A stretch of 64,000 bases of DNA from Halarcobacter sp. (GCF_963676935.1 NZ_OY781470.1:1336680-1400679), one strand, 5' to 3'. Positions 1 through 64,000 are shown, numbered from the stretch's first letter. Notes: generated by a model not told the origin, from the letters alone. Numbers and translations are program-made.

Positions 1-766
1 TCCTTTTTAATTCTAGTAGTTCTGCATCAGATACACTTTTTTGTGCCTTTTCTAGTATATCTTTTAATATTTTATTTTTTTTATTTACTCCAATACGAAT
101 TAAACTAACCATCCTATTATCATCAACATAATTGGTTGGAATTATTCCTGAAATATTATTTTGTGCAATAATATAATCAATAACATTTTTCTTTCCAATG
201 GTAGCATCTGCTTTACCAAGAGATAACTCTTTTAATGCTTCTAAAGAATCTTTTACTAATATTTGTTTTATATCAGGATAATATTTTTCAATAGCTTTTT
301 GTGCAAAAAAACCTTTTGGCATAATAATAGTTTTGTTTTTTAGTTTTTCAAGAGAATCTATATTTTCATTTCCCTCTTTTACATATATAGCATTTACTGC
401 TGTATGGAAAATAGATGTAAATTCTATAGTTTTAGCTCTTTCACTGTTTTTTGAAATATTTACCATTGCATCGATATCACCATCTTGAAGCATCTTCATA
501 AATTCATCCCAAGATGGTCCTGTTATATATTCAACTTTTACACCTAGTTTTTTAGCTAAAAGATTCATATAATCTATAGAGAAACCTTTTGCTACTCCAT
601 TTTCATTATAATTAAATGGGGGCCAGTTTAGTTCATTGTGTAGTTTTAAAGGTGTTCTTTTTTCTAAAAAATCTTTTTCTTTTTGTGTTAGTTTTATAGT
701 TGTTTGAGAAAATAAATTAGTAGTTAATATTATGATTAATAAAAAAGATAAATTGATTAGTTTCAT
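1..766 (-). CDS. Sensor protein with periplasmic solute-binding domain (partial)
   Basis: The gene starts at 766 and runs off the left edge, so only about 255 N-terminal residues are visible. They begin with a hydrophobic signal-like segment (MKLINLSFLLIIILTTNLFS) and continue as a family 3 extracellular solute-binding domain (WPPFNYNENG, GFSIDYMNLLAKKLG, the DGDID region). It lies 67 bp downstream of an OmpR-type response regulator on the same strand. In Campylobacterota such an arrangement usually means a membrane histidine kinase or GGDEF protein that uses the binding domain as sensor. The output domain lies outside the window. A plain amino-acid-binding transport protein is possible, but the visible part already nears the usual length of one without ending, and no permease is adjacent. 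Confidence 0.75.
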   Translation of the reverse strand, partial: MKLINLSFLLIIILTTNLFSQTTIKLTQKEKDFLEKRTPLKLHNELNWPPFNYNENGVAKGFSIDYMNLLAKKLGVKVEYITGPSWDEFMKMLQDGDIDAMVNISKNSERAKTIEFTSIFHTAVNAIYVKEGNENIDSLEKLKNKTIIMPKGFFAQKAIEKYYPDIKQILVKDSLEALKELSLGKADATIGKKNVIDYIIAQNNISGIIPTNYVDDNRMVSLIRIGVNKKNKILKDILEKAQKSVSDAELLELKR

Positions 767-833
767 AATACTCTCATTCTTGTTTTTTAGAATTTTTATC
801 TAAAGAGTGTCAAAAGTTCATCTCATAAGATTT

Positions 834-1568
834 TTATTCATTTTTAAAGTTTAGTTTGTACCCATGTCCATAAATTGATTCAAATAGTTCATATCCTAAT
901 TTTGTTTTCAATCTAGACATTAAATTTCGAACTCTTTTACTATTTGAAGTTAAATCATCAAATACATATTCTTCTATTTCATTATAACTTTTAAGTGAAC
1001 CTTTTGAATTAGAAAACAATTTAAAAAGTTTTATCTCAGATTTTGTTAATTTAATTATCTTTTCATTTTTAAAAAGTGCATTCTCTTCATTGTTCCAAAC
1101 AAAATTATTTTCTAAAGGTAATATATGTTCATTTAAGCTAGATAATTCCTCTTTTTCAATCAAATTCATCAATGAATTTGAAATCTGTTCAGCATTATAA
1201 GGTTTTAATACATAACCTACAATCCCCGCATCAATTGTTTTTAAAAAATAATCAGTTCTACTATGAGCTGAAAATATAAGTATTGGAATTTTTTTATCTA
1301 TTTCTCTAATTTTATTAATCATTGAAATACCATCAATTTCCGGCATCTCAATATCTGTGATAATTAAATCAAGTGATGATGATTCATATTTATTTTTTTC
1401 TTTAAAGATTGATAAACCTTCATTACCATTTGTACCTACAGTAATATTGTCAAAAAAAAGATTTAACATTTTTAGAGTTTGTTCTCTAACATCAATATTG
1501 TCTTCCAGATATAATATATTTAATTTTTTTGTAATATTGATAATCTTTTTTAGTTTTTCTTGATTCAT
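834..1568 (-). CDS. OmpR/PhoB-family response regulator
   Basis: This 244-residue protein has an N-terminal receiver domain (about 15-130) with acidic pocket E22/D23, phospho-acceptor D72 (TDIEMPEIDG), S100 and K122 (LKPYN). A C-terminal winged helix (about 160-244) follows, with the typical RVRNLMSRLK recognition region and a GHGYKL end. It is a DNA-binding regulator, presumably phosphorylated by the sensor gene just downstream (1-766) on the same strand. An AAGG Shine-Dalgarno lies before the ATG at 1568. It resembles the regulator at 49411-50157 in layout, so the two are probably paralogues. The targets are unknown. Confidence 0.9.
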   Translation of the reverse strand: MNQEKLKKIINITKKLNILYLEDNIDVREQTLKMLNLFFDNITVGTNGNEGLSIFKEKNKYESSSLDLIITDIEMPEIDGISMINKIREIDKKIPILIFSAHSRTDYFLKTIDAGIVGYVLKPYNAEQISNSLMNLIEKEELSSLNEHILPLENNFVWNNEENALFKNEKIIKLTKSEIKLFKLFSNSKGSLKSYNEIEEYVFDDLTSNSKRVRNLMSRLKTKLGYELFESIYGHGYKLNFKNE

Positions 1569-1657
1569 TTTAACCTTCGAGTTATTTTAAACTTAACTAA
1601 TTGTCTTAGTAAACTAACTTCATATAATATTAAAAAAAACTTTTAAAGTAAGTTAAC

Positions 1658-1677
1658 TTAGGCGAATAATCGCCTAA
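1658..1677 (-). terminator. Hairpin downstream of ccsBA
   Basis: A perfect 8-bp inverted repeat, TTAGGCGA / TCGCCTAA with a 4-nt loop, is GC-rich for this region. It lies 36 bp past the ccsBA stop. There is no strong U tract, so it may only stabilise the 3' end or act weakly as a terminator. Confidence 0.55.
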
Positions 1678-1712
1678 ATTATTATTTTGTGAAAGAAGGT
1701 AACAAGAAATTG

Positions 1713-4514
1713 TTATTTTATAGTAAGATCTTTATTTTTATATGCTAATGCAATTGTAACAAATACGGTTGCAGTAACATAATAAACCCACATTGGAATT
1801 GGAACAGGGTCACCAGTAGCATATGAATGCATTCCTGATAAGTAGAAGTTAACTCCAAAATATGTCATTAAAATTGTTGCGAAAGCTAATAATGATGCAA
1901 CAGAGAACACAAATTGATTATTAAATATTTTTACAAATCTTAAGTGTAAAACTAAAACATATACTACAATTGAAACATATGCCCAAGTCTCTTTAGGATC
2001 CCAACCCCAATATCTACCCCAAGATTCGTTTGCCCAAACTCCTCCAAGGAAGTTACCAATTGTAATTGCACTTAAACCAATAATTAAAGCAATCTCATTG
2101 ATAGCTGTAATATATTTGATATTTTCATCTAGGTGAGGTCTTCCTTTTCTAAAAATAAACATAATAAGTGACATAAATCCTAATATTGCCCCAAGTCCAA
2201 AGAAACCATATGAAGCAGTTAATACTGAAACGTGAATCGTTAACCAATATGATTTAAGAACAGGTACTAAGTTTGTGATTTGTGGGTCAATACTTGTTAG
2301 ATGCGCCGTAAACATAAATATACCTGCTACAATAACCCCAGCACTAAGTGCCAATAGAGATTTTCTAAAGAAGATTACAGCTGCAAATACGGCTGACCAT
2401 GAGATATATAATAATGATTCATAAGTATCAGACCATGGTGCATGACCCGAAATAATCCATCTAAATCCCATACCAAATGTATGTAACGCAAAAAGGATAG
2501 CTAATAGAATAAAAAATACAAATGTAGTTTTTTTAGGTTTGATTTTCGGATTAAATACAACTATAAATGCAACGATTAGCATAATTAAACCTAAAAGCAT
2601 ATATGCAACAGTTAATTTAGGGAAAATAGACAATTTATTGAACATTATTTCATTGTCAATTTGAGATTGAGGAGGCATAATATCTGCACCAACTTTAGTT
2701 TGGTATTGAATAATCATATCAATAAACTTATTTGATAATTCCCAGTTTTCACTAATTACTGAATTTATAAATCCTCTAATTAACGATTCAATCGCTACTT
2801 GATTATCTCCTGTAAAAGTATTCATAGCTTCTAAAGGATTATACCATCTGTTATTATCATTTGCATTTTGTTGAGGAAACATTCTAAATAGATTTCCATT
2901 GTAAACTAAATATGAGATATTTAATTTTTCATCTAGTTTTATAATCTCTCTTTCAAAAGTTCCTCTTTCATTTGGTTTAGCCATTGAAGCATTTTGTGCC
3001 TCTTTTGTAAGGATATATTTACCATCTTTATCAAAAACTTCTCCAAAGGCTAAATATTTTCTTGATTGTTCAATCCCTAGAACTTTTTTTAGTTTTGGAG
3101 TTTTTATTTTCAACATTTTAACATTACGCCAAACTTCAGGACGTGTTAGCATTCCTAGTACAATTTGGTCAGAATTCATCCCAAACATTGAACTTTTTCC
3201 AGTTAATTTACTCACAATTTCATGATTTAAAGAATTTAATGGTTTCATTCTTCCACCATTACTTTGTACAACTATTTTAGAAAATTTTTCTGCAGTTTCT
3301 TTTGATGCTTTTTGGAAATTTTCTAAATAAGCAGTCATATCATTTTTAGTTTTCTCAAAATCAATACCATGGTTATTTTGTTCTTCAGCTTGTAAAGAGT
3401 TAGGTGAAAGTCCTAATATTATCGCTGTAATAAAAGCTGCCGCTGCATTTCTTGTACTTACATATTTTGTCATTTTCCAAAATCTAGATTTTTTATCAAA
3501 AAGATTCCAAATTAAACCTAATGTTAGTAAGAAGTATCCTAAATATGTTGGCCACTTTCCTGGGTCATTATTTACTGACAAGATAGTTCCTTTTTCATCT
3601 TGGTCATATGAACTTTGGAAAAATAAGAAATTTCCTTCATGCAAAGTTCTATTCATAAAAATTCTATAATCATATTGTTTATTGTCGTTTTTATTTACTG
3701 TAACTTCTGAAGCATAAGAAGATGGAGCCATACTTCCTGGATATCTATCTAATTGGAAATCTCTAAGTGTAATAGAAAAAGGTAATTCAAGTGTTTTTGA
3801 ACCATACTCTAAAGTTACAATAGTGTCTCCAAAATCTTCAATTTTAGGAATTCCTGGTTGACCTCTTTTTCCAGGTAATCTCACAGTTTTTGTTTGACCG
3901 TTAAGTGTCAGATCAACAGTTAGAATACCCATTTCGGCTTTACCCTTTTTACTTACTAGATAATTTACATATTTAACATTTAATGTTTTATCATTAAACT
4001 TTATATCATGTTCAAATCTATTTTGGTATTCACTTAAAAGTTCAACAATACCTATAGAAGCTTCATCTCCCATCCCTTTTCTAAGTATAGCTGCAGCAAA
4101 TTCTTTTTGGTATTCTTTATAAAAGCTTGCATTTTCTTGTTTAATTTTAATTTGCAAATATGGTTCTAAAGACATCATTTTATTTTCTGTAAAACCTTCT
4201 CTAATATGCATAATACCTTCATACCCTATATATCTAGTTGCACCTGCACCTAAAAGTATTACAACAAACGATAAGTGAAATATAAATCTAGCTGGATTTT
4301 TCCACATTTTAAATTTGATAATAATACCTATTAGGTTTATTGTTGTAAGAACTAATGCTGCTTCATACCATATATTGTTATATACAAGTACTCTTGCTGT
4401 TGATGTTCCAAAATCATTCTCAATAAAAGTTGCTACACCTGCACCAATAGCTAAAATAGCTAATAAAAACAAGGTAGTTTTAAAAGAGAATAACAATTGT
4501 GAAATTTTCTTCAA
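1713..4514 (-). CDS. ccsBA: Fused cytochrome c biogenesis protein CcsBA (system II)
   Basis: This 933-residue multi-membrane-segment protein exports heme and ligates it to CXXCH motifs of apocytochromes c. The N-terminal part is ResB/CcsB-like: the first helices come at about 10-85 and a large periplasmic region follows. The C-terminal third is CcsA-like with the tryptophan-rich heme (WWD) motif WGWDPKETW at about 835-845. The single-chain fusion is typical of Campylobacterota. The start is a TTG at 4514, chosen because AAGGA lies 6 nt upstream and no ATG fits. A TATAAT at 4543-4548 on this strand is a plausible -10. Its clients would include the small cytochromes at 42880-43569. Confidence 0.95.
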   Translation of the reverse strand: MKKISQLLFSFKTTLFLLAILAIGAGVATFIENDFGTSTARVLVYNNIWYEAALVLTTINLIGIIIKFKMWKNPARFIFHLSFVVILLGAGATRYIGYEGIMHIREGFTENKMMSLEPYLQIKIKQENASFYKEYQKEFAAAILRKGMGDEASIGIVELLSEYQNRFEHDIKFNDKTLNVKYVNYLVSKKGKAEMGILTVDLTLNGQTKTVRLPGKRGQPGIPKIEDFGDTIVTLEYGSKTLELPFSITLRDFQLDRYPGSMAPSSYASEVTVNKNDNKQYDYRIFMNRTLHEGNFLFFQSSYDQDEKGTILSVNNDPGKWPTYLGYFLLTLGLIWNLFDKKSRFWKMTKYVSTRNAAAAFITAIILGLSPNSLQAEEQNNHGIDFEKTKNDMTAYLENFQKASKETAEKFSKIVVQSNGGRMKPLNSLNHEIVSKLTGKSSMFGMNSDQIVLGMLTRPEVWRNVKMLKIKTPKLKKVLGIEQSRKYLAFGEVFDKDGKYILTKEAQNASMAKPNERGTFEREIIKLDEKLNISYLVYNGNLFRMFPQQNANDNNRWYNPLEAMNTFTGDNQVAIESLIRGFINSVISENWELSNKFIDMIIQYQTKVGADIMPPQSQIDNEIMFNKLSIFPKLTVAYMLLGLIMLIVAFIVVFNPKIKPKKTTFVFFILLAILFALHTFGMGFRWIISGHAPWSDTYESLLYISWSAVFAAVIFFRKSLLALSAGVIVAGIFMFTAHLTSIDPQITNLVPVLKSYWLTIHVSVLTASYGFFGLGAILGFMSLIMFIFRKGRPHLDENIKYITAINEIALIIGLSAITIGNFLGGVWANESWGRYWGWDPKETWAYVSIVVYVLVLHLRFVKIFNNQFVFSVASLLAFATILMTYFGVNFYLSGMHSYATGDPVPIPMWVYYVTATVFVTIALAYKNKDLTIK

Positions 4515-4664
4515 TATAAATCCTTTTTTAATATAATAATAAATTATACATTTACAATATGAACTTAACGTGGAGAGTTAATCATATTTGAAAAATTTTG
4601 TAATTATAACTAAAAAGTGTTTCTTAAAACCTTGATTGTAATCATCTATTTAATAAATTAAGAA

Positions 4665-4670
4665 TATAAT
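4665..4670 (+). promoter_or_regulatory. TATAAT -10 box of cmoB, possibly leaderless
   Basis: TATAAT ends 6 nt before the cmoB ATG at 4676. A start at the usual 6-8 nt below the box would put the transcript's first base at or next to the A of ATG. No Shine-Dalgarno sequence precedes the start. Confidence 0.5.
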
Positions 4671-4675
4671 TAGAT

Positions 4676-5590
4676 ATGAATTTAGAAGAATTAAAAAAGA
4701 AAAAAGATGATTGTCGATATTGGAAAAATGTTAACCCTTGGTATGAACAGTTACAAAAAGTTTTTGACTTAGATAAAGGTAATTTAAAAGTTGATTATGG
4801 AGATTGGTTTAGTATTGGAAGAAAAGAGAATTTAACACAACAAGAGTTTGCTCTTATAGAAGAAACTGCAAAAAAATTAATCCCATGGAGAAAAGGTCCT
4901 TTTAATATCTTTGGACTTGAAATTGATAGTGAATGGCAAAGTAATATAAAATATAATCTTATAAGACCATTTTTTAATTTAAAAGATAAAGTGGTGGCTG
5001 ATATAGGGTGCAACAATGGTTATTATATGTTTAGAATGCTTGAAGATAAACCAAAAAGATTGATTGGTTTTGATCCTTCACCTTTAACTTTACATCAATT
5101 TGAGTTTATAAACCATTTTGTAAAATCTGAAATTATATACGAAATGCTTGGTGTTGAACATTTAGAGTTTTATAATCATAAATTTGATTTCATATTTATG
5201 TTAGGTGTTTTATATCATAGACCAGATCCCGTTGGTACTCTTAAATCTTTAGCTCGAGGTTTAAATAGTAAAGGTGAAATATTAATTGATACTTTTATGA
5301 TTGATGGTGAAGATGAAATATGTTTAACCCCAAATAAAAGATACTCAAAGATACCAAATATATATTTTATACCAACAATTTCTGCACTAAAAAATTGGTT
5401 AAGTAGAGCAGGGTTTGAAAATATTGAAGTTCTTGCTGTTACAACTACTACAAGTGAAGAACAAAGAAAAACAAAGTGGTCTTTTGATCAAAGTTTAGAG
5501 GATTTTTTAGATCCGAATGATAGTACAAAAACTGTTGAAGGTTATCCTGCACCAAAAAGAGTTTATATGAAGGCTAGAAAGATACAATAA
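4676..5590 (+). CDS. cmoB: tRNA U34 carboxymethyltransferase CmoB
   Basis: This is a 304-residue SAM-type methyltransferase fold. CmoB transfers the carboxymethyl group of carboxy-SAM to 5-hydroxyuridine at the wobble position, giving cmo5U in several tRNAs. The glycine-rich nucleotide loop VADIGCNNGYY lies at about 105-115, followed by FDPSPLTLHQ and the family-typical GVLYHRPDPVGTL. The length and the C-terminal PAPKR region fit the family. It stands alone, divergent from ccsBA. No cmoA is visible in the window. The start may be leaderless (see 4665-4670). Confidence 0.93.
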   Translation: MNLEELKKKKDDCRYWKNVNPWYEQLQKVFDLDKGNLKVDYGDWFSIGRKENLTQQEFALIEETAKKLIPWRKGPFNIFGLEIDSEWQSNIKYNLIRPFFNLKDKVVADIGCNNGYYMFRMLEDKPKRLIGFDPSPLTLHQFEFINHFVKSEIIYEMLGVEHLEFYNHKFDFIFMLGVLYHRPDPVGTLKSLARGLNSKGEILIDTFMIDGEDEICLTPNKRYSKIPNIYFIPTISALKNWLSRAGFENIEVLAVTTTTSEEQRKTKWSFDQSLEDFLDPNDSTKTVEGYPAPKRVYMKARKIQ

Positions 5591-5592
5591 AA

Positions 5593-6567
5593 CTAAAAAA
5601 GTTCAATTGTATCTTCAACTTTTAGCTCTTTGTAGTTAAATAGTTGACTTCTTCCTCTATTTTTAGCTTCATAAAGAGCAATATCTGCATTTTTTATTGT
5701 TTTATCAATTGAATCATCAGGGTTGTGTGTTTCAAAAATATCAATACCAACACAAACTGTTTTTTTAAGTACTTGTCCATCACTAGTTACAGGCACTTCA
5801 ACTTTTGCAAAACCTTCAATAATATTTTGTGAAATTTTTAATATCTCATTTTCACTATTTGAACTTAACATAGAGATTAAAAACTCATCTCCACTAAGTC
5901 TTGCAACCATATCAAATTCTGAAATATTTGTATGGATAACTTTTGCCAATTCAACTAAAACTTGATCAGCAATATCATGATCAAATTCATCAATAACAGC
6001 TTTAAAATGGTCAACTCCAATCATTAAAAAATAGATTGTCTTATAATCTTTTTTTGATAAAGCTATTTGTTTATTTAAGTTTTCAATTAAATAGTGTCTA
6101 TTATAAACTTTAGTTACAGAGTCTAAAGATAATGTTTCTATGAAATTTTTCTTTATAATACCATTTTGTAGTATTGGTGATATTTGAAATAATGCTGCTT
6201 CTATAATATTGTATTGGGCATCTATCTCATCAAAATGCTCTTTTGATGTTGCAGAAAAAGAAACAATTGCATTTAAATTTGTATGAGTATTTACTATAAA
6301 AAAGAAAGATAAGGAATCATCTAAATAAAACTCTTCACCCTCTATAAATATATTTTCTCTATTATTTCTTTCTATATCAAATAGGGCAAAAGTCACATTA
6401 TCTATGTCAAAATTTGTATGTAACCATAAATAGATATCTTCAGCCATCTGTCTGATATTTGATGAGTATTGAAGCTGATCGTATAAATGATAAATTTTTT
6501 CTAATGCTTTAAAAGCTTTTTCATCATTTGCAGATTTTTTAATCAGTTCTAAAATACTGTTTTTCAT
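5593..6567 (-). CDS. GGDEF-domain protein with SGDEF signature
   Basis: This 324-residue protein has a roughly 140-residue N-terminal sensor-like region without clear membrane segments and a C-terminal GGDEF domain (about 150-324). The active-site signature reads RLSGDEF (225-229), with serine replacing the first glycine. The nucleotide-binding region VDHFKAVIDEFDHDIAD and the ALYEAKNRGRSQ end are intact, so cyclase activity is possible. It is the second gene after a close paralogue (6576-7472), 8 bp away. Both chains end in DTIELF/ETIELF, a sign of tandem duplication. The input signal is unknown. Confidence 0.85.
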   Translation of the reverse strand: MKNSILELIKKSANDEKAFKALEKIYHLYDQLQYSSNIRQMAEDIYLWLHTNFDIDNVTFALFDIERNNRENIFIEGEEFYLDDSLSFFFIVNTHTNLNAIVSFSATSKEHFDEIDAQYNIIEAALFQISPILQNGIIKKNFIETLSLDSVTKVYNRHYLIENLNKQIALSKKDYKTIYFLMIGVDHFKAVIDEFDHDIADQVLVELAKVIHTNISEFDMVARLSGDEFLISMLSSNSENEILKISQNIIEGFAKVEVPVTSDGQVLKKTVCVGIDIFETHNPDDSIDKTIKNADIALYEAKNRGRSQLFNYKELKVEDTIELF

Positions 6568-6575
6568 AATTTACC

Positions 6576-7472
6576 TTAAAATAATTCTATTGTTTCATTG
6601 TCTTTTTCAAACTTGAAAAATTGACTTCTCCCTCTATTTCTAGCCTCATATAAAGCTATATCTGATGATCTGAAAATCTCTTCAGCTTTTTCTGCATCAT
6701 CAGGATAGATAGAAATACCTGTACAAATAGTTTTCATTAGTGTTTGATTTGTATTATCATCTACAACAACCCTTACACCTTTAAAATTTTCTATAATTTT
6801 ATTTGCAATCATTATAGCATTATTCTCATTTGTAATATTGTGTAGTACAATTAAAAATTCATCTGATTCTATTCTAGCAATAATATCCGATTTTCTTACT
6901 GAATTCTCCAAACTTTTTGCTAACTCTTTTAAAACCTTATCTCCTACTTCATAATTAAATTCATCAATTACAGCTTTAAAATGATCAATTCCAACTTTTA
7001 AAAATGCAATTTTTTTATGTTCTCTTTTTGATAAAGGAAGTACTGTTTTAAGGTATTCATCAACATATTGTCTATTATATAGTCCTGTTAAATTATCTTT
7101 TAAATTTGATTCAACTAACTTAAATTCAAGGTATCTATTATATAGAGTTTGAGAAATTATTTTGAATATGATTTCTACATATTCAATTGACTCAATTATA
7201 TTATTTTTTGACAAATCATCGTAATAAATTGAAATTGTTAAATTATCTTTTTCATTTAAGCTAATATCAAAACTCTGTTTTTCTAAACCAGTTTCTTCTT
7301 CAAAATTTTTATATATTAAAGTTTCTTTTAATTTTATTTCTAAAAACTCAATAGATAAATCATTTTTTAAATAAGAAGATATATATTCAAGTACATCTTC
7401 TAGTTTTTTTATAGTAATTAAATGATCATTTAAAGCAATTGCAGTTTGAAAATTATATCTATCTATATTCAT
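6576..7472 (-). CDS. Degenerate GGDEF-domain protein (ESDEF)
   Basis: This 298-residue protein is a paralogue of the downstream gene, with an N-terminal region of about 115 residues and a GGDEF fold (about 125-298). The signature is RIESDEF (202-206): the two glycines that contact GTP are replaced by E and S. Diguanylate cyclase activity is therefore doubtful and a binding or regulatory role is more likely. The GIDHFKAVIDEF segment and the ALYEARNRGRSQFF end are conserved. It sits 8 bp downstream of an MBL-fold gene, so the three genes 8074 to 5593 are probably cotranscribed. Confidence 0.82.
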   Translation of the reverse strand: MNIDRYNFQTAIALNDHLITIKKLEDVLEYISSYLKNDLSIEFLEIKLKETLIYKNFEEETGLEKQSFDISLNEKDNLTISIYYDDLSKNNIIESIEYVEIIFKIISQTLYNRYLEFKLVESNLKDNLTGLYNRQYVDEYLKTVLPLSKREHKKIAFLKVGIDHFKAVIDEFNYEVGDKVLKELAKSLENSVRKSDIIARIESDEFLIVLHNITNENNAIMIANKIIENFKGVRVVVDDNTNQTLMKTICTGISIYPDDAEKAEEIFRSSDIALYEARNRGRSQFFKFEKDNETIELF

Positions 7473-7480
7473 AATTATTC

Positions 7481-8074
7481 CTATAAATAATTTTTCCAGT
7501 TTTCTAAAGAGGCTCTTTCTTGATTTAATGAAGTTGCCTGACCATGACCTGGATATATTCTAATATTTTTATTCCAACTCAAAATCTTATCAATGCTTTT
7601 TCTCATATCATTTGGACTAGAAAAAGGGAAATCTGTTCTTCCTATAGAGTTATAAAATATAAAATCTCCTGAAAATAGGTTATTATCTATTTCAATTGCA
7701 GAACAACCAGGGGTATGTCCAGGGAAAAAATGGTATTTTACTTTTGTTCCATCAAAATCTAATTCTTCATCCTCCTCAACTAAATAATCAGCTGTTGAAG
7801 GTGGCATACCTAAACCATAAGGGTCTTTTTCTAACATAAATTCATCTTGTTTTGGTGTATAGATTTTTATATTTAATAATTTACTTAACTCGTCATTTGA
7901 CCAAACATGATCAAAATGACCATGGGTATTTAAAATTGCAACAGGGTTAGTAACATTTTGTTTTACCCAATTTGTAGCTCCGACGCCTGGATCTATAATA
8001 AAATCTTTCCCATCAACTGTAATAATATAACAGTTTGTTTGATAATCACCCATTGGTTGAATTTTAATACTCAT
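7481..8074 (-). CDS. MBL-fold hydrolase (glyoxalase II-like)
   Basis: This 197-residue metallo-beta-lactamase-fold hydrolase carries the binuclear metal motif NTHGHFDHVW at about 49-58, plus PGHTPG, GDFIF and YPGHG. These are the ligands of the hydroxyacylglutathione-hydrolase-like branch that cleaves thioesters. The length matches the short, stand-alone members found widely in bacteria rather than full glyoxalase II. It heads the run of genes leading into the two GGDEF proteins. The substrate cannot be told from sequence. Confidence 0.88.
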   Translation of the reverse strand: MSIKIQPMGDYQTNCYIITVDGKDFIIDPGVGATNWVKQNVTNPVAILNTHGHFDHVWSNDELSKLLNIKIYTPKQDEFMLEKDPYGLGMPPSTADYLVEEDEELDFDGTKVKYHFFPGHTPGCSAIEIDNNLFSGDFIFYNSIGRTDFPFSSPNDMRKSIDKILSWNKNIRIYPGHGQATSLNQERASLENWKNYL

Positions 8075-8142
8075 ATTTCCCTACTATATTTAATTTTTAA
8101 TTAGTTATTATAGTATATATTATTGAAGCTGTAAGGTAGTTT

Positions 8143-8961
8143 ATGAAATATTATAATTTATTAGAAAATATTGTATTAACCTCAAACCCTGAGGATAAGA
8201 TTGCTAAATTTAAAGAGTTTTATATAAATTTTAAGAATAATAAATTTTATATAGAAAAAAATTATTTACCATATAAAATGGAAAAACCATCCTATTCAAA
8301 TATATTAAAAATTGTATTACCACAAGAGTCAAAACAAAGGAAATATGTAAATACAAAAGAGGGTAAAATTAATCTTCTTCATACAATTGCTCATATTGAG
8401 TATTCTGCTATTGATTTGGCTTTAGATGCAGCTTTAAGATTTCAAAATATGCCAGAAGAGTATTACAAAGATTGGTTAGAAGTTGCAGATGATGAAATAA
8501 GACATTTCTTGATGATAGAAAAACTTCTTAAAGAATTAGGTTCATTTTATGGAGATTTAGAGGTACATACTAATCTTTTTGAAGCTATGAAAAATACTCC
8601 TGATATAGTATCTAGAATGGCTGTTGTTCCTAGGTATTTGGAAGCAAACGGTCTAGAACAAAATCCCAAAATAATGGAAAAATTAAAATCAAATCCTGAT
8701 AATTTTAATAAAAAAATTCTTGAAGCTTTAAATATTATATTAGAAGAAGAGATTACTCATGTATATAAAGGTGATAAATGGTTTAAATATGTTTGTAAAC
8801 TTGAAAATTTAGAACCTGAAGAAACATATATTAAGATGTTGGAAAAAGTATTCCCTGGAAGTACTAGTAAAAAATATCATCTGAATTTTGAAGCCCGCAA
8901 AAAAGCAGGCTTTTCATGTGATGAATTAAAATTTCTTTCTAAGTCTAAAGATTGTAATTAA
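8143..8961 (+). CDS. DUF455 ferritin-like protein
   Basis: This 272-residue mainly helical protein of the DUF455 (COG2833) family belongs to the ferritin-like di-iron superfamily. Likely metal-binding repeats are visible: IAHIEYSAIDLALDAA, DDEIRHFLMIE and LEEEITHVYKG. They give the paired E...ExxH pattern of ferritin-like carboxylate di-iron sites. The biochemical role of the family is not established, though MiaE-like oxygenase chemistry has been suggested from the fold. An AAGG Shine-Dalgarno lies before the ATG. It is transcribed toward the phn operon but separated from it by operator DNA. Confidence 0.82.
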   Translation: MKYYNLLENIVLTSNPEDKIAKFKEFYINFKNNKFYIEKNYLPYKMEKPSYSNILKIVLPQESKQRKYVNTKEGKINLLHTIAHIEYSAIDLALDAALRFQNMPEEYYKDWLEVADDEIRHFLMIEKLLKELGSFYGDLEVHTNLFEAMKNTPDIVSRMAVVPRYLEANGLEQNPKIMEKLKSNPDNFNKKILEALNIILEEEITHVYKGDKWFKYVCKLENLEPEETYIKMLEKVFPGSTSKKYHLNFEARKKAGFSCDELKFLSKSKDCN

Positions 8962-8988
8962 ACAATATTAACTATACAGCTATGTTTA

Positions 8989-9002
8989 CTTGTATAGACA
9001 AC
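8989..9002. promoter_or_regulatory. Upstream PhnF-type operator
   Basis: CTTGTATAGACAAC is an almost perfect inverted repeat (TTGT-ATAG-ACAA) matching the TGTATAGACA-like half sites known for GntR/HutC regulators such as PhnF. It is repeated exactly 60 bp downstream at 9049-9062, and I noticed the core nowhere else in the window. It lies just upstream of the likely phn promoter. Confidence 0.72.
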
Positions 9003-9030
9003 TTGTAACTTAGCTGTAATTATCCTTTTT

Positions 9031-9036
9031 TATACT
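9031..9036 (+). promoter_or_regulatory. Candidate -10 box of the phn operon
   Basis: TATACT lies between the two operators and would start transcription around 9043, just ahead of the second operator. No convincing -35 hexamer is seen (TTGTAA at 9003 is 22 bp away). Weak -35 elements are normal for Campylobacterota sigma-70 promoters. Confidence 0.4.
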
Positions 9037-9048
9037 TTCGCAATTAAA

Positions 9049-9062
9049 CTTGTATAGACAAG
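9049..9062. promoter_or_regulatory. Downstream PhnF-type operator
   Basis: CTTGTATAGACAAG has perfect 5-bp arms around an ATAG centre and ends 13 bp before the phnF start codon. A repressor bound here would cover the predicted transcript start and the ribosome-binding area, which suits autoregulation of the whole operon. Confidence 0.75.
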
Positions 9063-9075
9063 CAAAGGTTTTGTT

Positions 9076-9798
9076 GTGAAAAATATTTCAAAGCCACTTT
9101 ATGTGGTTATATATGAAAAAATTCTAGAAAATATTAATAAGAAAAAATATAATTGTTGTGATAAATTACCTTCAGAGAATCTATTTGCAAAAGAGTTTGA
9201 TGTAAATAGACATACTGTAAGACAAGCGTTATCTTTACTTAAAGATGAAGGGTATATTTATACAATAAAAGGAAAAGGCAATTATATATCAAATATTCAA
9301 GTGCCTTACTCTATCTCAGATAAGAGTTCTTTTTCTCAAAAAATTATTGATTTAGGGTATGAACCTAAAACAAAACTTCTTAGTGCAGATATTATTGAAC
9401 CAAACGATGAGATTGCAAAACAATTAGGACTTAATAAAAAACTAAAAGTAATCGAATTAAAACTTTTGAGATTTGCAAATGACCTTCCTATATCAGTATC
9501 TTATTCATATTTTGACGCTTTTCATTATAGAGATATTATAGATAACTTAGATATTGAACCCTTCTCAATTTACAACATTTTAGACAAATGTTATCCCCAA
9601 ATGGAAATTACAAAAATATCAACTGTTTTTGAAGCAAAAATTCCAAATAGTCAAATAAGTGATTATTTAATGATGCCAGCAAATACCCCTGTAATAGTTG
9701 CAAGTACAATTTCAAAAAATCAATATGGTGATTATGTAGAGTATGGAAGTTCATATTCAAGAGCAGATGCAGTAAAAATAAAAGTTGACTTAGTTTAA
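9076..9798 (+). CDS. phnF: GntR/HutC-family regulator PhnF
   Basis: This 240-residue protein has an N-terminal GntR winged helix (about 1-75, LPSENLFAKEFDVNRHTVRQ) and a C-terminal UTRA effector-binding domain (about 90-235). Position at the head of the C-P lyase genes makes it PhnF, the phosphonate operon repressor. The start is GTG at 9076, supported by AAAGG 7 nt upstream. The two CTTGTATAGACAA sites in its leader are its probable operators. The ligand is unknown but is presumably a phosphonate or pathway intermediate. Confidence 0.9.
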   Translation: MKNISKPLYVVIYEKILENINKKKYNCCDKLPSENLFAKEFDVNRHTVRQALSLLKDEGYIYTIKGKGNYISNIQVPYSISDKSSFSQKIIDLGYEPKTKLLSADIIEPNDEIAKQLGLNKKLKVIELKLLRFANDLPISVSYSYFDAFHYRDIIDNLDIEPFSIYNILDKCYPQMEITKISTVFEAKIPNSQISDYLMMPANTPVIVASTISKNQYGDYVEYGSSYSRADAVKIKVDLV

Positions 9799-9811
9799 TT
9801 AGGAGAACATA

Positions 9812-10546
9812 GTGATAAAAATGAAAAATCTAACTTTAGGTTATAAAAAAGAAAAAATATTAAGCGATGTAAATATAAAAGTGAAAAAGGGTGAATTTGT
9901 AGGGATAATTGGTCCTAGTGGTGCTGGAAAATCTACAATGCTTATGGCTATAACTGGTGGAATAAAAGTTTTTAATGGAAAATTTGAAGTATTAGATTTT
10001 GATTTAGAAAATATAAAGAAAAAAAATCTAGTTAAGTTAAGGGAACAAATTGGTGTGATTTTTCAAGGATATAACTTAGTAGATAGATTAAACGTATTAG
10101 ACAATGTTGTTAGTGGGATGTTAAAAGATATACCATTATCAAGAGCAATACTTAAATTATATAAAGAAAAGGAGTTGGAAAAGGCAAAAGAATACATGGA
10201 TATCGTTGATATCACAAAACATTCATTAAAAAGATGTGATGAACTTTCGGGAGGTCAAAGACAACGTGTAGCTATTGCACGTGCCTTGGCCGCTGAACCG
10301 AAAATAATATTGGCAGATGAACCTGTGTCAGCATTGGATCCAAAGAGTGCAAAAAAGGTAATGGGAATATTAAAAAAAGTAAATGAGGTTTATGGGGTAA
10401 CTGTTGTTACAAATCTTCATCATCTGGAGTACGCCAAAGAGTATTGTAGCAGAATTGTTGGTGTTAACAACGGTACAGTAGTCTTTGATGACAAAAGTGA
10501 GAATCTAACTGAAAAGTTAGTTGAGAAAATCTATGCTACAAATTAG
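9812..10546 (+). CDS. phnC: Phosphonate ABC transporter ATPase PhnC
   Basis: This 244-residue ABC ATPase has Walker A GPSGAGKST (34-42), signature LSGGQRQRVAIARAL, Walker B IILADEP and a switch histidine in TNLHHL. The LDPKSAKKVM segment is typical of PhnC. It energises the PhnCDE importer with PhnD and PhnE, the next two genes. The start is GTG at 9812 with AGGAG 6 nt upstream. The in-frame ATG at 9821 is too far from it. The gene lies 13 bp downstream of phnF. Confidence 0.93.
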   Translation: MIKMKNLTLGYKKEKILSDVNIKVKKGEFVGIIGPSGAGKSTMLMAITGGIKVFNGKFEVLDFDLENIKKKNLVKLREQIGVIFQGYNLVDRLNVLDNVVSGMLKDIPLSRAILKLYKEKELEKAKEYMDIVDITKHSLKRCDELSGGQRQRVAIARALAAEPKIILADEPVSALDPKSAKKVMGILKKVNEVYGVTVVTNLHHLEYAKEYCSRIVGVNNGTVVFDDKSENLTEKLVEKIYATN

Positions 10547-10572
10547 TAGCAAAACAAAAAAGGAATAAAAAA

Positions 10573-11439
10573 ATGAAAATTGTAAAGAAACTTGCAGTAG
10601 GTGCATTAGCATTAACTTTAGGTGTAACTTCTATGTTAGGACAAGAAAAATGGCCAGATAAAATCACATTTGGTGTAATTCCAGTTGCTGGTGCTACATC
10701 TATGAAAGAAAACTTTGGACCATTGGCTGATTATCTAGCAAAATCTTTAGGGATTAAAGTTGAGATGAAATTAGCTGGTGATTATACAGGTATTATTACT
10801 GGTATGCAACATAAACATATTGATGTTGCTTATTTTGGACCAAAATCTTATGTAGAAGCAGCTAAAAGAGCAAATGCAGAAGCTTTAGTTGTTGAAGTAG
10901 ATGGTGAATCGGGATTACCAGGATATAACGGAATTATTATCACTAAAAAAGGTAGTGGTCTTAAAACATTAGCAGATATCAAAGGTAAAACTTGGGCATT
11001 TACATCTTCTCAATCAACATCTGGTACTTTAGTTCCAACTGTAATGTTCTCTAAAAAAGGTATTGTTCCAACAAAATATTTCTCAAAAGTGCTTTACTCA
11101 GGTGGACATGAAGCTTCTATTCTTTCAGTTAAAGCTGGAAAAGTTGATGCAGCATCTACTAATAACTTAGATTTTAATAGAGGTGTAGGAAAACAATGGC
11201 AAAAAGATGATTTCAATGTTCTATGGACTTCAGATTTAATTCCAGGAGCTCCAATGGCTGCTAGAAAGGATTTACCAACTTCTTTAAAAATGGCTATTAA
11301 GGGTGCATTTATCTCTTACAATGATCCAGAAGGTCTTAAAAGACTTAAAAATAAAGGATTTATTAAAGGTGATGATTCAGTTTATAATCCAGTTAGAGAA
11401 TTAATTAAATTAAAAAATGAATTAAAGAAAAAACAATAA
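10573..11439 (+). CDS. phnD: Phosphonate-binding periplasmic protein PhnD
   Basis: This 288-residue PhnD/SsuA/transferrin-like binding protein has a cleavable signal peptide (about 1-23, hydrophobic core GALALTLGVTSML). It captures phosphonates in the periplasm for PhnE/PhnC. Family hallmarks are FGVIPVAGATSM, YTGIITGMQHKHIDVAYFGP and TSSQSTSG, where backbone and serine/threonine groups hold the phosphonate oxygens. AAGGA precedes the ATG. A strong hairpin follows the gene (11442-11464), probably raising its expression over the permease. Confidence 0.93.
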   Translation: MKIVKKLAVGALALTLGVTSMLGQEKWPDKITFGVIPVAGATSMKENFGPLADYLAKSLGIKVEMKLAGDYTGIITGMQHKHIDVAYFGPKSYVEAAKRANAEALVVEVDGESGLPGYNGIIITKKGSGLKTLADIKGKTWAFTSSQSTSGTLVPTVMFSKKGIVPTKYFSKVLYSGGHEASILSVKAGKVDAASTNNLDFNRGVGKQWQKDDFNVLWTSDLIPGAPMAARKDLPTSLKMAIKGAFISYNDPEGLKRLKNKGFIKGDDSVYNPVRELIKLKNELKKKQ

Positions 11440-11441
11440 TC

Positions 11442-11464
11442 AAAGTAGGCTTTTTGCCTACTTT
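11442..11464 (+). terminator. Intra-operon hairpin between phnD and phnE
   Basis: A perfect 9-bp stem AAAGTAGGC / GCCTACTTT with a 5-T loop sits directly after phnD and 17 bp before phnE. It has no U tract and transcription must continue into phnE. It is best read as an attenuator or an mRNA-protecting element that favours the binding protein. Confidence 0.65.
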
Positions 11465-11481
11465 AATCCAAGGACAATTTT

Positions 11482-12339
11482 ATGAACATTGAAGAATTAA
11501 AGCGAAAAACCAACCCTTTTTCTTTTTCTAAATCTATAGTAATAGTTATATTTTTACTTGTTTTTTTTAAAAGTTGGCAAGACACAGAGATGAGTTTTTC
11601 TTCACTATTTGGTGGATGGGATTATATGGTTGAATATATATCAGGTAATCCAGAGATAAAAAATAGTGGTTTTTTCCCTCCAAATTTAAATAAAGATGAT
11701 GTAATTACTTATGCATTATCTATGTTAGAAACTATAGAAATGGCTGTTGTTGCTTTAGTCTTATCGGTAGTTGTTGCAGTTCCATTATCATATTTAAGTT
11801 CAAGAAATATCTTAGATATTTTAATCCCAGGAAAAACTCCAATTCATATTTTTTTTAAAAGAGTGATATATGGAAGTGCTACATTAGTAGCAAATATATT
11901 TAGGTCAATAAATGAGATTATCTGGGCACTTATTTTTGTTAGTGCAGTTGGTCTAGGCCCTATGGCTGGTATTTTAGCTTTAGGAGTTCATACAGCAGGG
12001 GTATTATCAAAACTATTAAGTGAGGGTAATGAAGCAATTGACCCAGGACCAGTTGAAGCTCTTACAACTACTGGTGCAGGTTTTATTAAGGTTTTAATAT
12101 ATGCAGTTATTCCTCAAACAATGCCACATTTTGTATCTATGGCTTTATATAGATTTGAATCTGATGTAAGAAGTGCCTCAATTCTTGGATTTGTTGGTGC
12201 AGGAGGAATTGGATTTTATCTATTTGACAAAATGAGAGGTTTTGAAAATGGTGATGTTTGTACCATTATTATAGTAATAATTTTAACTGTTTGGTCACTA
12301 GACAAAATTAGTGCACTTATTAGAAAAAGGTTTATATAA
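11482..12339 (+). CDS. phnE: Phosphonate ABC transporter permease PhnE
   Basis: This 285-residue inner-membrane permease has about six hydrophobic segments and the EAA-type coupling motif (EALTTTGAGFIKVLIYAVIPQ, about 192-212). The C-terminal SASILGFVGAGGIG segment is typical of PhnE. It forms the channel of the PhnCDE importer. There is a single permease gene, as in E. coli. AAGGA precedes the ATG at 11482. The gene stops 2 bp before phnG, coupling uptake to C-P lyase. Confidence 0.93.
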   Translation: MNIEELKRKTNPFSFSKSIVIVIFLLVFFKSWQDTEMSFSSLFGGWDYMVEYISGNPEIKNSGFFPPNLNKDDVITYALSMLETIEMAVVALVLSVVVAVPLSYLSSRNILDILIPGKTPIHIFFKRVIYGSATLVANIFRSINEIIWALIFVSAVGLGPMAGILALGVHTAGVLSKLLSEGNEAIDPGPVEALTTTGAGFIKVLIYAVIPQTMPHFVSMALYRFESDVRSASILGFVGAGGIGFYLFDKMRGFENGDVCTIIIVIILTVWSLDKISALIRKRFI

Positions 12340-12341
12340 AA

Positions 12342-12755
12342 ATGAATAGAGAAGATATTAATTTTTTATCGCAATTTATACAAGAAAATAAGTTAGAAAA
12401 CTTATATAAAAAAATAGAAAAAGATTATGAGATAAAGGTTTTAACAAATCCAACAGAACAAACACTTTTAGTCCCTGTAAAAGATCCTATATCTGGTGGG
12501 GATTTTTATGCTGGTGAAGTTTTAGTTACTTCAACAATAGTAGAAGTAAATGGAGTAAAAGGTTGGTCAATGGTATTAGATACAAATGAAGAATTATCTT
12601 TAAAAACAGCTGTATTAGATGCTTCTTTTGAAGCAAATATATTAAAAGAAGAGATTTTAGATTTACTTGAAAAAACAAAAAATGAGATAGTTAATAAAAA
12701 TGCAATTTATAATAAAAAAGTTAACTCAACAAGAGTTTCTTTTGATTTGATGTAA
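12342..12755 (+). CDS. phnG: C-P lyase core subunit PhnG
   Basis: This 137-residue PhnG is one of the four core subunits (PhnGHIJ). With PhnI, PhnH and PhnL it helps replace adenine of ATP with a phosphonate to give an alpha-D-ribose 1-methylphosphonate 5-triphosphate-type compound. Recognisable features are the N-terminal helix, the PVKDPISGGDFYAGEVLVT segment and the late KTAVLDASFEA motif. It is short, as the family is. Its start is 2 bp after phnE and it lies 9 bp before phnH. Confidence 0.9.
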   Translation: MNREDINFLSQFIQENKLENLYKKIEKDYEIKVLTNPTEQTLLVPVKDPISGGDFYAGEVLVTSTIVEVNGVKGWSMVLDTNEELSLKTAVLDASFEANILKEEILDLLEKTKNEIVNKNAIYNKKVNSTRVSFDLM

Positions 12756-12764
12756 AGGTAAATT

Positions 12765-13301
12765 ATGGACAAAATTGATATTGAAAAATTAAATAGAGAA
12801 AATTTTAGATCAATGATGAATGCTTTATCAAGACCTGGAAGTATAGAAGAGATTAAACCTCTTTTTAAATCCAACCTATTAGCAGTGGCAAATACACTTT
12901 TATATGCAGAGGTTTCATATTTTTATAAAGGAAATGAAGATTTTGAGCTTATAAATGCAATTACAAATTCAAAAGAATTATCAGAAAATGAAGCTGATTA
13001 TGTTTTCTGTGACAAATTGGATGAAGAGTTGTTTGAAGCCGGAAAAATAGGAACTATGAAAGATCCAGAGTTTTCATCAACATATATATTTAAATGTAAA
13101 AATTTTGAAGGAATAGAAGTAAAGTTAAGTGGTCCTGGAATAAATGGAAGCAGTAATCATACTCTTCCCATATCAAAAGATTTTATAGAAAAATTTAACA
13201 ATAAGAATTCTACTTTTCCTATGGGAAATGAAGTGTTTTTTATAAATGAAAAAGCACAGGTTTTAGCTCTTTCAAGAACAACAAAAATGGAGGTTTTATA
13301 A
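12765..13301 (+). CDS. phnH: C-P lyase core subunit PhnH
   Basis: This 178-residue PhnH, fold related to PLP enzymes but without cofactor, is a core component of the C-P lyase complex. Signatures are NFRSMMNALSRPGSI near residue 13 and KLSGPGING at about 122-131. The TLPISKDF and FPMGNEVFF region follows. An AAAGGT ribosome site lies before the ATG. The stop overlaps the phnI start by one base (TAATG), indicating translational coupling within the core complex genes. Confidence 0.92.
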   Translation: MDKIDIEKLNRENFRSMMNALSRPGSIEEIKPLFKSNLLAVANTLLYAEVSYFYKGNEDFELINAITNSKELSENEADYVFCDKLDEELFEAGKIGTMKDPEFSSTYIFKCKNFEGIEVKLSGPGINGSSNHTLPISKDFIEKFNNKNSTFPMGNEVFFINEKAQVLALSRTTKMEVL

Positions 13302-14362
13302 TGGCTTATTATGCAGTAAAAGGTGGAGAAAAAGCTATTGAAAACTCTTTGAATTTTTATGCACAAACTACACAAAAAGCACAACAATTAGATGATGAAC
13401 AATTAATAGAAGGATTAACTTTTTCAATAGATAAGGTTATTAGTGAAGGCTCATTATATTCTAAAAAATTAGCAAGTAAAGCAATAAAAAGAAGTGCAGG
13501 GGATTTGTTAAATGCTTCATTTTTTATAAGAGCACATAGAAGTTCTTGTCAAAGAGTTGGGGAGTGTAAAACCTTAGATACAAATGAGATGAAACTTAGT
13601 AGAAGAGTTTCATCTGCATTTAAGGATATTGAAGGTGGTCAGCTTCTTGGCTCATCAAATGATTATGAGATAAAACTATTAATTGATGTAAAAGAAAAAG
13701 AGTTATCTTTTGAAGATTATTCAGATAAAGAAAATATCATAAAATCTGCATTAACCCCATTAAGAAATGATGATTTAATAAAAAAACTTCCAAAAGAAAG
13801 TAAGCCTTGGGATATTACAAGAACATTTCCAACTTCACCATATCCTAGAAGCTCAATACTTCAAGTAATGAGTAGGGGTGAGAGTGGAAGTTTATTGGGG
13901 TTTTCATACACTTCAATGAGAGGTTATGGAGATGTTCACCCTACAATTGGTGATTTAAGAGTTGGTCATTTAGATATAAAATTTACCCATCCATTTACAA
14001 AAAATGAGGTAAAAGTTGGTTCTATTGAAGCAACTGCTGTTGAGAGTGTAGGAACTTTTAACAAAGATGAAAATGGAGATACTAAACTTACAACTGGTTT
14101 TGGTTTTTGTTTTGGAAAAAATGAAACAAAAGCAATATCGATGTCTATTATAGATTTAACTTTATATAACAGTTCATATAGTGTAGGAACTGACCAAATA
14201 GTTGCAGCAGATTTTGAAATGATGATGCATCATGTGGATGGTATAGAATCATTTGGTTTTTGTAATCATTATAAATTGCCACATTATGTTACTTTTCAAA
14301 CTGATTATCAAATATTTAAATCTGCACAAAAATATGTAGAAGAGAAAGAGGGCAAAAAATAG
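13301..14362 (+). CDS. phnI: C-P lyase core subunit PhnI
   Basis: This 353-residue PhnI is the nucleosidase-like core subunit that exchanges adenine for the phosphonate at ribose C1. Conserved stretches include MAYYAVKGGEKAIENSL at the N-terminus, RTFPTSPYPRS, the GDVHPTIGDLRVGHLDI segment and AADFEMMMHHVDGIES with its histidine pair. It is full length for the family. It overlaps phnH by one base and is followed within 2 bp by phnJ. Confidence 0.94.
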   Translation: MAYYAVKGGEKAIENSLNFYAQTTQKAQQLDDEQLIEGLTFSIDKVISEGSLYSKKLASKAIKRSAGDLLNASFFIRAHRSSCQRVGECKTLDTNEMKLSRRVSSAFKDIEGGQLLGSSNDYEIKLLIDVKEKELSFEDYSDKENIIKSALTPLRNDDLIKKLPKESKPWDITRTFPTSPYPRSSILQVMSRGESGSLLGFSYTSMRGYGDVHPTIGDLRVGHLDIKFTHPFTKNEVKVGSIEATAVESVGTFNKDENGDTKLTTGFGFCFGKNETKAISMSIIDLTLYNSSYSVGTDQIVAADFEMMMHHVDGIESFGFCNHYKLPHYVTFQTDYQIFKSAQKYVEEKEGKK

Positions 14363-14363
14363 T

Positions 14364-15191
14364 ATGAGATATGCATTTTTAGATGAAGAAGCAAAAAAAG
14401 AGATTAGAAGAGCAACTTTAAAAGCTATTGCTATTCCTGGATATATAGTCTCTTTTGCAAGCAGAGAGATGCCAGTAGCAAGAGGGTGGGGTACAGGAGG
14501 TCTTCAAGTTACCTTATCGATAATAAATGAAAAGGATACTCTAAAAGTTATTGACCAAGGTTGTGATGGGAGTGTAAATGCTGTAAATATTAGAAATTTT
14601 ATTAAATCTGTTACAAATGTAGAAACAACTACAAGTACAAAAGAGGCTACTATTATTCAAACTAGACATAGAATACCAGAGATAGAATTAGAGGAAAAAC
14701 AAACTTTAGTATTTCAAGTACCAATGCCAGATATTTTAGAAACAGTTGAACCAAATACGGCAAAAGCAAAAATTATGCATGCAAATGCTGACTATTCGAA
14801 GTTATGGGTTTTATTATATGAAGATACATCACAATTTGGAGATTCAAGAATCTCTAATAGATATCCAGTAATGGTACATGATAGATTTGCTATGGATCCA
14901 AGTCCAATACCAAAATATGATACACCAAGATTAAATAATTCAAAAGCTTTACAACTTTTTGGTGCAGGTAGAGAGAAAAAAATCTATGCAATTCCACCTT
15001 TTACAAAAGTGGTACCACTTAAATTTGAAGATAAAGAGTTTAAAGTTGAAAACTTTGATAATAGGGTTTGTGAAAGATGTGGAAGCAATAATAGCTTTTT
15101 GGATGAAGTTTATGATGATGAAGGTATTGTTCATTATTATTGTAATGATACAGATTTTTGTGATAACAATCTTGCTAAAAAGGAGATATAG
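14364..15191 (+). CDS. phnJ: C-P lyase radical SAM subunit PhnJ
   Basis: This 275-residue enzyme breaks the C-P bond by radical chemistry, releasing a hydrocarbon (methane from methylphosphonate) and ribose 1,2-cyclic phosphate 5-phosphate. Near the C-terminus it has four cysteines, C236, C239, C260 and C266 (CERC ... YYCNDTDFC). They match the E. coli arrangement in which three bind the 4Fe-4S cluster and the last forms the thiyl radical. The radical-bearing glycine region near the N-terminus (IAIPGYIVSFASREMPVARGWGTGG) is also conserved. phnK starts immediately after the stop. Confidence 0.95.
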   Translation: MRYAFLDEEAKKEIRRATLKAIAIPGYIVSFASREMPVARGWGTGGLQVTLSIINEKDTLKVIDQGCDGSVNAVNIRNFIKSVTNVETTTSTKEATIIQTRHRIPEIELEEKQTLVFQVPMPDILETVEPNTAKAKIMHANADYSKLWVLLYEDTSQFGDSRISNRYPVMVHDRFAMDPSPIPKYDTPRLNNSKALQLFGAGREKKIYAIPPFTKVVPLKFEDKEFKVENFDNRVCERCGSNNSFLDEVYDDEGIVHYYCNDTDFCDNNLAKKEI

Positions 15192-16028
15192 ATGATATTA
15201 GATATTCAAAATGTCTCAAAAGTATTTGGAAATTTTTGTGAAGATTGTTTGGAAAAAACAGGATCTAAATATAATAGTTCTATTTGTCCTACATGTAATA
15301 GTGTAGTTGGGGTAAATAGTGTAAACCTTAATTTAAAAAAAGGTGAAGTTCTTGGTATAGTTGGGGAGAGTGGTTCAGGTAAATCAACTTTGTTACAGTT
15401 AATATATCAAGATCAAAAAGCATCAAAAGGTGAAATTTTTATTAAAGATTTTATTGATAAAAATGGAAATAAAAAGAATATTTTAGATGCAAATTTAAAT
15501 GAATTGTCTTTTTTAAGAAACTCATTAATGTCAATGATTTATCAAAATCCTAGATTGGGATTAAATTATAACTTTAGTGCTGGAGGAAATATTGCACAAA
15601 AAGTAATTATGAGTGGAAATAAAAAATATAAAGAGATAAGAGACAAAGCTTTATATTTTCTTGATAAAACAGAGATTCCTACAAGTAGAATAGATGATTA
15701 TCCAGAATATTTTTCAGGAGGACAACAACAAAGAATTCAAATCTCAAAAGCTTTGTCTTCAAATCCCAAAATTTTATTGCTAGATGAGCCAACTACAGGT
15801 CTTGATTTATCAGTTCAAGCAAAAATATTAGATTTGATAAAAGAGTTACAACATGAGATTGGTTTTGCAATGGTTGTAGTTTCACATGATTTAGGTGTAA
15901 TAAAACACTTAACAGATATTACAGTTGTGATGAAAAATGGACAAATAGTTGAAAGAGGACTTACTGATCAAATATTAGAAGATCCACAACATCCATATAC
16001 CCAACTTTTAGTATCTTCAGTTTTATAG
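15192..16028 (+). CDS. phnK: C-P lyase ABC protein PhnK with Cys4 insert
   Basis: This 278-residue ABC ATPase has Walker A GESGSGKST, signature SGGQQQRIQISKAL and Walker B ILLLDEP. PhnK binds the PhnGHIJ core and couples ATP hydrolysis to turnover. It is longer than E. coli PhnK: after the first strand there is a roughly 25-residue insert with CEDC (16-19) and CPTC (32-35), a zinc-ribbon-like arrangement. It carries no membrane segment and is not a transporter ATPase. It directly follows phnJ and lies 8 bp before phnL. Confidence 0.93.
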   Translation: MILDIQNVSKVFGNFCEDCLEKTGSKYNSSICPTCNSVVGVNSVNLNLKKGEVLGIVGESGSGKSTLLQLIYQDQKASKGEIFIKDFIDKNGNKKNILDANLNELSFLRNSLMSMIYQNPRLGLNYNFSAGGNIAQKVIMSGNKKYKEIRDKALYFLDKTEIPTSRIDDYPEYFSGGQQQRIQISKALSSNPKILLLDEPTTGLDLSVQAKILDLIKELQHEIGFAMVVVSHDLGVIKHLTDITVVMKNGQIVERGLTDQILEDPQHPYTQLLVSSVL

Positions 16029-16036
16029 GAAAAGAA

Positions 16037-16726
16037 ATGGTTAGATTAAAAATTAATAATTTGAATAAGAGTTTTAAACTATATACTCAAGGTGGAATAG
16101 AGGTTAAAGGTTTTGAAAATATAAGTTTTAATGTGAAAAATGGAGAGTTTATATCTCTTTTTGGCCCAAGTGGTGCTGGAAAGTCATCTATTTTAAAAAC
16201 TTTATTTAGAACATATACAACAACAAGTGGAGAGATTTTATTTTATAGAGATAGTGGTGAAGTTGTTGATATAGCAAAAGCAAGTGAGAGTCAGATTTTA
16301 GAACTTAGACATTCTGAAATAGGATATGTATCTCAATTTTTACAAGTATTGCCAAGGGTAAGTGCTGTTGATGTAGTTTCTCAACAACTTATTTTCAAAG
16401 GTGAAGATGAAAAAATCTCAAGACAAAAAGCAAGAGAGATGTTAGATTATCTATCTATTAGAGAAGAGTTATTTGATTTATCACCTTTAACATTTAGTGG
16501 AGGGGAGCAACAAAGAGTAAATATAGCAAAAGGGATAATTGCACCAAAATCGTTATTATTACTTGATGAACCAACAGCATCTTTAGATAAAACAAATACA
16601 ATGAAAGTTGTAGAAAAATTAAAAGAGCTTAAAGAACAAGGTGTTGCCATGGTAGGAATATTTCATGATTTGGAAGCTATGGATATGATAAGTGATAATA
16701 TATATAAGTTAAAGAGAGTAAATTAA
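16037..16726 (+). CDS. phnL: C-P lyase ABC protein PhnL
   Basis: This 229-residue ABC ATPase has Walker A GPSGAGKSS, FSGGEQQRVNIAKGI as signature and LLLLDEP as Walker B. The family-typical EIGYVSQFLQVLPRVSAVDVV stretch separates it from PhnK. PhnL is needed with PhnGHI for phosphonate transfer to ribose and joins PhnK on the core complex. The start has an AAAAGAAATG context after phnK. Its final TAATG overlaps the phnM start by one base. Confidence 0.93.
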   Translation: MVRLKINNLNKSFKLYTQGGIEVKGFENISFNVKNGEFISLFGPSGAGKSSILKTLFRTYTTTSGEILFYRDSGEVVDIAKASESQILELRHSEIGYVSQFLQVLPRVSAVDVVSQQLIFKGEDEKISRQKAREMLDYLSIREELFDLSPLTFSGGEQQRVNIAKGIIAPKSLLLLDEPTASLDKTNTMKVVEKLKELKEQGVAMVGIFHDLEAMDMISDNIYKLKRVN

Positions 16727-17865
16727 TGGAAACTATATTAAGAAGTAAAAATGTATTAATAAATGAAGAGTTTATCCCTGCTGATGTAGTAATTTATAAA
16801 GATACAATTAAAAGAGTTGATGAATATGGAAAAAATGAAATTGCAATTGATTTAGGAGATAAAAAAATTGCTCCAGGGATTGTAGATTTACACTCAGATG
16901 CCATAGAAAAAGAGATTGAGCCAAGACCTCATGCAACTTTCCCTGTAGAGTTAGCAATCACAGAATTAGACAAAAAACTATCTATAGCTGGTGTTACAAC
17001 TATGTTTCATGCAATAGGGTTTGAAGAGAATCCTAAAAAAAGAAGGTCTGTTGACTTAGCAATAAATCAAATTGAAGAGATATTCCATGCAAATGCAAAA
17101 CACTTAGGTGTGGATAACTTTGTACATGCAAGGTTTGAGCTTAGTTCAAGTGAAGCTGTTGAACCTATAAAAGAGGTTATAAATAAAGGAATGGTTAAAT
17201 TAGTATCGTTAATGGATCACTCACCAGGACAAGGTCAATTCAAAACCCTTGAAACATTTAAAACCTATTATGGAAAACATTATGGTTTAGATGATGAGGA
17301 TATAAAAGCTGTAATTGACAAAAAAATGAATAAAAATGAAGAGAAAATAAATGAGTTAATATCTTTTGTAAAAGAAAAAGATATAACACTTTTAAGTCAT
17401 GATGATGATTGTGTTGAAAAACTTGATGGATTATTAAAACTAGGAGTGCAAATCTCTGAATTTCCACTTAGTTTGGAAGTTGCAAAATATGCAGTAGATA
17501 AAGGTATTGCAACAGGAATGGGTGCTCCAAATATAGTAAGAGGTGGTAGCCAAAGTGGAAATATAGCTGCTATTGATTTAGTTAAAGAGGGTGTTTGTAA
17601 ATATTTATGTTCTGATTATCATCCAACTTCAATGTTACAAGCAGTTTATAGAATGAAAAAAGATGTAAATTTAGATTTGGCAAAAGGTTTTTCAATGATA
17701 ACTTCAACACCTGCAAAATATGCAAATTTAGCGGATAGAGGAGAAATCACAGAGGGTAAAAAAGCTGATATTATAGTGATTGATGATTCAAATATTCCTA
17801 AAGTTATATTAACTATAAAGGATGGAGAATCAATCTACAATGGTATTAGAGGGTTTAGACTTTAA
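16726..17865 (+). CDS. phnM: RPnTP hydrolase PhnM
   Basis: This 379-residue amidohydrolase-superfamily enzyme removes pyrophosphate from the ribose 1-phosphonate 5-triphosphate before PhnJ acts. Metal-ligand motifs are visible: DLHSDAIEKEIEPRPHA near residue 49, SHDDDC at about 225 and SDYHPTSM near 292. Length and the C-terminal NLADRGEITEGKKADI are as expected. It overlaps phnL by one base. It ends the core gene set before the auxiliary acetyltransferase, phnN and phnP. Confidence 0.94.
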   Translation: METILRSKNVLINEEFIPADVVIYKDTIKRVDEYGKNEIAIDLGDKKIAPGIVDLHSDAIEKEIEPRPHATFPVELAITELDKKLSIAGVTTMFHAIGFEENPKKRRSVDLAINQIEEIFHANAKHLGVDNFVHARFELSSSEAVEPIKEVINKGMVKLVSLMDHSPGQGQFKTLETFKTYYGKHYGLDDEDIKAVIDKKMNKNEEKINELISFVKEKDITLLSHDDDCVEKLDGLLKLGVQISEFPLSLEVAKYAVDKGIATGMGAPNIVRGGSQSGNIAAIDLVKEGVCKYLCSDYHPTSMLQAVYRMKKDVNLDLAKGFSMITSTPAKYANLADRGEITEGKKADIIVIDDSNIPKVILTIKDGESIYNGIRGFRL

Positions 17866-17874
17866 GGAGTAGTT

Positions 17875-17946
17875 ATGGTAACTATATATAGAAGTATTTT
17901 AGATTTAAGAGTTAATTATAATGACAAAAATAGAGAGTATAAATAA
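17875..17946 (+). CDS. Possible 23-codon leader ORF
   Basis: ATG at 17875 follows a strong AAGGAG Shine-Dalgarno (17864-17869) and reads 23 codons to TAA at 17944, overlapping the start of the acetyltransferase gene in another frame. The acetyltransferase ATG at 17921 has only a weak ribosome site and an in-frame stop at 17906 blocks any earlier start. The small ORF could therefore feed ribosomes to it by coupling. The peptide itself has no recognisable similarity. Confidence 0.35.
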   Translation: MVTIYRSILDLRVNYNDKNREYK

Positions 17947-18559
17947 AAAAGAAAATATAAAACTAGGGATAAAACCATATATACCTAATAATGCCATTAT
18001 AGAAAATTCATATTTTGGAAAATATACAGAAGTTGGTCAGTTTTCAAATATTTTGGATTCTACATTAGATGATTATTCTTATATAAGTGAATATACCCAA
18101 ATATATAATACTTTTATTGGGAAATTTTCAAATATAGCAGCTCAAGTTAGAATAAATCCTGGTTTTCATCCCTATGAAATGCCTTGTCAGCATCACTTTT
18201 TATATAGAAAAGGGATGTATGGTTTTGGTGAAGATGATAAGGCATTTTTTAATTTTAGAAAAGTTCAAAAGGTAATTATAGGGCATGATACTTGGATAGG
18301 TCATGGTGCGGTTATCATGCCTGGCGTAAAAGTAGGAAATGGAGCAATTATTGGTTCAAATGCTGTTGTAACTAAAGATGTACCACCATATGCTATAGTT
18401 GCTGGAGTAAGTGCAAAAATATTGAAGTATAGGTTTTCAAAAGATATAATAGATAAAATTGAAGAGATTGCTTGGTGGAATTGGAGCCATGAAGAGATAA
18501 AAGAAAGAATAGATGATTTAAAAGATATTAGAACATTTATTTATAAGTATTCAAAATAG
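17921..18559 (+). CDS. Phn-associated hexapeptide-repeat acetyltransferase
   Basis: This 212-residue left-handed beta-helix acyltransferase has repeated hexapeptide turns, the HPYEMPCQHHF loop and a clear IGHDTWIGHGAVIMPGVKVG coil set. It closely resembles the transferase family repeatedly found in C-P lyase operons (labelled phosphonate metabolism transferase, hexapeptide family). By analogy with PhnO it may acetylate aminoalkylphosphonates, but PhnO itself is a GNAT protein, so only the operon role is shared. It may be translationally coupled to the 23-codon ORF at 17875. Confidence 0.85.
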   Translation: MTKIESINKKENIKLGIKPYIPNNAIIENSYFGKYTEVGQFSNILDSTLDDYSYISEYTQIYNTFIGKFSNIAAQVRINPGFHPYEMPCQHHFLYRKGMYGFGEDDKAFFNFRKVQKVIIGHDTWIGHGAVIMPGVKVGNGAIIGSNAVVTKDVPPYAIVAGVSAKILKYRFSKDIIDKIEEIAWWNWSHEEIKERIDDLKDIRTFIYKYSK

Positions 18560-18568
18560 GAGTATATA

Positions 18569-19099
18569 ATGAACAGTAAAATTGTACTTGTTGTAGGACC
18601 TAGCGGTGCAGGAAAAGATACTCTTCTAAGATATGCAAAAGAAAAATTAAATGAAAATTTTAGTTTTGTTAAAAGATATATTACAAGAGAAGCAGATGTT
18701 AATGAAAGTAACTATTATATTGATGAGTATGCATTTGAGATTTTAAGACATAATGGTTATTTTGCTTCAAGTTGGAATGCCCATGGAAATTTTTATGGAA
18801 TTCCCAAAAGATTTATTAAAAATGGTGTAAATATAATCTCAATATCAAGAGCTAGAATAAAAGATTTTGAGAATTTGTATAAAGATGTTTATACTTTAAA
18901 TATAAGTATCCCAAAAGAAAAACTTAAAGAGAGACTTATTGCTAGAGGTAGAGAGTCTAGTAAAGAGATTGAGCAAAGATTAAATAGAAGTTACGAAAAA
19001 ATTCAATGTAATAAATTGATTGAATTTGATAATTCAAGTCCTATTGATGAATCAAAAGAAAAGTTTTTAGAACTTTTAAAAAGTATAGAAAATGACTAA
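18569..19099 (+). CDS. phnN: Ribose 1,5-bisphosphokinase PhnN
   Basis: This 176-residue guanylate-kinase-like P-loop enzyme has Walker A GPSGAGKDT at about 10-18, followed by KRYITREA and the RLNRSY region. PhnN phosphorylates ribose 1,5-bisphosphate to PRPP, feeding the pathway's sugar back into nucleotide synthesis. Length and position after the acetyltransferase match other phn clusters. AGGAG precedes the ATG. The 3' end overlaps the next gene by 8 bp. Confidence 0.9.
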   Translation: MNSKIVLVVGPSGAGKDTLLRYAKEKLNENFSFVKRYITREADVNESNYYIDEYAFEILRHNGYFASSWNAHGNFYGIPKRFIKNGVNIISISRARIKDFENLYKDVYTLNISIPKEKLKERLIARGRESSKEIEQRLNRSYEKIQCNKLIEFDNSSPIDESKEKFLELLKSIEND

Positions 19100-19778
19100 A
19101 TTAAAAGTTGCGACATTTAATTTAGATAAAGATAATGATATATTCCCAGATAGAATATATAATCTTTCTAATGTGATTTATAAAAATAGATTTGATATTT
19201 TATGTTTACAAGAAGATTATAATTCAAAAAAATTTTCAACAGGTAAGTTCTTAAATATAGAGTTAAACTATAATTATATTTCCATAAAAACAAGGGAAAA
19301 ATTTAGAAATGGAATAAATAGTAGTTCAAATTTAACTATTCTTTCCAAATATCCCATAAAACTCTTAGATAAACTTTTTTTTAATAAAGGGAAAGAGGAT
19401 ATAGAAAGAGCCGCTGTTTTTTCCCAATTGAGTTTTAAAGGTAAAGAGATTTTATTAATCAATACCCATCTTTGTCATTTAAGCAGTAATAATAGAATTG
19501 AGCAAATAAGAGCAATACTAAAAAAAATTAACGAATATAAAAACTTTAATACAATAATATTTTGTGGTGATTTAAATGCTCTTCCTAGTTATTCAGAAGT
19601 TAAACTTTTAAAAGAGTATGGTTTTAGTGATAAAAATAGTGAATTTACTCATGAAAGTAGAGTTATTTTAGATTATATTTTAAATAAATCAAAAAGAGAC
19701 ATATCTATTGAATCAAAAGTATTATTAAAAGGTTTTAGTGATCATCATTGTTTACTTAATATCATAAATTTTCTATAG
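19092..19778 (+). CDS. Endonuclease/exonuclease/phosphatase (EEP) family protein in the phn operon
   Basis: This 228-residue protein has a complete EEP (DNase I-like) active site: ATFNLD near the N-terminus, QED (metal glutamate), NTHLCHLS (catalytic histidine), GDLNALP, LDYIL and SDHHCL. Such enzymes hydrolyse phosphodiesters or phosphomonoesters in nucleic acids, lipids or sugars. There is no signal peptide. It overlaps phnN by 8 bp and is followed by phnP within 10 bp, so it is surely cotranscribed. It is not part of the classical C-P lyase set and its substrate is unknown. A phosphodiester linked to phosphonate metabolism is my inference. Confidence 0.82.
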   Translation: MTKLKVATFNLDKDNDIFPDRIYNLSNVIYKNRFDILCLQEDYNSKKFSTGKFLNIELNYNYISIKTREKFRNGINSSSNLTILSKYPIKLLDKLFFNKGKEDIERAAVFSQLSFKGKEILLINTHLCHLSSNNRIEQIRAILKKINEYKNFNTIIFCGDLNALPSYSEVKLLKEYGFSDKNSEFTHESRVILDYILNKSKRDISIESKVLLKGFSDHHCLLNIINFL

Positions 19779-19788
19779 GAGGTTTATT

Positions 19789-20526
19789 TTGAAATTAAAA
19801 TTTTTAGGATCTTCCAATAGTGCTGGAATACCTGTTGCTAACTGTAATTGTAGCGTTTGTAGTGAATATAGAATAAATAAAAAAATTAACTTTTCTACAT
19901 CTGCTTATCTTGAATATAACGAAAAGTATATACTTTTAGATGCAGGGAATGATTTGATTTCTAATATTTTTGATATGAAAGATATAAAAGCAATTTTTTT
20001 GACACACTTTCATGCAGATCATTGTATGGGACTTTTAAGATTAAGGCATTCAGCTAAAAATATTAAATGTTTTCATCCAAAAGATGAGCTGGGCTTTTCA
20101 GACCTTTTTAAACATAAACATTCGATTTTTTATGAAGTATTTGACCCTTTTAAATCAATTTATATTGATGATATAAAAATAACTGCAATTCCTTTAAAAC
20201 ATTCAAAAAATACCTTAGGATATTTTATTGAGACAAAAGAGGCAAATATTACTTATTTGACAGATTGTTATGAAGTACCTAAAAATAGTTTAGAGTTTTT
20301 AAAATCAAAGAGAATAGATTACACTTTTATTGATGCATGTTATGATGAAACAAAATCAAAAGGGAACCATTTAAATTATCTACAAGCAAGTAATATTCTT
20401 GATGAAATAAATACAAAAAATGGTTTTTTGATGCATATTTCACATTCTACTTTAGAATACATAAATAATAATAGAATAAAACTAAAATATAGATATGTTT
20501 TAGATGATGAAGAGTTTAATCTTTAG
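19789..20526 (+). CDS. phnP: Phosphoribosyl 1,2-cyclic phosphodiesterase PhnP
   Basis: This 245-residue MBL-fold phosphodiesterase opens the 5-phosphoribosyl 1,2-cyclic phosphate made by PhnJ, yielding ribose 1,5-bisphosphate for PhnN. It carries the RNase Z-like motif LTHFHADHCMG at about 70-80, the family's N-terminal structural-zinc pattern CNCSVC (residues 19-24), and HSTLE near the C-terminus. The start is TTG at 19789 with a strong TAGGAGG upstream. It is the last gene of the phn operon. No clear terminator follows. Confidence 0.92.
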   Translation: MKLKFLGSSNSAGIPVANCNCSVCSEYRINKKINFSTSAYLEYNEKYILLDAGNDLISNIFDMKDIKAIFLTHFHADHCMGLLRLRHSAKNIKCFHPKDELGFSDLFKHKHSIFYEVFDPFKSIYIDDIKITAIPLKHSKNTLGYFIETKEANITYLTDCYEVPKNSLEFLKSKRIDYTFIDACYDETKSKGNHLNYLQASNILDEINTKNGFLMHISHSTLEYINNNRIKLKYRYVLDDEEFNL

Positions 20527-20574
20527 TTACAATTTGATTACATAAAAGTTCAGTTTTTCTCATTTGTTATTAGA

Positions 20575-20580
20575 TATAAT
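20575..20580 (+). promoter_or_regulatory. TATAAT -10 box of the HAD gene
   Basis: A TTAGATATAAT context 28 nt before the ATG at 20609 suggests that the HAD gene has its own promoter and is not simply the tail of the phn operon. Confidence 0.5.
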
Positions 20581-20608
20581 CACAAAAATAATTTTAGGTT
20601 GGGGATAA

Positions 20609-21382
20609 ATGTTTGATAATATAGGTGGATTTATTATAGATTTTGATGGTGCATTTTTTAAAGACTTTCATATCTTACCTGGTGGAAAAGATTTTATTGA
20701 AATTTTAAAAAACAAAGAGATTCCATTTGTATTTTTAAGTAACCTTACAACTAAAACACCTGATGAACTCCATGAGCTTTTATTTCGTGTTGGAATATAT
20801 ATAGATAAAAATCAAATTATTACCTCATCTTTATTAGCAAGAAACTATCTAAAAGAAAACTATCCAGATGCAAATGTAAAAGTTTATGGAAGTAAAGCCT
20901 TAAAAAGTGTAATTTATCAAGAGTATAAAATAGGTGTAGTAGATGTAGATGTAATAGTTATTGGTATGGATCCTAAAATTTCTATTGATGATTTATCAAA
21001 AATAAGAAAACATATTCAAGCTAAGAAAAAAGTAATTTTTACAAATCCTGACTACTATTCTCCTACTTCAACTGGTTATGATTTTGAATGTGGTGTAATG
21101 GTAGAATTATTTAAACCACATCTTCATGAAGAACCAGAAATTATAGGAAAGCCTTCAAAGTATGCTTTTGATTTTGCTATTAGAAAACTAAATATCCCTA
21201 AAGAATATATTGCAATGGTTGGAGATACTTACGAAACAGATATAAAAGGTGCTCATGATTGGGGTTTAATTCCAATTCACTTACAAACTACAAACGATGA
21301 TAGCTATAATACTTTGAAGCTAGATGCATATGAGTATAAAAATCTAGAAGATTTATGTACTCATTTTAAAAGTGTAGTTTAA
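20609..21382 (+). CDS. HAD-IIA family phosphatase (NagD-like)
   Basis: This 257-residue HAD hydrolase has motif I DFDGAFF (nucleophile D12, general acid D14), motif II SNLTT, a lysine in GKPSK and motif IV GDTYETDIKGA. The cap type (IIA) fits NagD and 4-nitrophenylphosphatase-like enzymes acting on sugar or nucleotide phosphates. A GG-rich Shine-Dalgarno precedes the ATG. It converges with the PHP gene, the two stops overlapping by 4 bp. The substrate is unknown. The phosphoesterase-rich neighbourhood makes an organophosphate plausible. Confidence 0.85.
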   Translation: MFDNIGGFIIDFDGAFFKDFHILPGGKDFIEILKNKEIPFVFLSNLTTKTPDELHELLFRVGIYIDKNQIITSSLLARNYLKENYPDANVKVYGSKALKSVIYQEYKIGVVDVDVIVIGMDPKISIDDLSKIRKHIQAKKKVIFTNPDYYSPTSTGYDFECGVMVELFKPHLHEEPEIIGKPSKYAFDFAIRKLNIPKEYIAMVGDTYETDIKGAHDWGLIPIHLQTTNDDSYNTLKLDAYEYKNLEDLCTHFKSVV

Positions 21383-22182
21383 AACTTAACTTTTATCATC
21401 TCTCTTTTTTCAAAATACACGCAATTGGTATAACCAATATTTTTTGCAAATTTTTCACAATAATCTTTTTTATAACCTACATGTTCAACAGCATGGGAAT
21501 CACTACCAAAGGTTATTGGTATATCATAAGAATAAATCTCTTCAAGAAGCTTTTTAGAAGGGTATGTGTCTTTAACACTCTTTCTTAATCCAGAAGCATT
21601 TATCTCAACTGCCATACCAGATTTTTTTATCTCTTTTAAAGCATCTTTTGCAATAAGTCTAATATCTTTTTTAGGTTCCTCATTTGTTAGAATTTTAACT
21701 AAATCGATATGTCCTACTATATTAAAATATTCTGTTTTAGCCATTTTTCTTATTTGTTCAAAATAATTATTCCATAAAGTAGTAGCATCTACATCTTTAA
21801 ACAGATTTTTTCCTTTTTTGTACTCTTTTATCATTTTTGGGTCATCTACTAAAAATTGATTTAAAAAATGAACTGAGCCTATTAGATAATCTACATCCTC
21901 TTTTAATAGTTTTTTGTTCATCCCATAATCTAAATAATCAAACTCATAGGCAAAAAGAAGTTTGATTTTATTGTTATACTTCATTTTTGCATCTTCAAAC
22001 ATTTGAATATAGTCTTTTTTATACTTATTTTCCATTCTATGTTTTTTATCATATTTCATAGGATTGTGATCTGAAAAACCTAATATATCTATTTTCTCTT
22101 TTATCGCTTTTTCTATATAGTCATCCATAATACCCACTGCATGTTTACAAAGATACGTATGGTTATGTAAATCTACTTTCAT
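21379..22182 (-). CDS. PHP-domain phosphoesterase, HisJ-like
   Basis: This 267-residue single-domain PHP protein has DLHNHTYLCKHA (4-15), GFSDHNP, GSVHF, VGHIDLVK and GSDSHAVEHVG. They provide the trinuclear metal site of histidinol-phosphatase-like PHP enzymes. It could be a true HisJ histidinol-phosphatase, but no his gene is nearby and another phosphoester is equally possible. It starts 3 bp after the next PHP gene's stop and is the last gene of the minus-strand unit that begins with the ABC ATPase at 26324. Confidence 0.82.
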   Translation of the reverse strand: MKVDLHNHTYLCKHAVGIMDDYIEKAIKEKIDILGFSDHNPMKYDKKHRMENKYKKDYIQMFEDAKMKYNNKIKLLFAYEFDYLDYGMNKKLLKEDVDYLIGSVHFLNQFLVDDPKMIKEYKKGKNLFKDVDATTLWNNYFEQIRKMAKTEYFNIVGHIDLVKILTNEEPKKDIRLIAKDALKEIKKSGMAVEINASGLRKSVKDTYPSKKLLEEIYSYDIPITFGSDSHAVEHVGYKKDYCEKFAKNIGYTNCVYFEKREMIKVKF

Positions 22183-22184
22183 TT

Positions 22185-23435
22185 TTAACCTTTATAAAAG
22201 AAGTTTTTTTTGAATCTCAATAGTTTTGATTTTACAATATCAATTTTATGACTAAAATCTTCTTTATTTATTAAACCATCAACTATAAGTCTAGCCTCTT
22301 TTGATTTAAATTTATCATGGGTAGGATAAAACTCTTTTAATAAAAATAAAGTATATGATACAAGTTTTTCATCTCCAATTGCTTGGTATTCATCTTTTGA
22401 TCTTTTTAATATTGCAACAGATAATAACTGTTTTATTGCTTCTGTTATATGTGCTTCATTTTTTGTTTTTGAAAAAACTATAGAAAATCTATCTCCAATT
22501 CCAACTTTTATATCATGTGCATCACTATTTCCAATGGCAGCAATATGTTTTTGTTTATATTGATAGTAATTAAGGTAAGATAAATTATTGCACTCTTCAA
22601 TTTGATCTATATCTCCAAATACTTCTACTGCATCAACTTTTGAGTTTTTTAGTAATTCTTTATATATTGGTTGATGTAAATGGTATTTATCATCATAATA
22701 GATCCAATGGGGATGACACAGTATTGCAAGACCATTATTCTCTTGTATCTTTTTTATTGTCCACAAATTTCTAGCATAATGATAAGGTTCAATATCTTTA
22801 GGTATTTTACCTTTTATCTTATTTACAATCTCTTCTAATTCACACTTATAAATCTCTTCATCATCTCTTAATTTATCAATAGAACAATTTGCATTGATAC
22901 TCAACATATGTCCATTACCTTTTGATAAGTTAGTATCTCCTTTACCTATACTTACCTCTTCCCCTGGAAGAATAGTTATATCAATTTTATTTTCATTTTT
23001 CTTTTTTATAGCCTCTTGGCTTCCTGTATAATTATCATGGTCTGTTATTGAAATAAAATCCATACCAAACTCTAAAGATTCAAGAACCATAGCAATAGGT
23101 GTTCTTTTTCCATCTGAGTATGTAGTGTGCATATGTAAGTCACCTTTTAAAGCAGATAAAGCTAAAATATCTTTCTCTACAGCAAATATATTTATTGTTT
23201 TAGATTCTTTATAGTTAAAGTTTACTTTTAAAATATATTCTCCATAAGTTTCCATTTTATATTCAAAAACTATATCTTGTTTTTTAACTTCAAATTTTAT
23301 TTTTTCATTATGAAAATAATCATTTTTTGAAAATATATTGATTGATTCTATATTTTTTATATTATTTGGGTTTTTTAGATTTAATGTAAATGATATTATT
23401 TTATCTAAAGGTATTACACGTGGGAATAACTTCAT
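22185..23435 (-). CDS. PHP-domain protein with N-terminal beta-sandwich, CehA/McbA-like
   Basis: This 416-residue protein has about 95 N-terminal residues that look like an all-beta, Ig-like domain. A PHP domain follows with GDLHMHTTYSDGKRTP at about 98-113, SITDHDNYTG, LCHPHW and GNSDAHD. These are metal ligands of PHP phosphoesterases of the CehA/McbA type. There is no signal peptide, so it acts in the cytoplasm. The start codon lies within the last 4 bp of the permease gene upstream, a tight coupling to the ABC importer. The likely role is to hydrolyse an imported phospho-compound. That role is inferred from position. Confidence 0.78.
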   Translation of the reverse strand: MKLFPRVIPLDKIISFTLNLKNPNNIKNIESINIFSKNDYFHNEKIKFEVKKQDIVFEYKMETYGEYILKVNFNYKESKTINIFAVEKDILALSALKGDLHMHTTYSDGKRTPIAMVLESLEFGMDFISITDHDNYTGSQEAIKKKNENKIDITILPGEEVSIGKGDTNLSKGNGHMLSINANCSIDKLRDDEEIYKCELEEIVNKIKGKIPKDIEPYHYARNLWTIKKIQENNGLAILCHPHWIYYDDKYHLHQPIYKELLKNSKVDAVEVFGDIDQIEECNNLSYLNYYQYKQKHIAAIGNSDAHDIKVGIGDRFSIVFSKTKNEAHITEAIKQLLSVAILKRSKDEYQAIGDEKLVSYTLFLLKEFYPTHDKFKSKEARLIVDGLINKEDFSHKIDIVKSKLLRFKKNFFYKG

Positions 23436-24232
23436 TTATTTTCCTTTCTTTTTTTTAACACATAAAGTGTTGATAAAACTATAGTCATTAATATTATTAT
23501 TAAAGCAAGTACATTTAGTACTGGTGTTAGTCCAAGTTTTACCATACTTCCAATATGAATAGTGATTGTACTTTGAGTACCTATTAAAAACAGCGTTGTA
23601 TTATAGTTTTGAATTGATTGTAAAAAAGCTAATGCTGTTGCAGAAAAAATGGCAGGTTTTAAAAAGGGAACTGTTATTTTAAAAAATAATTGTGTGGGTT
23701 TAGCTCCTAAATCTAAGGCTGCAAGCTCTAAATTCTTATCAAACTTTTGAAGTCTTGACATAAATAGTAACATTGCCATAGAGGAGATAAATGTTGTTTG
23801 TCCAACAATAGTTAATATAATACCTCCTGAAACTTCAAAAAGATTATTCCACATCACTAGTGTTGCAATACCTATAATTACACCTGGCGTTAGTATTGGA
23901 GATACTAATATTGCATAAAAAACATCTCTAGTCTTTTTATTTACATTTAGTAAAAACAGTGCACCTGCTAATCCTATTGGAATAGATAAAATTACAACTC
24001 CAATACCTATAATTAATGAGTTTATTATAGCTTGAAAAAGTTTATAGTCGTGGAAAAATTCATTTATCCAATGTAGTGAAAAACCTTTCCATGGGTAAAC
24101 AGTTGGAATTGAACTCTCATTAAAAGCTGCAAAAGAAACAACTAATAAAGGTAGGAACAGATATAGAAAAAAGCTAAAAAAATAAAACTTTATTGCTATA
24201 TCAATAATTTTTTTTGAATCAAAATTTCTCAT
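23432..24232 (-). CDS. ABC importer permease, PotC-like
   Basis: This 266-residue membrane protein has about six hydrophobic segments and the EAA loop ELAALDLGAKPTQLFFKITVP (about 170-190). It belongs to the spermidine/putrescine-iron(III)-2-aminoethylphosphonate importer family (PotC/PhnV/FbpB type). It overlaps both neighbours by 4 bp. With the permease upstream, the ATPase at 25254 and the binding protein at 26456 it forms a complete importer. Confidence 0.86.
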   Translation of the reverse strand: MRNFDSKKIIDIAIKFYFFSFFLYLFLPLLVVSFAAFNESSIPTVYPWKGFSLHWINEFFHDYKLFQAIINSLIIGIGVVILSIPIGLAGALFLLNVNKKTRDVFYAILVSPILTPGVIIGIATLVMWNNLFEVSGGIILTIVGQTTFISSMAMLLFMSRLQKFDKNLELAALDLGAKPTQLFFKITVPFLKPAIFSATALAFLQSIQNYNTTLFLIGTQSTITIHIGSMVKLGLTPVLNVLALIIILMTIVLSTLYVLKKRKENK

Positions 24233-25254
24233 TTTGACATATCCTCTAGTTTAACTTTAAATAGTTTAAGCATTAAAACTATAAACAATATACATAGTAC
24301 TAATAAAGCAATTCCATATGCTGAACCTTGATTCCAATTACCCCCATCAAAGAACCAGCTATAGATGATTTGAGTAAACCATAAACCTTTTGTTCCACCT
24401 AATATTGATGGAACAGCATAGGTTCCAGCTGTTAACATAAACACAAATATCGATCCCACAGCAATACCTGGCTTTGCATAAGGGATAATTATCTTTTTAT
24501 GGATTGTAAACCAAGATGCACCTAAATCTCTTGCTGCTAATATTTGATTTTTATCTAATGTTTCAAGGGTATTGTAAATAGGAAAAAGCATAAAAAGAAT
24601 ATAAGCATAAACCATACCAATTAATGCTGCAGAATTATTTTGAAAAAAATCAATAGGGGTTTCAATAAGTCCAAAGGAGATAAGGATATTATTGATTATT
24701 CCATTAAAAGATAAAATCATAAACCAAGCAAATGTTCTTAAGAGTTCATCTACCCAATAAGGGATAATCAATCCCAGAAAAATAAATATTTTACCCTTTT
24801 TACTTGCTACATGAGCTAAATAGTATGCTATAGGATAACATACTATAAAAGCAAGTACAGTAACAAGAATAGAAGACCAAATTGTTTTAAAAAATATAGA
24901 TCTATGTAGTGTATTTGTTAATAGATATTCATAGTTTTCATCAGTGTATATTTTAGGTGGTTCTTGAGATAATAAATCATTTTTTTCAATTTGTCTACTT
25001 AATTTGTTTATCTGCTGTTCAATTTTTTTATCTTGTGGATTTTCTTCCAGTTTTTTTTCTAATTCATATCTTTTTGCATCCAATTTATCTGTTTTTTCCC
25101 ACAGTTTTTGTTGAGCAGTTTCATCATATTTCCAAAATGAATACTCAACCATTAAAGCTTGTGGAAAGATTATAAATATACTAAGCCATAATGTTACAGA
25201 AAATAAGATATAAGTACTTAAAAATTTACCATATCTATTTATTAGGTTTGACAT
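24229..25254 (-). CDS. ABC importer permease, PotB-like, with long charged loop
   Basis: This 341-residue permease of the PotB type has first membrane segment at about 12-33 and remaining segments from about 120. Between them (about 40-105) lies a highly charged, helix-prone stretch rich in E and K (KLDAKRYELEKKLEE), predicted to sit outside the membrane as a coiled coil. The EAA loop LAARDLGASWFTIHKKIIIPYA is present. It overlaps the ATPase gene by one base and the next permease by 4 bp. The extended loop adds about 60 residues over E. coli PotB. Confidence 0.85.
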   Translation of the reverse strand: MSNLINRYGKFLSTYILFSVTLWLSIFIIFPQALMVEYSFWKYDETAQQKLWEKTDKLDAKRYELEKKLEENPQDKKIEQQINKLSRQIEKNDLLSQEPPKIYTDENYEYLLTNTLHRSIFFKTIWSSILVTVLAFIVCYPIAYYLAHVASKKGKIFIFLGLIIPYWVDELLRTFAWFMILSFNGIINNILISFGLIETPIDFFQNNSAALIGMVYAYILFMLFPIYNTLETLDKNQILAARDLGASWFTIHKKIIIPYAKPGIAVGSIFVFMLTAGTYAVPSILGGTKGLWFTQIIYSWFFDGGNWNQGSAYGIALLVLCILFIVLMLKLFKVKLEDMSK

Positions 25255-26324
25255 TATTCAGCCTTTAGTAGAACAACATCATTTTCATCAAAAAATATTG
25301 TCATTTTTTCTTTAGTAATTTTAGATTGTAATTGATTATTGTTTTTTTTGTGTAGAACTACATCTTTTTTTATTAAATCATTTTCATCTCTTTTTAAATA
25401 AATATTTAATAGAGAACCTTCAAAGGATGAAGTATTAATCTCTAAAGATATTGAATTTATTTTTTGTTTTAAAGAAAATCTTTCTGGTCTAATAAATAAT
25501 TTTACTTTATCACCAACTTTTAAATTCTTTTCATTTAGGATATTAAAGTTTCCATAAATTGTTTTGATTAAAACATTTTTATCTAAATTACGGATGATTT
25601 TCCCATCAAATTCATTGTTTTCACCAACAAAACTTGCTACAAAAGTTGTTTTAGGGTTGTTATATAACTCTTGAGGCGTAGAAACTTGTTCAACTCTACC
25701 TTTTGACATAACAGCTACTTTATCAGACATAGATAAGGCTTCACCTTGATCATGTGTAATATATATAAATGTGATACCAGTTAATTTTTGTAAAGCTCTA
25801 AGTTCTTTTCTCATATATTGTCTAAGTTTTAAATCTAAAGCTGACAAAGGCTCATCTAGAAGTAAAACCTTTGGTTCAACAGCTAAAGCTCTTGCTATTG
25901 CTACTCTTTGTTTTTGCCCACCTGATAAATCATCAATTGAACTGTTTTCATACTCTTCAAGTGAAACCATTTTTAAAAGCTCATTTACTTTTTTATCAAT
26001 CAATTTATTATCTATATTTTTTACTCTTAATCCAAAAGCAATATTCTCTTTAACAGTTATATTTGGAAACAAAGCTAAATTTTGAAATACAAGTGAAGTT
26101 GGTCTTTTATTAGCAGTAACATTTTTCATGTTTTTATCTGCTATATAAACTTTTCCTTTTGTTGGTTCTAAAAACCCTGAAACTATTTTAAGTAATGTTG
26201 TCTTACCACAACCAGATGGTCCAAGTATAGAAAAGAATTGCCCTTTTTCTATATCCAAATTTACATTTTTAAGTGCATGAAGTTTTTCAAATTCCATTGT
26301 AATATCTTCAATTTTTACACCCAT
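25254..26324 (-). CDS. ABC importer ATPase, PotA-like
   Basis: This 356-residue ATPase has Walker A GPSGCGKTT at about 35-43, signature LSGGQKQRVAIARAL, Walker B VLLLDEP and switch THDQGEA. A C-terminal TOBE-like regulatory domain follows (about 240-356). The architecture is that of PotA/FbpC/PhnT importers. It is the first gene of the minus-strand unit with two permeases and two PHP proteins. It is divergent from the binding-protein gene at 26456, with which it shares a 131-bp promoter region. Confidence 0.88.
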   Translation of the reverse strand: MGVKIEDITMEFEKLHALKNVNLDIEKGQFFSILGPSGCGKTTLLKIVSGFLEPTKGKVYIADKNMKNVTANKRPTSLVFQNLALFPNITVKENIAFGLRVKNIDNKLIDKKVNELLKMVSLEEYENSSIDDLSGGQKQRVAIARALAVEPKVLLLDEPLSALDLKLRQYMRKELRALQKLTGITFIYITHDQGEALSMSDKVAVMSKGRVEQVSTPQELYNNPKTTFVASFVGENNEFDGKIIRNLDKNVLIKTIYGNFNILNEKNLKVGDKVKLFIRPERFSLKQKINSISLEINTSSFEGSLLNIYLKRDENDLIKKDVVLHKKNNNQLQSKITKEKMTIFFDENDVVLLKAE

Positions 26325-26381
26325 TTTATACCTTTAAGATTTTTTTATTATGAAACCTTACGTAGAGTATATTACAGTACA

Positions 26382-26398
26382 GTTACAATAGATGTAAC
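26382..26398. promoter_or_regulatory. Inverted repeat in the divergent importer promoter
   Basis: GTTAC and GTAAC are separated by 7 bp in the shared region between the ATPase and binding-protein genes. The symmetry and position fit an operator controlling both sides. The regulator is unknown and the repeat differs from the PhnF sites. Confidence 0.35.
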
Positions 26399-26455
26399 CA
26401 TTTAGTAATCACGCAGATTTAAAATTCACATTATCAAATATTAAAGGGTGTGTTT

Positions 26456-27583
26456 ATGAATAGAAGAAATTTTCTTAAAAAAGGTTTAGGTTTAGGTGGT
26501 GCTGCATTAGTCGCACCAGCTATTGTTTCAAATACTATGGCATCATCAATGGAGTTAAACTTATATGCATGGTCTGATTATATCTCAGAAGATATGATTA
26601 AAGCATTTGAAAAAGAAACAGGGATTAAAGTTAATTTAACTACTTATGGTTCAAATGATGAAGTATTAAATAAATTAAGAGCTTCAAAAGGAAAAGGTTT
26701 TGATATTGTTATGCCATCTGTAACTTATGGTCAACAATGGTATAAACATAGACTTTTACAACCATTAGATTTAACAAAATTAGATGTTGCTGGTTGTGAG
26801 AAATCAATGTGGGATTCATCTGCATCTTTTGGTGGAGAGTTTAGAGGAAAAAGATATATAGTTCCATTTAACTGGGGAACTGAAGCAATTACTGTTAATA
26901 CAGAAAAAATTGATGCAAAAGCAAATGAGGTTTCATATGGAGATTTATGGAAAGATAATTTAGATTCAAAAGTTACAGTTAGAGCTCATTCATCTTTAAT
27001 AGGTGTTGGTTTATATCTTGATAGAATAGGAAAAGTTAAATCAAATAGAATGTTTGATACCTACAAAGATGAACAAACTATGAGAGATATTTATTCTAAA
27101 ATTACTGATTATGTGATTGAACATAAAAATAATATTAGACAATTTTGGTCAAATGCCCAAGAAACAACAAATGCTTTTATGCAAAATGGTTGTGTAATAG
27201 GACAAACTTGGGATGGTCCAGCTATGAGAATGATGAGTGAAACTAATGGTAAAATCAAGTTTATGGCTCCAAAAGAGGGTGCTATTACATGGATGGATGG
27301 TATGGCTATTCCAAAAGGTGCAAAAAATGTATCTGCAGCATATGCGTGGATAAATTGGTATTATAATGGTGGAAAATCTGGAGCAATGCATGCAAATGCT
27401 TCAGGATATAACTCTTGTGCAGCGGGTGCATCAAAATATTTATCTGCTCAAGCTAAAACAAATTTTGAAGAGGCATATCCTGGTGATGCAATTAAAAATT
27501 TATGGTGGTATCCAGAAGAACCAACTTGGTTTGTAACAGTTAGAAATGAGTTTAGAGATAAACTTTTAGCTGCTGGTGTATAA
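26456..27583 (+). CDS. Tat-exported solute-binding protein, PotD/PotF family
   Basis: This 375-residue binding protein of the spermidine/putrescine (PotD/PotF) family starts with a twin-arginine signal, NRRNFLKKGLGLGGAALVAPA, unusual among such proteins. The mature part begins LNLYAWSDYISEDMIKAFEKETG as in PotD. It partners the divergent PotABC-like genes. The ATG at 26456 is preferred over GTG at 26450 because AAGGG lies 7 nt upstream. The binding-site residues cannot be assigned to polyamines with confidence. Iron or an organophosphate are alternatives given the PHP neighbours. Confidence 0.87.
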   Translation: MNRRNFLKKGLGLGGAALVAPAIVSNTMASSMELNLYAWSDYISEDMIKAFEKETGIKVNLTTYGSNDEVLNKLRASKGKGFDIVMPSVTYGQQWYKHRLLQPLDLTKLDVAGCEKSMWDSSASFGGEFRGKRYIVPFNWGTEAITVNTEKIDAKANEVSYGDLWKDNLDSKVTVRAHSSLIGVGLYLDRIGKVKSNRMFDTYKDEQTMRDIYSKITDYVIEHKNNIRQFWSNAQETTNAFMQNGCVIGQTWDGPAMRMMSETNGKIKFMAPKEGAITWMDGMAIPKGAKNVSAAYAWINWYYNGGKSGAMHANASGYNSCAAGASKYLSAQAKTNFEEAYPGDAIKNLWWYPEEPTWFVTVRNEFRDKLLAAGV

Positions 27584-27590
27584 GAAAATT

Positions 27591-27614
27591 TACAAAGGGT
27601 AAACTCCCTTTGTA
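27591..27614. terminator. Bidirectional hairpin between the binding protein and trpB
   Basis: A perfect 9-bp stem TACAAAGGG / CCCTTTGTA with a 6-nt loop sits between two convergent genes, 7 bp after one stop and 6 bp before the other. It could stop transcription from both sides. Confidence 0.7.
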
Positions 27615-27619
27615 ATATA

Positions 27620-28834
27620 TTAAAATTTTGCGTTTGGAATAGGGTAGTTCTCTACCACAAAATCAATATCTTTATCTCCTCTACCACTTAAATTAACTAA
27701 AATTGTTTTTTCTTTTGGTAAAGTTTTTGCAAGTTTCATTGCAAATGCTACTGCATGTGCAGATTCTAGTGCAGGAATAATACCTTCAAGTTGAGATAGT
27801 TTATAAAAAGCATCAACAGCTTCTTTATCATCACATAAGCCAACTTTTGTTCTTCCTATCTCTTTTAGATATGCATGTTCTGGACCAACTGATGGATAAT
27901 CTATTCCTGAACCAATAGAATATACAGGAGCAGGTTCCCCTTTTTCATCTTTTAACATTATAGAATTGAAACCATGCATTACTCCCTCTTCTCCATAACT
28001 AAGTGTTGCAGAGTGTTCACCAATTTTCTCTCCTATTCCCATAGGTTCAACACCATAAAGATTTATATCTTTTTCATCAATAAAAGCTGAAAATATTCCC
28101 ATAGCATTTGAACCACCACCTACACAAGCTACAATATTATCAGGTAATTTTTCTTCATGCTCTAAAAACTGCTCTTTTGATTCAAAACCAACTACACTTT
28201 GAAAATCCCTAACCATCATAGGGAAAGGATGAGGACCTACAACAGAACCAATACAATATATTGCTGTGTCAGCTTGAGATATATATGATTCAAAAGCTGA
28301 ATCAACTGCCTCTTTTAATGTTTTAAGACCATGGGTAGCAGGTACTACTTTTGCTCCTAAAATTTTCATTCTTACTACATTTGGATGCTCTTTTTTTATA
28401 TCAACTTCACCCATATGTATTTCACATTCTAATCCAAAATATGCTGCAGCTGTAGCTAAGGCAACTCCATGTTGACCAGCTCCTGTTTCTGCAATAACTT
28501 TTTTAAAGCCCATATGTTTTGCTAAAATAACTTCAGCCATACAGTGGTTTAATTTATGTGCACCTGAATGATTTAAGTCTTCTCTTTTTAGATAGATTTT
28601 TGCTCCACCACAATGCTGTGTTAAGTTCTTTGCAAAAGATATTGGTGTTGGTCTACCTTGGTAGTGTTTTCTTACATATTTTAACTCTTCAATAAACTTT
28701 GGGTCATTTTTTAATTTTTTATATTCTTCATTTATTTTGGCAAAAGGTTCTTCAAGAATTGGTGGTATAAAAGAACCTCCAAATTTACCAAAATATCCAT
28801 TTTCATCAGGATGGTTATCCAAATAGTTAGACAT
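27620..28834 (-). CDS. trpB: Tryptophan synthase beta chain
   Basis: This 404-residue PLP enzyme joins indole and serine to form tryptophan. The PLP lysine is in [11 protein letters not shown] (about 90-100), the catalytic glutamate in AETGAGQHG, and the phosphate loop in [10 protein letters not shown]. Length and sequence are of the canonical TrpB1 type that pairs with TrpA, but no trpA lies in this window. trpD is 30 kb away, so the trp genes are dispersed. The start codon overlaps the stop of a small HTH gene (28834-29283) by one base. Confidence 0.95.
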
Positions 28835-29283
28835 TAATCTTTCTCCTCTTTTAAAAACTCTTTGAAATAGACTGCTCTGTCTTTGTCTCCAAATTTTCTT
28901 ATTTTAAATACTTTTTTATATAGAAGATATTTTTCTACAATATTTAACTCTTTTATTTTGTTATAAATATTTAATACAAACTTGTGTTTTGTAGGAAGTA
29001 TTTTATAATTTGCTTTTATAAAATAATCTTGAAACTCGTTAACCTCTTCAATAGAATTTAGTTCAAAATCATTAATAATAAGAAAATCAATCTCTTTTAA
29101 TGTAAAATATTTTTGTATAGTGTTTGAAAAATATTTTAACAAAGCATTGATTTCATTATTTATTTTTGAGTTATAATCTGCATTTTGAAGATAGGAGTAA
29201 AGTTTTGGTTTACTTTTTCTCCAATTATAAAGTGTATTAACTTGTACTTCAAAAAGTTGACTTATCTCTTTTGGAGTTAACAT
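28834..29283 (-). CDS. Small HTH protein coupled to trpB
   Basis: This 149-residue protein of unknown function starts with a helix-turn-helix-like segment ([22 protein letters not shown]). The remainder is basic and alpha-helical with repeated isoleucine/leucine spacing. Its stop overlaps the trpB start by one base (TAATG), so the two are cotranscribed and translationally coupled. It could be a DNA-binding regulator of its own operon. No named family is recognised. Confidence 0.65.
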
Positions 29284-29366
29284 TGGATATCCTCTTTAAA
29301 ATAGTGATAAATTATATTCTAATAGTTGTTAATAAATCTTTACATTATTGATTTTTTTTAATAATG

Positions 29367-29391
29367 ATAAAAAGAGAAAATCTCTTTTTAT
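29367..29391 (-). terminator. Terminator of the aryl-acid operon
   Basis: An 11-bp A/T-rich stem, ATAAAAAGAGA / TCTCTTTTTAT with a 3-nt loop, ends at the ACT gene stop codon. It would end transcription of iorA-iorB-paaK-ACT before the HTH-trpB unit. Confidence 0.65.
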
Positions 29392-29810
29392 ACATTCTTT
29401 AACAATTTAACTTTTGATTTTGCTAAAACTTTAGTTGCTTTTTCAAAATCATCAACTGAAACTTTAAAAATAAATGCTCCACTATTTGATGAATTAATAG
29501 TATAGGTGTAATCAACATTTATATTATTTTCTGTTAATACTGTTAATACTTCATTAAATGAACCAATATGATCATCAATTAAAACAGCAAAAACTTCTGT
29601 TGTGGTTGATGAAAAGCCATTATCATCCATAATCCTTTTTGCACTTTCTAAATCATCTACTAATAGTCTTAATATCCCAAACTCACTACCATCCACTAAA
29701 TTTAAAGCTTTAATAGATATTTTATTTGTAGATAATATATTTGTTATATCAGTCAATTCACCTTTTTTATTTTCCAAAAAAATTGACAATTGTTTTATCG
29801 CATTTTTCAT
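29388..29810 (-). CDS. Tandem ACT-domain protein
   Basis: This 140-residue protein has two ACT folds (about 5-70 and 72-138; LSIFLENKKGELTDIT then FAVLIDDHIGSFNEVL). ACT pairs bind amino acids and regulate enzymes. This type is regularly found next to indolepyruvate oxidoreductase and phenylacetate-CoA ligase. It probably senses an aromatic or branched amino acid for the pathway encoded upstream. It starts one base after the paaK stop. Confidence 0.85.
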   Translation of the reverse strand: MKNAIKQLSIFLENKKGELTDITNILSTNKISIKALNLVDGSEFGILRLLVDDLESAKRIMDDNGFSSTTTEVFAVLIDDHIGSFNEVLTVLTENNINVDYTYTINSSNSGAFIFKVSVDDFEKATKVLAKSKVKLLKNV

Positions 29811-29811
29811 A

Positions 29812-31107
29812 CTATTTCCTTTTATCTACTATTCTTATTGCTTTGCCTACACTTCTTTCTATACTTCTTGGTTCCACAAGTTTAACATCTGTTTTTATAT
29901 AAAGATTAGTTAATAAATTATGTTGAATATCTTTCTTTATCTTTTCCATCTCTCCAATAGAATCCATCATTATTTCATCACTTATCTCAATTAATATATC
30001 TAATTTATCTAAATGACCTTTTTTTTCTATAATAATTTGGTAATTTAAACTTAGACCATCTGTTTGGGATATTACATGTTCTACTTGTGATGGGTAAACA
30101 TTAACACCATTTATTATAATCATATCATCAACTCTACCAACAACACTCTCCATTCTAACAATAGTTCTTCCACATTCACATGGTGTTCTTATCAAAGATG
30201 TTATATCCCCAGTTCTATATCTAATTATTGGTAGGGCTTGTTTTGTTAATGAAGTTATTACAAGTTCACCTCTTTGACCATCTGGAAGTTGTTCTCCTGT
30301 TTTTGGATCTATAATTTCTGGATAAAAATGATCCTCAAATACATGTAGGTATTCAGATTTTTTGCAAGAACAGCTCACTCCAGGTCCTATTATTTCAGAT
30401 AAACCATAAACTTCATGATAATCTATACCCCAAACTTTTGAAACCTCTTCTTTTAATCCTTTTGAAGTTGGTTCTGCTCCAAATATTCCTGCTTTTAATT
30501 TAAAATCATTTTTAAAACATGCACCAGATTTTGAAGCTATTTCTGCAATATGTAAAGCAAAAGAAGGAGTAGAAGCAAGAATTGTTGCCCCAAAATCTTT
30601 CATAAGCATAACTTGTCTATCTGTAAATCCACCAGAACTAGGAATAATAGTAGCTCCAATTTTTTCAGCACCATTATGAAGTCCTAAACCACCAGTAAAT
30701 AGTCCATAGCCATATGCATTATGTACAATGTCATCTTGATTTGCACCAGCCATAGTAAAAACTCTAGCCATAACTTCATCCCAGACATCCATATCTTTTT
30801 TTGTATAACCGACAACTGTAGGTTTACCAGTAGTTCCTGATGAAGAATGAACTCTTACAATTTGACTCATAGGTACAGTAAATAAGCCAAAAGGGTAATG
30901 ATCTCGTAAATCTTGTTTTTTTGTAAAAGGCAGTTTTTTTATATCATTTATATTTTTAATATCTGATGGAGTTATATTTAATTCATTAAATTTCTCTTTA
31001 TAGAATGGAGTTAAATTATATACTCTTTCGACTGTTTCTTTTAATCTATCAGATTGTAATTTGGTTAATTCCTCTTTTGAAGCACATTCAATGTTATTCC
31101 AAATCAT
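29812..31107 (-). CDS. paaK: Phenylacetate-CoA ligase
   Basis: This 431-residue AMP-forming ligase of the PaaK family converts phenylacetate (or indoleacetate and similar aryl acids) to the CoA thioester. Motifs are HSSSGTTGKPTVVGYT (the P-loop, about 88-103), YGLSEIIGPGVSCSC, RYRTGDIT and the C-terminal NGVNVYPSQVE. It overlaps iorB by one base. Together with IorAB it can work in either direction between aryl acetate, aryl-acetyl-CoA and aryl pyruvate. The full phenylacetate degradation genes (paaABCDE) are not here. Confidence 0.92.
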   Translation of the reverse strand: MIWNNIECASKEELTKLQSDRLKETVERVYNLTPFYKEKFNELNITPSDIKNINDIKKLPFTKKQDLRDHYPFGLFTVPMSQIVRVHSSSGTTGKPTVVGYTKKDMDVWDEVMARVFTMAGANQDDIVHNAYGYGLFTGGLGLHNGAEKIGATIIPSSGGFTDRQVMLMKDFGATILASTPSFALHIAEIASKSGACFKNDFKLKAGIFGAEPTSKGLKEEVSKVWGIDYHEVYGLSEIIGPGVSCSCKKSEYLHVFEDHFYPEIIDPKTGEQLPDGQRGELVITSLTKQALPIIRYRTGDITSLIRTPCECGRTIVRMESVVGRVDDMIIINGVNVYPSQVEHVISQTDGLSLNYQIIIEKKGHLDKLDILIEISDEIMMDSIGEMEKIKKDIQHNLLTNLYIKTDVKLVEPRSIERSVGKAIRIVDKRK

Positions 31108-31643
31108 TATTTACCCTTTATATCATTAATTGCTTTTTCTAATACTTCAATATTTTGTTGTGCAACTTTTGGATTAAATTGTATTAAAGCCTCTTTCACA
31201 TCATCTAAAGAAAATGGGAAATCTTCACATTTAGCTAAAACTACACCCAACATATAAACGTTTAAGCCTTGTATAGGAAACTCTTTATTTTTTGCTTTTT
31301 CAAAAGCATCTATTTGAAAAGTTTTTGCATCTAAATCATTATTAGGAAAACTATCTTCTGCATTTACAGCTAAAGAACCACCACTTTTTAAAAAGTTTAT
31401 ATTTCTTAAAGCTTCATTTTTTTCTAATCCGATTAATAGATCTGCTTGTGCCGAATCAATTATAGGATTAGTATAATTTCCTAATTTGATTGTACAAGAT
31501 ACTGCACCACCTCTTTGAGACATCCCATGGTTTTCTGTACCAAGACATGCAACATTTTTATTTCCTGCACAAAGTGCTAATATTTTTACTAAAAAAACAG
31601 AACCTTGACCACCAAATCCAGCTATTACTATTTGATATTTCAT
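31107..31643 (-). CDS. iorB: Indolepyruvate:ferredoxin oxidoreductase beta subunit
   Basis: This 178-residue gamma-type (pyruvate oxidoreductase catalytic-like) subunit starts GFGGQGSVFLVKILA and has ENHGMSQRGGAVSC, a TPP-enzyme interface segment. It pairs with IorA to oxidise aryl pyruvates to aryl-acetyl-CoA while reducing ferredoxin. It overlaps iorA by 4 bp and paaK by one base, so subunit stoichiometry is likely set by coupling. Confidence 0.92.
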   Translation of the reverse strand: MKYQIVIAGFGGQGSVFLVKILALCAGNKNVACLGTENHGMSQRGGAVSCTIKLGNYTNPIIDSAQADLLIGLEKNEALRNINFLKSGGSLAVNAEDSFPNNDLDAKTFQIDAFEKAKNKEFPIQGLNVYMLGVVLAKCEDFPFSLDDVKEALIQFNPKVAQQNIEVLEKAINDIKGK

Positions 31644-33460
31644 TTTTTCAAACTCCTTTCTTCATCTAAAACAAATGCTTCTGTTGGACAAACAACATTT
31701 AGACATGAACCACAACCAATACATAAGAAAGGATCAATTTCAATTTTTCCATCATCATTATATGACATAGGAGGGCATTTATAAACAGTAGTACATTGGT
31801 CACAAGCAATACATTCTTCCGGATTAACCTTAGAAAACTCTTGAGGCAAGTGTAGATTTACAATCTCTTTATCTAATACACAAAACTCTCTAACTACAGC
31901 AACAATTGGACCAGTAGCATTATCATATTTTTCTTTTATTTGTTTAAAGAAATTCATTGTTTGATTTATATCATTTGAATATTCATATTCGTATGTTTCT
32001 GCACCACAACCTTCTGCAACTTTTACTATATCAACTTCTCCATTTTGTCTTTGCGGTGGTTTTTGTCTCCCTGTCATTGCAACAACAGAATTATCTAGAA
32101 TAACTAATAGAAATTTATGTTTTTGATACACAGCATTGATTAAAGGTGGAATACCTCCATGGAAAAATGTACTATCTCCAATTGTTGCAACAATATATTT
32201 ATCTGGATCTGCAATTGAAAAACCACTAGCCATAGATACAGATGCACCCATACATAAAACAGTATCAATTGCACCTTGATTTATACCTAAAGTATAACAT
32301 CCAATATCTGATGGATAAATAGATTTTTTCTTTTTAAAAACTTTCATAATAGAATAGTATACATCTCTATGTGGACATCCTGGACATAAATTTGGAGGTC
32401 TTGAAGGTATCTCTTCTTTATAAGGAATAGAAGGGTATAAGTTTTCACCTTTATATATTCCAAGTTTACTAAGAGCATCTTGTATATATACCTTTTGTAA
32501 CTCATCGATAATATTCATTGTTAAGTCTAATCTTCCATGAACATTTGGTGCCATAATTTGCTCTTCGATACAGGCCATTGGTTCTTCAACTACTAGTATA
32601 TGCTCGTAATTTTTAAATTGCTCTTTAATTTTATTTTCTGGAAGGGGATAAGGCATTTTAAATTTTATTATATCTGCTTCAATAGATAAATCATCTAAGG
32701 CTTCTTTTGCAAAGCCATAACCAGTACCTGAACTTAAAATTAATAACTTTCCACCTTTACACTTTTCAAACTCAGGCTTTATAAGTTTTTCCCAATTGTA
32801 TTCTTTGATAGCATTAATTCTATCAATCATTTCATATCCCTGTCTAAGCCTACCTGCACGCGGTACTGCAGCCCATCTGGAAATATCTCTTTTAAATGAA
32901 CCTTTTTGAGGAGTAAAATTGATTTTATCATCAACTTCAACAATCTGTCTTGCATGACATACTCTCATAACTGGTCTTAGCATTGTTGGTGTTTGAAATT
33001 TTTCAGATATTTCTGCAGCTAAACTTACAAAATCATAAGCATCTTGTGGTGTTGCTGGATCTAAAACAGGTATTTTTGCAAATTTAGCAAAAACTCTACT
33101 GTCTTGCTCTGTTTGCGAAGAGTGAAAGCCAGGATCATCAGCAACAATTAAAATAAATGCTCCCAAGTTACCTATATATGCTGCACTCATAAGTGCATCA
33201 CCTGCAACATTCAATCCAACTTGCTTCATAGTAGCAGCAGCTCTTCTACCTGTCATAGCTCCTGCATATGCAACTTCAAACCCAACTTTTTCATTTGTTG
33301 CCCATTGTGCATACAAATCTAAATCATATTGAGCTTTTAACTTTTGAACATTAGTCAATATTTCACTTGATGGTGTTCCAGGGTATCCTGAAACCATATC
33401 AATATTAGAATGAATCATACCCAATGCTATTGCATCATTACCCATTAATGTTTGTTTCAT
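31640..33460 (-). CDS. iorA: Indolepyruvate:ferredoxin oxidoreductase alpha subunit
   Basis: This is a TPP-dependent oxidoreductase of about 606 residues. The pyrimidine domain has SGYPGTPSSEIL, the TPP domain has GDSTFFHGGIPPL, and a zinc/iron motif reads CPGCPHRD. The C-terminal ferredoxin-like domain holds two cysteine clusters (CIACDQC and CIGCGSC) for 4Fe-4S centres. I prefer ATG at 33460 (MKQTLMGNDA) with GGGAAG upstream over the TTG at 33487, which adds nine residues atypical of the family. The genes iorA-iorB-paaK-ACT form one operon. Confidence 0.93.
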   Translation of the reverse strand: MKQTLMGNDAIALGMIHSNIDMVSGYPGTPSSEILTNVQKLKAQYDLDLYAQWATNEKVGFEVAYAGAMTGRRAAATMKQVGLNVAGDALMSAAYIGNLGAFILIVADDPGFHSSQTEQDSRVFAKFAKIPVLDPATPQDAYDFVSLAAEISEKFQTPTMLRPVMRVCHARQIVEVDDKINFTPQKGSFKRDISRWAAVPRAGRLRQGYEMIDRINAIKEYNWEKLIKPEFEKCKGGKLLILSSGTGYGFAKEALDDLSIEADIIKFKMPYPLPENKIKEQFKNYEHILVVEEPMACIEEQIMAPNVHGRLDLTMNIIDELQKVYIQDALSKLGIYKGENLYPSIPYKEEIPSRPPNLCPGCPHRDVYYSIMKVFKKKKSIYPSDIGCYTLGINQGAIDTVLCMGASVSMASGFSIADPDKYIVATIGDSTFFHGGIPPLINAVYQKHKFLLVILDNSVVAMTGRQKPPQRQNGEVDIVKVAEGCGAETYEYEYSNDINQTMNFFKQIKEKYDNATGPIVAVVREFCVLDKEIVNLHLPQEFSKVNPEECIACDQCTTVYKCPPMSYNDDGKIEIDPFLCIGCGSCLNVVCPTEAFVLDEERSLKK

Positions 33461-33487
33461 ATTCTTCCCATATATTAAAAATTTCAA

Positions 33488-33920
33488 ATATTATACATAT
33501 AGTTCTATTTATTAAGCTTTAAATAATTATTTTTCACAAATATTAAAATAAATTAAAATAATTAGAATAAAAAAGTAAATATTTTAATTAATATTTATAA
33601 ATATTTTAAAAATTTAATTATCAAAATATAATTATTATAGAAAAAAATTAAGTTTTAAAGTTTATTTAATTTTTGATTGTATACAAATTTTGAAATTTGT
33701 TAAAAAATATACTTAATTTAACTAAAAAATATAAAAAGTTATTTTTATATGTAGATATTTTTAATTATTTAAATATTATAAATTAAATAATTTAATTATT
33801 GTATATTTTTTAACTAATATTCTCTACTACAACCAATAATTTAATTTTCTTTATATAAATGTAATTATAAATAATATAAAATTTTTTTAAGTTTTATTTA
33901 AAATAACTAGGGAGAATAAT
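33488..33920. other. Extremely AT-rich divergent intergenic region
   Basis: These 433 bp without a gene lie between the divergent iorA and symporter genes. By eye, 33541-33900 has about 27 G/C in 360 bases (roughly 7.5%), far below the already low background. It must hold promoters for both directions, with many TATAAT-like runs. I see no strong inverted repeat, DnaA box or conserved RNA. The composition suggests a curved or nucleoid-protein-bound regulatory region. Confidence 0.75.
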
Positions 33921-34091
33921 ATGAATGGAGCAGATTTTGGTGTAAATTTAGCTTTTTGGCTAACTATACTTTCAACTATTTTGTGTGTATGGTATGGAAC
34001 AAAAAATTGGAATAATGATGGGGTTTCAAGTTTAGATAGGAAACAAAAAACTTGGGCAAAAGTTGAAGATAAAATTGATGAAGGATTATAA
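33921..34091 (+). CDS. Small accessory subunit of the sodium:solute symporter
   Basis: This 56-residue protein has one membrane segment (about 10-27, LAFWLTILSTILCVWYG) followed by a charged tail (NWNNDG, RKQKTWAKVEDKIDEG). It fits the small accessory proteins encoded just before certain SSS-family symporters. GGGAG lies 5 nt before the ATG. Its stop overlaps the symporter start (TAATG), so expression is coupled one to one. Confidence 0.82.
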   Translation: MNGADFGVNLAFWLTILSTILCVWYGTKNWNNDGVSSLDRKQKTWAKVEDKIDEGL

Positions 34092-35725
34092 TGGGGATTT
34101 TTGAAAATATTATTATAATTATTTACTTAGCAACTGTTGGTTATTTAGGTTTTCTTGGATATAAAAAAACAAAAACTACAAGTGATTATTTAGTTGCAGG
34201 AAGAGATACTCATCCTTTTATAATGGCTTTATCTTATGGCGCAACATTTATATCAACTGCTGCTATTGTTGGTTTTGGTGGTGTTGCTGCTTGGCTTGGT
34301 AATTCTTTACTTTGGCTTACTTTTTTTAATATTATAATTGGTATTTTTGTTGCTTTTGTTTTTTTAGGTAATCCTACTAGACAAATGGGATATAGATTAA
34401 ATGCACATACATTTCCAGAATTTTTAGCCAAAAGATACGATTCTAAGTTTATACAAATCTTTGGAGGAGTAATTATTTTACTTTTTATGCCATTATATGC
34501 AACAGCAGTCCTTATAGGTGGTACACATTTTCTTACTTTATATTTTAATGTAGATTATCATTCAGCTTTACTTGTTTTTTCTGTAATTATAACAGCATAT
34601 GTAATTGCTGGTGGATTAAAAGGGGTTATGTTAACTGATGCTTTACAAGGTTCTATCATGTTTATAGCAATGATTATCTTATTATATTTTACTTTTGATT
34701 CACTAGGTGGAGTTCAAACTGCATTTACAAAACTAAATAATGTTTGGGATCTTACTATAAATCCATTAAATTCAAAACCTTTAAATGAATTAATACCTGG
34801 GAGTCCAGATTTTATGATGAAGTTATCAACACTTTGGGGCTTTAAGGGTTGGAATCAGATGCCCACTTTTTTAAGTGAGGGGTGGCTATTTGTAATAACT
34901 ACAATAACTTTAGGTGTAGGTATAGGTGTATTAGCCCAGCCTCAATTGATAGTTAGATTTATGACTGTTAAATCTAAAAAAGAATTAAATAGAGCAGTTC
35001 TAATAGGTGGATTGTTTATTGTATGTATGACTGGAATTATATTTGTAGTTGGTAGTTTAACAAATGCTTGGTATTTTGAATTTAATGGAGGTAAAAATGC
35101 TTTACAAAGTGCAGGTAGTATTGGAAAAGTTATACCACATTTTATAAATACTGCAATGCCAAAATGGTTTAGTTTTATTTTTTTATTCGCTTTAATTAGT
35201 GCAGCAATGTCTACTCTATCTTCTCAATTTCATACAATGGGTACTGCTGTAGGAAGAGATTTAATAGAACAGATTAGTTCAAAAGGAAATTCAGTATTTG
35301 TTACAAGAGTAGGTATCGTTATAGTTATTTTAATATCTGTTTGTTTAGCATATTTTTTCGATAAGCAACCTGCAATTATTGCAAGAAGTACAGCAATATT
35401 TTTTGCATTATGTGCATCTATTTTTTTGCCATCATTTATTGCTGCTTTATTTTGGAAAAGAATGACTAAAATAGCGGCAATATCATCAATGTTAGTTGGA
35501 TTTGTAAGTTCATCTTTTTGGCTTTTGTTTGTTCATTTTAAAGAAGCAAAAGAATTAGGTCTTGCTAAAGCTTTATTTGGTGTGGATTCTATTTTGAGTG
35601 GGAAAATCATTTTTGTTGATGCTTTAATTATTGCATTACCTTTATCAATTATAACAGCAATAATTGTATCATTTATAACTAAACCTATGAATAATAAACA
35701 TTTAAATAAATGTTTTGGTTCTTAA
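34091..35725 (+). CDS. Sodium:solute symporter (SSS family)
   Basis: This 544-residue membrane transporter has about 13 helices. Motifs include GYKKTKTTSDYLVAGR at about 22-37, the sodium-site region SYGATFISTAAIVGFGG and the AYVIAGGLKGVMLTDALQG signature at about 168-186. It imports an organic solute with sodium. The divergent iorAB-paaK operon makes an aryl or other organic acid attractive, but the sequence does not show the substrate. It requires the small subunit encoded immediately upstream in related systems. Confidence 0.87.
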   Translation: MGIFENIIIIIYLATVGYLGFLGYKKTKTTSDYLVAGRDTHPFIMALSYGATFISTAAIVGFGGVAAWLGNSLLWLTFFNIIIGIFVAFVFLGNPTRQMGYRLNAHTFPEFLAKRYDSKFIQIFGGVIILLFMPLYATAVLIGGTHFLTLYFNVDYHSALLVFSVIITAYVIAGGLKGVMLTDALQGSIMFIAMIILLYFTFDSLGGVQTAFTKLNNVWDLTINPLNSKPLNELIPGSPDFMMKLSTLWGFKGWNQMPTFLSEGWLFVITTITLGVGIGVLAQPQLIVRFMTVKSKKELNRAVLIGGLFIVCMTGIIFVVGSLTNAWYFEFNGGKNALQSAGSIGKVIPHFINTAMPKWFSFIFLFALISAAMSTLSSQFHTMGTAVGRDLIEQISSKGNSVFVTRVGIVIVILISVCLAYFFDKQPAIIARSTAIFFALCASIFLPSFIAALFWKRMTKIAAISSMLVGFVSSSFWLLFVHFKEAKELGLAKALFGVDSILSGKIIFVDALIIALPLSIITAIIVSFITKPMNNKHLNKCFGS

Positions 35726-35754
35726 TCTAAAGAGAGATTATTTCTCTTTAGATT
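35724..35754. terminator. Bidirectional terminator overlapping two 3' ends
   Basis: A 12-bp perfect stem, AATCTAAAGAGA / TCTCTTTAGATT with a 7-nt loop, includes the symporter stop. Its second arm encodes the last residues of the convergent thioesterase. It serves as a compact terminator shared by both genes. Confidence 0.72.
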
Positions 35755-36130
35755 TAGGAAATATCTTATCTCTATCTGCCAAAATATGTTTCGTTGGACG
35801 TTTATTGAAATCTAAAGCCACAACTACAATCTCATCCACTGAGACAATTATTTTATTTGTTGTTTTATTTTTAATTTCACATCTAACTGTTATAGATGTT
35901 TGCCCAGTTTTAATTAGTTCAGTTCCAATAACAACAATATCACCAATATTAGCAGGACTTTTAAAGTATACTTCACTCATTTTTACTGTTGCAAGTCTTT
36001 GGGTATCTAAAAGTTGTGCAGCAAAAATAATAACTTCTTCATCAATCCAAGATATTGCTTGGCCACCAAAAAGTATCCCTGCAGCATTTAAATGGGGATA
36101 CATTACCATTCGTTGAGAATTGTATAGCAA
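35738..36130 (-). CDS. Acyl-CoA thioesterase, YciA-like hotdog protein
   Basis: This 130-residue single hotdog-fold protein of the YciA/BACH type has VMYPHLNAAGILFGGQAISWIDE (residues 9-31; asparagine and glycine-rich loop, then the catalytic aspartate) and VGTELIKTGQTSITV. It hydrolyses acyl-CoA thioesters to regulate CoA pools. It is monocistronic, convergent with the symporter. The C-terminal codons lie inside the shared terminator hairpin. Confidence 0.87.
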   Translation of the reverse strand: MLYNSQRMVMYPHLNAAGILFGGQAISWIDEEVIIFAAQLLDTQRLATVKMSEVYFKSPANIGDIVVIGTELIKTGQTSITVRCEIKNKTTNKIIVSVDEIVVVALDFNKRPTKHILADRDKIFPKSKEK

Positions 36131-36220
36131 AATAAGCCTTTTTTATTATATTTATACAATAATGAATTTAATAAAGTAATTAAAAAAAATAATAAGGGAT
36201 AAAATTTAATTTTAAAAAGA

Positions 36221-36251
36221 GTAAAGACTTCACTTAAATAGAAGTCTTTAC
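36221..36251 (-). terminator. Terminator of dnaJ
   Basis: An 11-bp perfect stem GTAAAGACTTC / GAAGTCTTTAC with a 9-nt loop lies 6 bp past the dnaJ stop. On this strand it is followed by TCTTTTTAAA, a proper U tract for intrinsic termination. Confidence 0.85.
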
Positions 36252-36256
36252 GAAGT

Positions 36257-37384
36257 TTATTTAAACCAACCTTTTACTTTGTCAAACATATTTTCAAAGT
36301 TAGATTCGTGAGGTTTACTTTCAAGACCAAAACTCTCTTGCAGTTTTTCTAAAAGCTCTTTTTGTTCGTTATTTAATGTTTTAGGATAAGTAATTTTAAT
36401 TTGTACAATTAAGTCACCTTTTCCATAACCTTGAACTGATTTTACACCTTCACCTTCAAATTTAAATTGCTCTTTATCTTTTGTTCCTGCAGGGATTTTT
36501 AATTGTAATTCTCCCCTTAAACCAGGAATTTTAATTTTTGCACCAAGGGCAACTTGTGTAAAGAAGATAGGAACTTCTAAATAGATATCATCACCATGTC
36601 TGATAAAATGAGAATCCTCTTTTACATTTATTTGTAAATATAAGTCTCCTCTTTGACCATTTGGAGCAATATTCCCTCTATTTGAAACTCTGATTCTATT
36701 TCCATCATTTACACCTTCTGGAATTGAAACATCAAATTTATCTTCTTTTTCTTTATAACCAAGTCCATTACAAGTACCACATTTATCTGTAGCAGCTTGA
36801 CCTGTACCTTGACAGTGTGGACATGTTTGAGCAAAAGTCATAAACCCTTGTCTCATATGGATTTGACCTTGTCCTTGACAATGTGGACAAGTACTTAACT
36901 TACCATCTTTTGCTCCTGTTCCTTTACAGTCAGGACAAGCATCTTTATATGTATATTTAATCTCTTTTTTTGTTCCAAAAACAGCTTCATTAAATTCTAC
37001 ACTAACTTCAACAGCAATATCCAGATTATAATTGTATGTTTTTCTCTCTCTTCTGCTTGAGCCTCCAAAACCACCGAAGCCTCCGCCTCCAAACATCTCT
37101 TCAAATATAGAACTAATGTCATCAAAACCACCAGAGAAACCTCCACCTTGTCCATGACCTTCTAATCCAGCTTTACCATATCTGTCATAGATAGCTCTTT
37201 TTTCATCATCACTTAATACTTGATAAGCTTCATTTACAGCTTTAAATTTCTCTTCAGCATCTGTATCATCAGGGTTTTTATCTGGATGATATTTCATTGC
37301 CATTTTTCTGTAAGCTTTTTTAATAGTACTCTTATCACTATCTTTAGTAACCTCTAATAATTCATAATAGTCTAATTCAGTCAA
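36257..37384 (-). CDS. dnaJ: Chaperone protein DnaJ
   Basis: This 375-residue type I J-protein stimulates DnaK ATPase and holds unfolded proteins. Domains in order: J domain with HPDKNPD (about 33-39), Gly/Phe-rich region (about 75-110), four zinc-binding CXXCXGXG repeats ([32 protein letters not shown], about 150-210) and the C-terminal substrate domain. The start is TTG at 37384 with AGGAG 7 nt upstream. It is monocistronic here, divergent from recR. dnaK and grpE are not in the window. Confidence 0.96.
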
Positions 37385-37443
37385 TTACTAACTCCTAAAT
37401 CAATATTTTGGGCGATTTTATCTAAAATCCCATTAAGATTTGA

Positions 37444-37449
37444 TATAAT
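37444..37449 (+). promoter_or_regulatory. TATAAT -10 box of recR, possibly leaderless
   Basis: TATAAT ends 7 nt before the recR ATG at 37456. No Shine-Dalgarno lies in between, so the mRNA may begin at the start codon. A GATTTTA-TC-TAAAATC inverted repeat at 37414-37429 lies around the -35 region. Confidence 0.5.
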
Positions 37450-37455
37450 AATTTT

Positions 37456-38028
37456 ATGAAAAAAGGTTTAGAAAAGTTTTATGATTTGGTTGATGCTTTT
37501 GAAAGCCTCCCAACAATAGGTAAAAAATCGGCATTAAGACTTGCATATCATATAATTATGAATGACAATTATTGTGGTATAAAAATAGCTCATAGTATTG
37601 AAAATGCATTAAATAGTATTCAAAGATGTATAAAATGTGGTTCAATGAGTGAACATGAAATATGTGAAGTTTGTTTAGATGAAACAAGACAAAGAGAAAA
37701 AGTTTGTATCGTACAAAGTGCCAAAGACATATTTATAATAGAAGAATCAAAACAATTTGATGGGTTATATTTTGTAATTGAAGAATTAGACCCAGATTCT
37801 TTAGATAGACTACTTAGTTTTATTAGTGAAAATCAAACAAAAGATGTACTTTTTGCTATCACTCCATCTTTATCCAATGATGCATTTATTTTATATATAG
37901 AAGATAAATTAAAAGATAAAGATATAACATTTACAAAAATCGCACAAGGTGTTCCTACAGGAGTTAGTTTAGAAAATGTTGATATCTTATCTTTAGCAAA
38001 AGCAATTCAAAGTAAAGTGGATATTTAA
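37456..38028 (+). CDS. recR: Recombination mediator RecR
   Basis: This 190-residue RecR acts with RecF and RecO to load RecA at gaps. An N-terminal helix-hairpin-helix (LPTIGKKSALRLAYHI) is followed by a zinc finger with CIKC and CEVC (about 58-72). A Toprim domain and a C-terminal Walker-B-like strand (ITFTKIAQGVPTG) follow. The chain is a little shorter than E. coli RecR but all domains are there. Its stop overlaps the start of a 57-residue cysteine protein by one base. Confidence 0.94.
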   Translation: MKKGLEKFYDLVDAFESLPTIGKKSALRLAYHIIMNDNYCGIKIAHSIENALNSIQRCIKCGSMSEHEICEVCLDETRQREKVCIVQSAKDIFIIEESKQFDGLYFVIEELDPDSLDRLLSFISENQTKDVLFAITPSLSNDAFILYIEDKLKDKDITFTKIAQGVPTGVSLENVDILSLAKAIQSKVDI

Positions 38029-38201
38029 TGGAAAAAAGAATAGTTTGTCAAAAATGTATATATTATTTTGTAACATGGCAACCAACTAAACCACATGGTT
38101 GTAAAGCATACGGTTTTAAATCTCAACTTATTCCTTCAGTTGTAGTTAAAAACAGTAGTGGAAGTGATTGTTCATTTTTTCAATTAAAGAATAGTAATTA
38201 A
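38028..38201 (+). CDS. Small conserved cysteine-rich protein
   Basis: This 57-residue ORF is coupled at both ends: its ATG overlaps the recR stop (TAATG) and its TAA overlaps the kinase ATG. Four cysteines are placed CQKC (8-11), HGC (about 25) and DCSFF (about 48), compatible with a small zinc site. Aromatic residues YYFVTW and the KAYGFKS segment look like conserved surface. The position between recR and a kinase supports a real gene. The function is unknown. Confidence 0.75.
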   Translation: MEKRIVCQKCIYYFVTWQPTKPHGCKAYGFKSQLIPSVVVKNSSGSDCSFFQLKNSN

Positions 38202-39700
38202 TGAAAATAGTAAAACTTAATAACTATTTTAATTCATTAAATCAAAAAAATCAAAAAATTAAATTATTAAAGATGTGGTTGACAAAACCTGATATTTTTA
38301 AAATTTTGAAAAAACATAATGTTAATTTTGATTTATTTGTAAAAAAATATGCTTTAAGTATTGTTAATCATTTTACTAATTTTGATGAGAAGCTAATTTT
38401 AGAAAATATTGAAAGAGTTGATGATTTTGTAAAGTATTTAAAAGAACATGATATTTTATTAGTAGAACTATTTAATATCTGTAATGGATTAAAAGAAACT
38501 TTTATAGAGTATTTCTATGAGGAAGATTTATTTGAACTTCAGATTGTTAAAGAGATTAATTATGTTTATGAAAAAAGTTTTTCTAATATATTAAATAAGT
38601 ATACTCAAGTTAATAAAAAGATTGAAAATAAACTTATTAGAAAAGATGATATTATAGATAAGTTTATCATTATGACTAAATATGATCTTGAAGGTAAAGT
38701 AATTGATGTATCAAGTGCATTTTGTGATATTTCAGGATATACAAAAGAAGAGATTATTGGAAAATCTTTTAGGGAAATCAAACATCCAGATTTAGATGAA
38801 GATACTTTGAAAGATATAGAAAAATCTATGCAAAATGGGAAAACTTGGCATGGAGAGATGAAAAATAAAGATAAATTTGATGCTACATATTGGGTTGATG
38901 CTACTTTTACTCCTGTATATGATGAAAAAGGAAATGTATTATATATAGATTCTATACGTCAAGATATTACAACTAAAAAAGAGTTAGAAGAACAACAATC
39001 CATACTAATTGAACAATCAAAATCTGCTGCTATAGGGGAGATGATCTCTATGATTGCACATCAATGGAGACAACCTTTACAAGCAGTTTCTATTTTAATT
39101 CAGAAATTACCTTTAACAAAAATGCAAGATGGAAATATTAGTGATGAACTTCTTTCTCAAGTAGTTGAAAATGTCACATCTCAACTAGAATATATGAGTA
39201 AAACAATTGATGATTTTAGAGACTATTTTCTGCCTGATAAACCAAAAGAGAAAATTTTTATTAAAGATTTAATAGAAAAAACGATGGATTTTTTAGGATT
39301 TATGTTAAAAAATGATGGCATAAAAATAGAAACTATAATAAAAGATAACATCAGTTTAGAGATATATGTAAATGAAATAATACAAGTGTTTATTAATATA
39401 ATTAAAAATGCAAGAGATATATTAGTTGAAAAATCAATTAAAAATAGTCAAATAATAATTGAAGCTTATAAAGATAATTCATTTTTAAATATATCTATAG
39501 AAGATAATGCTGGTGGTATTCCAAATAAGATAATTAATAAAGTTTTTGAACCATATTTTTCTACAAAAGATAATAGAAATGGTACCGGTTTAGGTTTGTA
39601 TATGTGTAAAACAATTATTGAAAAACAGAGTTTAGGTTCATTAAGTGTAGAAAACACTGATTTAGGAGCTAAATTTATAATTAAGTTACCAATATCATAA
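38201..39700 (+). CDS. PAS-domain sensor histidine kinase
   Basis: This 499-residue cytosolic kinase has an N-terminal helical domain (about 1-150) without a known signature. A PAS domain with PAC segment follows (about 160-265, GYTKEEIIGKSF, YWVDATFTPV). The dimerisation/phospho-acceptor helix (MIAHQWRQPLQAV, about 285-297) and an ATPase domain (N box NIIKNARDIL, DNAGGIP, GTGLGLYM) complete it. There are no membrane helices, so it senses an internal cue. No response regulator is adjacent. It is likely an orphan of the Campylobacterota AHQWRQPL family. Confidence 0.9.
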   Translation: MKIVKLNNYFNSLNQKNQKIKLLKMWLTKPDIFKILKKHNVNFDLFVKKYALSIVNHFTNFDEKLILENIERVDDFVKYLKEHDILLVELFNICNGLKETFIEYFYEEDLFELQIVKEINYVYEKSFSNILNKYTQVNKKIENKLIRKDDIIDKFIIMTKYDLEGKVIDVSSAFCDISGYTKEEIIGKSFREIKHPDLDEDTLKDIEKSMQNGKTWHGEMKNKDKFDATYWVDATFTPVYDEKGNVLYIDSIRQDITTKKELEEQQSILIEQSKSAAIGEMISMIAHQWRQPLQAVSILIQKLPLTKMQDGNISDELLSQVVENVTSQLEYMSKTIDDFRDYFLPDKPKEKIFIKDLIEKTMDFLGFMLKNDGIKIETIIKDNISLEIYVNEIIQVFINIIKNARDILVEKSIKNSQIIIEAYKDNSFLNISIEDNAGGIPNKIINKVFEPYFSTKDNRNGTGLGLYMCKTIIEKQSLGSLSVENTDLGAKFIIKLPIS

Positions 39701-39757
39701 ATAAAGTGATTTTACAGTAAAATATTCACCTTATTTACTTAATTTAGGAGTAGAAAT

Positions 39758-40675
39758 TTGTTATATAAAGAGTTAAAAGATAGTATAAAAGCGCTAGGGT
39801 TCCCGTCAATAGAGGATTTTGTACATTATATTGGAGTTACTCCATCAGATATATTAGAATGGGAAGAGAAAGATGATATTCCTTATACAGTTTCATTGAT
39901 TATTCATTTATTAAAAGGGGATAAAAACCTGCCTAATAATAAAACTTTAGATAATTTAGTTGAGGAGTGTTTACCTTTAGCAGAGCTTTTAGAAGAGGCC
40001 TCATCATTTCCTCATAAATTAGAAGAGATGTTTCTACTACAAAAAGAGTTAAATGATTCAACAAACGGTAAAAACTGGGAATTAGGTGTTAATAAATTTG
40101 GTAAAGAGATTAATTGGCTTAGATGTATCCATATGGAGGTTGCAGAATTAATTGAATCTACACCTTGGAAACATTGGAAAAACATTAATGCTGAACCTGA
40201 TATGAACAATATTCATGTAGAATTAGTAGATATTTGGCATTTTTTGATGTCTTATATTTTACAAGAAACAAATGTACCAAAAGCTGTATCTTTAGTAAAT
40301 ACACATTGTATTTATGAAGCTTTAGAAGAGATTGATGTTAAATCTATGGTTAAAGAAGCAGAAAAATTATCTTATATTTCATTAGCTATTGAGACTGGAA
40401 ATATGCCTACTTTTAGTGGAGTTGAAAGATTTATTGATCAATTCTTTAGATGTTGTAAAATCTCTGGTTTATCATTTAATTGGCTTCAGAAACTATATAT
40501 TGGTAAAAACTGTTTAAATAAATTTAGACAAGACCATGGATATAAAGAGGGAACTTATACTAAAATCTGGAATGGTGACGAAGATAATGTAGTTATGGTT
40601 TCTATATTAGAAAAAATGGAAGATGTAAGTTTTAAAGATTTATATGAAAAATTAGAAAGTAATTATCCTGGATAA
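39758..40675 (+). CDS. dut: Dimeric dUTPase with N-terminal HTH-like domain
   Basis: This 305-residue protein is of the all-alpha dimeric dUTP diphosphatase type (MazG-like fold). Metal motif residues are in MEVAELIESTPWKHW (about 126-140), and VELVDIWHFLMSY supplies the second ExxD pair. It hydrolyses dUTP to dUMP and pyrophosphate. The Campylobacter enzyme is about 230 residues. Here about 75 extra N-terminal residues contain a helix-turn-helix-like stretch (SIEDFVHYIGVTPSDILEWE, 17-36). The start is TTG at 39758 with TAGGAG 8-9 nt upstream. Confidence 0.87.
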   Translation: MLYKELKDSIKALGFPSIEDFVHYIGVTPSDILEWEEKDDIPYTVSLIIHLLKGDKNLPNNKTLDNLVEECLPLAELLEEASSFPHKLEEMFLLQKELNDSTNGKNWELGVNKFGKEINWLRCIHMEVAELIESTPWKHWKNINAEPDMNNIHVELVDIWHFLMSYILQETNVPKAVSLVNTHCIYEALEEIDVKSMVKEAEKLSYISLAIETGNMPTFSGVERFIDQFFRCCKISGLSFNWLQKLYIGKNCLNKFRQDHGYKEGTYTKIWNGDEDNVVMVSILEKMEDVSFKDLYEKLESNYPG

Positions 40676-40698
40676 ATAGAACCAAAAGGTTCTATTTA
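40673..40698. terminator. Bidirectional terminator after dut
   Basis: An 11-bp perfect stem TAAATAGAACC / GGTTCTATTTA with an AAAA loop lies between convergent genes. It begins within the dut stop codon and ends just before the membrane-protein stop. Confidence 0.82.
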
Positions 40699-40699
40699 T

Positions 40700-41863
40700 T
40701 TAAAATTTAAATTTAGACTTTAATACGAAAAACACTTTTGCTGTTTTAAATTGAACAAATATAAATGGCAACATAAGTATTAAAAATATTATTGAATACT
40801 TGTCAACTACACCATTAAATGCTAGTCCAAAATTTAGAAAAAACATTCCAAAAACAAAAAATGCAACTCCTGGGCAAATTAAAGCAAAAGATATTGAAGA
40901 TTTATCATCTTTAGAATAGATGTATTTATCAAAATAACCATTCGCTTTCATAACTTTATAACCTAATATCCCAAATATAATCTCTAATGAAAGAATCGAA
41001 GTAGTTAAAGTAAATAAAGAAGATTTATCTATTGGAGAATTAAAATTATGGTCTAAACCAAAAGATACTCTAATCATCATAATTCCTAAAAGTGTTAAAA
41101 TTGGTAAAAGAATCCATAATGATGGTGATGCTTCTAAAGATATCCCTTGTTCAAACATATTTTTAAATCCCATTGTAATTTTTATAATTACAAGTAAAAT
41201 TGCAAAAGAAGCAAAGAATAGGGCACCGAAAATACCAATTGCATTAACTGTTAAATTATGACTCATAGCTCCAGGGGCTGCAAAACCAACAGCAATCATA
41301 GATAAAGAAAATATTGAAATCATTTGAGATAAATTATTGTTTTTTGTAAAATCAAAGTCACCTGTTGTTAATAATCTCGAAAAGTATTCAAATGAGATTT
41401 TAAGTGCATAAAAACCAGCAACCATAAAACCTAAAAGTGCAAAAGGAAACATATACTCAACAATTGACCAAAGATTTGGTACAAAAACTGCTCCTAAAAC
41501 AAAACAAACATTAATAGTCATTGCAAATGTTAAAGGTATAGTCATAAGTGTAATTTCTGCATTAGAATTTAATAAATTCTTATATGAATCAGTTTTTTTA
41601 TACATATTAAATTGTTTTATATTCCAAATTAATAATTTAAAATGAAAAAAAGCAAAAAGTATAATAAAAACTAAAGCAAATACTATAACAAAAGATAACC
41701 AAGTTCCTTTTATAAGTTCAGGATATATATGGTTAAATGTTGGCATAGGTGTATCTTTGTGTGGAACCAAAAACATAAGATACATAAAAAATGAGACAGA
41801 AAGTCCACCAGCTCCTAGTGATGATAAAAAACACATAGGATCAAATTTTTCTCTTAATTGCAT
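40700..41863 (-). CDS. TsoY-like ten-helix membrane protein
   Basis: This 387-residue integral membrane protein has about ten hydrophobic helices. The N-terminal MQLREKFDPMCFLSSLGAGG and SVSFFMYLMFLVPHK resemble the family annotated as TsoY (thiosulfate-oxidation-associated, often a selenoprotein) and the wider TehA/voltage-dependent anion channel superfamily. No in-frame TGA occurs, so no selenocysteine is predicted. AAAGGAC precedes the ATG. The link to sulfur chemistry comes from recalled family annotation only. No sox or tsd gene is nearby. Confidence 0.5.
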   Translation of the reverse strand: MQLREKFDPMCFLSSLGAGGLSVSFFMYLMFLVPHKDTPMPTFNHIYPELIKGTWLSFVIVFALVFIILFAFFHFKLLIWNIKQFNMYKKTDSYKNLLNSNAEITLMTIPLTFAMTINVCFVLGAVFVPNLWSIVEYMFPFALLGFMVAGFYALKISFEYFSRLLTTGDFDFTKNNNLSQMISIFSLSMIAVGFAAPGAMSHNLTVNAIGIFGALFFASFAILLVIIKITMGFKNMFEQGISLEASPSLWILLPILTLLGIMMIRVSFGLDHNFNSPIDKSSLFTLTTSILSLEIIFGILGYKVMKANGYFDKYIYSKDDKSSISFALICPGVAFFVFGMFFLNFGLAFNGVVDKYSIIFLILMLPFIFVQFKTAKVFFVLKSKFKF

Positions 41864-42013
41864 AATTGTCCTTTAAAATTTAAGAAATTTTGTTGAATAA
41901 TACATTAATAAATATTAAAAGTAGATAAGTATTTTAATAAGTAATTCTTATAAATAAAAATAAAATTTATTGATATTTATATTGCTTATAGTAATTTATT
42001 GATATTATTTCAT

Positions 42014-42853
42014 ATGTACAAAATTTCAGTAAACAAAGAACTTTTTAAAGATATACTATATAAAAAAGCTACTATATTAGAAAAAGAAACTTCATTATAC
42101 TGGAAAAAAGAATTACTCCAACCAATTATTCAAGAAGATAGAATTAAATATACTATAAAACAATTAGATAAAGTGACTATTACAAATGGTTTAGGTGAAG
42201 ATAAACCCCAATTAATTATTGAATGCAAAAAAATAGATTATTCTTTTAAAAATGATATTTTTGAATTTCATTTTGGAAAAATTTTAGAACAAAAAAATAC
42301 AGATATACAAGAAGATTATAAAGATAATTTAATAGAACAGTTAATGAGAGAGAAAGCTTTACTAGAAGATAAAATGCATAGAGATCATTTAACTGATGTT
42401 TACAATAGAAGAAAAATGGAAGCAGACTTAAATATTTACATTAATCAAAATAATAGTAGAGACCTTTGTGCAATATTTATTGATGCAGATAGATTTAAAG
42501 GGATAAATGATAACTTTGGACATGATGCAGGCGATAGGGTTTTATCTTTACTTGGTGAAAAACTAAAGAAACATGCAATAGGTTTAAATGGCCAAGTTTA
42601 TAGATATGGTGGGGAAGAGTTTATTATATTATGTTTTATAGATAAAGAGAACTTAATTATTAAACTAAATGAATTAAGAGCAGATATTAAATCTCAAAGA
42701 ATCTATCATCCTAGAAGGGATATTTCTATTACTGTTAGTATGGGAATCTCATTTTATAGAAATTGCAAATCAAAAGATGAAATGATAAAAAAAGCTGATA
42801 ATAATGTTTATAAAGCAAAAGCTAATGGTAGAGATAGAATAGAGTTTGAATAA
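42014..42853 (+). CDS. Diguanylate cyclase (canonical GGEEF)
   Basis: This 279-residue protein, counted from ATG 42014, is taken in preference to TTG 41999. It has about 100 N-terminal residues of unknown sensory function and a coiled linker (LIEQLMREKALLEDK). The GGDEF domain has an intact RYGGEEF signature (199-203). DADRFKGINDNFGHDAGD and ISVTMGIS-type segments are present, so it should make c-di-GMP. It is the only one of four GGDEF proteins in the window with a normal signature. No I-site RxxD is seen five residues upstream. Confidence 0.87.
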   Translation: MYKISVNKELFKDILYKKATILEKETSLYWKKELLQPIIQEDRIKYTIKQLDKVTITNGLGEDKPQLIIECKKIDYSFKNDIFEFHFGKILEQKNTDIQEDYKDNLIEQLMREKALLEDKMHRDHLTDVYNRRKMEADLNIYINQNNSRDLCAIFIDADRFKGINDNFGHDAGDRVLSLLGEKLKKHAIGLNGQVYRYGGEEFIILCFIDKENLIIKLNELRADIKSQRIYHPRRDISITVSMGISFYRNCKSKDEMIKKADNNVYKAKANGRDRIEFE

Positions 42854-42855
42854 GT

Positions 42856-42880
42856 ATAGAGTAGGGAGTTCCTACTCTAT
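42856..42880. terminator. Bidirectional terminator
   Basis: A 10-bp perfect stem ATAGAGTAGG / CCTACTCTAT with a GAGTT loop fills the whole 26-bp gap between the convergent GGDEF and cytochrome genes. A T-rich stretch follows on the plus strand. Confidence 0.85.
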
Positions 42881-43167
42881 TATTTTATTATAAAATCAGC
42901 AATAGCCTGAATATCTGCGTCAGATAATCCTGCTGCTTGTGGTTTCATAATAGCTTTCATAGGTCCACCATAAGATCCATCTTGATAACCTTTCATTGCT
43001 GCTACAAAATCAGCTTTTGACATATCTTTTATAATTTTAGATTTACCTAATGCCACTTTTTCCCCATTTGCTCCATGACATTGTACACATTTTGTATAAA
43101 GTTCAGTTGCACTTGAAAATGAAATTGAACATGCTACAACAGTCACAGCCATTACTAATTTTTTCAT
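42880..43167 (-). CDS. Small periplasmic cytochrome c (class I, c553-like)
   Basis: This 95-residue protein has a signal peptide (about 1-20) and one heme site CVQCHG (27-32). The sixth ligand is probably a methionine in YGGPMKAIMKP. The length fits cytochrome c553-like electron carriers between the bc1 complex and terminal oxidase or periplasmic reductases. A close paralogue lies 126 bp upstream on the same strand. Maturation would need CcsBA (1713-4514). Confidence 0.9.
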   Translation of the reverse strand: MKKLVMAVTVVACSISFSSATELYTKCVQCHGANGEKVALGKSKIIKDMSKADFVAAMKGYQDGSYGGPMKAIMKPQAAGLSDADIQAIADFIIK

Positions 43168-43293
43168 AGATTTCCTTTTTTTCTTTTTTAGTTGAAATTA
43201 TTTTAATATAAGTTCACTAATATTTTTATTTAATTCTCAATAAAGATATAAAAAAATAAAAATTTTCAATAATCAAAAGAAAATAATAAATTA

Positions 43294-43569
43294 TTATTTA
43301 CCAATTTGATTTGCAATAGCATTAATATCATCATCACTTAAATTATTTACTTGCCCTTTCATCATACCTTTTAAGGCTCCACCATAAGTGCCATTTTTAT
43401 AACCATTTAAAGATTCGATTATTTCTGCTTTTGTCATATCTTTAATAATTTTTGATTTTCCTAATGCACTTTTCTCACCATTTGCTCCATGACATGCTAC
43501 GCACTTAGTATATGGATTAGCAAATATTGTTGATGCTAATATTGTAGTTAATACAATTACTTTTTTCAT
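43294..43569 (-). CDS. Small periplasmic cytochrome c (class I), paralogue
   Basis: This 91-residue protein has a short signal peptide (MKKVIVLTTILASTIFA) and heme motif CVACHG. The GKSKIIKDMTKAE segment is nearly the same as in the downstream gene. The ATG at 43569 is preferred over TTG at 43575 because AAGGA lies 6 nt upstream of the ATG but directly abuts the TTG. The methionine ligand is in GGALKGMMKG. A 126-bp gap to its partner allows separate promoters. Confidence 0.9.
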   Translation of the reverse strand: MKKVIVLTTILASTIFANPYTKCVACHGANGEKSALGKSKIIKDMTKAEIIESLNGYKNGTYGGALKGMMKGQVNNLSDDDINAIANQIGK

Positions 43570-43628
43570 TTTCAATCCTTTTTTTATTTAATTTAAAAAT
43601 TATAGATTAAAAAAATTATAAAAAAATA

Positions 43629-43638
43629 GACCTAGGTC
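43629..43638. promoter_or_regulatory. GACCTAGGTC palindrome upstream of the cytochrome gene
   Basis: A perfect 10-bp palindrome, unusually GC-rich for this DNA, includes TTGACC on the minus strand as a possible -35. TATAAT at 43615-43620 and again at 43599-43604 follow it. It could be a regulator site controlling the cytochrome promoter. Confidence 0.4.
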
Positions 43639-43664
43639 AAGTAATTGTATTTTTTTTAAATTAT

Positions 43665-43685
43665 GTACAGTAAAATTTACTGTAC
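43665..43685. terminator. Inverted repeat after the AMP-ligase gene
   Basis: Two 10-bp perfect arms, GTACAGTAAA and TTTACTGTAC, flank a single central A, 6 bp after the ligase stop at 43692. An A/T run follows on the minus strand. It may act as a terminator hairpin (shorter stem with loop) or as a symmetric protein site for the cytochrome promoter downstream. Confidence 0.55.
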
Positions 43686-43691
43686 TATAAT

Positions 43692-45272
43692 TTAATTAAC
43701 TTTATCTAAAAGTTCAGCTTTTAATTCTTCTTTATTGATTTTATTTCTATCGCTAGGTACTAAAGGAAGTGATTTTTTATAAATGATTTTACTTGGAATC
43801 ATATAAGATGCTAAATGTTTTTTTAATTCAAAAGTTATCTCTTTTGGAGCGATTTCACTTCTTGCACTATATACCATTACAATCTCTTCTTCTATTTCAG
43901 AGTTAGGAATAGAAAAGATTGCACATTGTTCAATCATTGGTAGATTTTTTCTAACTACAGATTCTATTTCAAGTGGACTCACTCTAAAACCTCTAGTTTT
44001 AATCATATCATCACGTCTAGAAACAAAATAGAAATACCCCTCTTCATCTTTATAAACATAATCTCCTGTTGCAACAACTATCTCATCTCTTAGTTGTCCC
44101 TCTAGGTTAATTACATCTTTTAATATTTGTATTGATTTGAATCTTTGAGAAGTTTCTTCAGGGGCATTCCAAAAACCTTTGTAGATATATCCACCTCTAT
44201 GAATAAGTTCTCCAACTTCTCTTGATTTACACTCTTTTCCTTCTTCATTTATAACATAAAGTTCAACATCAGGAATAGCTTTTCCAATAGATTCTGGTCT
44301 AATATTTATTTGTGAAGGATCTAAATAAGTTGATCTAAAAGCTTCTGTTAATCCATGCATAGAATAAAAGTCAACATTTGTAAAATATTTTTTAACTTTT
44401 TGAACCATTTTTGATGTTACATTTCCACCAGAAGAGGTCATAGTTTTTATATTTGATAAAAGTTCAGGACTAGGAAGTCTATGCTCATCTTCATCAAACA
44501 TTGATGTAATAGTTACAGGCATAAGTGCAACAACCGTAACTTTATCATTTATTAAATGATTGAAAAAATCTCCAGGTAATATAAATCTATGTAAAGCTAA
44601 GGTTGCTCTTTTATATAAAGAACAAAAGATTTGATTTAGTCCATAATCTAGATTAAAAATTAATACCCCAGATAATACATCATCTTCTTCTAAATTTAGA
44701 TATTGTGATACAACTCTGGCACTATCAATTAGATTTCTATGAGATATTACAATTCCTTTTGGTGTACCAGTTAAGCCAAATGAATAAGTAATAACTGCAT
44801 TATCATGTCCATTTACTTCATATGTATAAGGTTTATTGTAGTATTTAAATATCTCTTCAAAAGAAGGAATATCCTTATGTGTTGTTTCATAAGAGATAAT
44901 ATGACCATCAAAAGCAATCTCTTCTATAGACTCAAGTTTTACTCTATCAGTTATAATGCATCTAATATCACAATCATTTATAATATATTCTACTTGTTCA
45001 CTTTTAAGTAATCTTGTAAGTGGTACAAGTACATAATTGGTAGATAGAATAGCAAGTATTGCTATAACTTGGTCTATACCTTTTTTAGAATAGATTCCAA
45101 CTCTACTACCTTTTGGAAGGTCTAATTCATTTAGATAAAAGGCTACTTGATTTACTTTTGCAAAAAGCTCTTTATATGTAATACTCTTATCATCATGTTT
45201 AATAGCAATTTTATCTGGATGAGATAAATTTGCATCTTCAATAAGTGCTCTAATACAATTAATTGACATCAT
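43692..45272 (-). CDS. AMP-forming acyl/aminoacyl ligase
   Basis: This 526-residue ANL-superfamily adenylating enzyme has core motifs SFGLTGTPKG (P-loop, about 169-178, with FGL where SGS/T is usual), YSMHGLTEAFRS, GELIHRGGYIYKGFW and TGDYVYKDEEGYFYFVSRRDDMIKTRGFRVSP. SDRNKINKEE supplies the C-terminal lysine. It resembles ligases seen in natural-product and exosortase-associated contexts. It is the last gene of the glutamate-mutase operon, one base after the MutL-like gene. 3-methylaspartate or another amino acid is a possible substrate (inference). No carrier-protein gene is visible. Confidence 0.8.
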   Translation of the reverse strand: MMSINCIRALIEDANLSHPDKIAIKHDDKSITYKELFAKVNQVAFYLNELDLPKGSRVGIYSKKGIDQVIAILAILSTNYVLVPLTRLLKSEQVEYIINDCDIRCIITDRVKLESIEEIAFDGHIISYETTHKDIPSFEEIFKYYNKPYTYEVNGHDNAVITYSFGLTGTPKGIVISHRNLIDSARVVSQYLNLEEDDVLSGVLIFNLDYGLNQIFCSLYKRATLALHRFILPGDFFNHLINDKVTVVALMPVTITSMFDEDEHRLPSPELLSNIKTMTSSGGNVTSKMVQKVKKYFTNVDFYSMHGLTEAFRSTYLDPSQINIRPESIGKAIPDVELYVINEEGKECKSREVGELIHRGGYIYKGFWNAPEETSQRFKSIQILKDVINLEGQLRDEIVVATGDYVYKDEEGYFYFVSRRDDMIKTRGFRVSPLEIESVVRKNLPMIEQCAIFSIPNSEIEEEIVMVYSARSEIAPKEITFELKKHLASYMIPSKIIYKKSLPLVPSDRNKINKEELKAELLDKVN

Positions 45273-46463
45273 TTATCCTTTATTCATACCCAAAGTCCAG
45301 ATATCATAATTTAAATCCATTACAACAGCTGGTTTATGGCCTGAGTTTAATATTTTTTGATAGAAGAATGATACAATATCTTCTATCTCCTCTTTTTTTA
45401 AGACTTTAGTTATTCCACCCGTTAAAACAATGGAATTTAAAGATAAAAGTTTTAAATTTATATATGCTTTTCTATATGTTGATACCTTACATAATACTAA
45501 GAATATCGCAAGTTGCATTAGTATTCTTGTCGCTTTTTCACTGTTTTCATTAAAAATATTTTCCGTAACTTTTAAATGAGCTAAAAGTTCATATACAAAC
45601 TCATTGTTTTTTGCAGCAAAGATTAAAGACTCTTTTGATTTATATACTCCAAGTTTTTTAAATACTAATCTATCATATTCATTTTCGGTTACCATATTTT
45701 CATCAACTAAATCTTTAGAATAGTGAATATCTGTTGTAGCTCCACCAATATCAATCAAAATAAATGGGTTAGCAACAGCAAATTTAGTACCAACCAAAGG
45801 GAGAGTTTTATTTACAATATATGGTGTAGAGTATATTTGGTTTGAAGTGATTTCATATAAATGTTTAATATCATCTTTACCCATAATATCAGCTTGGTAA
45901 AGGTTTGTTAAATACTCTTTTAAATACTCCTCTTCAACATGAAGTCTATCAGTTATAATATTTGGTAAAACAACTAAGTTCTCTATGTTTTGTTGCAGAT
46001 AACTGCTATCTTGTTTACTTCCAACATAAACTATATTTGAGTAATTAATTTTTTCTAAATAAGAGAAAAGTTTTTCATCAAAAATATTTGATACAGAATC
46101 AATACCCCCTACAAGAATAACAACATCAATTAAATCACTTGGAACAGATGTTTTTTCAATATCTTTGTATAAAACTGTATCAATAATATTGATTCCAGAA
46201 TTAAAAGCAATATTTGTAGCAAATTTAAGTGAAAAAGAGTTAGTAATACCTATGATTAAAGTACTTAATCCACCATTTGCAGATGAACATATAAATACAT
46301 CATCTTTATGATAATTATGAATAGTTTCACCACATTTATAAGTTAAGTCATCAAATATATCTTTATTAAAGTCTCTAAAATGTTGTTCAACTTTTTGAGG
46401 AGTACAAACTTTAAAATATGTACTTCCTACATCTATTAATAGTTTTTCATTTATTTCACTCAT
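45273..46463 (-). CDS. MutL-like reactivase of the B12 mutase
   Basis: This 396-residue ASKHA-fold ATPase of the MutL (glutamate mutase-associated) family has the phosphate-1 motif LLIDVGSTYFKV at about 8-19, the second glycine loop ILIDIGGATTDIHY and NSIVLTGG near the C-terminus. It probably exchanges damaged cobalamin in the mutase or chaperones its assembly. Its start overlaps the E-subunit stop by 4 bp. It is a little short for MutL (about 450 is usual), yet key motifs are intact. Confidence 0.83.
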   Translation of the reverse strand: MSEINEKLLIDVGSTYFKVCTPQKVEQHFRDFNKDIFDDLTYKCGETIHNYHKDDVFICSSANGGLSTLIIGITNSFSLKFATNIAFNSGINIIDTVLYKDIEKTSVPSDLIDVVILVGGIDSVSNIFDEKLFSYLEKINYSNIVYVGSKQDSSYLQQNIENLVVLPNIITDRLHVEEEYLKEYLTNLYQADIMGKDDIKHLYEITSNQIYSTPYIVNKTLPLVGTKFAVANPFILIDIGGATTDIHYSKDLVDENMVTENEYDRLVFKKLGVYKSKESLIFAAKNNEFVYELLAHLKVTENIFNENSEKATRILMQLAIFLVLCKVSTYRKAYINLKLLSLNSIVLTGGITKVLKKEEIEDIVSFFYQKILNSGHKPAVVMDLNYDIWTLGMNKG

Positions 46464-47824
46464 TGCATAATCCCTATATCATGAATAATATCATTAACAA
46501 TTGATGTTGTATCTTTTGTTAAATCACATTTAGATTTTTCATATTCAAAACATTTATCAGGAATTGGAACTTTTCCTCTATCTATGATTCTAATATTTTT
46601 ATTTCTATCTCTAATAGTTATCATATTATTATGATTAATAATATGAGGTGAAAAAGGTACATCTATTATTCCATTTTTAATAGAGTTAAATACTTTTCTC
46701 CATAAGGTATCAGCATTATCATTGAATACTGCTTCCATTATTGCCATAACTTCAGCTGTTAAGTTTTCCTCTTCCTCTTCATCTGTAATTTTAGGTAAAC
46801 CATTTAAAATTCTTAGTAAGTACTGTGTATTTGCAACAGTTTCTGCATTTGCTTCTTTTGTAGGTATTCCTGAAGCCTCTTGTTTTGTTTTTGTAATAAT
46901 TTTATCTGCCCCAACCATAGAAGCAATAGCTGTACTCATACTAATTAACTGTGTTGCATAGTTTTGATCCTCAGGGAAAGCTCCCATCCATTGATGATAC
47001 ACTAAGTGTATTTGAGCATCTGCGCAATCAATCTCTTGGGCATAGTATTTAGCTAGCTTTCTAATAACATTTCCCATAACTATATCTTGGTTTACTGAAC
47101 CACTTTGTGAAAATGATACAGAGAAAGATTTTACTCCCTCTTCAAGAGATAATAACATCTCTAAAAGCTGAATTACTATTGTAATGCAAGGTGGAACTAA
47201 TGTTGCTGTTAAAGGACCAAAAGATTCTCTATTTATTGGTTCATTTAGTTTTGAATAGTTTGCACATACTCTTTCTACATATTTCCAATATAAAAATGCC
47301 TTGTCTAATGGAAAGTTTTTAGAGTAGGGCAAAAGATAAGTGATTGGACCACCCTCTACCTCAAAAATTCCTGAAGCAATTGCTGTTTCAATCAATAATC
47401 TTGCATCAGGTGTACCATGTCTTAAAGAGATTGGTTTATTAAAATGAGTCATCATTTTTCTTGTTGTTCTATACCCATGGTTAATTAGTGGATAACCATT
47501 TAACATATCAACTTCACTCTCTTCACTGAGTCTAAGCATCTTTTCAGATGTCGCATAATCATTAAGTCTTGTATTTGAATCAATTGTACATGGTAAAACA
47601 TCTACATTAGCTTTATCAAAAAACTCATAAAGAGCAAACATCTTATTGTATGTAGGAAAACCACCCCTTGGTTGTACAAGCATTTTGTTTTTGGTTTTAA
47701 AGTTGTGTGATATAAAAAGATCTTTTGAAGCATTTTTAACAAAATCTTCTACTTCTGCAAAGTCAAAATTATCAACATATTCATTACTTAATATGATATT
47801 TCTTTCTTCTTGTAGTAAACTCAT
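46460..47824 (-). CDS. glmE: Glutamate mutase epsilon subunit-like protein
   Basis: This 454-residue TIM-barrel subunit matches GlmE/MutE, which with the B12-binding S subunit interconverts glutamate and 3-methylaspartate. Recognisable segments are MLVQPRGGFP, TIDSNTRLND, MLNGYPLINHGYR and LRHGTPDARLL, including the arginines that hold the substrate carboxylates. EGGPITYLLPY and NRESFGPLTATLVPP follow. The conserved QCGN segment reads QSGSVNQD here, and the protein is about 30 residues shorter than classical GlmE. Activity on glutamate itself is therefore not certain. It overlaps the S subunit by 4 bp. Confidence 0.85.
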   Translation of the reverse strand: MSLLQEERNIILSNEYVDNFDFAEVEDFVKNASKDLFISHNFKTKNKMLVQPRGGFPTYNKMFALYEFFDKANVDVLPCTIDSNTRLNDYATSEKMLRLSEESEVDMLNGYPLINHGYRTTRKMMTHFNKPISLRHGTPDARLLIETAIASGIFEVEGGPITYLLPYSKNFPLDKAFLYWKYVERVCANYSKLNEPINRESFGPLTATLVPPCITIVIQLLEMLLSLEEGVKSFSVSFSQSGSVNQDIVMGNVIRKLAKYYAQEIDCADAQIHLVYHQWMGAFPEDQNYATQLISMSTAIASMVGADKIITKTKQEASGIPTKEANAETVANTQYLLRILNGLPKITDEEEEENLTAEVMAIMEAVFNDNADTLWRKVFNSIKNGIIDVPFSPHIINHNNMITIRDRNKNIRIIDRGKVPIPDKCFEYEKSKCDLTKDTTSIVNDIIHDIGIMQ

Positions 47825-48234
47825 TTTTTATTCTCTTCCAGAAATTTTTCTAATTGATCTAGTCCAGTATTTAAATCGACTTGATGGAATACTAAATCAA
47901 AACCATAATTTTTAAATCTAGGCACAATATCATCAGCATTCCCTGTACCAACAACAAGGTTCCCACCTATCATAAAAACAACATTATCTAGAAGAGAGCC
48001 ATACTTAGCTTTAAGAACTTTTACTTCTCTACACCAACCCTCAGCCTCACCATTTAATGATGAGATTAATAATATATCAGCATTTGTTTCAATCACTGCA
48101 TCAACAAACTCCTCAAGATATGTATTAACTCCTAAGTTAAATACCTCAAAGCCTCTAGCTTGTAGTGATAGTTCAATTAGTCTATTTGCAACGACGTGTA
48201 TATCGTTACCTACTACTCCTGTTACTACTTTCAT
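47821..48234 (-). CDS. glmS: Glutamate mutase S subunit-like B12-binding protein
   Basis: This 137-residue cobalamin-binding Rossmann domain has the sigma-subunit fingerprint: VVGNDIHVVANR (11-16), SSLNGEAEGWC and MIGGNLVVGTG. The histidine (H13) is the lower axial cobalt ligand. In the usual DxHxxG motif the glycine is alanine here (DIHVVA). It is the first gene of the S-E-L-ligase operon, 74 bp downstream of a histidine kinase gene. An AGGT Shine-Dalgarno precedes the ATG. The symbol here means mutase subunit S, not glucosamine synthase. Confidence 0.85.
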   Translation of the reverse strand: MKVVTGVVGNDIHVVANRLIELSLQARGFEVFNLGVNTYLEEFVDAVIETNADILLISSLNGEAEGWCREVKVLKAKYGSLLDNVVFMIGGNLVVGTGNADDIVPRFKNYGFDLVFHQVDLNTGLDQLEKFLEENKK

Positions 48235-48307
48235 CTATCTACCTAATTTTTATTCTTTTAAAAGGCAATTAGGATATCTAAACTTTGGTTAGAATTTGTT
48301 TATATAG

Positions 48308-49345
48308 TTACTTTGCAATCTTAATTTTAAAACATGCTCCATTTGGAATATTATTTGCTGTTATTTGACCATCACAATGTTTTTCAAGAATAATTTTACA
48401 CATATATAAACCAATACCTGTACCATTCTTTTTATCTTTTGTAGAAAAGTATGGATCAAAGATTTTATCAATAATCTCTTCTCTTATCCCCCCTGCATTG
48501 TCTGATATTTCGATAATTTGATAATATTCTTCATCTTTATAGTCTACTGTAACATGTGCATTTGATTTTATTTTTTGTTCTTTAAAAGCATCCTTTGAAT
48601 TGTTAAAAATATTTAATATTACTTGTAATAATTCATTTTTAAATATATAAACTTTAGGAAGATTTTTTTTATTGTTAATTATTTTAATATTGTTATTCTC
48701 AAAAGCTTTTTCTATCATCTCTAAACTGTTTTCAATAACTTCATCCAAACTAACTGCTTCTTTTTCTTTTTTGGTTTTAAAAAAATTTCTAAAATCATCA
48801 ATTGTTGTCGACATATAATTTAGATATTTATCAATATCTGTTAATTTCTTATTAAAAACATCTTTTTCATATTTTTCTAAATTTACTCTAAACTTTAAGT
48901 TTGATGTAGCTGCAGCAATCGAGGATAAAGGTTGTCTCCATTGATGAGCAATCATTGATATCATCTCTCCCATGGCTGCCATTCTAGATTGCTCTAACAA
49001 TAACATCTCTTTCTTTTTTAGTTCTGTTAGGTTTTGTATAAATACTAACTTATAGATTTCATTTTTAAAATCTATATCTTTTATTTTAATAATAGCAGGA
49101 ACAATTTTTGCATTTTTAGAAACTAATGATACCTCTTCAAAAATTTCATTATTGTATTCTAAATATTTTTTTTGAACATTTGGAATTAATATCCCTGTAG
49201 CAAGCTTACCTACTACTTCATCTTTATCTTTATAATCAAGAATATTTAACATAGAATTGTTTATATCTTCGATAAAACCATCTTTAATAATTAATATACC
49301 TTCAATTGTATTGTTTAGAAGCTCTTTAAAAAATCTCTTTTCCAT
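48308..49345 (-). CDS. PAS-domain sensor histidine kinase
   Basis: This 345-residue soluble kinase has an N-terminal PAS-like domain (about 1-110), a phospho-acceptor helix with MISMIAHQWRQPLSS (about 125-139) and an ATPase domain (N box NIFNNSKDAF, DNAGGIREE, GTGIGLYM). There is no membrane segment. It diverges from the OmpR-type regulator at 49411 (65 bp apart), which is its probable partner. It also precedes the mutase operon on the same strand, though with its own gap of 73 bp. Confidence 0.9.
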   Translation of the reverse strand: MEKRFFKELLNNTIEGILIIKDGFIEDINNSMLNILDYKDKDEVVGKLATGILIPNVQKKYLEYNNEIFEEVSLVSKNAKIVPAIIKIKDIDFKNEIYKLVFIQNLTELKKKEMLLLEQSRMAAMGEMISMIAHQWRQPLSSIAAATSNLKFRVNLEKYEKDVFNKKLTDIDKYLNYMSTTIDDFRNFFKTKKEKEAVSLDEVIENSLEMIEKAFENNNIKIINNKKNLPKVYIFKNELLQVILNIFNNSKDAFKEQKIKSNAHVTVDYKDEEYYQIIEISDNAGGIREEIIDKIFDPYFSTKDKKNGTGIGLYMCKIILEKHCDGQITANNIPNGACFKIKIAK

Positions 49346-49379
49346 TTTTTGCCTATTAATAAAATAAATTATTTTATAG

Positions 49380-49385
49380 TATAAT
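49380..49385 (+). promoter_or_regulatory. TATAAT -10 box of the response regulator
   Basis: TATAAT lies 25 nt before the ATG of the plus-strand regulator (49411), in the 65-bp divergent space with the kinase. A TTGGAG Shine-Dalgarno (49400-49405) fits the leader it would produce. Confidence 0.5.
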
Positions 49386-49410
49386 TTATTAATTCTTTTT
49401 TGGAGCTAAA

Positions 49411-50157
49411 ATGGTTGATTATGTGTTATTTGAAAAATATGCTAAAGATATAAAAGTTCTTTTTGTCGAAGATGATGAAAATATTATAAAAGAGACCTCT
49501 GAACTTTTAGGTTTGATTTTCAATCATGTTGATATAGCTAGAGATGGGAAAGAGGGTATTGAAAAATATTTACTATTTAAGCAAGAGAATGAATCTTTTT
49601 ATGATTTAGTTATAACAGATATTAAAATGCCAAATATGGATGGTATTGAGTTATCTAAACTAATATACAAAGAGAATAAAGAACAACTTTTAATAGTGTT
49701 ATCAGCTCATAGTGAAACTAAATATCTTTTAGAATTAGTAAATATAGGGATTTCTCATTTTATAACTAAACCTCTAATATATGATAGTTTTGTTCATGTT
49801 TTATATACAAAATTAAAAGAGTATTATGAAGTACATAATACAATTCAAAAAGATATATCTCCTGTTTTAAAAATAAATGAAAATCTTTCTTGGAATAAAG
49901 ATTCTTATGAATTATTAAAAAACAATGAGCCAGTAAAGTTAACAAAAAAAGAATTATTACTACTAGAAATACTTTTTAAATACTGTGAAAAGACACATAC
50001 TGTAGATGAAATATTAAATTTTATTTGGGCAGATGATTCTAATACTGCACCCGATATTTCAAATTTAAAGAATATAATCTCTAGACTTAGAAAAAAAGTT
50101 CCAGAACTTGATATTGAAAATGTTTATGGTTTTGGATACAGAATTAATCTAAAATAA
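49411..50157 (+). CDS. OmpR/PhoB-family response regulator
   Basis: This 248-residue regulator has a receiver domain (about 10-130) with phospho-acceptor D in VITDIKMPNMDG and K in ITKPL. A C-terminal winged helix (about 165-248) ends in YGFGYRINLK. The divergent kinase at 49345 is the likely cognate. Its 3' end holds the first of three ATACTATT repeats (50157, 50177, 50188), which may be binding sites of this very protein upstream of the following gene. Confidence 0.9.
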   Translation: MVDYVLFEKYAKDIKVLFVEDDENIIKETSELLGLIFNHVDIARDGKEGIEKYLLFKQENESFYDLVITDIKMPNMDGIELSKLIYKENKEQLLIVLSAHSETKYLLELVNIGISHFITKPLIYDSFVHVLYTKLKEYYEVHNTIQKDISPVLKINENLSWNKDSYELLKNNEPVKLTKKELLLLEILFKYCEKTHTVDEILNFIWADDSNTAPDISNLKNIISRLRKKVPELDIENVYGFGYRINLK

Positions 50158-50195
50158 TACTATTTCTTTAAAAATAATACTATTTTGATACTATT
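50151..50195. repeat. Direct repeats upstream of the receiver-only gene
   Basis: A 15-bp sequence AAAATAATACTATTT occurs twice, at 50151 and 50171, exactly 20 bp apart. A third core ATACTATT follows at 50188. Two helical turns of spacing suits tandem binding of an OmpR-type dimer. They stand 35-79 bp before the ATG at 50230. Confidence 0.6.
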
Positions 50196-50229
50196 GCTTA
50201 ATATACTTCTAATATAGAAGGAGTCTATT

Positions 50230-50598
50230 ATGGATTTTAAAGATTTTACAGTCCTTTATGTAGAAGATGAAGGGGTTATTAGATCAAATGTGGAAAAATG
50301 TTTAAACTATGTGTTTAATGTATTAGTCGCAAAAGATGGTCAAGAAGGTTTAGAACTTTTTAGTAATAATAAAGTTGATTTAATTATTACTGATGTATAT
50401 ATGCCAGAAAAAGATGGAATAACTATGTTATCAGATATTAAACAATTAAATCCAAGCGTGCCTTGTATAGTTACATCAGCATATGACCCTAAACTATTTG
50501 ATCAATCTTGTGCATTTGAATCGTGCGATTATATTAGTAAACCTTTTGATATAAAAGAGTTATTAAATAATTGTCTTAAATCATTAGAGGTGATGTAA
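50230..50598 (+). CDS. Receiver-only (CheY-like) response regulator
   Basis: This 122-residue single receiver domain has acidic pair E13/D14 (YVEDEG), phospho-acceptor in ITDVYMPEKDG (about D57), T/S in VTSAYDP and lysine in ISKPFD. It has no output domain, so it signals by protein contact or as a phosphate relay. AGAAGGAG precedes the ATG. It sits between an OmpR-type regulator and a small lipoprotein, probably under control of the direct repeats at 50151-50195. Confidence 0.9.
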   Translation: MDFKDFTVLYVEDEGVIRSNVEKCLNYVFNVLVAKDGQEGLELFSNNKVDLIITDVYMPEKDGITMLSDIKQLNPSVPCIVTSAYDPKLFDQSCAFESCDYISKPFDIKELLNNCLKSLEVM

Positions 50599-50609
50599 AG
50601 GTAAAAAAG

Positions 50610-50786
50610 ATGAAAAAGTCAATCTTGTTATCATTTATTAGTATTATACTATTTTGTGCTTGTTCTAGTAATGAAAAAATAACAAAAGAAGAATGCTTAA
50701 ATAAAGGTATGACTTATGAATATAAAACTGTGTTAAATTATAGAACAGGAGTATATGAAAAAAAATTTGTATGTACTAATAAATAG
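50610..50786 (+). CDS. Small lipoprotein
   Basis: This 58-residue ORF has a lipoprotein signal: MKKSILLSFISIILFCACSS, with a lipobox-like FCAC and modified cysteine at about 18. The mature chain has two more cysteines, EECLNKG and FVCTNK, that could pair. An AAAGG site is 5-6 nt before the ATG, 11 bp after the receiver gene. It is too short for typical ORF cut-offs but convincing by signal and spacing. The function is unknown. Confidence 0.72.
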   Translation: MKKSILLSFISIILFCACSSNEKITKEECLNKGMTYEYKTVLNYRTGVYEKKFVCTNK

Positions 50787-50812
50787 TATAAGCACAAAGA
50801 AAATCTTTATGC

Positions 50813-51313
50813 TTAAGTATACTCATTTTTGTATTCAACATAATGTTGTGCATGCTTTATAAGTTTGTTTACATCTTCTTGTGTTAATTGTTTAACAACT
50901 TTTGCAGGACTTCCCATAATTAAACTTTTTGGAGGAAATACTTTACCTGAAGTAACAAGTGAATTAGCTCCAACTATTGAACCTTCACCAATAACCGCAT
51001 TATCTAAGATTGTTGCACTCATGCCAATTAAACAATTATTTTCTATTTTACAGCCATGAAGCATAACTTTATGCCCAATAGTTACGTTATCTCCTATAAT
51101 TGTTTGTGAATCAACATCTGTATGTATCATTGATAAATCTTGTATATTTGAATTCTTACCAATTCTTACACTATTTACATCTGAACGAATTACACATTGA
51201 AACCAAACAGATGAGTTTTCGCCTATCTCTACATCCCCTATAACATCAGCACTGTGTGCAACCCAAGCAGTAGGATCTACTTTTGGATAAAATTCTTTAA
51301 ATTTCATTAACAT
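50813..51313 (-). CDS. Gamma carbonic anhydrase-family hexapeptide protein
   Basis: This 166-residue left-handed beta-helix protein of the YrdA/PaaY/CaiE (gamma-CA) type shows hexapeptide turns GDVEIGENSSVWFQCVIRSD, then HKVMLHGCKI. The three metal histidines are represented by IHTD, IGHKVMLH. It may bind zinc and have carbonic anhydrase or acyltransferase activity, which is untested in most members. The ATG at 51313 has AGGA 7 nt upstream. An 82-bp gap separates it from the M14 gene upstream, so it may have its own promoter. Confidence 0.85.
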   Translation of the reverse strand: MLMKFKEFYPKVDPTAWVAHSADVIGDVEIGENSSVWFQCVIRSDVNSVRIGKNSNIQDLSMIHTDVDSQTIIGDNVTIGHKVMLHGCKIENNCLIGMSATILDNAVIGEGSIVGANSLVTSGKVFPPKSLIMGSPAKVVKQLTQEDVNKLIKHAQHYVEYKNEYT

Positions 51314-51395
51314 TTTTAAGTCCTATTATTGATTTAAAAAAAATTATTATAGCTTTTGAATTTAAAAATTGCAAGAAGCAAAAAAGAGTAAACTC

Positions 51396-53984
51396 TTAAT
51401 TTGCTTTATATTCAATAATTACGGGTTCTGAGTAATTTGGAACTTCATCATAAGTAAACAGTGCATAATACTTATCAATATCTTTTGCACCAAAATCATC
51501 AAAAGTATAATTATCCATTCCTGCATAAAGTTTTTGACCATCATGGGTAGAGTAGGGCTTTCTAAATGCATTTTTAATAACTTTTACACCTTTTAAATCA
51601 GGGGTTTTAGGATTATCCCAAGTAAGTTTTAATTTTCCATTTTCTTTTGTAAGTTTTGCATTAGTTACTTTTTCAATAGGATATCTTCTTTTTGGGATAT
51701 ATTCAATTATCAATTTAGGAGATAAGTTTTGATTTTTTATTTCCCATGATACTTTTTTATCTTTAATCAATTTTTGTGAGGAAGTTGGTTTTAAAACAAA
51801 TGCAATATCTGATTTGTCTTTTAGTTTTTCATTTAAATTAATTTCAGAATAACTATCAAAAGGAAAATATTGTGTTTGGTTGTTTTTTAATTCTGCTGCA
51901 CTAACATCATATCCTATTGTTTGAATTATCTCTCTATTTGTAATACCATTGTAATCTTTATCAATATTTTCATCAACGAACTCTAAATGAAACCTAATAT
52001 CATCTTTTATATAAATATTTTTTGAGTTTAATTCAAAGTACGCTTTAGTAATCATAGTATAATCAAAACTTGGAAGAGAAGAAAGATTAAACTCAAATGT
52101 TGAATAAATCTTTTTCCCTTCATTATCAAAACCTGCACTAACTTCATCTTCTACTACATCATCTTTTGATACTGTATAAACAGCTTTTGGATAAAGTTCA
52201 ATAATATTTGGTTTTACTGTATATGTTATTTCTAATCTGGGTCTAAAAGGTAAACCATAACCAAATTTACCATAACCAATATCCCACTGCATCATCTGTC
52301 TAGTTCTACCAATAATTAACTCTTTTGGTCCTTCTACTCTAAAAACAACTTTCCCATATCTTTCAAATACATCTTGAAGGGCTTTACATTCAATACCTGA
52401 AAATTCCCATGTTCGCCAAATACCTTGTGTTAATTGGTGGGATTGAGTAGGTCTACCTACATATTTAACAATTTCCATATTATCTACATCATCAAAATTT
52501 GTAATATTACCCATTGTATCTTGATTTACAATACCCACATTCCATTCACCATATTTTTCTATTGTTGTTGAAACTCTATTTATAGGATATAAATTAAATG
52601 ATGCATTTTTTATGATTGTGTTCTCTGCTAGTGATTGCAAACTAACTGTAACAATAGCATATGATACACCTTTATTTTCATCTACTCCAACAAATAATGA
52701 GTTGATTCCAAAATGTTTTGCATTATCATTTAAATTTTCTGCTACATATCCTGTTTCTTTTGCAGTTGCATAATAAGTTCTACTAAACTCATCATATTCT
52801 GGATCTGTTCTTAAACTAATTTGTGGATAAAATGGCGATTTTTCAAATGTTTTTTTATTTACAACCCTTATGTTATAAAAATAATCTTTATTTGTTTCTA
52901 GATTTATATCTGTAAACTCTAAAGCTTGTGTTCTAGCTATCAAGTTTGAAGTTTTACAAAAATATTTATTTCTTTTTGCCCTATATATTTCAAAAAATAT
53001 ATCTTCGTGGGTTTGATAATCCCATTTTAAATTAACATGATTAGAACCTATTTCTGTAATTTCAAAAGAGTTAACTCTTTTTAATGAGTTCTTTTTAGAA
53101 TAATTTCGTGTTTCTTTTAAAGCAAGCAATAAAGCTGGTATATGTTCTCTAATATTTTCATCCATATCATTCATATAATCAGATATATTTCTAGTTCCAA
53201 CCTCTACAACCGTAGAGATAATACCTTTTGAGTGATAAAACTCTCTACCGCTGCCAGATATAAGTTTTATTGGTGGTTTTCCTTGATGAATACCATATTC
53301 TCTACCAGAAATTTTTCTAATCTCTTCAGCCATATTTGCACATAAAATATTCATATCTGTAGTATCAACAGTATCTTCATGTCTAAAATCATGTGCTGGG
53401 AAAAACACATTTCCTTGTGAGTGATAATCTAATGCTATAGTAATATTTTCATGAGTTTCTACAAAATCTCTCAATGCTTTTGTTTCTGGTTCACTAAAGG
53501 GTTCTGGACCCCCATAAACATTTGAAGTAGTAGATGTTGATTTCACATATCCTATTGGAAAGTTTCTATTTAAATCTACTCCATATGAACCATCTGCATT
53601 AACTCTTCTATTTTTTCTCCAAAAAGAAAAATGTGTTCTTGAATATTCATACCCATCTGGATTTACACATGGAACCATATAAATAGTTGATTTTTTTAAA
53701 TATTTTTGTAATGTTGGGTCATGCTGAATATTTTCTAAAATATATTTTGTAAACTCTATTGCTAATTCATGTCCTATCCATTCTCTAGCATGAATAGTCC
53801 CAGTATAAAAGAGTGCAGGTTTTTCATCTGCTGTGTTTATATCTCCTGAAATAGTAATAAGATTTATCTCTCTTTTTTCCCATGTTTCTCCAATCGATTC
53901 TATTTTGAAATTATTAGGGAATTTTTTTTGATACTCTTTAAAAATATCTGTTGATTCTTCATATGAGCGATATAGCTGCTTCAA
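51396..53984 (-). CDS. Large M14 carboxypeptidase with FN3 and DNRLRE-like domains
   Basis: This 862-residue protein has an N-terminal M14 zinc carboxypeptidase domain (about 1-300) with ligands H65 and E68 in IHAREWIGHE, substrate arginine in WRKNRR, DLNRNF, DYHSQG and catalytic glutamate in VEVGT. Next comes a fibronectin III-like domain (about 310-400), then two beta-rich DNRLRE-like regions (about 400-740) and another FN3-like end. No signal peptide is found, which is odd for this architecture. The start is TTG at 53984 with GGAGA 7 nt upstream. It lies 3 bp after the ATP-grasp/HhH gene. Confidence 0.83.
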   Translation of the reverse strand: MKQLYRSYEESTDIFKEYQKKFPNNFKIESIGETWEKREINLITISGDINTADEKPALFYTGTIHAREWIGHELAIEFTKYILENIQHDPTLQKYLKKSTIYMVPCVNPDGYEYSRTHFSFWRKNRRVNADGSYGVDLNRNFPIGYVKSTSTTSNVYGGPEPFSEPETKALRDFVETHENITIALDYHSQGNVFFPAHDFRHEDTVDTTDMNILCANMAEEIRKISGREYGIHQGKPPIKLISGSGREFYHSKGIISTVVEVGTRNISDYMNDMDENIREHIPALLLALKETRNYSKKNSLKRVNSFEITEIGSNHVNLKWDYQTHEDIFFEIYRAKRNKYFCKTSNLIARTQALEFTDINLETNKDYFYNIRVVNKKTFEKSPFYPQISLRTDPEYDEFSRTYYATAKETGYVAENLNDNAKHFGINSLFVGVDENKGVSYAIVTVSLQSLAENTIIKNASFNLYPINRVSTTIEKYGEWNVGIVNQDTMGNITNFDDVDNMEIVKYVGRPTQSHQLTQGIWRTWEFSGIECKALQDVFERYGKVVFRVEGPKELIIGRTRQMMQWDIGYGKFGYGLPFRPRLEITYTVKPNIIELYPKAVYTVSKDDVVEDEVSAGFDNEGKKIYSTFEFNLSSLPSFDYTMITKAYFELNSKNIYIKDDIRFHLEFVDENIDKDYNGITNREIIQTIGYDVSAAELKNNQTQYFPFDSYSEINLNEKLKDKSDIAFVLKPTSSQKLIKDKKVSWEIKNQNLSPKLIIEYIPKRRYPIEKVTNAKLTKENGKLKLTWDNPKTPDLKGVKVIKNAFRKPYSTHDGQKLYAGMDNYTFDDFGAKDIDKYYALFTYDEVPNYSEPVIIEYKAN

Positions 53985-53987
53985 ATA

Positions 53988-55490
53988 TTATTCTCCTACT
54001 TTAAGTCTTGATTTTAATTGAACAAGTTTATTTTTACCAATACCATCTATATCTTTTAGTTCATCAATAGAATTAAAACCTTTTGTTTTTTCTCTATATT
54101 CTAAAATAATTTTTGCAAGTTTAGCACCGATACCTTTTATTTTCTTTAATACAGACTCATCAGCATCATTTATATCTACTCTCATGTCATCAAGGTTGTC
54201 ATTCCAAGTTTTTAATATTTGTTCATCTATTGATTCTAATTCTAATAAATCACTTGAGTCTGTAATAATGTTCTCTTTTGTATATTCATGTATCTCGATG
54301 GCAAGATTCTCTTCCATCCCATGAAGAGTCATTATATCAGTTAAAGATGCACTATTAAAGTTTATTTTTTGGATTATAAGTTCATTCTTTTTTGGTTCCT
54401 TATTTAAATCTTTTTTAATAGGCAATTTATCAGGTGCAATTGATTCTGGTACATCATTTGGAGTACTCAACTTAGCTTTTTCCATATCAAAACTATCTTT
54501 TGGTTCATTTAAATACCATGTTCCATCACAAGATGGTTTATATTTACTAAAGCCAATATGCCTCATTGTTCTTAACAATGATGAATCAATTTTCCCTAGC
54601 TCTTCCCAAGAAAATAGAGGAATATGTGGCATAGAATATTTTCCATTAGAAAAATCCCACATCAAATATTGACAAATCCAATCTCGAATATAAGGAAAAG
54701 CTGCAAATGCAGTAGCACACTCTAAAATATATGCCTTATCTGTTTTAGCATCAATGGCAATATCACAAGCCCAATACTCTGCTTTAGCAGCCTTACTTGC
54801 TTCAACAGCTAATTCAAGTGCATTCATTGGAATATTATCATATGACATTGAACCACCCTGAGAAGTATTTGTAATCCATTCACCATCGCCTGAAAATCTC
54901 CAAAACGCACACACAGGTTTATGTCCTACTAACATAACTCTGATATCACCTGAATATTTTAAATCAATAGCATCTTGAGTATAAATTGGATTATATTTCT
55001 CTTTTTCTAGTAGTTTTTTAGCTTCTTTATAATTATCAGCTTTATGTACAAAATATCCACCATAATTTGATGGACCATATGATCTTTTTATTATTTGAGG
55101 ATATTTTGCTTTGTTTTTTAGATAATTAAAACCTTTTTCTTTATCATAAAATATTTTTGTTTTTGGAATTGATAAAGCATATTTTTTACAAAATAATGTA
55201 ACATTCTCTTTAGATTTATTTGAAAATTGTGTTTCTAAAGATGGTACAAATCTAACATTGGGAAGCTCTTTTGATATCTCAACAAATGTATCATATGCTG
55301 TAGCAGGAATATTACCGATTAAGATATCAATCTTTTTCTTTTTAACCTCTTTAACAAACCTATCTTTATCATTTTTCCAATGATAAGTAACAGATTCAAT
55401 TTTGTCAGGCCAACCTTTAAAATTAGAATGGTCAAAAAATCTTAAAACATAATCAAGATATAAAAAACCTAATTTTGGCAAATTCTTCAT
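53988..55490 (-). CDS. ATP-grasp ligase fused to helix-hairpin-helix domains
   Basis: This protein of 500 residues is counted from ATG 55490 (AAGGA is 8 nt upstream; ATG 55496 is only 2 nt away). The N-terminal ATP-grasp fold (about 100-285) has QIIKRSYGPSNYGG as nucleotide loop, SGDIRVMLV and a YILECATAF strand. A linker (about 290-370) leads to two ComEA-type helix-hairpin-helix units (about 372-434 and 434-500: KIKGIGAKLAKII, DIDGIGKNKLVQL). The usual E-x-N metal motif reads ECA. The substrate is unknown. An amide-forming ligase that also binds nucleic acid or protein is possible. Confidence 0.75.
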   Translation of the reverse strand: MKNLPKLGFLYLDYVLRFFDHSNFKGWPDKIESVTYHWKNDKDRFVKEVKKKKIDILIGNIPATAYDTFVEISKELPNVRFVPSLETQFSNKSKENVTLFCKKYALSIPKTKIFYDKEKGFNYLKNKAKYPQIIKRSYGPSNYGGYFVHKADNYKEAKKLLEKEKYNPIYTQDAIDLKYSGDIRVMLVGHKPVCAFWRFSGDGEWITNTSQGGSMSYDNIPMNALELAVEASKAAKAEYWACDIAIDAKTDKAYILECATAFAAFPYIRDWICQYLMWDFSNGKYSMPHIPLFSWEELGKIDSSLLRTMRHIGFSKYKPSCDGTWYLNEPKDSFDMEKAKLSTPNDVPESIAPDKLPIKKDLNKEPKKNELIIQKINFNSASLTDIMTLHGMEENLAIEIHEYTKENIITDSSDLLELESIDEQILKTWNDNLDDMRVDINDADESVLKKIKGIGAKLAKIILEYREKTKGFNSIDELKDIDGIGKNKLVQLKSRLKVGE

Positions 55491-55502
55491 ATACATTTTC
55501 CT

Positions 55503-56408
55503 TTATTTTTTATTTATTTTTTTATCTATTAAATCAACAATTAATTCAATTTTTTTATCATTATAGTCAATACCAATTTTTTCTTGTTCTGGTGTTATAA
55601 ATGCAGGGATACCATTTACTTCAAGTACTACATATTCTTCTTTTTTTCTGTCATAAATTATATCAACTCCACCAATGTCAAGGCCAGTAACTTTAACAGC
55701 TTTGAGTGCCAATTTGATTACACTTTCAGGAATCTCTCTTTTAAAAACACTACCTCCACTAGTAACATTTGTTCTCCAATCACTACCACCTGCTTTTCTT
55801 CCATAACCACCAACAAATTTTCCATCAACTACATCTATTCTAAAATCTGTGTTATCATAATCAATAAATTTTTCAACATAAAAATATCGTAAATCCATTT
55901 GATTTAAAAATGGCAGTAAGACATCAAGTGTTTCTTCATTTTCAATTTTAGTTAATCCAACTCCACCCCAACCATCAGTTGGTTTATATACCATCTTATC
56001 CCATTTTTTTATAATTGCTTTTAATTGATGAGTGTCATCTCTATGGCATAATTTGTAATCTGCTGTTTGTATTTTATTTCTTCTTAGCAAGAAAGAAGTA
56101 TGAAATTTATCTTCAGTAAGTTCAAATGATTCATAAGTATTTATCATTGGAATAATTTTATTTAATGCTTTATACAAATACATTTGATATTGTGTTTGTT
56201 CCCCTGCGTTATAAGAGAAGAAAAGATCTAATTTATCTAATTTAATATCATTCCAAATTATATGACCATTTTTGGCAATCGCATCTCTTAAATTGATATT
56301 TGGAATAACATCAATCCCTTTTTTATCTAATAATGTAATTATTTTCTCTTGTATCTTATCTCCACCACCATTTTGGTATAACCACATACCAATCTTTTTT
56401 CTTTCCAT
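55503..56408 (-). CDS. RimK-like ATP-grasp ligase
   Basis: This 301-residue ATP-grasp enzyme of the RimK/LysX type has YKPTDGWGGVGL (phosphate-grasp loop, about 140-151), FRIDVVDGKFVGGYGRKAGG (about 193-212), the WRTNVTSGG segment and YVVLEVNGIPAF with the metal-binding glutamate and asparagine. Such enzymes form amide bonds between a carboxylate and an amino group using ATP. AGGGGA precedes the ATG. It sits between an M20 peptidase gene and a second ATP-grasp gene, with 25 and 12 bp gaps. Confidence 0.82.
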   Translation of the reverse strand: MERKKIGMWLYQNGGGDKIQEKIITLLDKKGIDVIPNINLRDAIAKNGHIIWNDIKLDKLDLFFSYNAGEQTQYQMYLYKALNKIIPMINTYESFELTEDKFHTSFLLRRNKIQTADYKLCHRDDTHQLKAIIKKWDKMVYKPTDGWGGVGLTKIENEETLDVLLPFLNQMDLRYFYVEKFIDYDNTDFRIDVVDGKFVGGYGRKAGGSDWRTNVTSGGSVFKREIPESVIKLALKAVKVTGLDIGGVDIIYDRKKEEYVVLEVNGIPAFITPEQEKIGIDYNDKKIELIVDLIDKKINKK

Positions 56409-56433
56409 TTTATCCCCTATGTAAATTTAGTTT

Positions 56434-57537
56434 TTAATTTTTTTGATAGTAGTCTAATATTTTTGTCATCATTGAAATTCGTTGCTCAAAAGAACTTTTT
56501 AGTGCTCTTTCATTTATAGTATGGTCTCCATCCCCAAAAGGTCCAAAACCATCTAAAGTTGTGGTACCGCAACTCGAAACGATGTTTGCATCACTTACAC
56601 CACCTCTTCTTTCTGTTAATATTTTTTGTTTAGTTAATTTTTCAAAAAAACTTATTAGTTCTAATTGTTTCTCATTTTCTTCCATTACTCCACGCTGTAT
56701 AATACCATCAGCATGAGATTTTGTACCTTCTACATAAGAAATAGATGTAATTTTTTCTACTTCATTTATGATTCTTGTTTCTTCCTCTTTTTTATCAAAC
56801 CTAAACTCCATCATAAGTTCACAGTGTGGAGATACAGTATTGATACCAATACCACCTTCTATTTTTCCAACATTAATGATAGTTCCCTCTTCAAAATTGA
56901 TTAGTTCATGATATTTTTGTAGTTTTATAGCACCTTCTAAATTAGCATTTATGCCTTTTTTATACGAAGTTCCAGCATGACTTGCTTTTCCTTCAATTTT
57001 TATAATATATCTTCCTACCCCTTTTCTTGCTGTAACTAATTCTAAATTAGCCCCTGCAGCTTCAAATACAAAACAATAATCATAATCCTTTGCGATTGAA
57101 GAGGTAACTTCTTTTGAATCATCACTTCCTGTTTCTTCATCTGATACTAATAAGAAATCTATATTAATAATCTCTTTGTTTTTTTCATAGATATTTCTTA
57201 AAGCTTGTAAAGCTACAATGTTGCCACCTTTCATATCACAAACACCAGGGCCATAAACCCATTCGTCATCCTCTTTAAAGCTTTCAAAATATCCTTGAGG
57301 AAAAACAGTATCATTGTGTCCTAAAAGAAGTATTTTTTTCCCTTCTTTTTTTGTAGTTTTAAATAATAAGTGATCACCGATTAGTTCTCTTTTAAAAGTA
57401 GTCATTTGAAAACCTAAAGGTGTTAGCCATGAGCTCATAATATTTCCAACTTCATCAACACCATTTTTATTTTGGGTATAAGAGTTTATATTGATAATTT
57501 TTTCTAAGTCTTTTAAGTAGTTCATAAAATTTTCCAT
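56434..57537 (-). CDS. M20-family metallopeptidase, carboxypeptidase G2-like
   Basis: This 367-residue di-zinc peptidase has LLLGHNDTVFP (first metal histidine and aspartate, about 70-80), GPGVCDMKGG with the bridging aspartate, SDEETGS with the catalytic glutamate, a dimerisation domain (about 175-285) and FGPFGDGDHT as the last metal histidine. Relatives cleave C-terminal glutamate from folates or aminoacyl conjugates. There is no signal peptide, hence it is cytoplasmic. It is the first gene of the ATP-grasp/M14 operon. No clear Shine-Dalgarno is seen for ATG 57537 or for the in-frame ATG 57525. Confidence 0.85.
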   Translation of the reverse strand: MENFMNYLKDLEKIININSYTQNKNGVDEVGNIMSSWLTPLGFQMTTFKRELIGDHLLFKTTKKEGKKILLLGHNDTVFPQGYFESFKEDDEWVYGPGVCDMKGGNIVALQALRNIYEKNKEIINIDFLLVSDEETGSDDSKEVTSSIAKDYDYCFVFEAAGANLELVTARKGVGRYIIKIEGKASHAGTSYKKGINANLEGAIKLQKYHELINFEEGTIINVGKIEGGIGINTVSPHCELMMEFRFDKKEEETRIINEVEKITSISYVEGTKSHADGIIQRGVMEENEKQLELISFFEKLTKQKILTERRGGVSDANIVSSCGTTTLDGFGPFGDGDHTINERALKSSFEQRISMMTKILDYYQKN

Positions 57538-57641
57538 AATAATAGAATATAGAAATCTTATATTTAATAGAATTTGATAAGCAAAAGCATTAATATATCG
57601 ATTAGAATTATTATACTAGGCTTTTGATACAATATGGAGAC

Positions 57642-57670
57642 AGAAAATGGTCATTAAATAACCATTTTCT
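57642..57670 (-). terminator. Hairpin after argG
   Basis: AGAAAATGGT and ACCATTTTCT form a 10-bp stem with a 9-nt loop, 24 bp past the argG stop. No U tract follows on the minus strand, so it may be a weak or Rho-assisted terminator. Confidence 0.5.
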
Positions 57671-57693
57671 ATAAAAATTATACAGAATGTAAT

Positions 57694-58929
57694 CTATTTT
57701 TGTTTTTGTCCTGCAATAATAAATCTTAATGCATTTAATCTAATAAATCCTTCTGCATCTTTTTGATTATAAACTTCATCTTCTTCAAATGTTGAGTGAG
57801 CTTCTGAGTAAAGAGATTTTGATGATTCTCTACCAACTACAGTAACATTACCTTTATAAAGTTTAAGTCTAACAGTACCTTCAACATTTTCTTGAGTTTT
57901 ATCAATTGCTGCTTGAAGCATCTCTCTTTCAGGAGAAAACCAGTATCCTTGATAGATAAGTTTTGCGTATTTTGGCATTAATTCATCTTTCAAGTGAGCT
58001 TCTTCTCTATCTAAACAAATAGATTCAATTGCTCTATGAGCTTTTAGCATAATTGTACCACCTGGAGTTTCATAACATCCTCTAGCTTTCATACCAACAT
58101 ATCTGTTTTCAACAATATCAACTCTTCCTATACCATGTTTATTACCATAGTCATTTAACTTTTTAAGTAAAGTTGCAGGTGACAACTCTTCACCATTTAT
58201 TGAAATTGGATCTCCATTTTTATATCCAATTGTAATATATTCAGCTTCATCTGGAGCTTCTTCAGGAGAGTTTGTCCATAACCACATTGAATCTTCTGGC
58301 TCATTATTTGGATTTTCTAAATGTAATCCTTCATAAGAGATGTGTAAAAGATTTGCATCCATAGAGTATGGACTAATTGCTGGGTTACCATCTGCATCAA
58401 GGTGTTTTTTATCAATCTCAATACCATGTTTTTTTGCATAGGCAAGTAGTTTTTCTCTTGAATTTAAATCCCACTCTCTCCAAGGGGCAATAACTGTAAT
58501 ATCAGGCTTTAGTCCTAAATATCCAAGTTCAAATCTTACTTGGTCATTACCTTTACCTGTTGCACCATGAGATACAGCATCTGCACCCATTTTATTTGCA
58601 ATTTCAATTTGTTTTTTTGCAATTAAAGGTCTTGCAATAGATGTACCAAGAAGATATTCTCCTTCATATATTGCATTTGCACGGAACATTGGAAAAACAT
58701 AATCTTTAACAAATTCTTCTTTAATATCTAGTATAAAAATATTTTCTGGTTTAATACCACAAGCTAAAGCTTTTGCACGTGCTGGCTCAACCTCTTCACC
58801 TTGTCCTAAATCAGCAGTGAATGTAATAACTTCTGCATTATATTCATCTTGAAGCCATTTTAAAATAGTTGAAGTATCAAGCCCACCACTATAAGCTAAT
58901 ACAACTTTTTTTACTTCTTTTTTACTCAT
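57694..58929 (-). CDS. argG: Argininosuccinate synthase
   Basis: This 411-residue enzyme is counted from ATG 58929 (AGGAA about 7 nt upstream); the longer frame to 58974 adds residues unlike the family. ArgG joins citrulline and aspartate with ATP in arginine synthesis. The N-type ATP pyrophosphatase loop [12 protein letters not shown] starts at about 8, followed by the [13 protein letters not shown] motif, the [12 protein letters not shown] helix and the [11 protein letters not shown] segment. It is monocistronic. Other arg genes are outside the window. Confidence 0.95.
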
Positions 58930-59061
58930 AATAAAATTCCTATGATAATCGATTTTAAGCGCATATTTTATCAAAAATAAACTATTAAATGAATTAAATA
59001 TGAATATTTTTCTTTACAAGTAATATTTTAATAAACAAAAAAGTTTTTAATAAAAATTAGA

Positions 59062-59067
59062 TATAAT
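59062..59067 (+). promoter_or_regulatory. TATAAT -10 box of the S4 gene, possibly leaderless
   Basis: TTAGATATAAT ends 8 nt before the ATG at 59075. No Shine-Dalgarno is present. With the usual spacing the transcript would start on or next to the start codon. Confidence 0.5.
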
Positions 59068-59074
59068 CTAAGCC

Positions 59075-59326
59075 ATGAGAATAGATAAATTTTTAAATGC
59101 AGTAAATATTACAAAAAGAAGGGCTGTTGCTGAAGATATGTTAGAACATAAAGTTGTTTTCATAAACAATCTTCCAGTTAAAAAAGCAAAAGAGGTTAAA
59201 ATAGGGGATATTATAGAGATTAGATATCTTGAGAGAACAGATAAGTTTAAAGTTCTTCAAATACCAGTTACTAAATCTACACCTAAATCTAAAATGTCAG
59301 AATATGTTGAAGTGATGCAAGGATAA
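59075..59326 (+). CDS. S4-domain RNA-binding protein, HslR-like
   Basis: This 83-residue S4 domain has MRIDKFLNAVNITKRRAVAED, then VFINNLPVKKAKEVKIGD, the classical alpha-L RNA-binding fold. Relatives (HslR/YrfH, RqcP) bind tRNA or stalled 50S ribosomes in heat-shock recovery and ribosome rescue. It heads a close run with trpD, tsaE and lptB (gaps 3, 3 and -8 bp), so its promoter may drive all four. Confidence 0.87.
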   Translation: MRIDKFLNAVNITKRRAVAEDMLEHKVVFINNLPVKKAKEVKIGDIIEIRYLERTDKFKVLQIPVTKSTPKSKMSEYVEVMQG

Positions 59327-59329
59327 AAA

Positions 59330-60313
59330 ATGTTTAATATGGCTAAATTAAAATTTGATGATATATTTGAAAACAAATTACCAGAAGAGGAAGTTAGAGA
59401 ATATTTAATTGAATTATATGAAAGAGGAGAAACAGCAGCAGAAATAGCTGCAGCAGCAAGTGCAATGCGAGATCATATGATTCCTCTTCCAATACATTAT
59501 GATTTAAAATCTAAAGCTATTGATGTAGTAGGAACGGGTGGAGATAAAAGTTATAGTTTTAATATTTCAAGTACAGTATCAATACTATTAGCTGCAGCTG
59601 GTTGTTTTGTGGCAAAGCATGGAAATAGAAGTATAACAAGTAAATCTGGAAGTGCTGATATGCTAGAAGCATTAGGTATTAATTTAAATCTTTCAATTGA
59701 AAATTCTGTAAAAATGTTAGAAGAGACTGGTTTTTGTTTTATGTTTGCACAAAATCACCATCCAGCAATGAAATACATTATGCCAATTAGAAAATCAATT
59801 CCACATAGAACTATTTTTAATATCTTAGGTCCTTTATCAAATCCTGCTTCAGTTTCAAAACAATTAATTGGTGTATTTGATAAATCATATATTAATAAAA
59901 TTGCAACAGCTTTAGATATGTTAGAAGCTAAAAAATCAATGGTTGTATCATCAAATGATGGCATGGACGAAATATCAATATCAGATATATCTTATGCAAC
60001 ATTGTTAGATAATGGAAAAATAGAAGATTTTGTTATTGACCCACAAGAGTATGGACTAAAATTAGCTCCTAAAGATGAGATTGTTGGTGGTGATGGTAAA
60101 GAAAATGCAAAAATTACATATGATATTTTAACTGGAGTAACAAAGGGTGCAAAACTAGATATTGTACTTTTAAATACAGCTGCAGCTTTAGTTGTTGATA
60201 ATAAAGCAAGAGACATAAAAGAGGGAATTGAAATTGCCAAAGATACAATTAATAATAATAAAGCGAAAGAAAAGCTTGAAGAATTAATAAAAATATCATC
60301 ACAGTTGGTTTAG
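59330..60313 (+). CDS. trpD: Anthranilate phosphoribosyltransferase
   Basis: This 327-residue TrpD joins anthranilate to PRPP in tryptophan synthesis. PRPP and metal motifs are VVGTGGDKSYSFNIST (about 66-81), KHGNRSITSKSGSAD (about 100-114) and NILGPLSNPA (about 165-174). The start used is ATG 59330; ATG 59339 is an in-frame alternative. It is separate from trpB by 30 kb, with no trpE/G/C near. Its operon partners are translation and envelope genes rather than trp genes. Confidence 0.94.
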   Translation: MFNMAKLKFDDIFENKLPEEEVREYLIELYERGETAAEIAAAASAMRDHMIPLPIHYDLKSKAIDVVGTGGDKSYSFNISSTVSILLAAAGCFVAKHGNRSITSKSGSADMLEALGINLNLSIENSVKMLEETGFCFMFAQNHHPAMKYIMPIRKSIPHRTIFNILGPLSNPASVSKQLIGVFDKSYINKIATALDMLEAKKSMVVSSNDGMDEISISDISYATLLDNGKIEDFVIDPQEYGLKLAPKDEIVGGDGKENAKITYDILTGVTKGAKLDIVLLNTAAALVVDNKARDIKEGIEIAKDTINNNKAKEKLEELIKISSQLV

Positions 60314-60316
60314 AAT

Positions 60317-60733
60317 TTGACTTTTTTACTAGAATTAAATGAGATTGATAAAATTGTAAAAAAATTAAAAGAGAAATTAGAAGTTTTAGATTTTAATTGT
60401 GTGGTAATTCTGCGAGGAGATTTAGCTAGTGGTAAAACTACATTTGTTAAAAATTTTGTTAAGTCTCTTGATGTAGATGAACTTGTTACGTCACCAACAT
60501 TTTCTTTACAATCTATATATAGTGAAAATATATTTCATTATGATGTTTATAATAAAACTTTAGAAGAATTTATATCTTTAGGATTACTTGAAGAATTTGA
60601 AAAAGAGGGCGTGCACTTTGTAGAGTGGGGTGATGAGAAGTTAGAAGAGATATTAAACTCATATGGATTTAATATCATTGTCCTAAATATTGAAAAAAGA
60701 GATAATAAAAGGTTATATACAATAAATGAGTAA
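60317..60733 (+). CDS. tsaE: tRNA t6A modification ATPase TsaE
   Basis: This 138-residue P-loop ATPase has Walker [16 protein letters not shown] (about 32-46), the [10 protein letters not shown] segment and the C-terminal [12 protein letters not shown] typical of TsaE. It supports TsaB/TsaD in making N6-threonylcarbamoyladenosine at A37 of ANN-decoding tRNAs. The start is TTG at 60317, 3 bp past trpD and without a clear ribosome site, probably coupled. Its 3' end overlaps lptB by 8 bp. Confidence 0.92.
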
Positions 60734-61448
60734 ATTAAGAGTAGAAGATATAAAAAAAAGTATTAAAAAAACACAAATTTTGCATGGAATATCTTTAGAG
60801 GTTAATTCAGGAGAAATTGTTGGACTTTTAGGACCAAATGGTGCAGGTAAAACAACTACATTTTATACGGTTTGTGGGCTAATAATTCCAAGCGCTGGTA
60901 AAATATATTTTGATGAAGAGAATATCACATCTTTGCCATTACATAAAAGAGCTTTAAAAGGGATAGGATATTTACCCCAAGAGTCTTCTATTTTTAAAGA
61001 TTTATCTGTAGAAGACAATCTAATGTTAGCAGCACAAATAGTTACAAAAGATAAAAAAGAACAACATAAAAGAGTGGAAGAGTTACTTGAAGTATTTAAT
61101 ATTGAACCAATTAGACAAAGAAAAGGTGTGTCTTTGTCAGGAGGGGAGAGAAGAAGAACTGAAATAGCAAGAGCTTTGGTATCTAAACCTAAATTTTTAC
61201 TTCTTGATGAACCCTTTGCTGGAGTTGATCCAATTGCAGTTAAAGATATTCAAGAGATTATTCATGAATTAACCAAAATTGGGATAGGGGTACTAATTAC
61301 AGATCATAATGTAAGAGAAACCCTTGAAATATGTGATAGAGCTTATGTTATGAAAAATGGAGCTTTACTTGCGTCTGGTAATGCAGATGAAATTAAAAGT
61401 GATGGAAGTGTAAGGGAACACTATTTAGGAGAAAGTTTTAATTTTTAA
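60726..61448 (+). CDS. lptB: LPS export ABC ATPase LptB
   Basis: This 240-residue ATPase powers LptB2FG extraction of lipopolysaccharide from the inner membrane. Walker A is [12 protein letters not shown] (37-48), with Q loop LPQESSIF, signature [15 protein letters not shown], Walker [17 protein letters not shown] and H loop ITDHNVRET. These are LptB hallmarks. lptF and lptG are not nearby. It is the last gene of the run from 59075 and converges with a GGDEF gene, overlapping by 4 bp. Confidence 0.95.
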
Positions 61449-62341
61449 TTACAAACTATCCTATTTATCCCTTCATTTTTAGCTTTTGCTAAAGCTTCTT
61501 CAACTCTTTTTAAAATAGATATATCATTATCTTCTTCTTGTAGTTTTGATATACCAAAACTTGTAGTAATCTCTTTTGATATATTTGAAAACTTATGTTC
61601 TTGAATACTCTCTAAAATTTTTTGAGCAACTTTATTTGCCCCAGGAACTTTTGTTTGTGGAAGTAATATTAAAAATTTTTCTGTTGCCCATCTTACGACA
61701 ATATCATGTTCTCTAACACTATTAATTATAATTTGTGCAATATCTTTTAATACATTATCACATGTTTCTTTTGTAAATTCATTATTTAGATCTACAAAGT
61801 TGTCTATATCAAAAACTATAATAGATAAAGCATTATCATATCTTTTATCTCTTTTTATCTCTTTTAAAAATATATCATTAAATTTTTGTCTATTAAATAA
61901 ACCAGTTAATTGATCATGGCTAGCTTGATATTCCAAAAGGTTTGATTTTTCTTTTAATGATGTGATATCAGTTAATGATATAACAAAATGCTCTTTTTTA
62001 TTTTCATAATCATCAATAGTAACTGTAAAAATTCTATCTTCACCATCTTTATTTTCCATTTTAACAACCCTATCAGCTTCAGTTAGTTTTTGAATCTCTA
62101 AAATCCAATGACTATCTGTATCAACTATAGCTTTATTAAAAAACCTCTTATCCTCTTTAAACTGACTAACAATTGATTTTTTTGTACTTAAAAAATCTTC
62201 ATAAGAGGAAACATTAAAAAACTCTAAAAACTTTTTATTAACTTCAACTATCTTTGAAAAATTTGTTAAAAAGACAATATTATCTTGAGCATCAAGAAGA
62301 AGTTTAGTTTGTTTTGTTACTTCTTCCACCTTTATCTTCAA
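61445..62341 (-). CDS. PAS-GGDEF protein with strongly degenerate site (ATEKF)
   Basis: This 298-residue protein has a PAS-like domain (about 15-130) and a GGDEF fold (about 138-298). The expected GGDEF reads ATEKF (219-223, WATEKFLI), lacking both glycines and the central aspartate. The [13 protein letters not shown] segment with the metal aspartate is retained. It is unlikely to make c-di-GMP and may be a structural or nucleotide-sensing partner. Its start lies 38 bp inside the upstream response regulator gene (62304-62762), a tight coupling. Confidence 0.82.
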
Positions 62342-62762
62342 GGTTTTTTGTGATTTTTTCTAATCTTTTTCTTAAAAATATTGGTTCAACTGCTTTTATC
62401 ATACTATCAATTAAATGATATAAATCAATTGGTTTCATAGCATAAGAACTAACTTTTACATCAATTGCTTCTTTTAAAAAATTTGGGTCACTATGTGCGC
62501 TTGTTATAACAATAGGGATCTCTTTATCTTTTTCCCTAATAATATTACACATCTCAAGTCCACCCATTCTTGGCATATTTATATCTGTTAAAATAAGATT
62601 TAATTGACTATTTTCATAATATTTTTCAAGTCCTTCTTTACCGTCTTTAGCAACAACAACCTGATTTACTATACTACTAATTGTTTTACTTGTAAATTCA
62701 CGAACTTCATCTTCATCTTCTACATATAAAACATTAATGTCTTTTAAAATCTCTTTATTCAT
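62304..62762 (-). CDS. Response regulator receiver protein
   Basis: This 152-residue protein has one receiver domain: acidic pair E16/D17 region (YVEDEDE), phospho-acceptor in LTDINMPRMGG (about D58), T/S in VITSAHSD and K in AMKPID. About 25 basic residues follow ([17 protein letters not shown]). It has no output domain. The overlap of 38 bp with the PAS-GGDEF gene suggests that the regulator acts on that protein. Confidence 0.87.
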   Translation of the reverse strand: MNKEILKDINVLYVEDEDEVREFTSKTISSIVNQVVVAKDGKEGLEKYYENSQLNLILTDINMPRMGGLEMCNIIREKDKEIPIVITSAHSDPNFLKEAIDVKVSSYAMKPIDLYHLIDSMIKAVEPIFLRKRLEKITKNLEDKGGRSNKTN

Positions 62763-62813
62763 ACTAATATATACCTTTAAAAAAATATAAGATATTATTG
62801 TATCATAAATTAT

Positions 62814-63539
62814 TTAATTTACAAAAATTTTTAAAGCATTTCTTAAATCTTGTTCAGTATCAATACCAAATGACTTCGATTCAACTTTTACCATTGCTAT
62901 ATTTTTACCATTATCCAAGGCTCTTAATTGTTCTAATTTTTCTATTTTTTCTAATTTAGATGTAGATAACTTACAAAAATTATTTAATGATTTTTTAGTA
63001 AAACCATAAATTCCCAAGTGTCCATTATAAGAAGAGTTTTCATAGTGGTCTCTATGATATGGTATTTTTGCTCTTGAAAAATAGATAGCATTTAAGTGTT
63101 CATCTAAAATTACTTTAACATGATTTGGGTCATCTGCTAACTCTGAACTAATTGATTTATAACAACTTACAATCATTATATCTTCTTTATTCTCTTTTAC
63201 ACGCTTAACTCTATTTATAACTTTTTCAATTACACTAGTTTCTATAAATGGCTCATCTGCTTGCACATTTATAATAATATCATCCTCAGCTAAATTCAAA
63301 ATATTTGCTGCTTCATTTATTCTGTCTGTACCACTTTGGTGCTCACTTGAAGTTAATACGGCTTTAAATCCATGTTCTTGTGCTAATTTAATAACTTCTT
63401 GTGAGTCTGTTGCTATAACTACTTCATCTAAATCACTAACTTGCTTTGCAGTTTTTATTACCATTGGTAAACCTAAAATATCTACTAATATTTTATTTTC
63501 AAATCTGCTAGAATTAAGTCGTGCAGGTATAATAATCAT
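62814..63539 (-). CDS. kdsB: CMP-KDO synthetase KdsB
   Basis: This 241-residue 3-deoxy-manno-octulosonate cytidylyltransferase activates KDO with CTP for the lipid A core. Hallmarks are IIPARLNSSRFENKIL at the start, ATDSQEV, the INVQADEPF segment and SRAKIPYHRD, with GIYGFTKKSL later. It confirms a Gram-negative, LPS-making cell, consistent with LptB. It starts 9 bp after the stop of a histidine kinase, so it may be transcribed from that gene's promoter. Confidence 0.95.
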   Translation of the reverse strand: MIIIPARLNSSRFENKILVDILGLPMVIKTAKQVSDLDEVVIATDSQEVIKLAQEHGFKAVLTSSEHQSGTDRINEAANILNLAEDDIIINVQADEPFIETSVIEKVINRVKRVKENKEDIMIVSCYKSISSELADDPNHVKVILDEHLNAIYFSRAKIPYHRDHYENSSYNGHLGIYGFTKKSLNNFCKLSTSKLEKIEKLEQLRALDNGKNIAMVKVESKSFGIDTEQDLRNALKIFVN

Positions 63540-63548
63540 ATAAAATCC

Positions 63549-64000
63549 TTAATTTATTGGTATAGAAATTTTAACTAAAATTCCATCCTTGTCATTTGTT
63601 ACTGTAATAACACCTTGCAATTGTAAATTAACAATTAATTTACTTATGTATAGTCCTAATCCTACACCATGCTTTTTCTCTTTTGTTGAGAAGTATGGTT
63701 CAAAAATTTTATGTAGTATATCTTCTGAAATACCACCCAAATTATCTTTTATTTCAAATATAATTTTATCCTCATTATGGTATTGTAGGATTTCTATTTT
63801 TGCATTATTTTTACTTTTTCTTTTATATTGTTCATTAGAATTTATTAATATATTTGTAAGTACAGTTATTAATTCTTCTTCAAATGTTGAAAATTCAAAA
63901 TCTTTATCAAGTTTTGTATTTATATTAATATTTTTATCTATATCAATTCTTCTTAGAACAGTATTTATTATTTTTTCTGCATTTGTAATAGTTTCTTTTG
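63549..64000 (-). CDS. Sensor histidine kinase (partial, C-terminal)
   Basis: About 150 residues of the C-terminal part are visible. The frame stays open to the right edge, so the gene starts beyond the window. The ATPase domain shows N box TNILINSNEQY, DNLGGISEDI, the F-box region IFEPYFSTKEKKHGVGLGLYIS and a final DKDGILVKI. It matches the ATPase domains of the other AHQWRQPL-type kinases here (38201 and 48308). kdsB follows 9 bp later. The sensor and partner cannot be told. Confidence 0.87.
   Translation of the reverse strand, partial: KETITNAEKIINTVLRRIDIDKNININTKLDKDFEFSTFEEELITVLTNILINSNEQYKRKSKNNAKIEILQYHNEDKIIFEIKDNLGGISEDILHKIFEPYFSTKEKKHGVGLGLYISKLIVNLQLQGVITVTNDKDGILVKISIPIN

Follow-up and report, generated by a model that had tools for sequence, protein, structure and literature searches.

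A four-gene set in Campylobacterota joins two RimK-family ATP-grasp proteins to two metallocarboxypeptidases and may build and trim a short acidic chain

What might a cell both make and take apart with two RimK-family ATP-grasp proteins and two metallocarboxypeptidases encoded in a single row? The question is raised by a locus of Halarcobacter sp. that lies in the window analysed here, a 64,000-nucleotide stretch of a closed 3.1 Mb genome whose nearest named loci belong to marine, Arcobacter-type Campylobacterota. A first-pass annotation had described four consecutive genes, and this description is borne out: all lie where it placed them, are intact, and follow one another on the minus strand in the order M20 - AG1 - AG2 - M14 (Table 1). 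Pfam and NCBIfam models confirm the domains, namely M20 with M20_dimer, two RimK-type ATP-grasp domains, an HHH_3 domain at the C terminus of AG2, and Peptidase_M14.

Table 1. Genes of the locus, with positions counted from the first letter of the window
Feature	Position	Strand	Domain evidence
M20 metallopeptidase, 367 aa, carboxypeptidase G2-like	56434..57537	(-)	Pfam M20 + M20_dimer
AG1, RimK-family ATP-grasp ligase, 301 aa	55503..56408	(-)	RimK Pfam E 1e-22
AG2, RimK-family ATP-grasp protein, 502 aa, C-terminal helix-hairpin-helix	53988..55496	(-)	Pfam/NCBIfam
M14 carboxypeptidase, 862 aa	51396..53984	(-)	Pfam Peptidase_M14 E 4e-59

The genes are tightly packed. The earlier values of 25 bp between M20 and AG1 and 3 bp between AG2 and M14 stand, but the middle gap, given as 12 bp, depends on the start assigned to AG2: it is 6 bp when counted from the first ATG and 12 bp from the second, at 55490, which may be the true start. 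AG2 and M14 share a reading frame and are spaced by TAA TAT before the TTG start of M14 (window 53980-53995), with an AGGAG upstream of this TTG, inside the end of AG2. The M14 frame opens one codon ahead of the TTG (an 863-aa open frame), so that a signal peptide is impossible for this protein, in keeping with the previous statement that export signals are lacking. All four proteins are interpreted as cytosolic.

The association of the genes extends well beyond this genome. In a sample of 397 Campylobacterota genomes, the same set being searched with each of three queries, full-length AG2 is present in 52, M14 in 54 and AG1 in 53; all three occur together in 51 and are all absent from 342, giving a Fisher p of ~1e-60 for each gene pair when kinship between genomes is ignored. 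Six-frame reading of 41 AG2 loci places all four genes within one span of 6.0-6.5 kb in 34, with M20 inverted in some lineages, and 80 further named loci, which partly overlap the first sample, have the same arrangement. Linkage and co-occurrence together exclude a chance association of the genes, and the four-gene set is a real functional unit. The first-pass annotation had allowed that the genes might prove unlinked in relatives; they are instead linked across genera, families and a few other phyla.

Incomplete sets are few. Genome G381 (97% complete) has M20, AG1 and M14 without AG2, G218 has only AG2 and M14, and in G037 AG2 is broken. Genome G105 has AG1 alone. In G256 only M14 is left, in the place it takes in related genomes, between argG and a carbonic anhydrase gene; M20, AG1 and AG2 are gone. 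The M14 gene of G256 (L180, 9079-11676) marks a clean partial deletion of the other three genes.

Five further genomes (G319, G333, G009, G343 and G129) carry an M20-AG1-M14 operon and have AG2 placed elsewhere in the genome, adjoining the gene for elongation factor P in all four such loci read. In the four of these five genomes that were compared, M20, AG1 and M14 are nearest to Sulfurimonas-type operons and AG2 is nearest to a different clade (L150, L149, L145). The simplest reading of these affinities is that the native AG2 was lost and a foreign copy took over, and such a replacement would argue that the set needs AG2; a paralogue retained by chance could also account for the relocated gene. 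AG2 of a foreign lineage stands beside efp in the Sulfurimonas-type loci L047, L051, L071, L072 and L152, and L182, the efp region of G037, contains the broken AG2 of that genome.

Outside Campylobacterota, the cassette is found in Photobacterium (L032), where it lies on one replicon, in Thiomicrorhabdus (L170), and in Desulfuromonadales bins (L171, L172). Among 369 genomes of the Thiomicrorhabdus class it occurs in one, the Thiomicrorhabdus seed genome itself, and in the Desulfuromusa phylum a search at high similarity returned the seed genome only. More remote homologues of AG2 occur singly in Desulfobacterota-like genomes (L183-L186) and offered no further clue. Extra tandem copies of AG1 adjoin the cassette in L089, L093 and L111, the first of which also has a short AG2-like ORF.

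No fifth gene is conserved beside the set in the loci read across Campylobacterota and in the other named loci. Argininosuccinate synthase and a gamma carbonic anhydrase, considered as possible parts of the module, adjoin the operon in one family only. Glutamate mutase genes (GlmL-like, GlmE and GlmS), unusual in this phylum sample, lie 3 kb from the operon at window 45273-48234 (-). Glutamate mutase is present in 26 of 52 carriers of the set and in 14 of 76 chosen non-carriers (p 2e-4), an association much of which follows the Arcobacteraceae-like family f1, the family of the window genome; as a supplier of methylaspartate the enzyme is thus associated with the module but, being found in only those 26 carriers, is not a required part of it.

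The chemistry of the module is best approached through residues that its enzymes retain. For AG1, the best curated model is MptN (E 3e-42), at 144.5 bits against a cut-off of 350. The protein keeps D249, E263, N265 and R190, and with them the full Asp / Glu-x-Asn metal set of the ATP-grasp fold. R190 and N265, invariant in 101 orthologues, align with R189 and N262 of RimK, the two residues that touch the terminal glutamate when a poly-glutamate chain is bound (PMC10092738). This alignment suggests that AG1 uses glutamate or another acidic residue; its scores fall far below every curated glutamate-ligase cut-off, however, and its amino acid could therefore differ.

AG2 is the more unusual of the two ATP-grasp proteins. 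Its fold matches LysX, ArgX and RimK, 155 of its 502 positions are invariant or nearly so among 41 orthologues, and it retains R186, a TNTSQGG motif, D245 and E259. The metal-binding Glu-x-Asn, however, reads Glu-Cys-Ala, with Ala261 in place of the Asn, in 108 of 108 orthologues, leaving the canonical ATP-grasp Asp / Glu-x-Asn metal site incomplete throughout these 108 proteins. The nearly invariant stretch around Ala261 (residues 244-263; window 54707-54767, (-)) is LECATAFAAFPYIRDW. Another ligand may complete the site, a single metal may suffice, or the protein may have another role. Domain models, alignments and fold matches thus agree with the earlier assignment of both proteins to the RimK/LysX kind, but with Ala at the usual metal-binding Asn AG2 is perhaps no ordinary ligase. 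A helix-hairpin-helix region follows at about residues 376-499; its Pfam family varies from lineage to lineage, and it was undetected in 3 of 10 sequences scanned singly (L032, L045, L070).

The catalytic domain of M14 occupies residues 1-300 and contains the HxxE...H zinc site, the Asn-Arg carboxylate site and the catalytic Glu of CPA, CPB and CPO (funnelins). The corresponding residues (zinc ligands H65, E68 and H188, N139 and R140, and E261) are kept in 99-100 of 100 orthologues, and structural similarity to CPA, CPB and CPO reaches a Z of about 30. At the S1' position equivalent to CPA 255, M14 has R247, which is Arg in 98 and Lys in 2 of 100 orthologues; the Ile of 2pcu that aligns with it has chain index 252 and is numbered 255 by the offset used in the structure comparison. 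Arg255 confers acidic specificity on carboxypeptidase O (PMC9925722), and M14 is likewise predicted to be specific for acidic C-terminal residues. At the position of CPA 248, which is Tyr in CPA, the M14 proteins studied here have K240 or other residues in place of Tyr, and pocket geometry or kinetics may therefore differ.

Beyond the catalytic domain, residues 301-862 are predicted to form fn3-like and beta-sandwich domains. This part, overlooked in the first-pass annotation, comprises about 560 residues, two thirds of the protein, and has many invariant positions. An fn3 match was found in 6 of 13 M14 orthologues, together with a weak DNRLRE match below the cut-off; Foldseek with the whole M14 model matched the catalytic domain only and says little about how residues 301-862 fold.

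Carboxypeptidase G2 (CPG2) is a glutamate-releasing enzyme, a folate hydrolase. It is also the closest solved structure to M20 (1cg2, E 4e-31). All five CPG2 metal ligands and the catalytic Glu are present in M20, and the metal and catalytic residues H74, D101, E134, E135, E159 and H339 are kept in 96-97 of 97 orthologues. The match leaves the substrate of M20 unfixed, and release of glutamate by M20 is a prediction by analogy with CPG2.

Apart from one position in AG2, then, the catalytic residues of the set are conserved. An apparent glutamate-type ligase, a carboxypeptidase whose pocket would suit acidic ends and an enzyme related to a hydrolase that releases glutamate, each of them cytosolic, point to our favoured reading, which is held tentatively and at somewhat less than an even chance: together the four genes would make up a module for building and trimming a short acidic chain, most likely of glutamate, in the cytoplasm. 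AG1 would act as an ATP-dependent glutamate-type ligase of the RimK family, and AG2 would make either the initial bond or one of another kind, or recruit the acceptor. M14 would take acidic residues off the free C terminus of the chain, and M20 would free the acceptor of its last glutamate or split a released dipeptide. The order of these steps, the substrate of M20 and the role of AG2 are drawn by analogy only. Because no conserved neighbour could serve as a dedicated substrate, the chain is more likely to be a free peptide or to sit on an acceptor that is universal. The controlled synthesis and turnover proposed in the first-pass annotation is partly supported: it gains from the residue evidence an acidic direction, with a putative product, a putative acceptor and a substrate that ligases and peptidases may have in common. 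Genomes G256, which keeps M14 without the other three genes, and G105, with AG1 alone, count against the acidic-chain reading.

A more specific version, possible though doubtful, is a reversible cycle of acidic tailing. In this cycle AG2 would use its helix-hairpin-helix to recruit an acceptor, onto which the two ATP-grasp proteins would write a chain of Glu/Asp; the CPO-like M14, with its conserved 560-residue recognition part, and the CPG2-like M20 would erase this chain, making the module in principle a bacterial counterpart of tubulin glutamylation and deglutamylation.

The main rival is that the ligases make a soluble peptide, from a dipeptide to a short oligomer, which would serve as a compatible solute or nitrogen store and be recycled by the two peptidases in the manner of N-acetylglutaminylglutamine amide (NAGGN) or cyanophycin. 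Enzymes for making and breaking in one operon, with neither a conserved fifth gene nor a dedicated acceptor, fit this proposal, as do a patchy spread and jumps to Photobacterium and Thiomicrorhabdus, which would suit an accessory trait for stress or storage. The named isolates in which the set occurs belong to marine or saline genera or species (Poseidonibacter, Malaciobacter halophilus, Sulfurospirillum arcachonense), a qualitative pointer to habitat. However, models for NAGGN and cyanophycin synthetases are not matched at cut-off, and two features, the AG2 helix-hairpin-helix and the 560 conserved residues of M14 outside its catalytic domain, would be odd in a small-solute pathway; a soluble peptide could be the product, but we would not expect it. 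Rather unlikely, in our estimate, is the reversible addition of acidic residues to one particular protein, at its C terminus or on a side chain, as by RimK on S6 or in tubulin (de)glutamylation. The RimK-type ligase fold and the putative recruiting domain of AG2 are consistent with such a modification, the large conserved C-terminal part of M14 could recognise a protein, and in RimK/RimB, too, a ligase is paired with a protease of its own (PMC12239564). No conserved neighbour gene is fit to be the substrate, however, and S6 of the window genome, which ends in EAAKKAN, lacks an acidic C terminus and has the same end in relatives without the module.

Two further explanations fare worse. Addition of alpha-linked glutamates to folate or a similar cofactor, with M20 and M14 as trimmers of gamma- and alpha-glutamyl residues, would suit both the best curated match of AG1, the tetrahydromethanopterin alpha-glutamate ligase MptN, and the proximity of M20 to a folate hydrolase; AG1 nevertheless scores under the MptN cut-off, and a universal cofactor would leave the absence of the set from ~87% of the surveyed phylum genomes unexplained, so that this explanation is improbable. 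The least probable is that M14 and M20 serve to degrade peptides in general and that the ligases stand beside them by chance. Both peptidase families do include general scavenging enzymes, and M14 alone is kept in G256, but the near-perfect co-occurrence of ligases and peptidases, the conserved gene order, and the apparent replacement of a lost AG2 by a foreign copy speak against it.

Comparison with described systems helps to place the putative acidic-chain module. RimK/RimB (RimABK), which adds the glutamate tail of S6, also joins a RimK-family ligase to a protease in one operon, and AG1 has the equivalents of RimK R189 and N262, whereas AG2 has R186 but Ala261. The present set differs in having two ligases rather than one and zinc carboxypeptidases in place of a retropepsin. 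The S6-glutamate ligase model PRK10446 (cut-off 331 bits) is not reached by AG1 (53.7 bits) or AG2 (20.8 bits). Ribosomal protein S6 is also unsupported as an acceptor: it ends in EAAKKAN both in G000, G396 and G310 and in the module-less G377, G391 and G241, and acidic ends occur in some other carriers and also in some non-carriers. The LysX/ArgX - LysW - LysK system shares a RimK-family ligase with an N-x-x-x-G-G motif and an M20 hydrolase, but the present set also has an M14 enzyme and a further ligase, and the LysX score is 95 of 275.6. The LysW carrier was rejected as the acceptor, as a search with its model TIGR01206 found none in 8 carrier genomes or records; the same search was positive in 4 control genomes.

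Tubulin TTLL and CCP enzymes provide a likeness in principle, with an ATP-grasp ligase adding glutamates and a cytosolic, acidic-specific M14 enzyme removing them. CCP have acidic specificity (PMC6214572), yet the M14 protein described here resembles the CPA/CPB/CPO (funnelin) branch, and the comparison with CCP is one of principle only. Human carboxypeptidase O is similar in its M14 fold (Z 29.8 over 281 residues) and its basic residue at 255; the present enzyme differs in being bacterial, in lacking a signal peptide, and in having a 560-residue C-terminal extension and an operon shared with ligases. In NAGGN and cyanophycin systems, a small peptide or polymer is synthesized by ATP-grasp enzymes with a dedicated hydrolase nearby. 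The four-gene set shares this pairing but is without an acetyltransferase or Mur-ligase domain, and its scores (18.2 of 569 bits for NAGGN, 41.6 of 850 bits for cyanophycin synthetase) lie below the cut-offs. A graspetide precursor gene would not fit inside the operon, whose gaps measure 25, 6-12 and 3 bp, and among ORFs of at least 60 aa none is conserved upstream. None of the four proteins matches a PADLOC model of anti-phage defence, and a search for phage or mobile origin gave no match in phage records and no confirmed match in viral contigs.

The component families are known, and operons joining a ligase to a protease have already been described in RimK/RimB and Rlo (PMC12239564). The literature search found no description of the four-gene set, in agreement with the earlier remark that no named system has it; subscription papers and the 2009 amidoligase review were beyond its reach. 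A set that is nearly all-or-none across its phylum, that is shared with distant bacteria, and in which a lost part appears to have been replaced, indicates a defined job that is as yet unannotated. It also offers a cytosolic M14 carboxypeptidase that is predicted to prefer acidic ends and that has an evident genetic partner. Should the acidic-chain reading hold, these bacteria would possess a new peptide that serves as solute or store, or else a new way of reversibly modifying a protein or cofactor.
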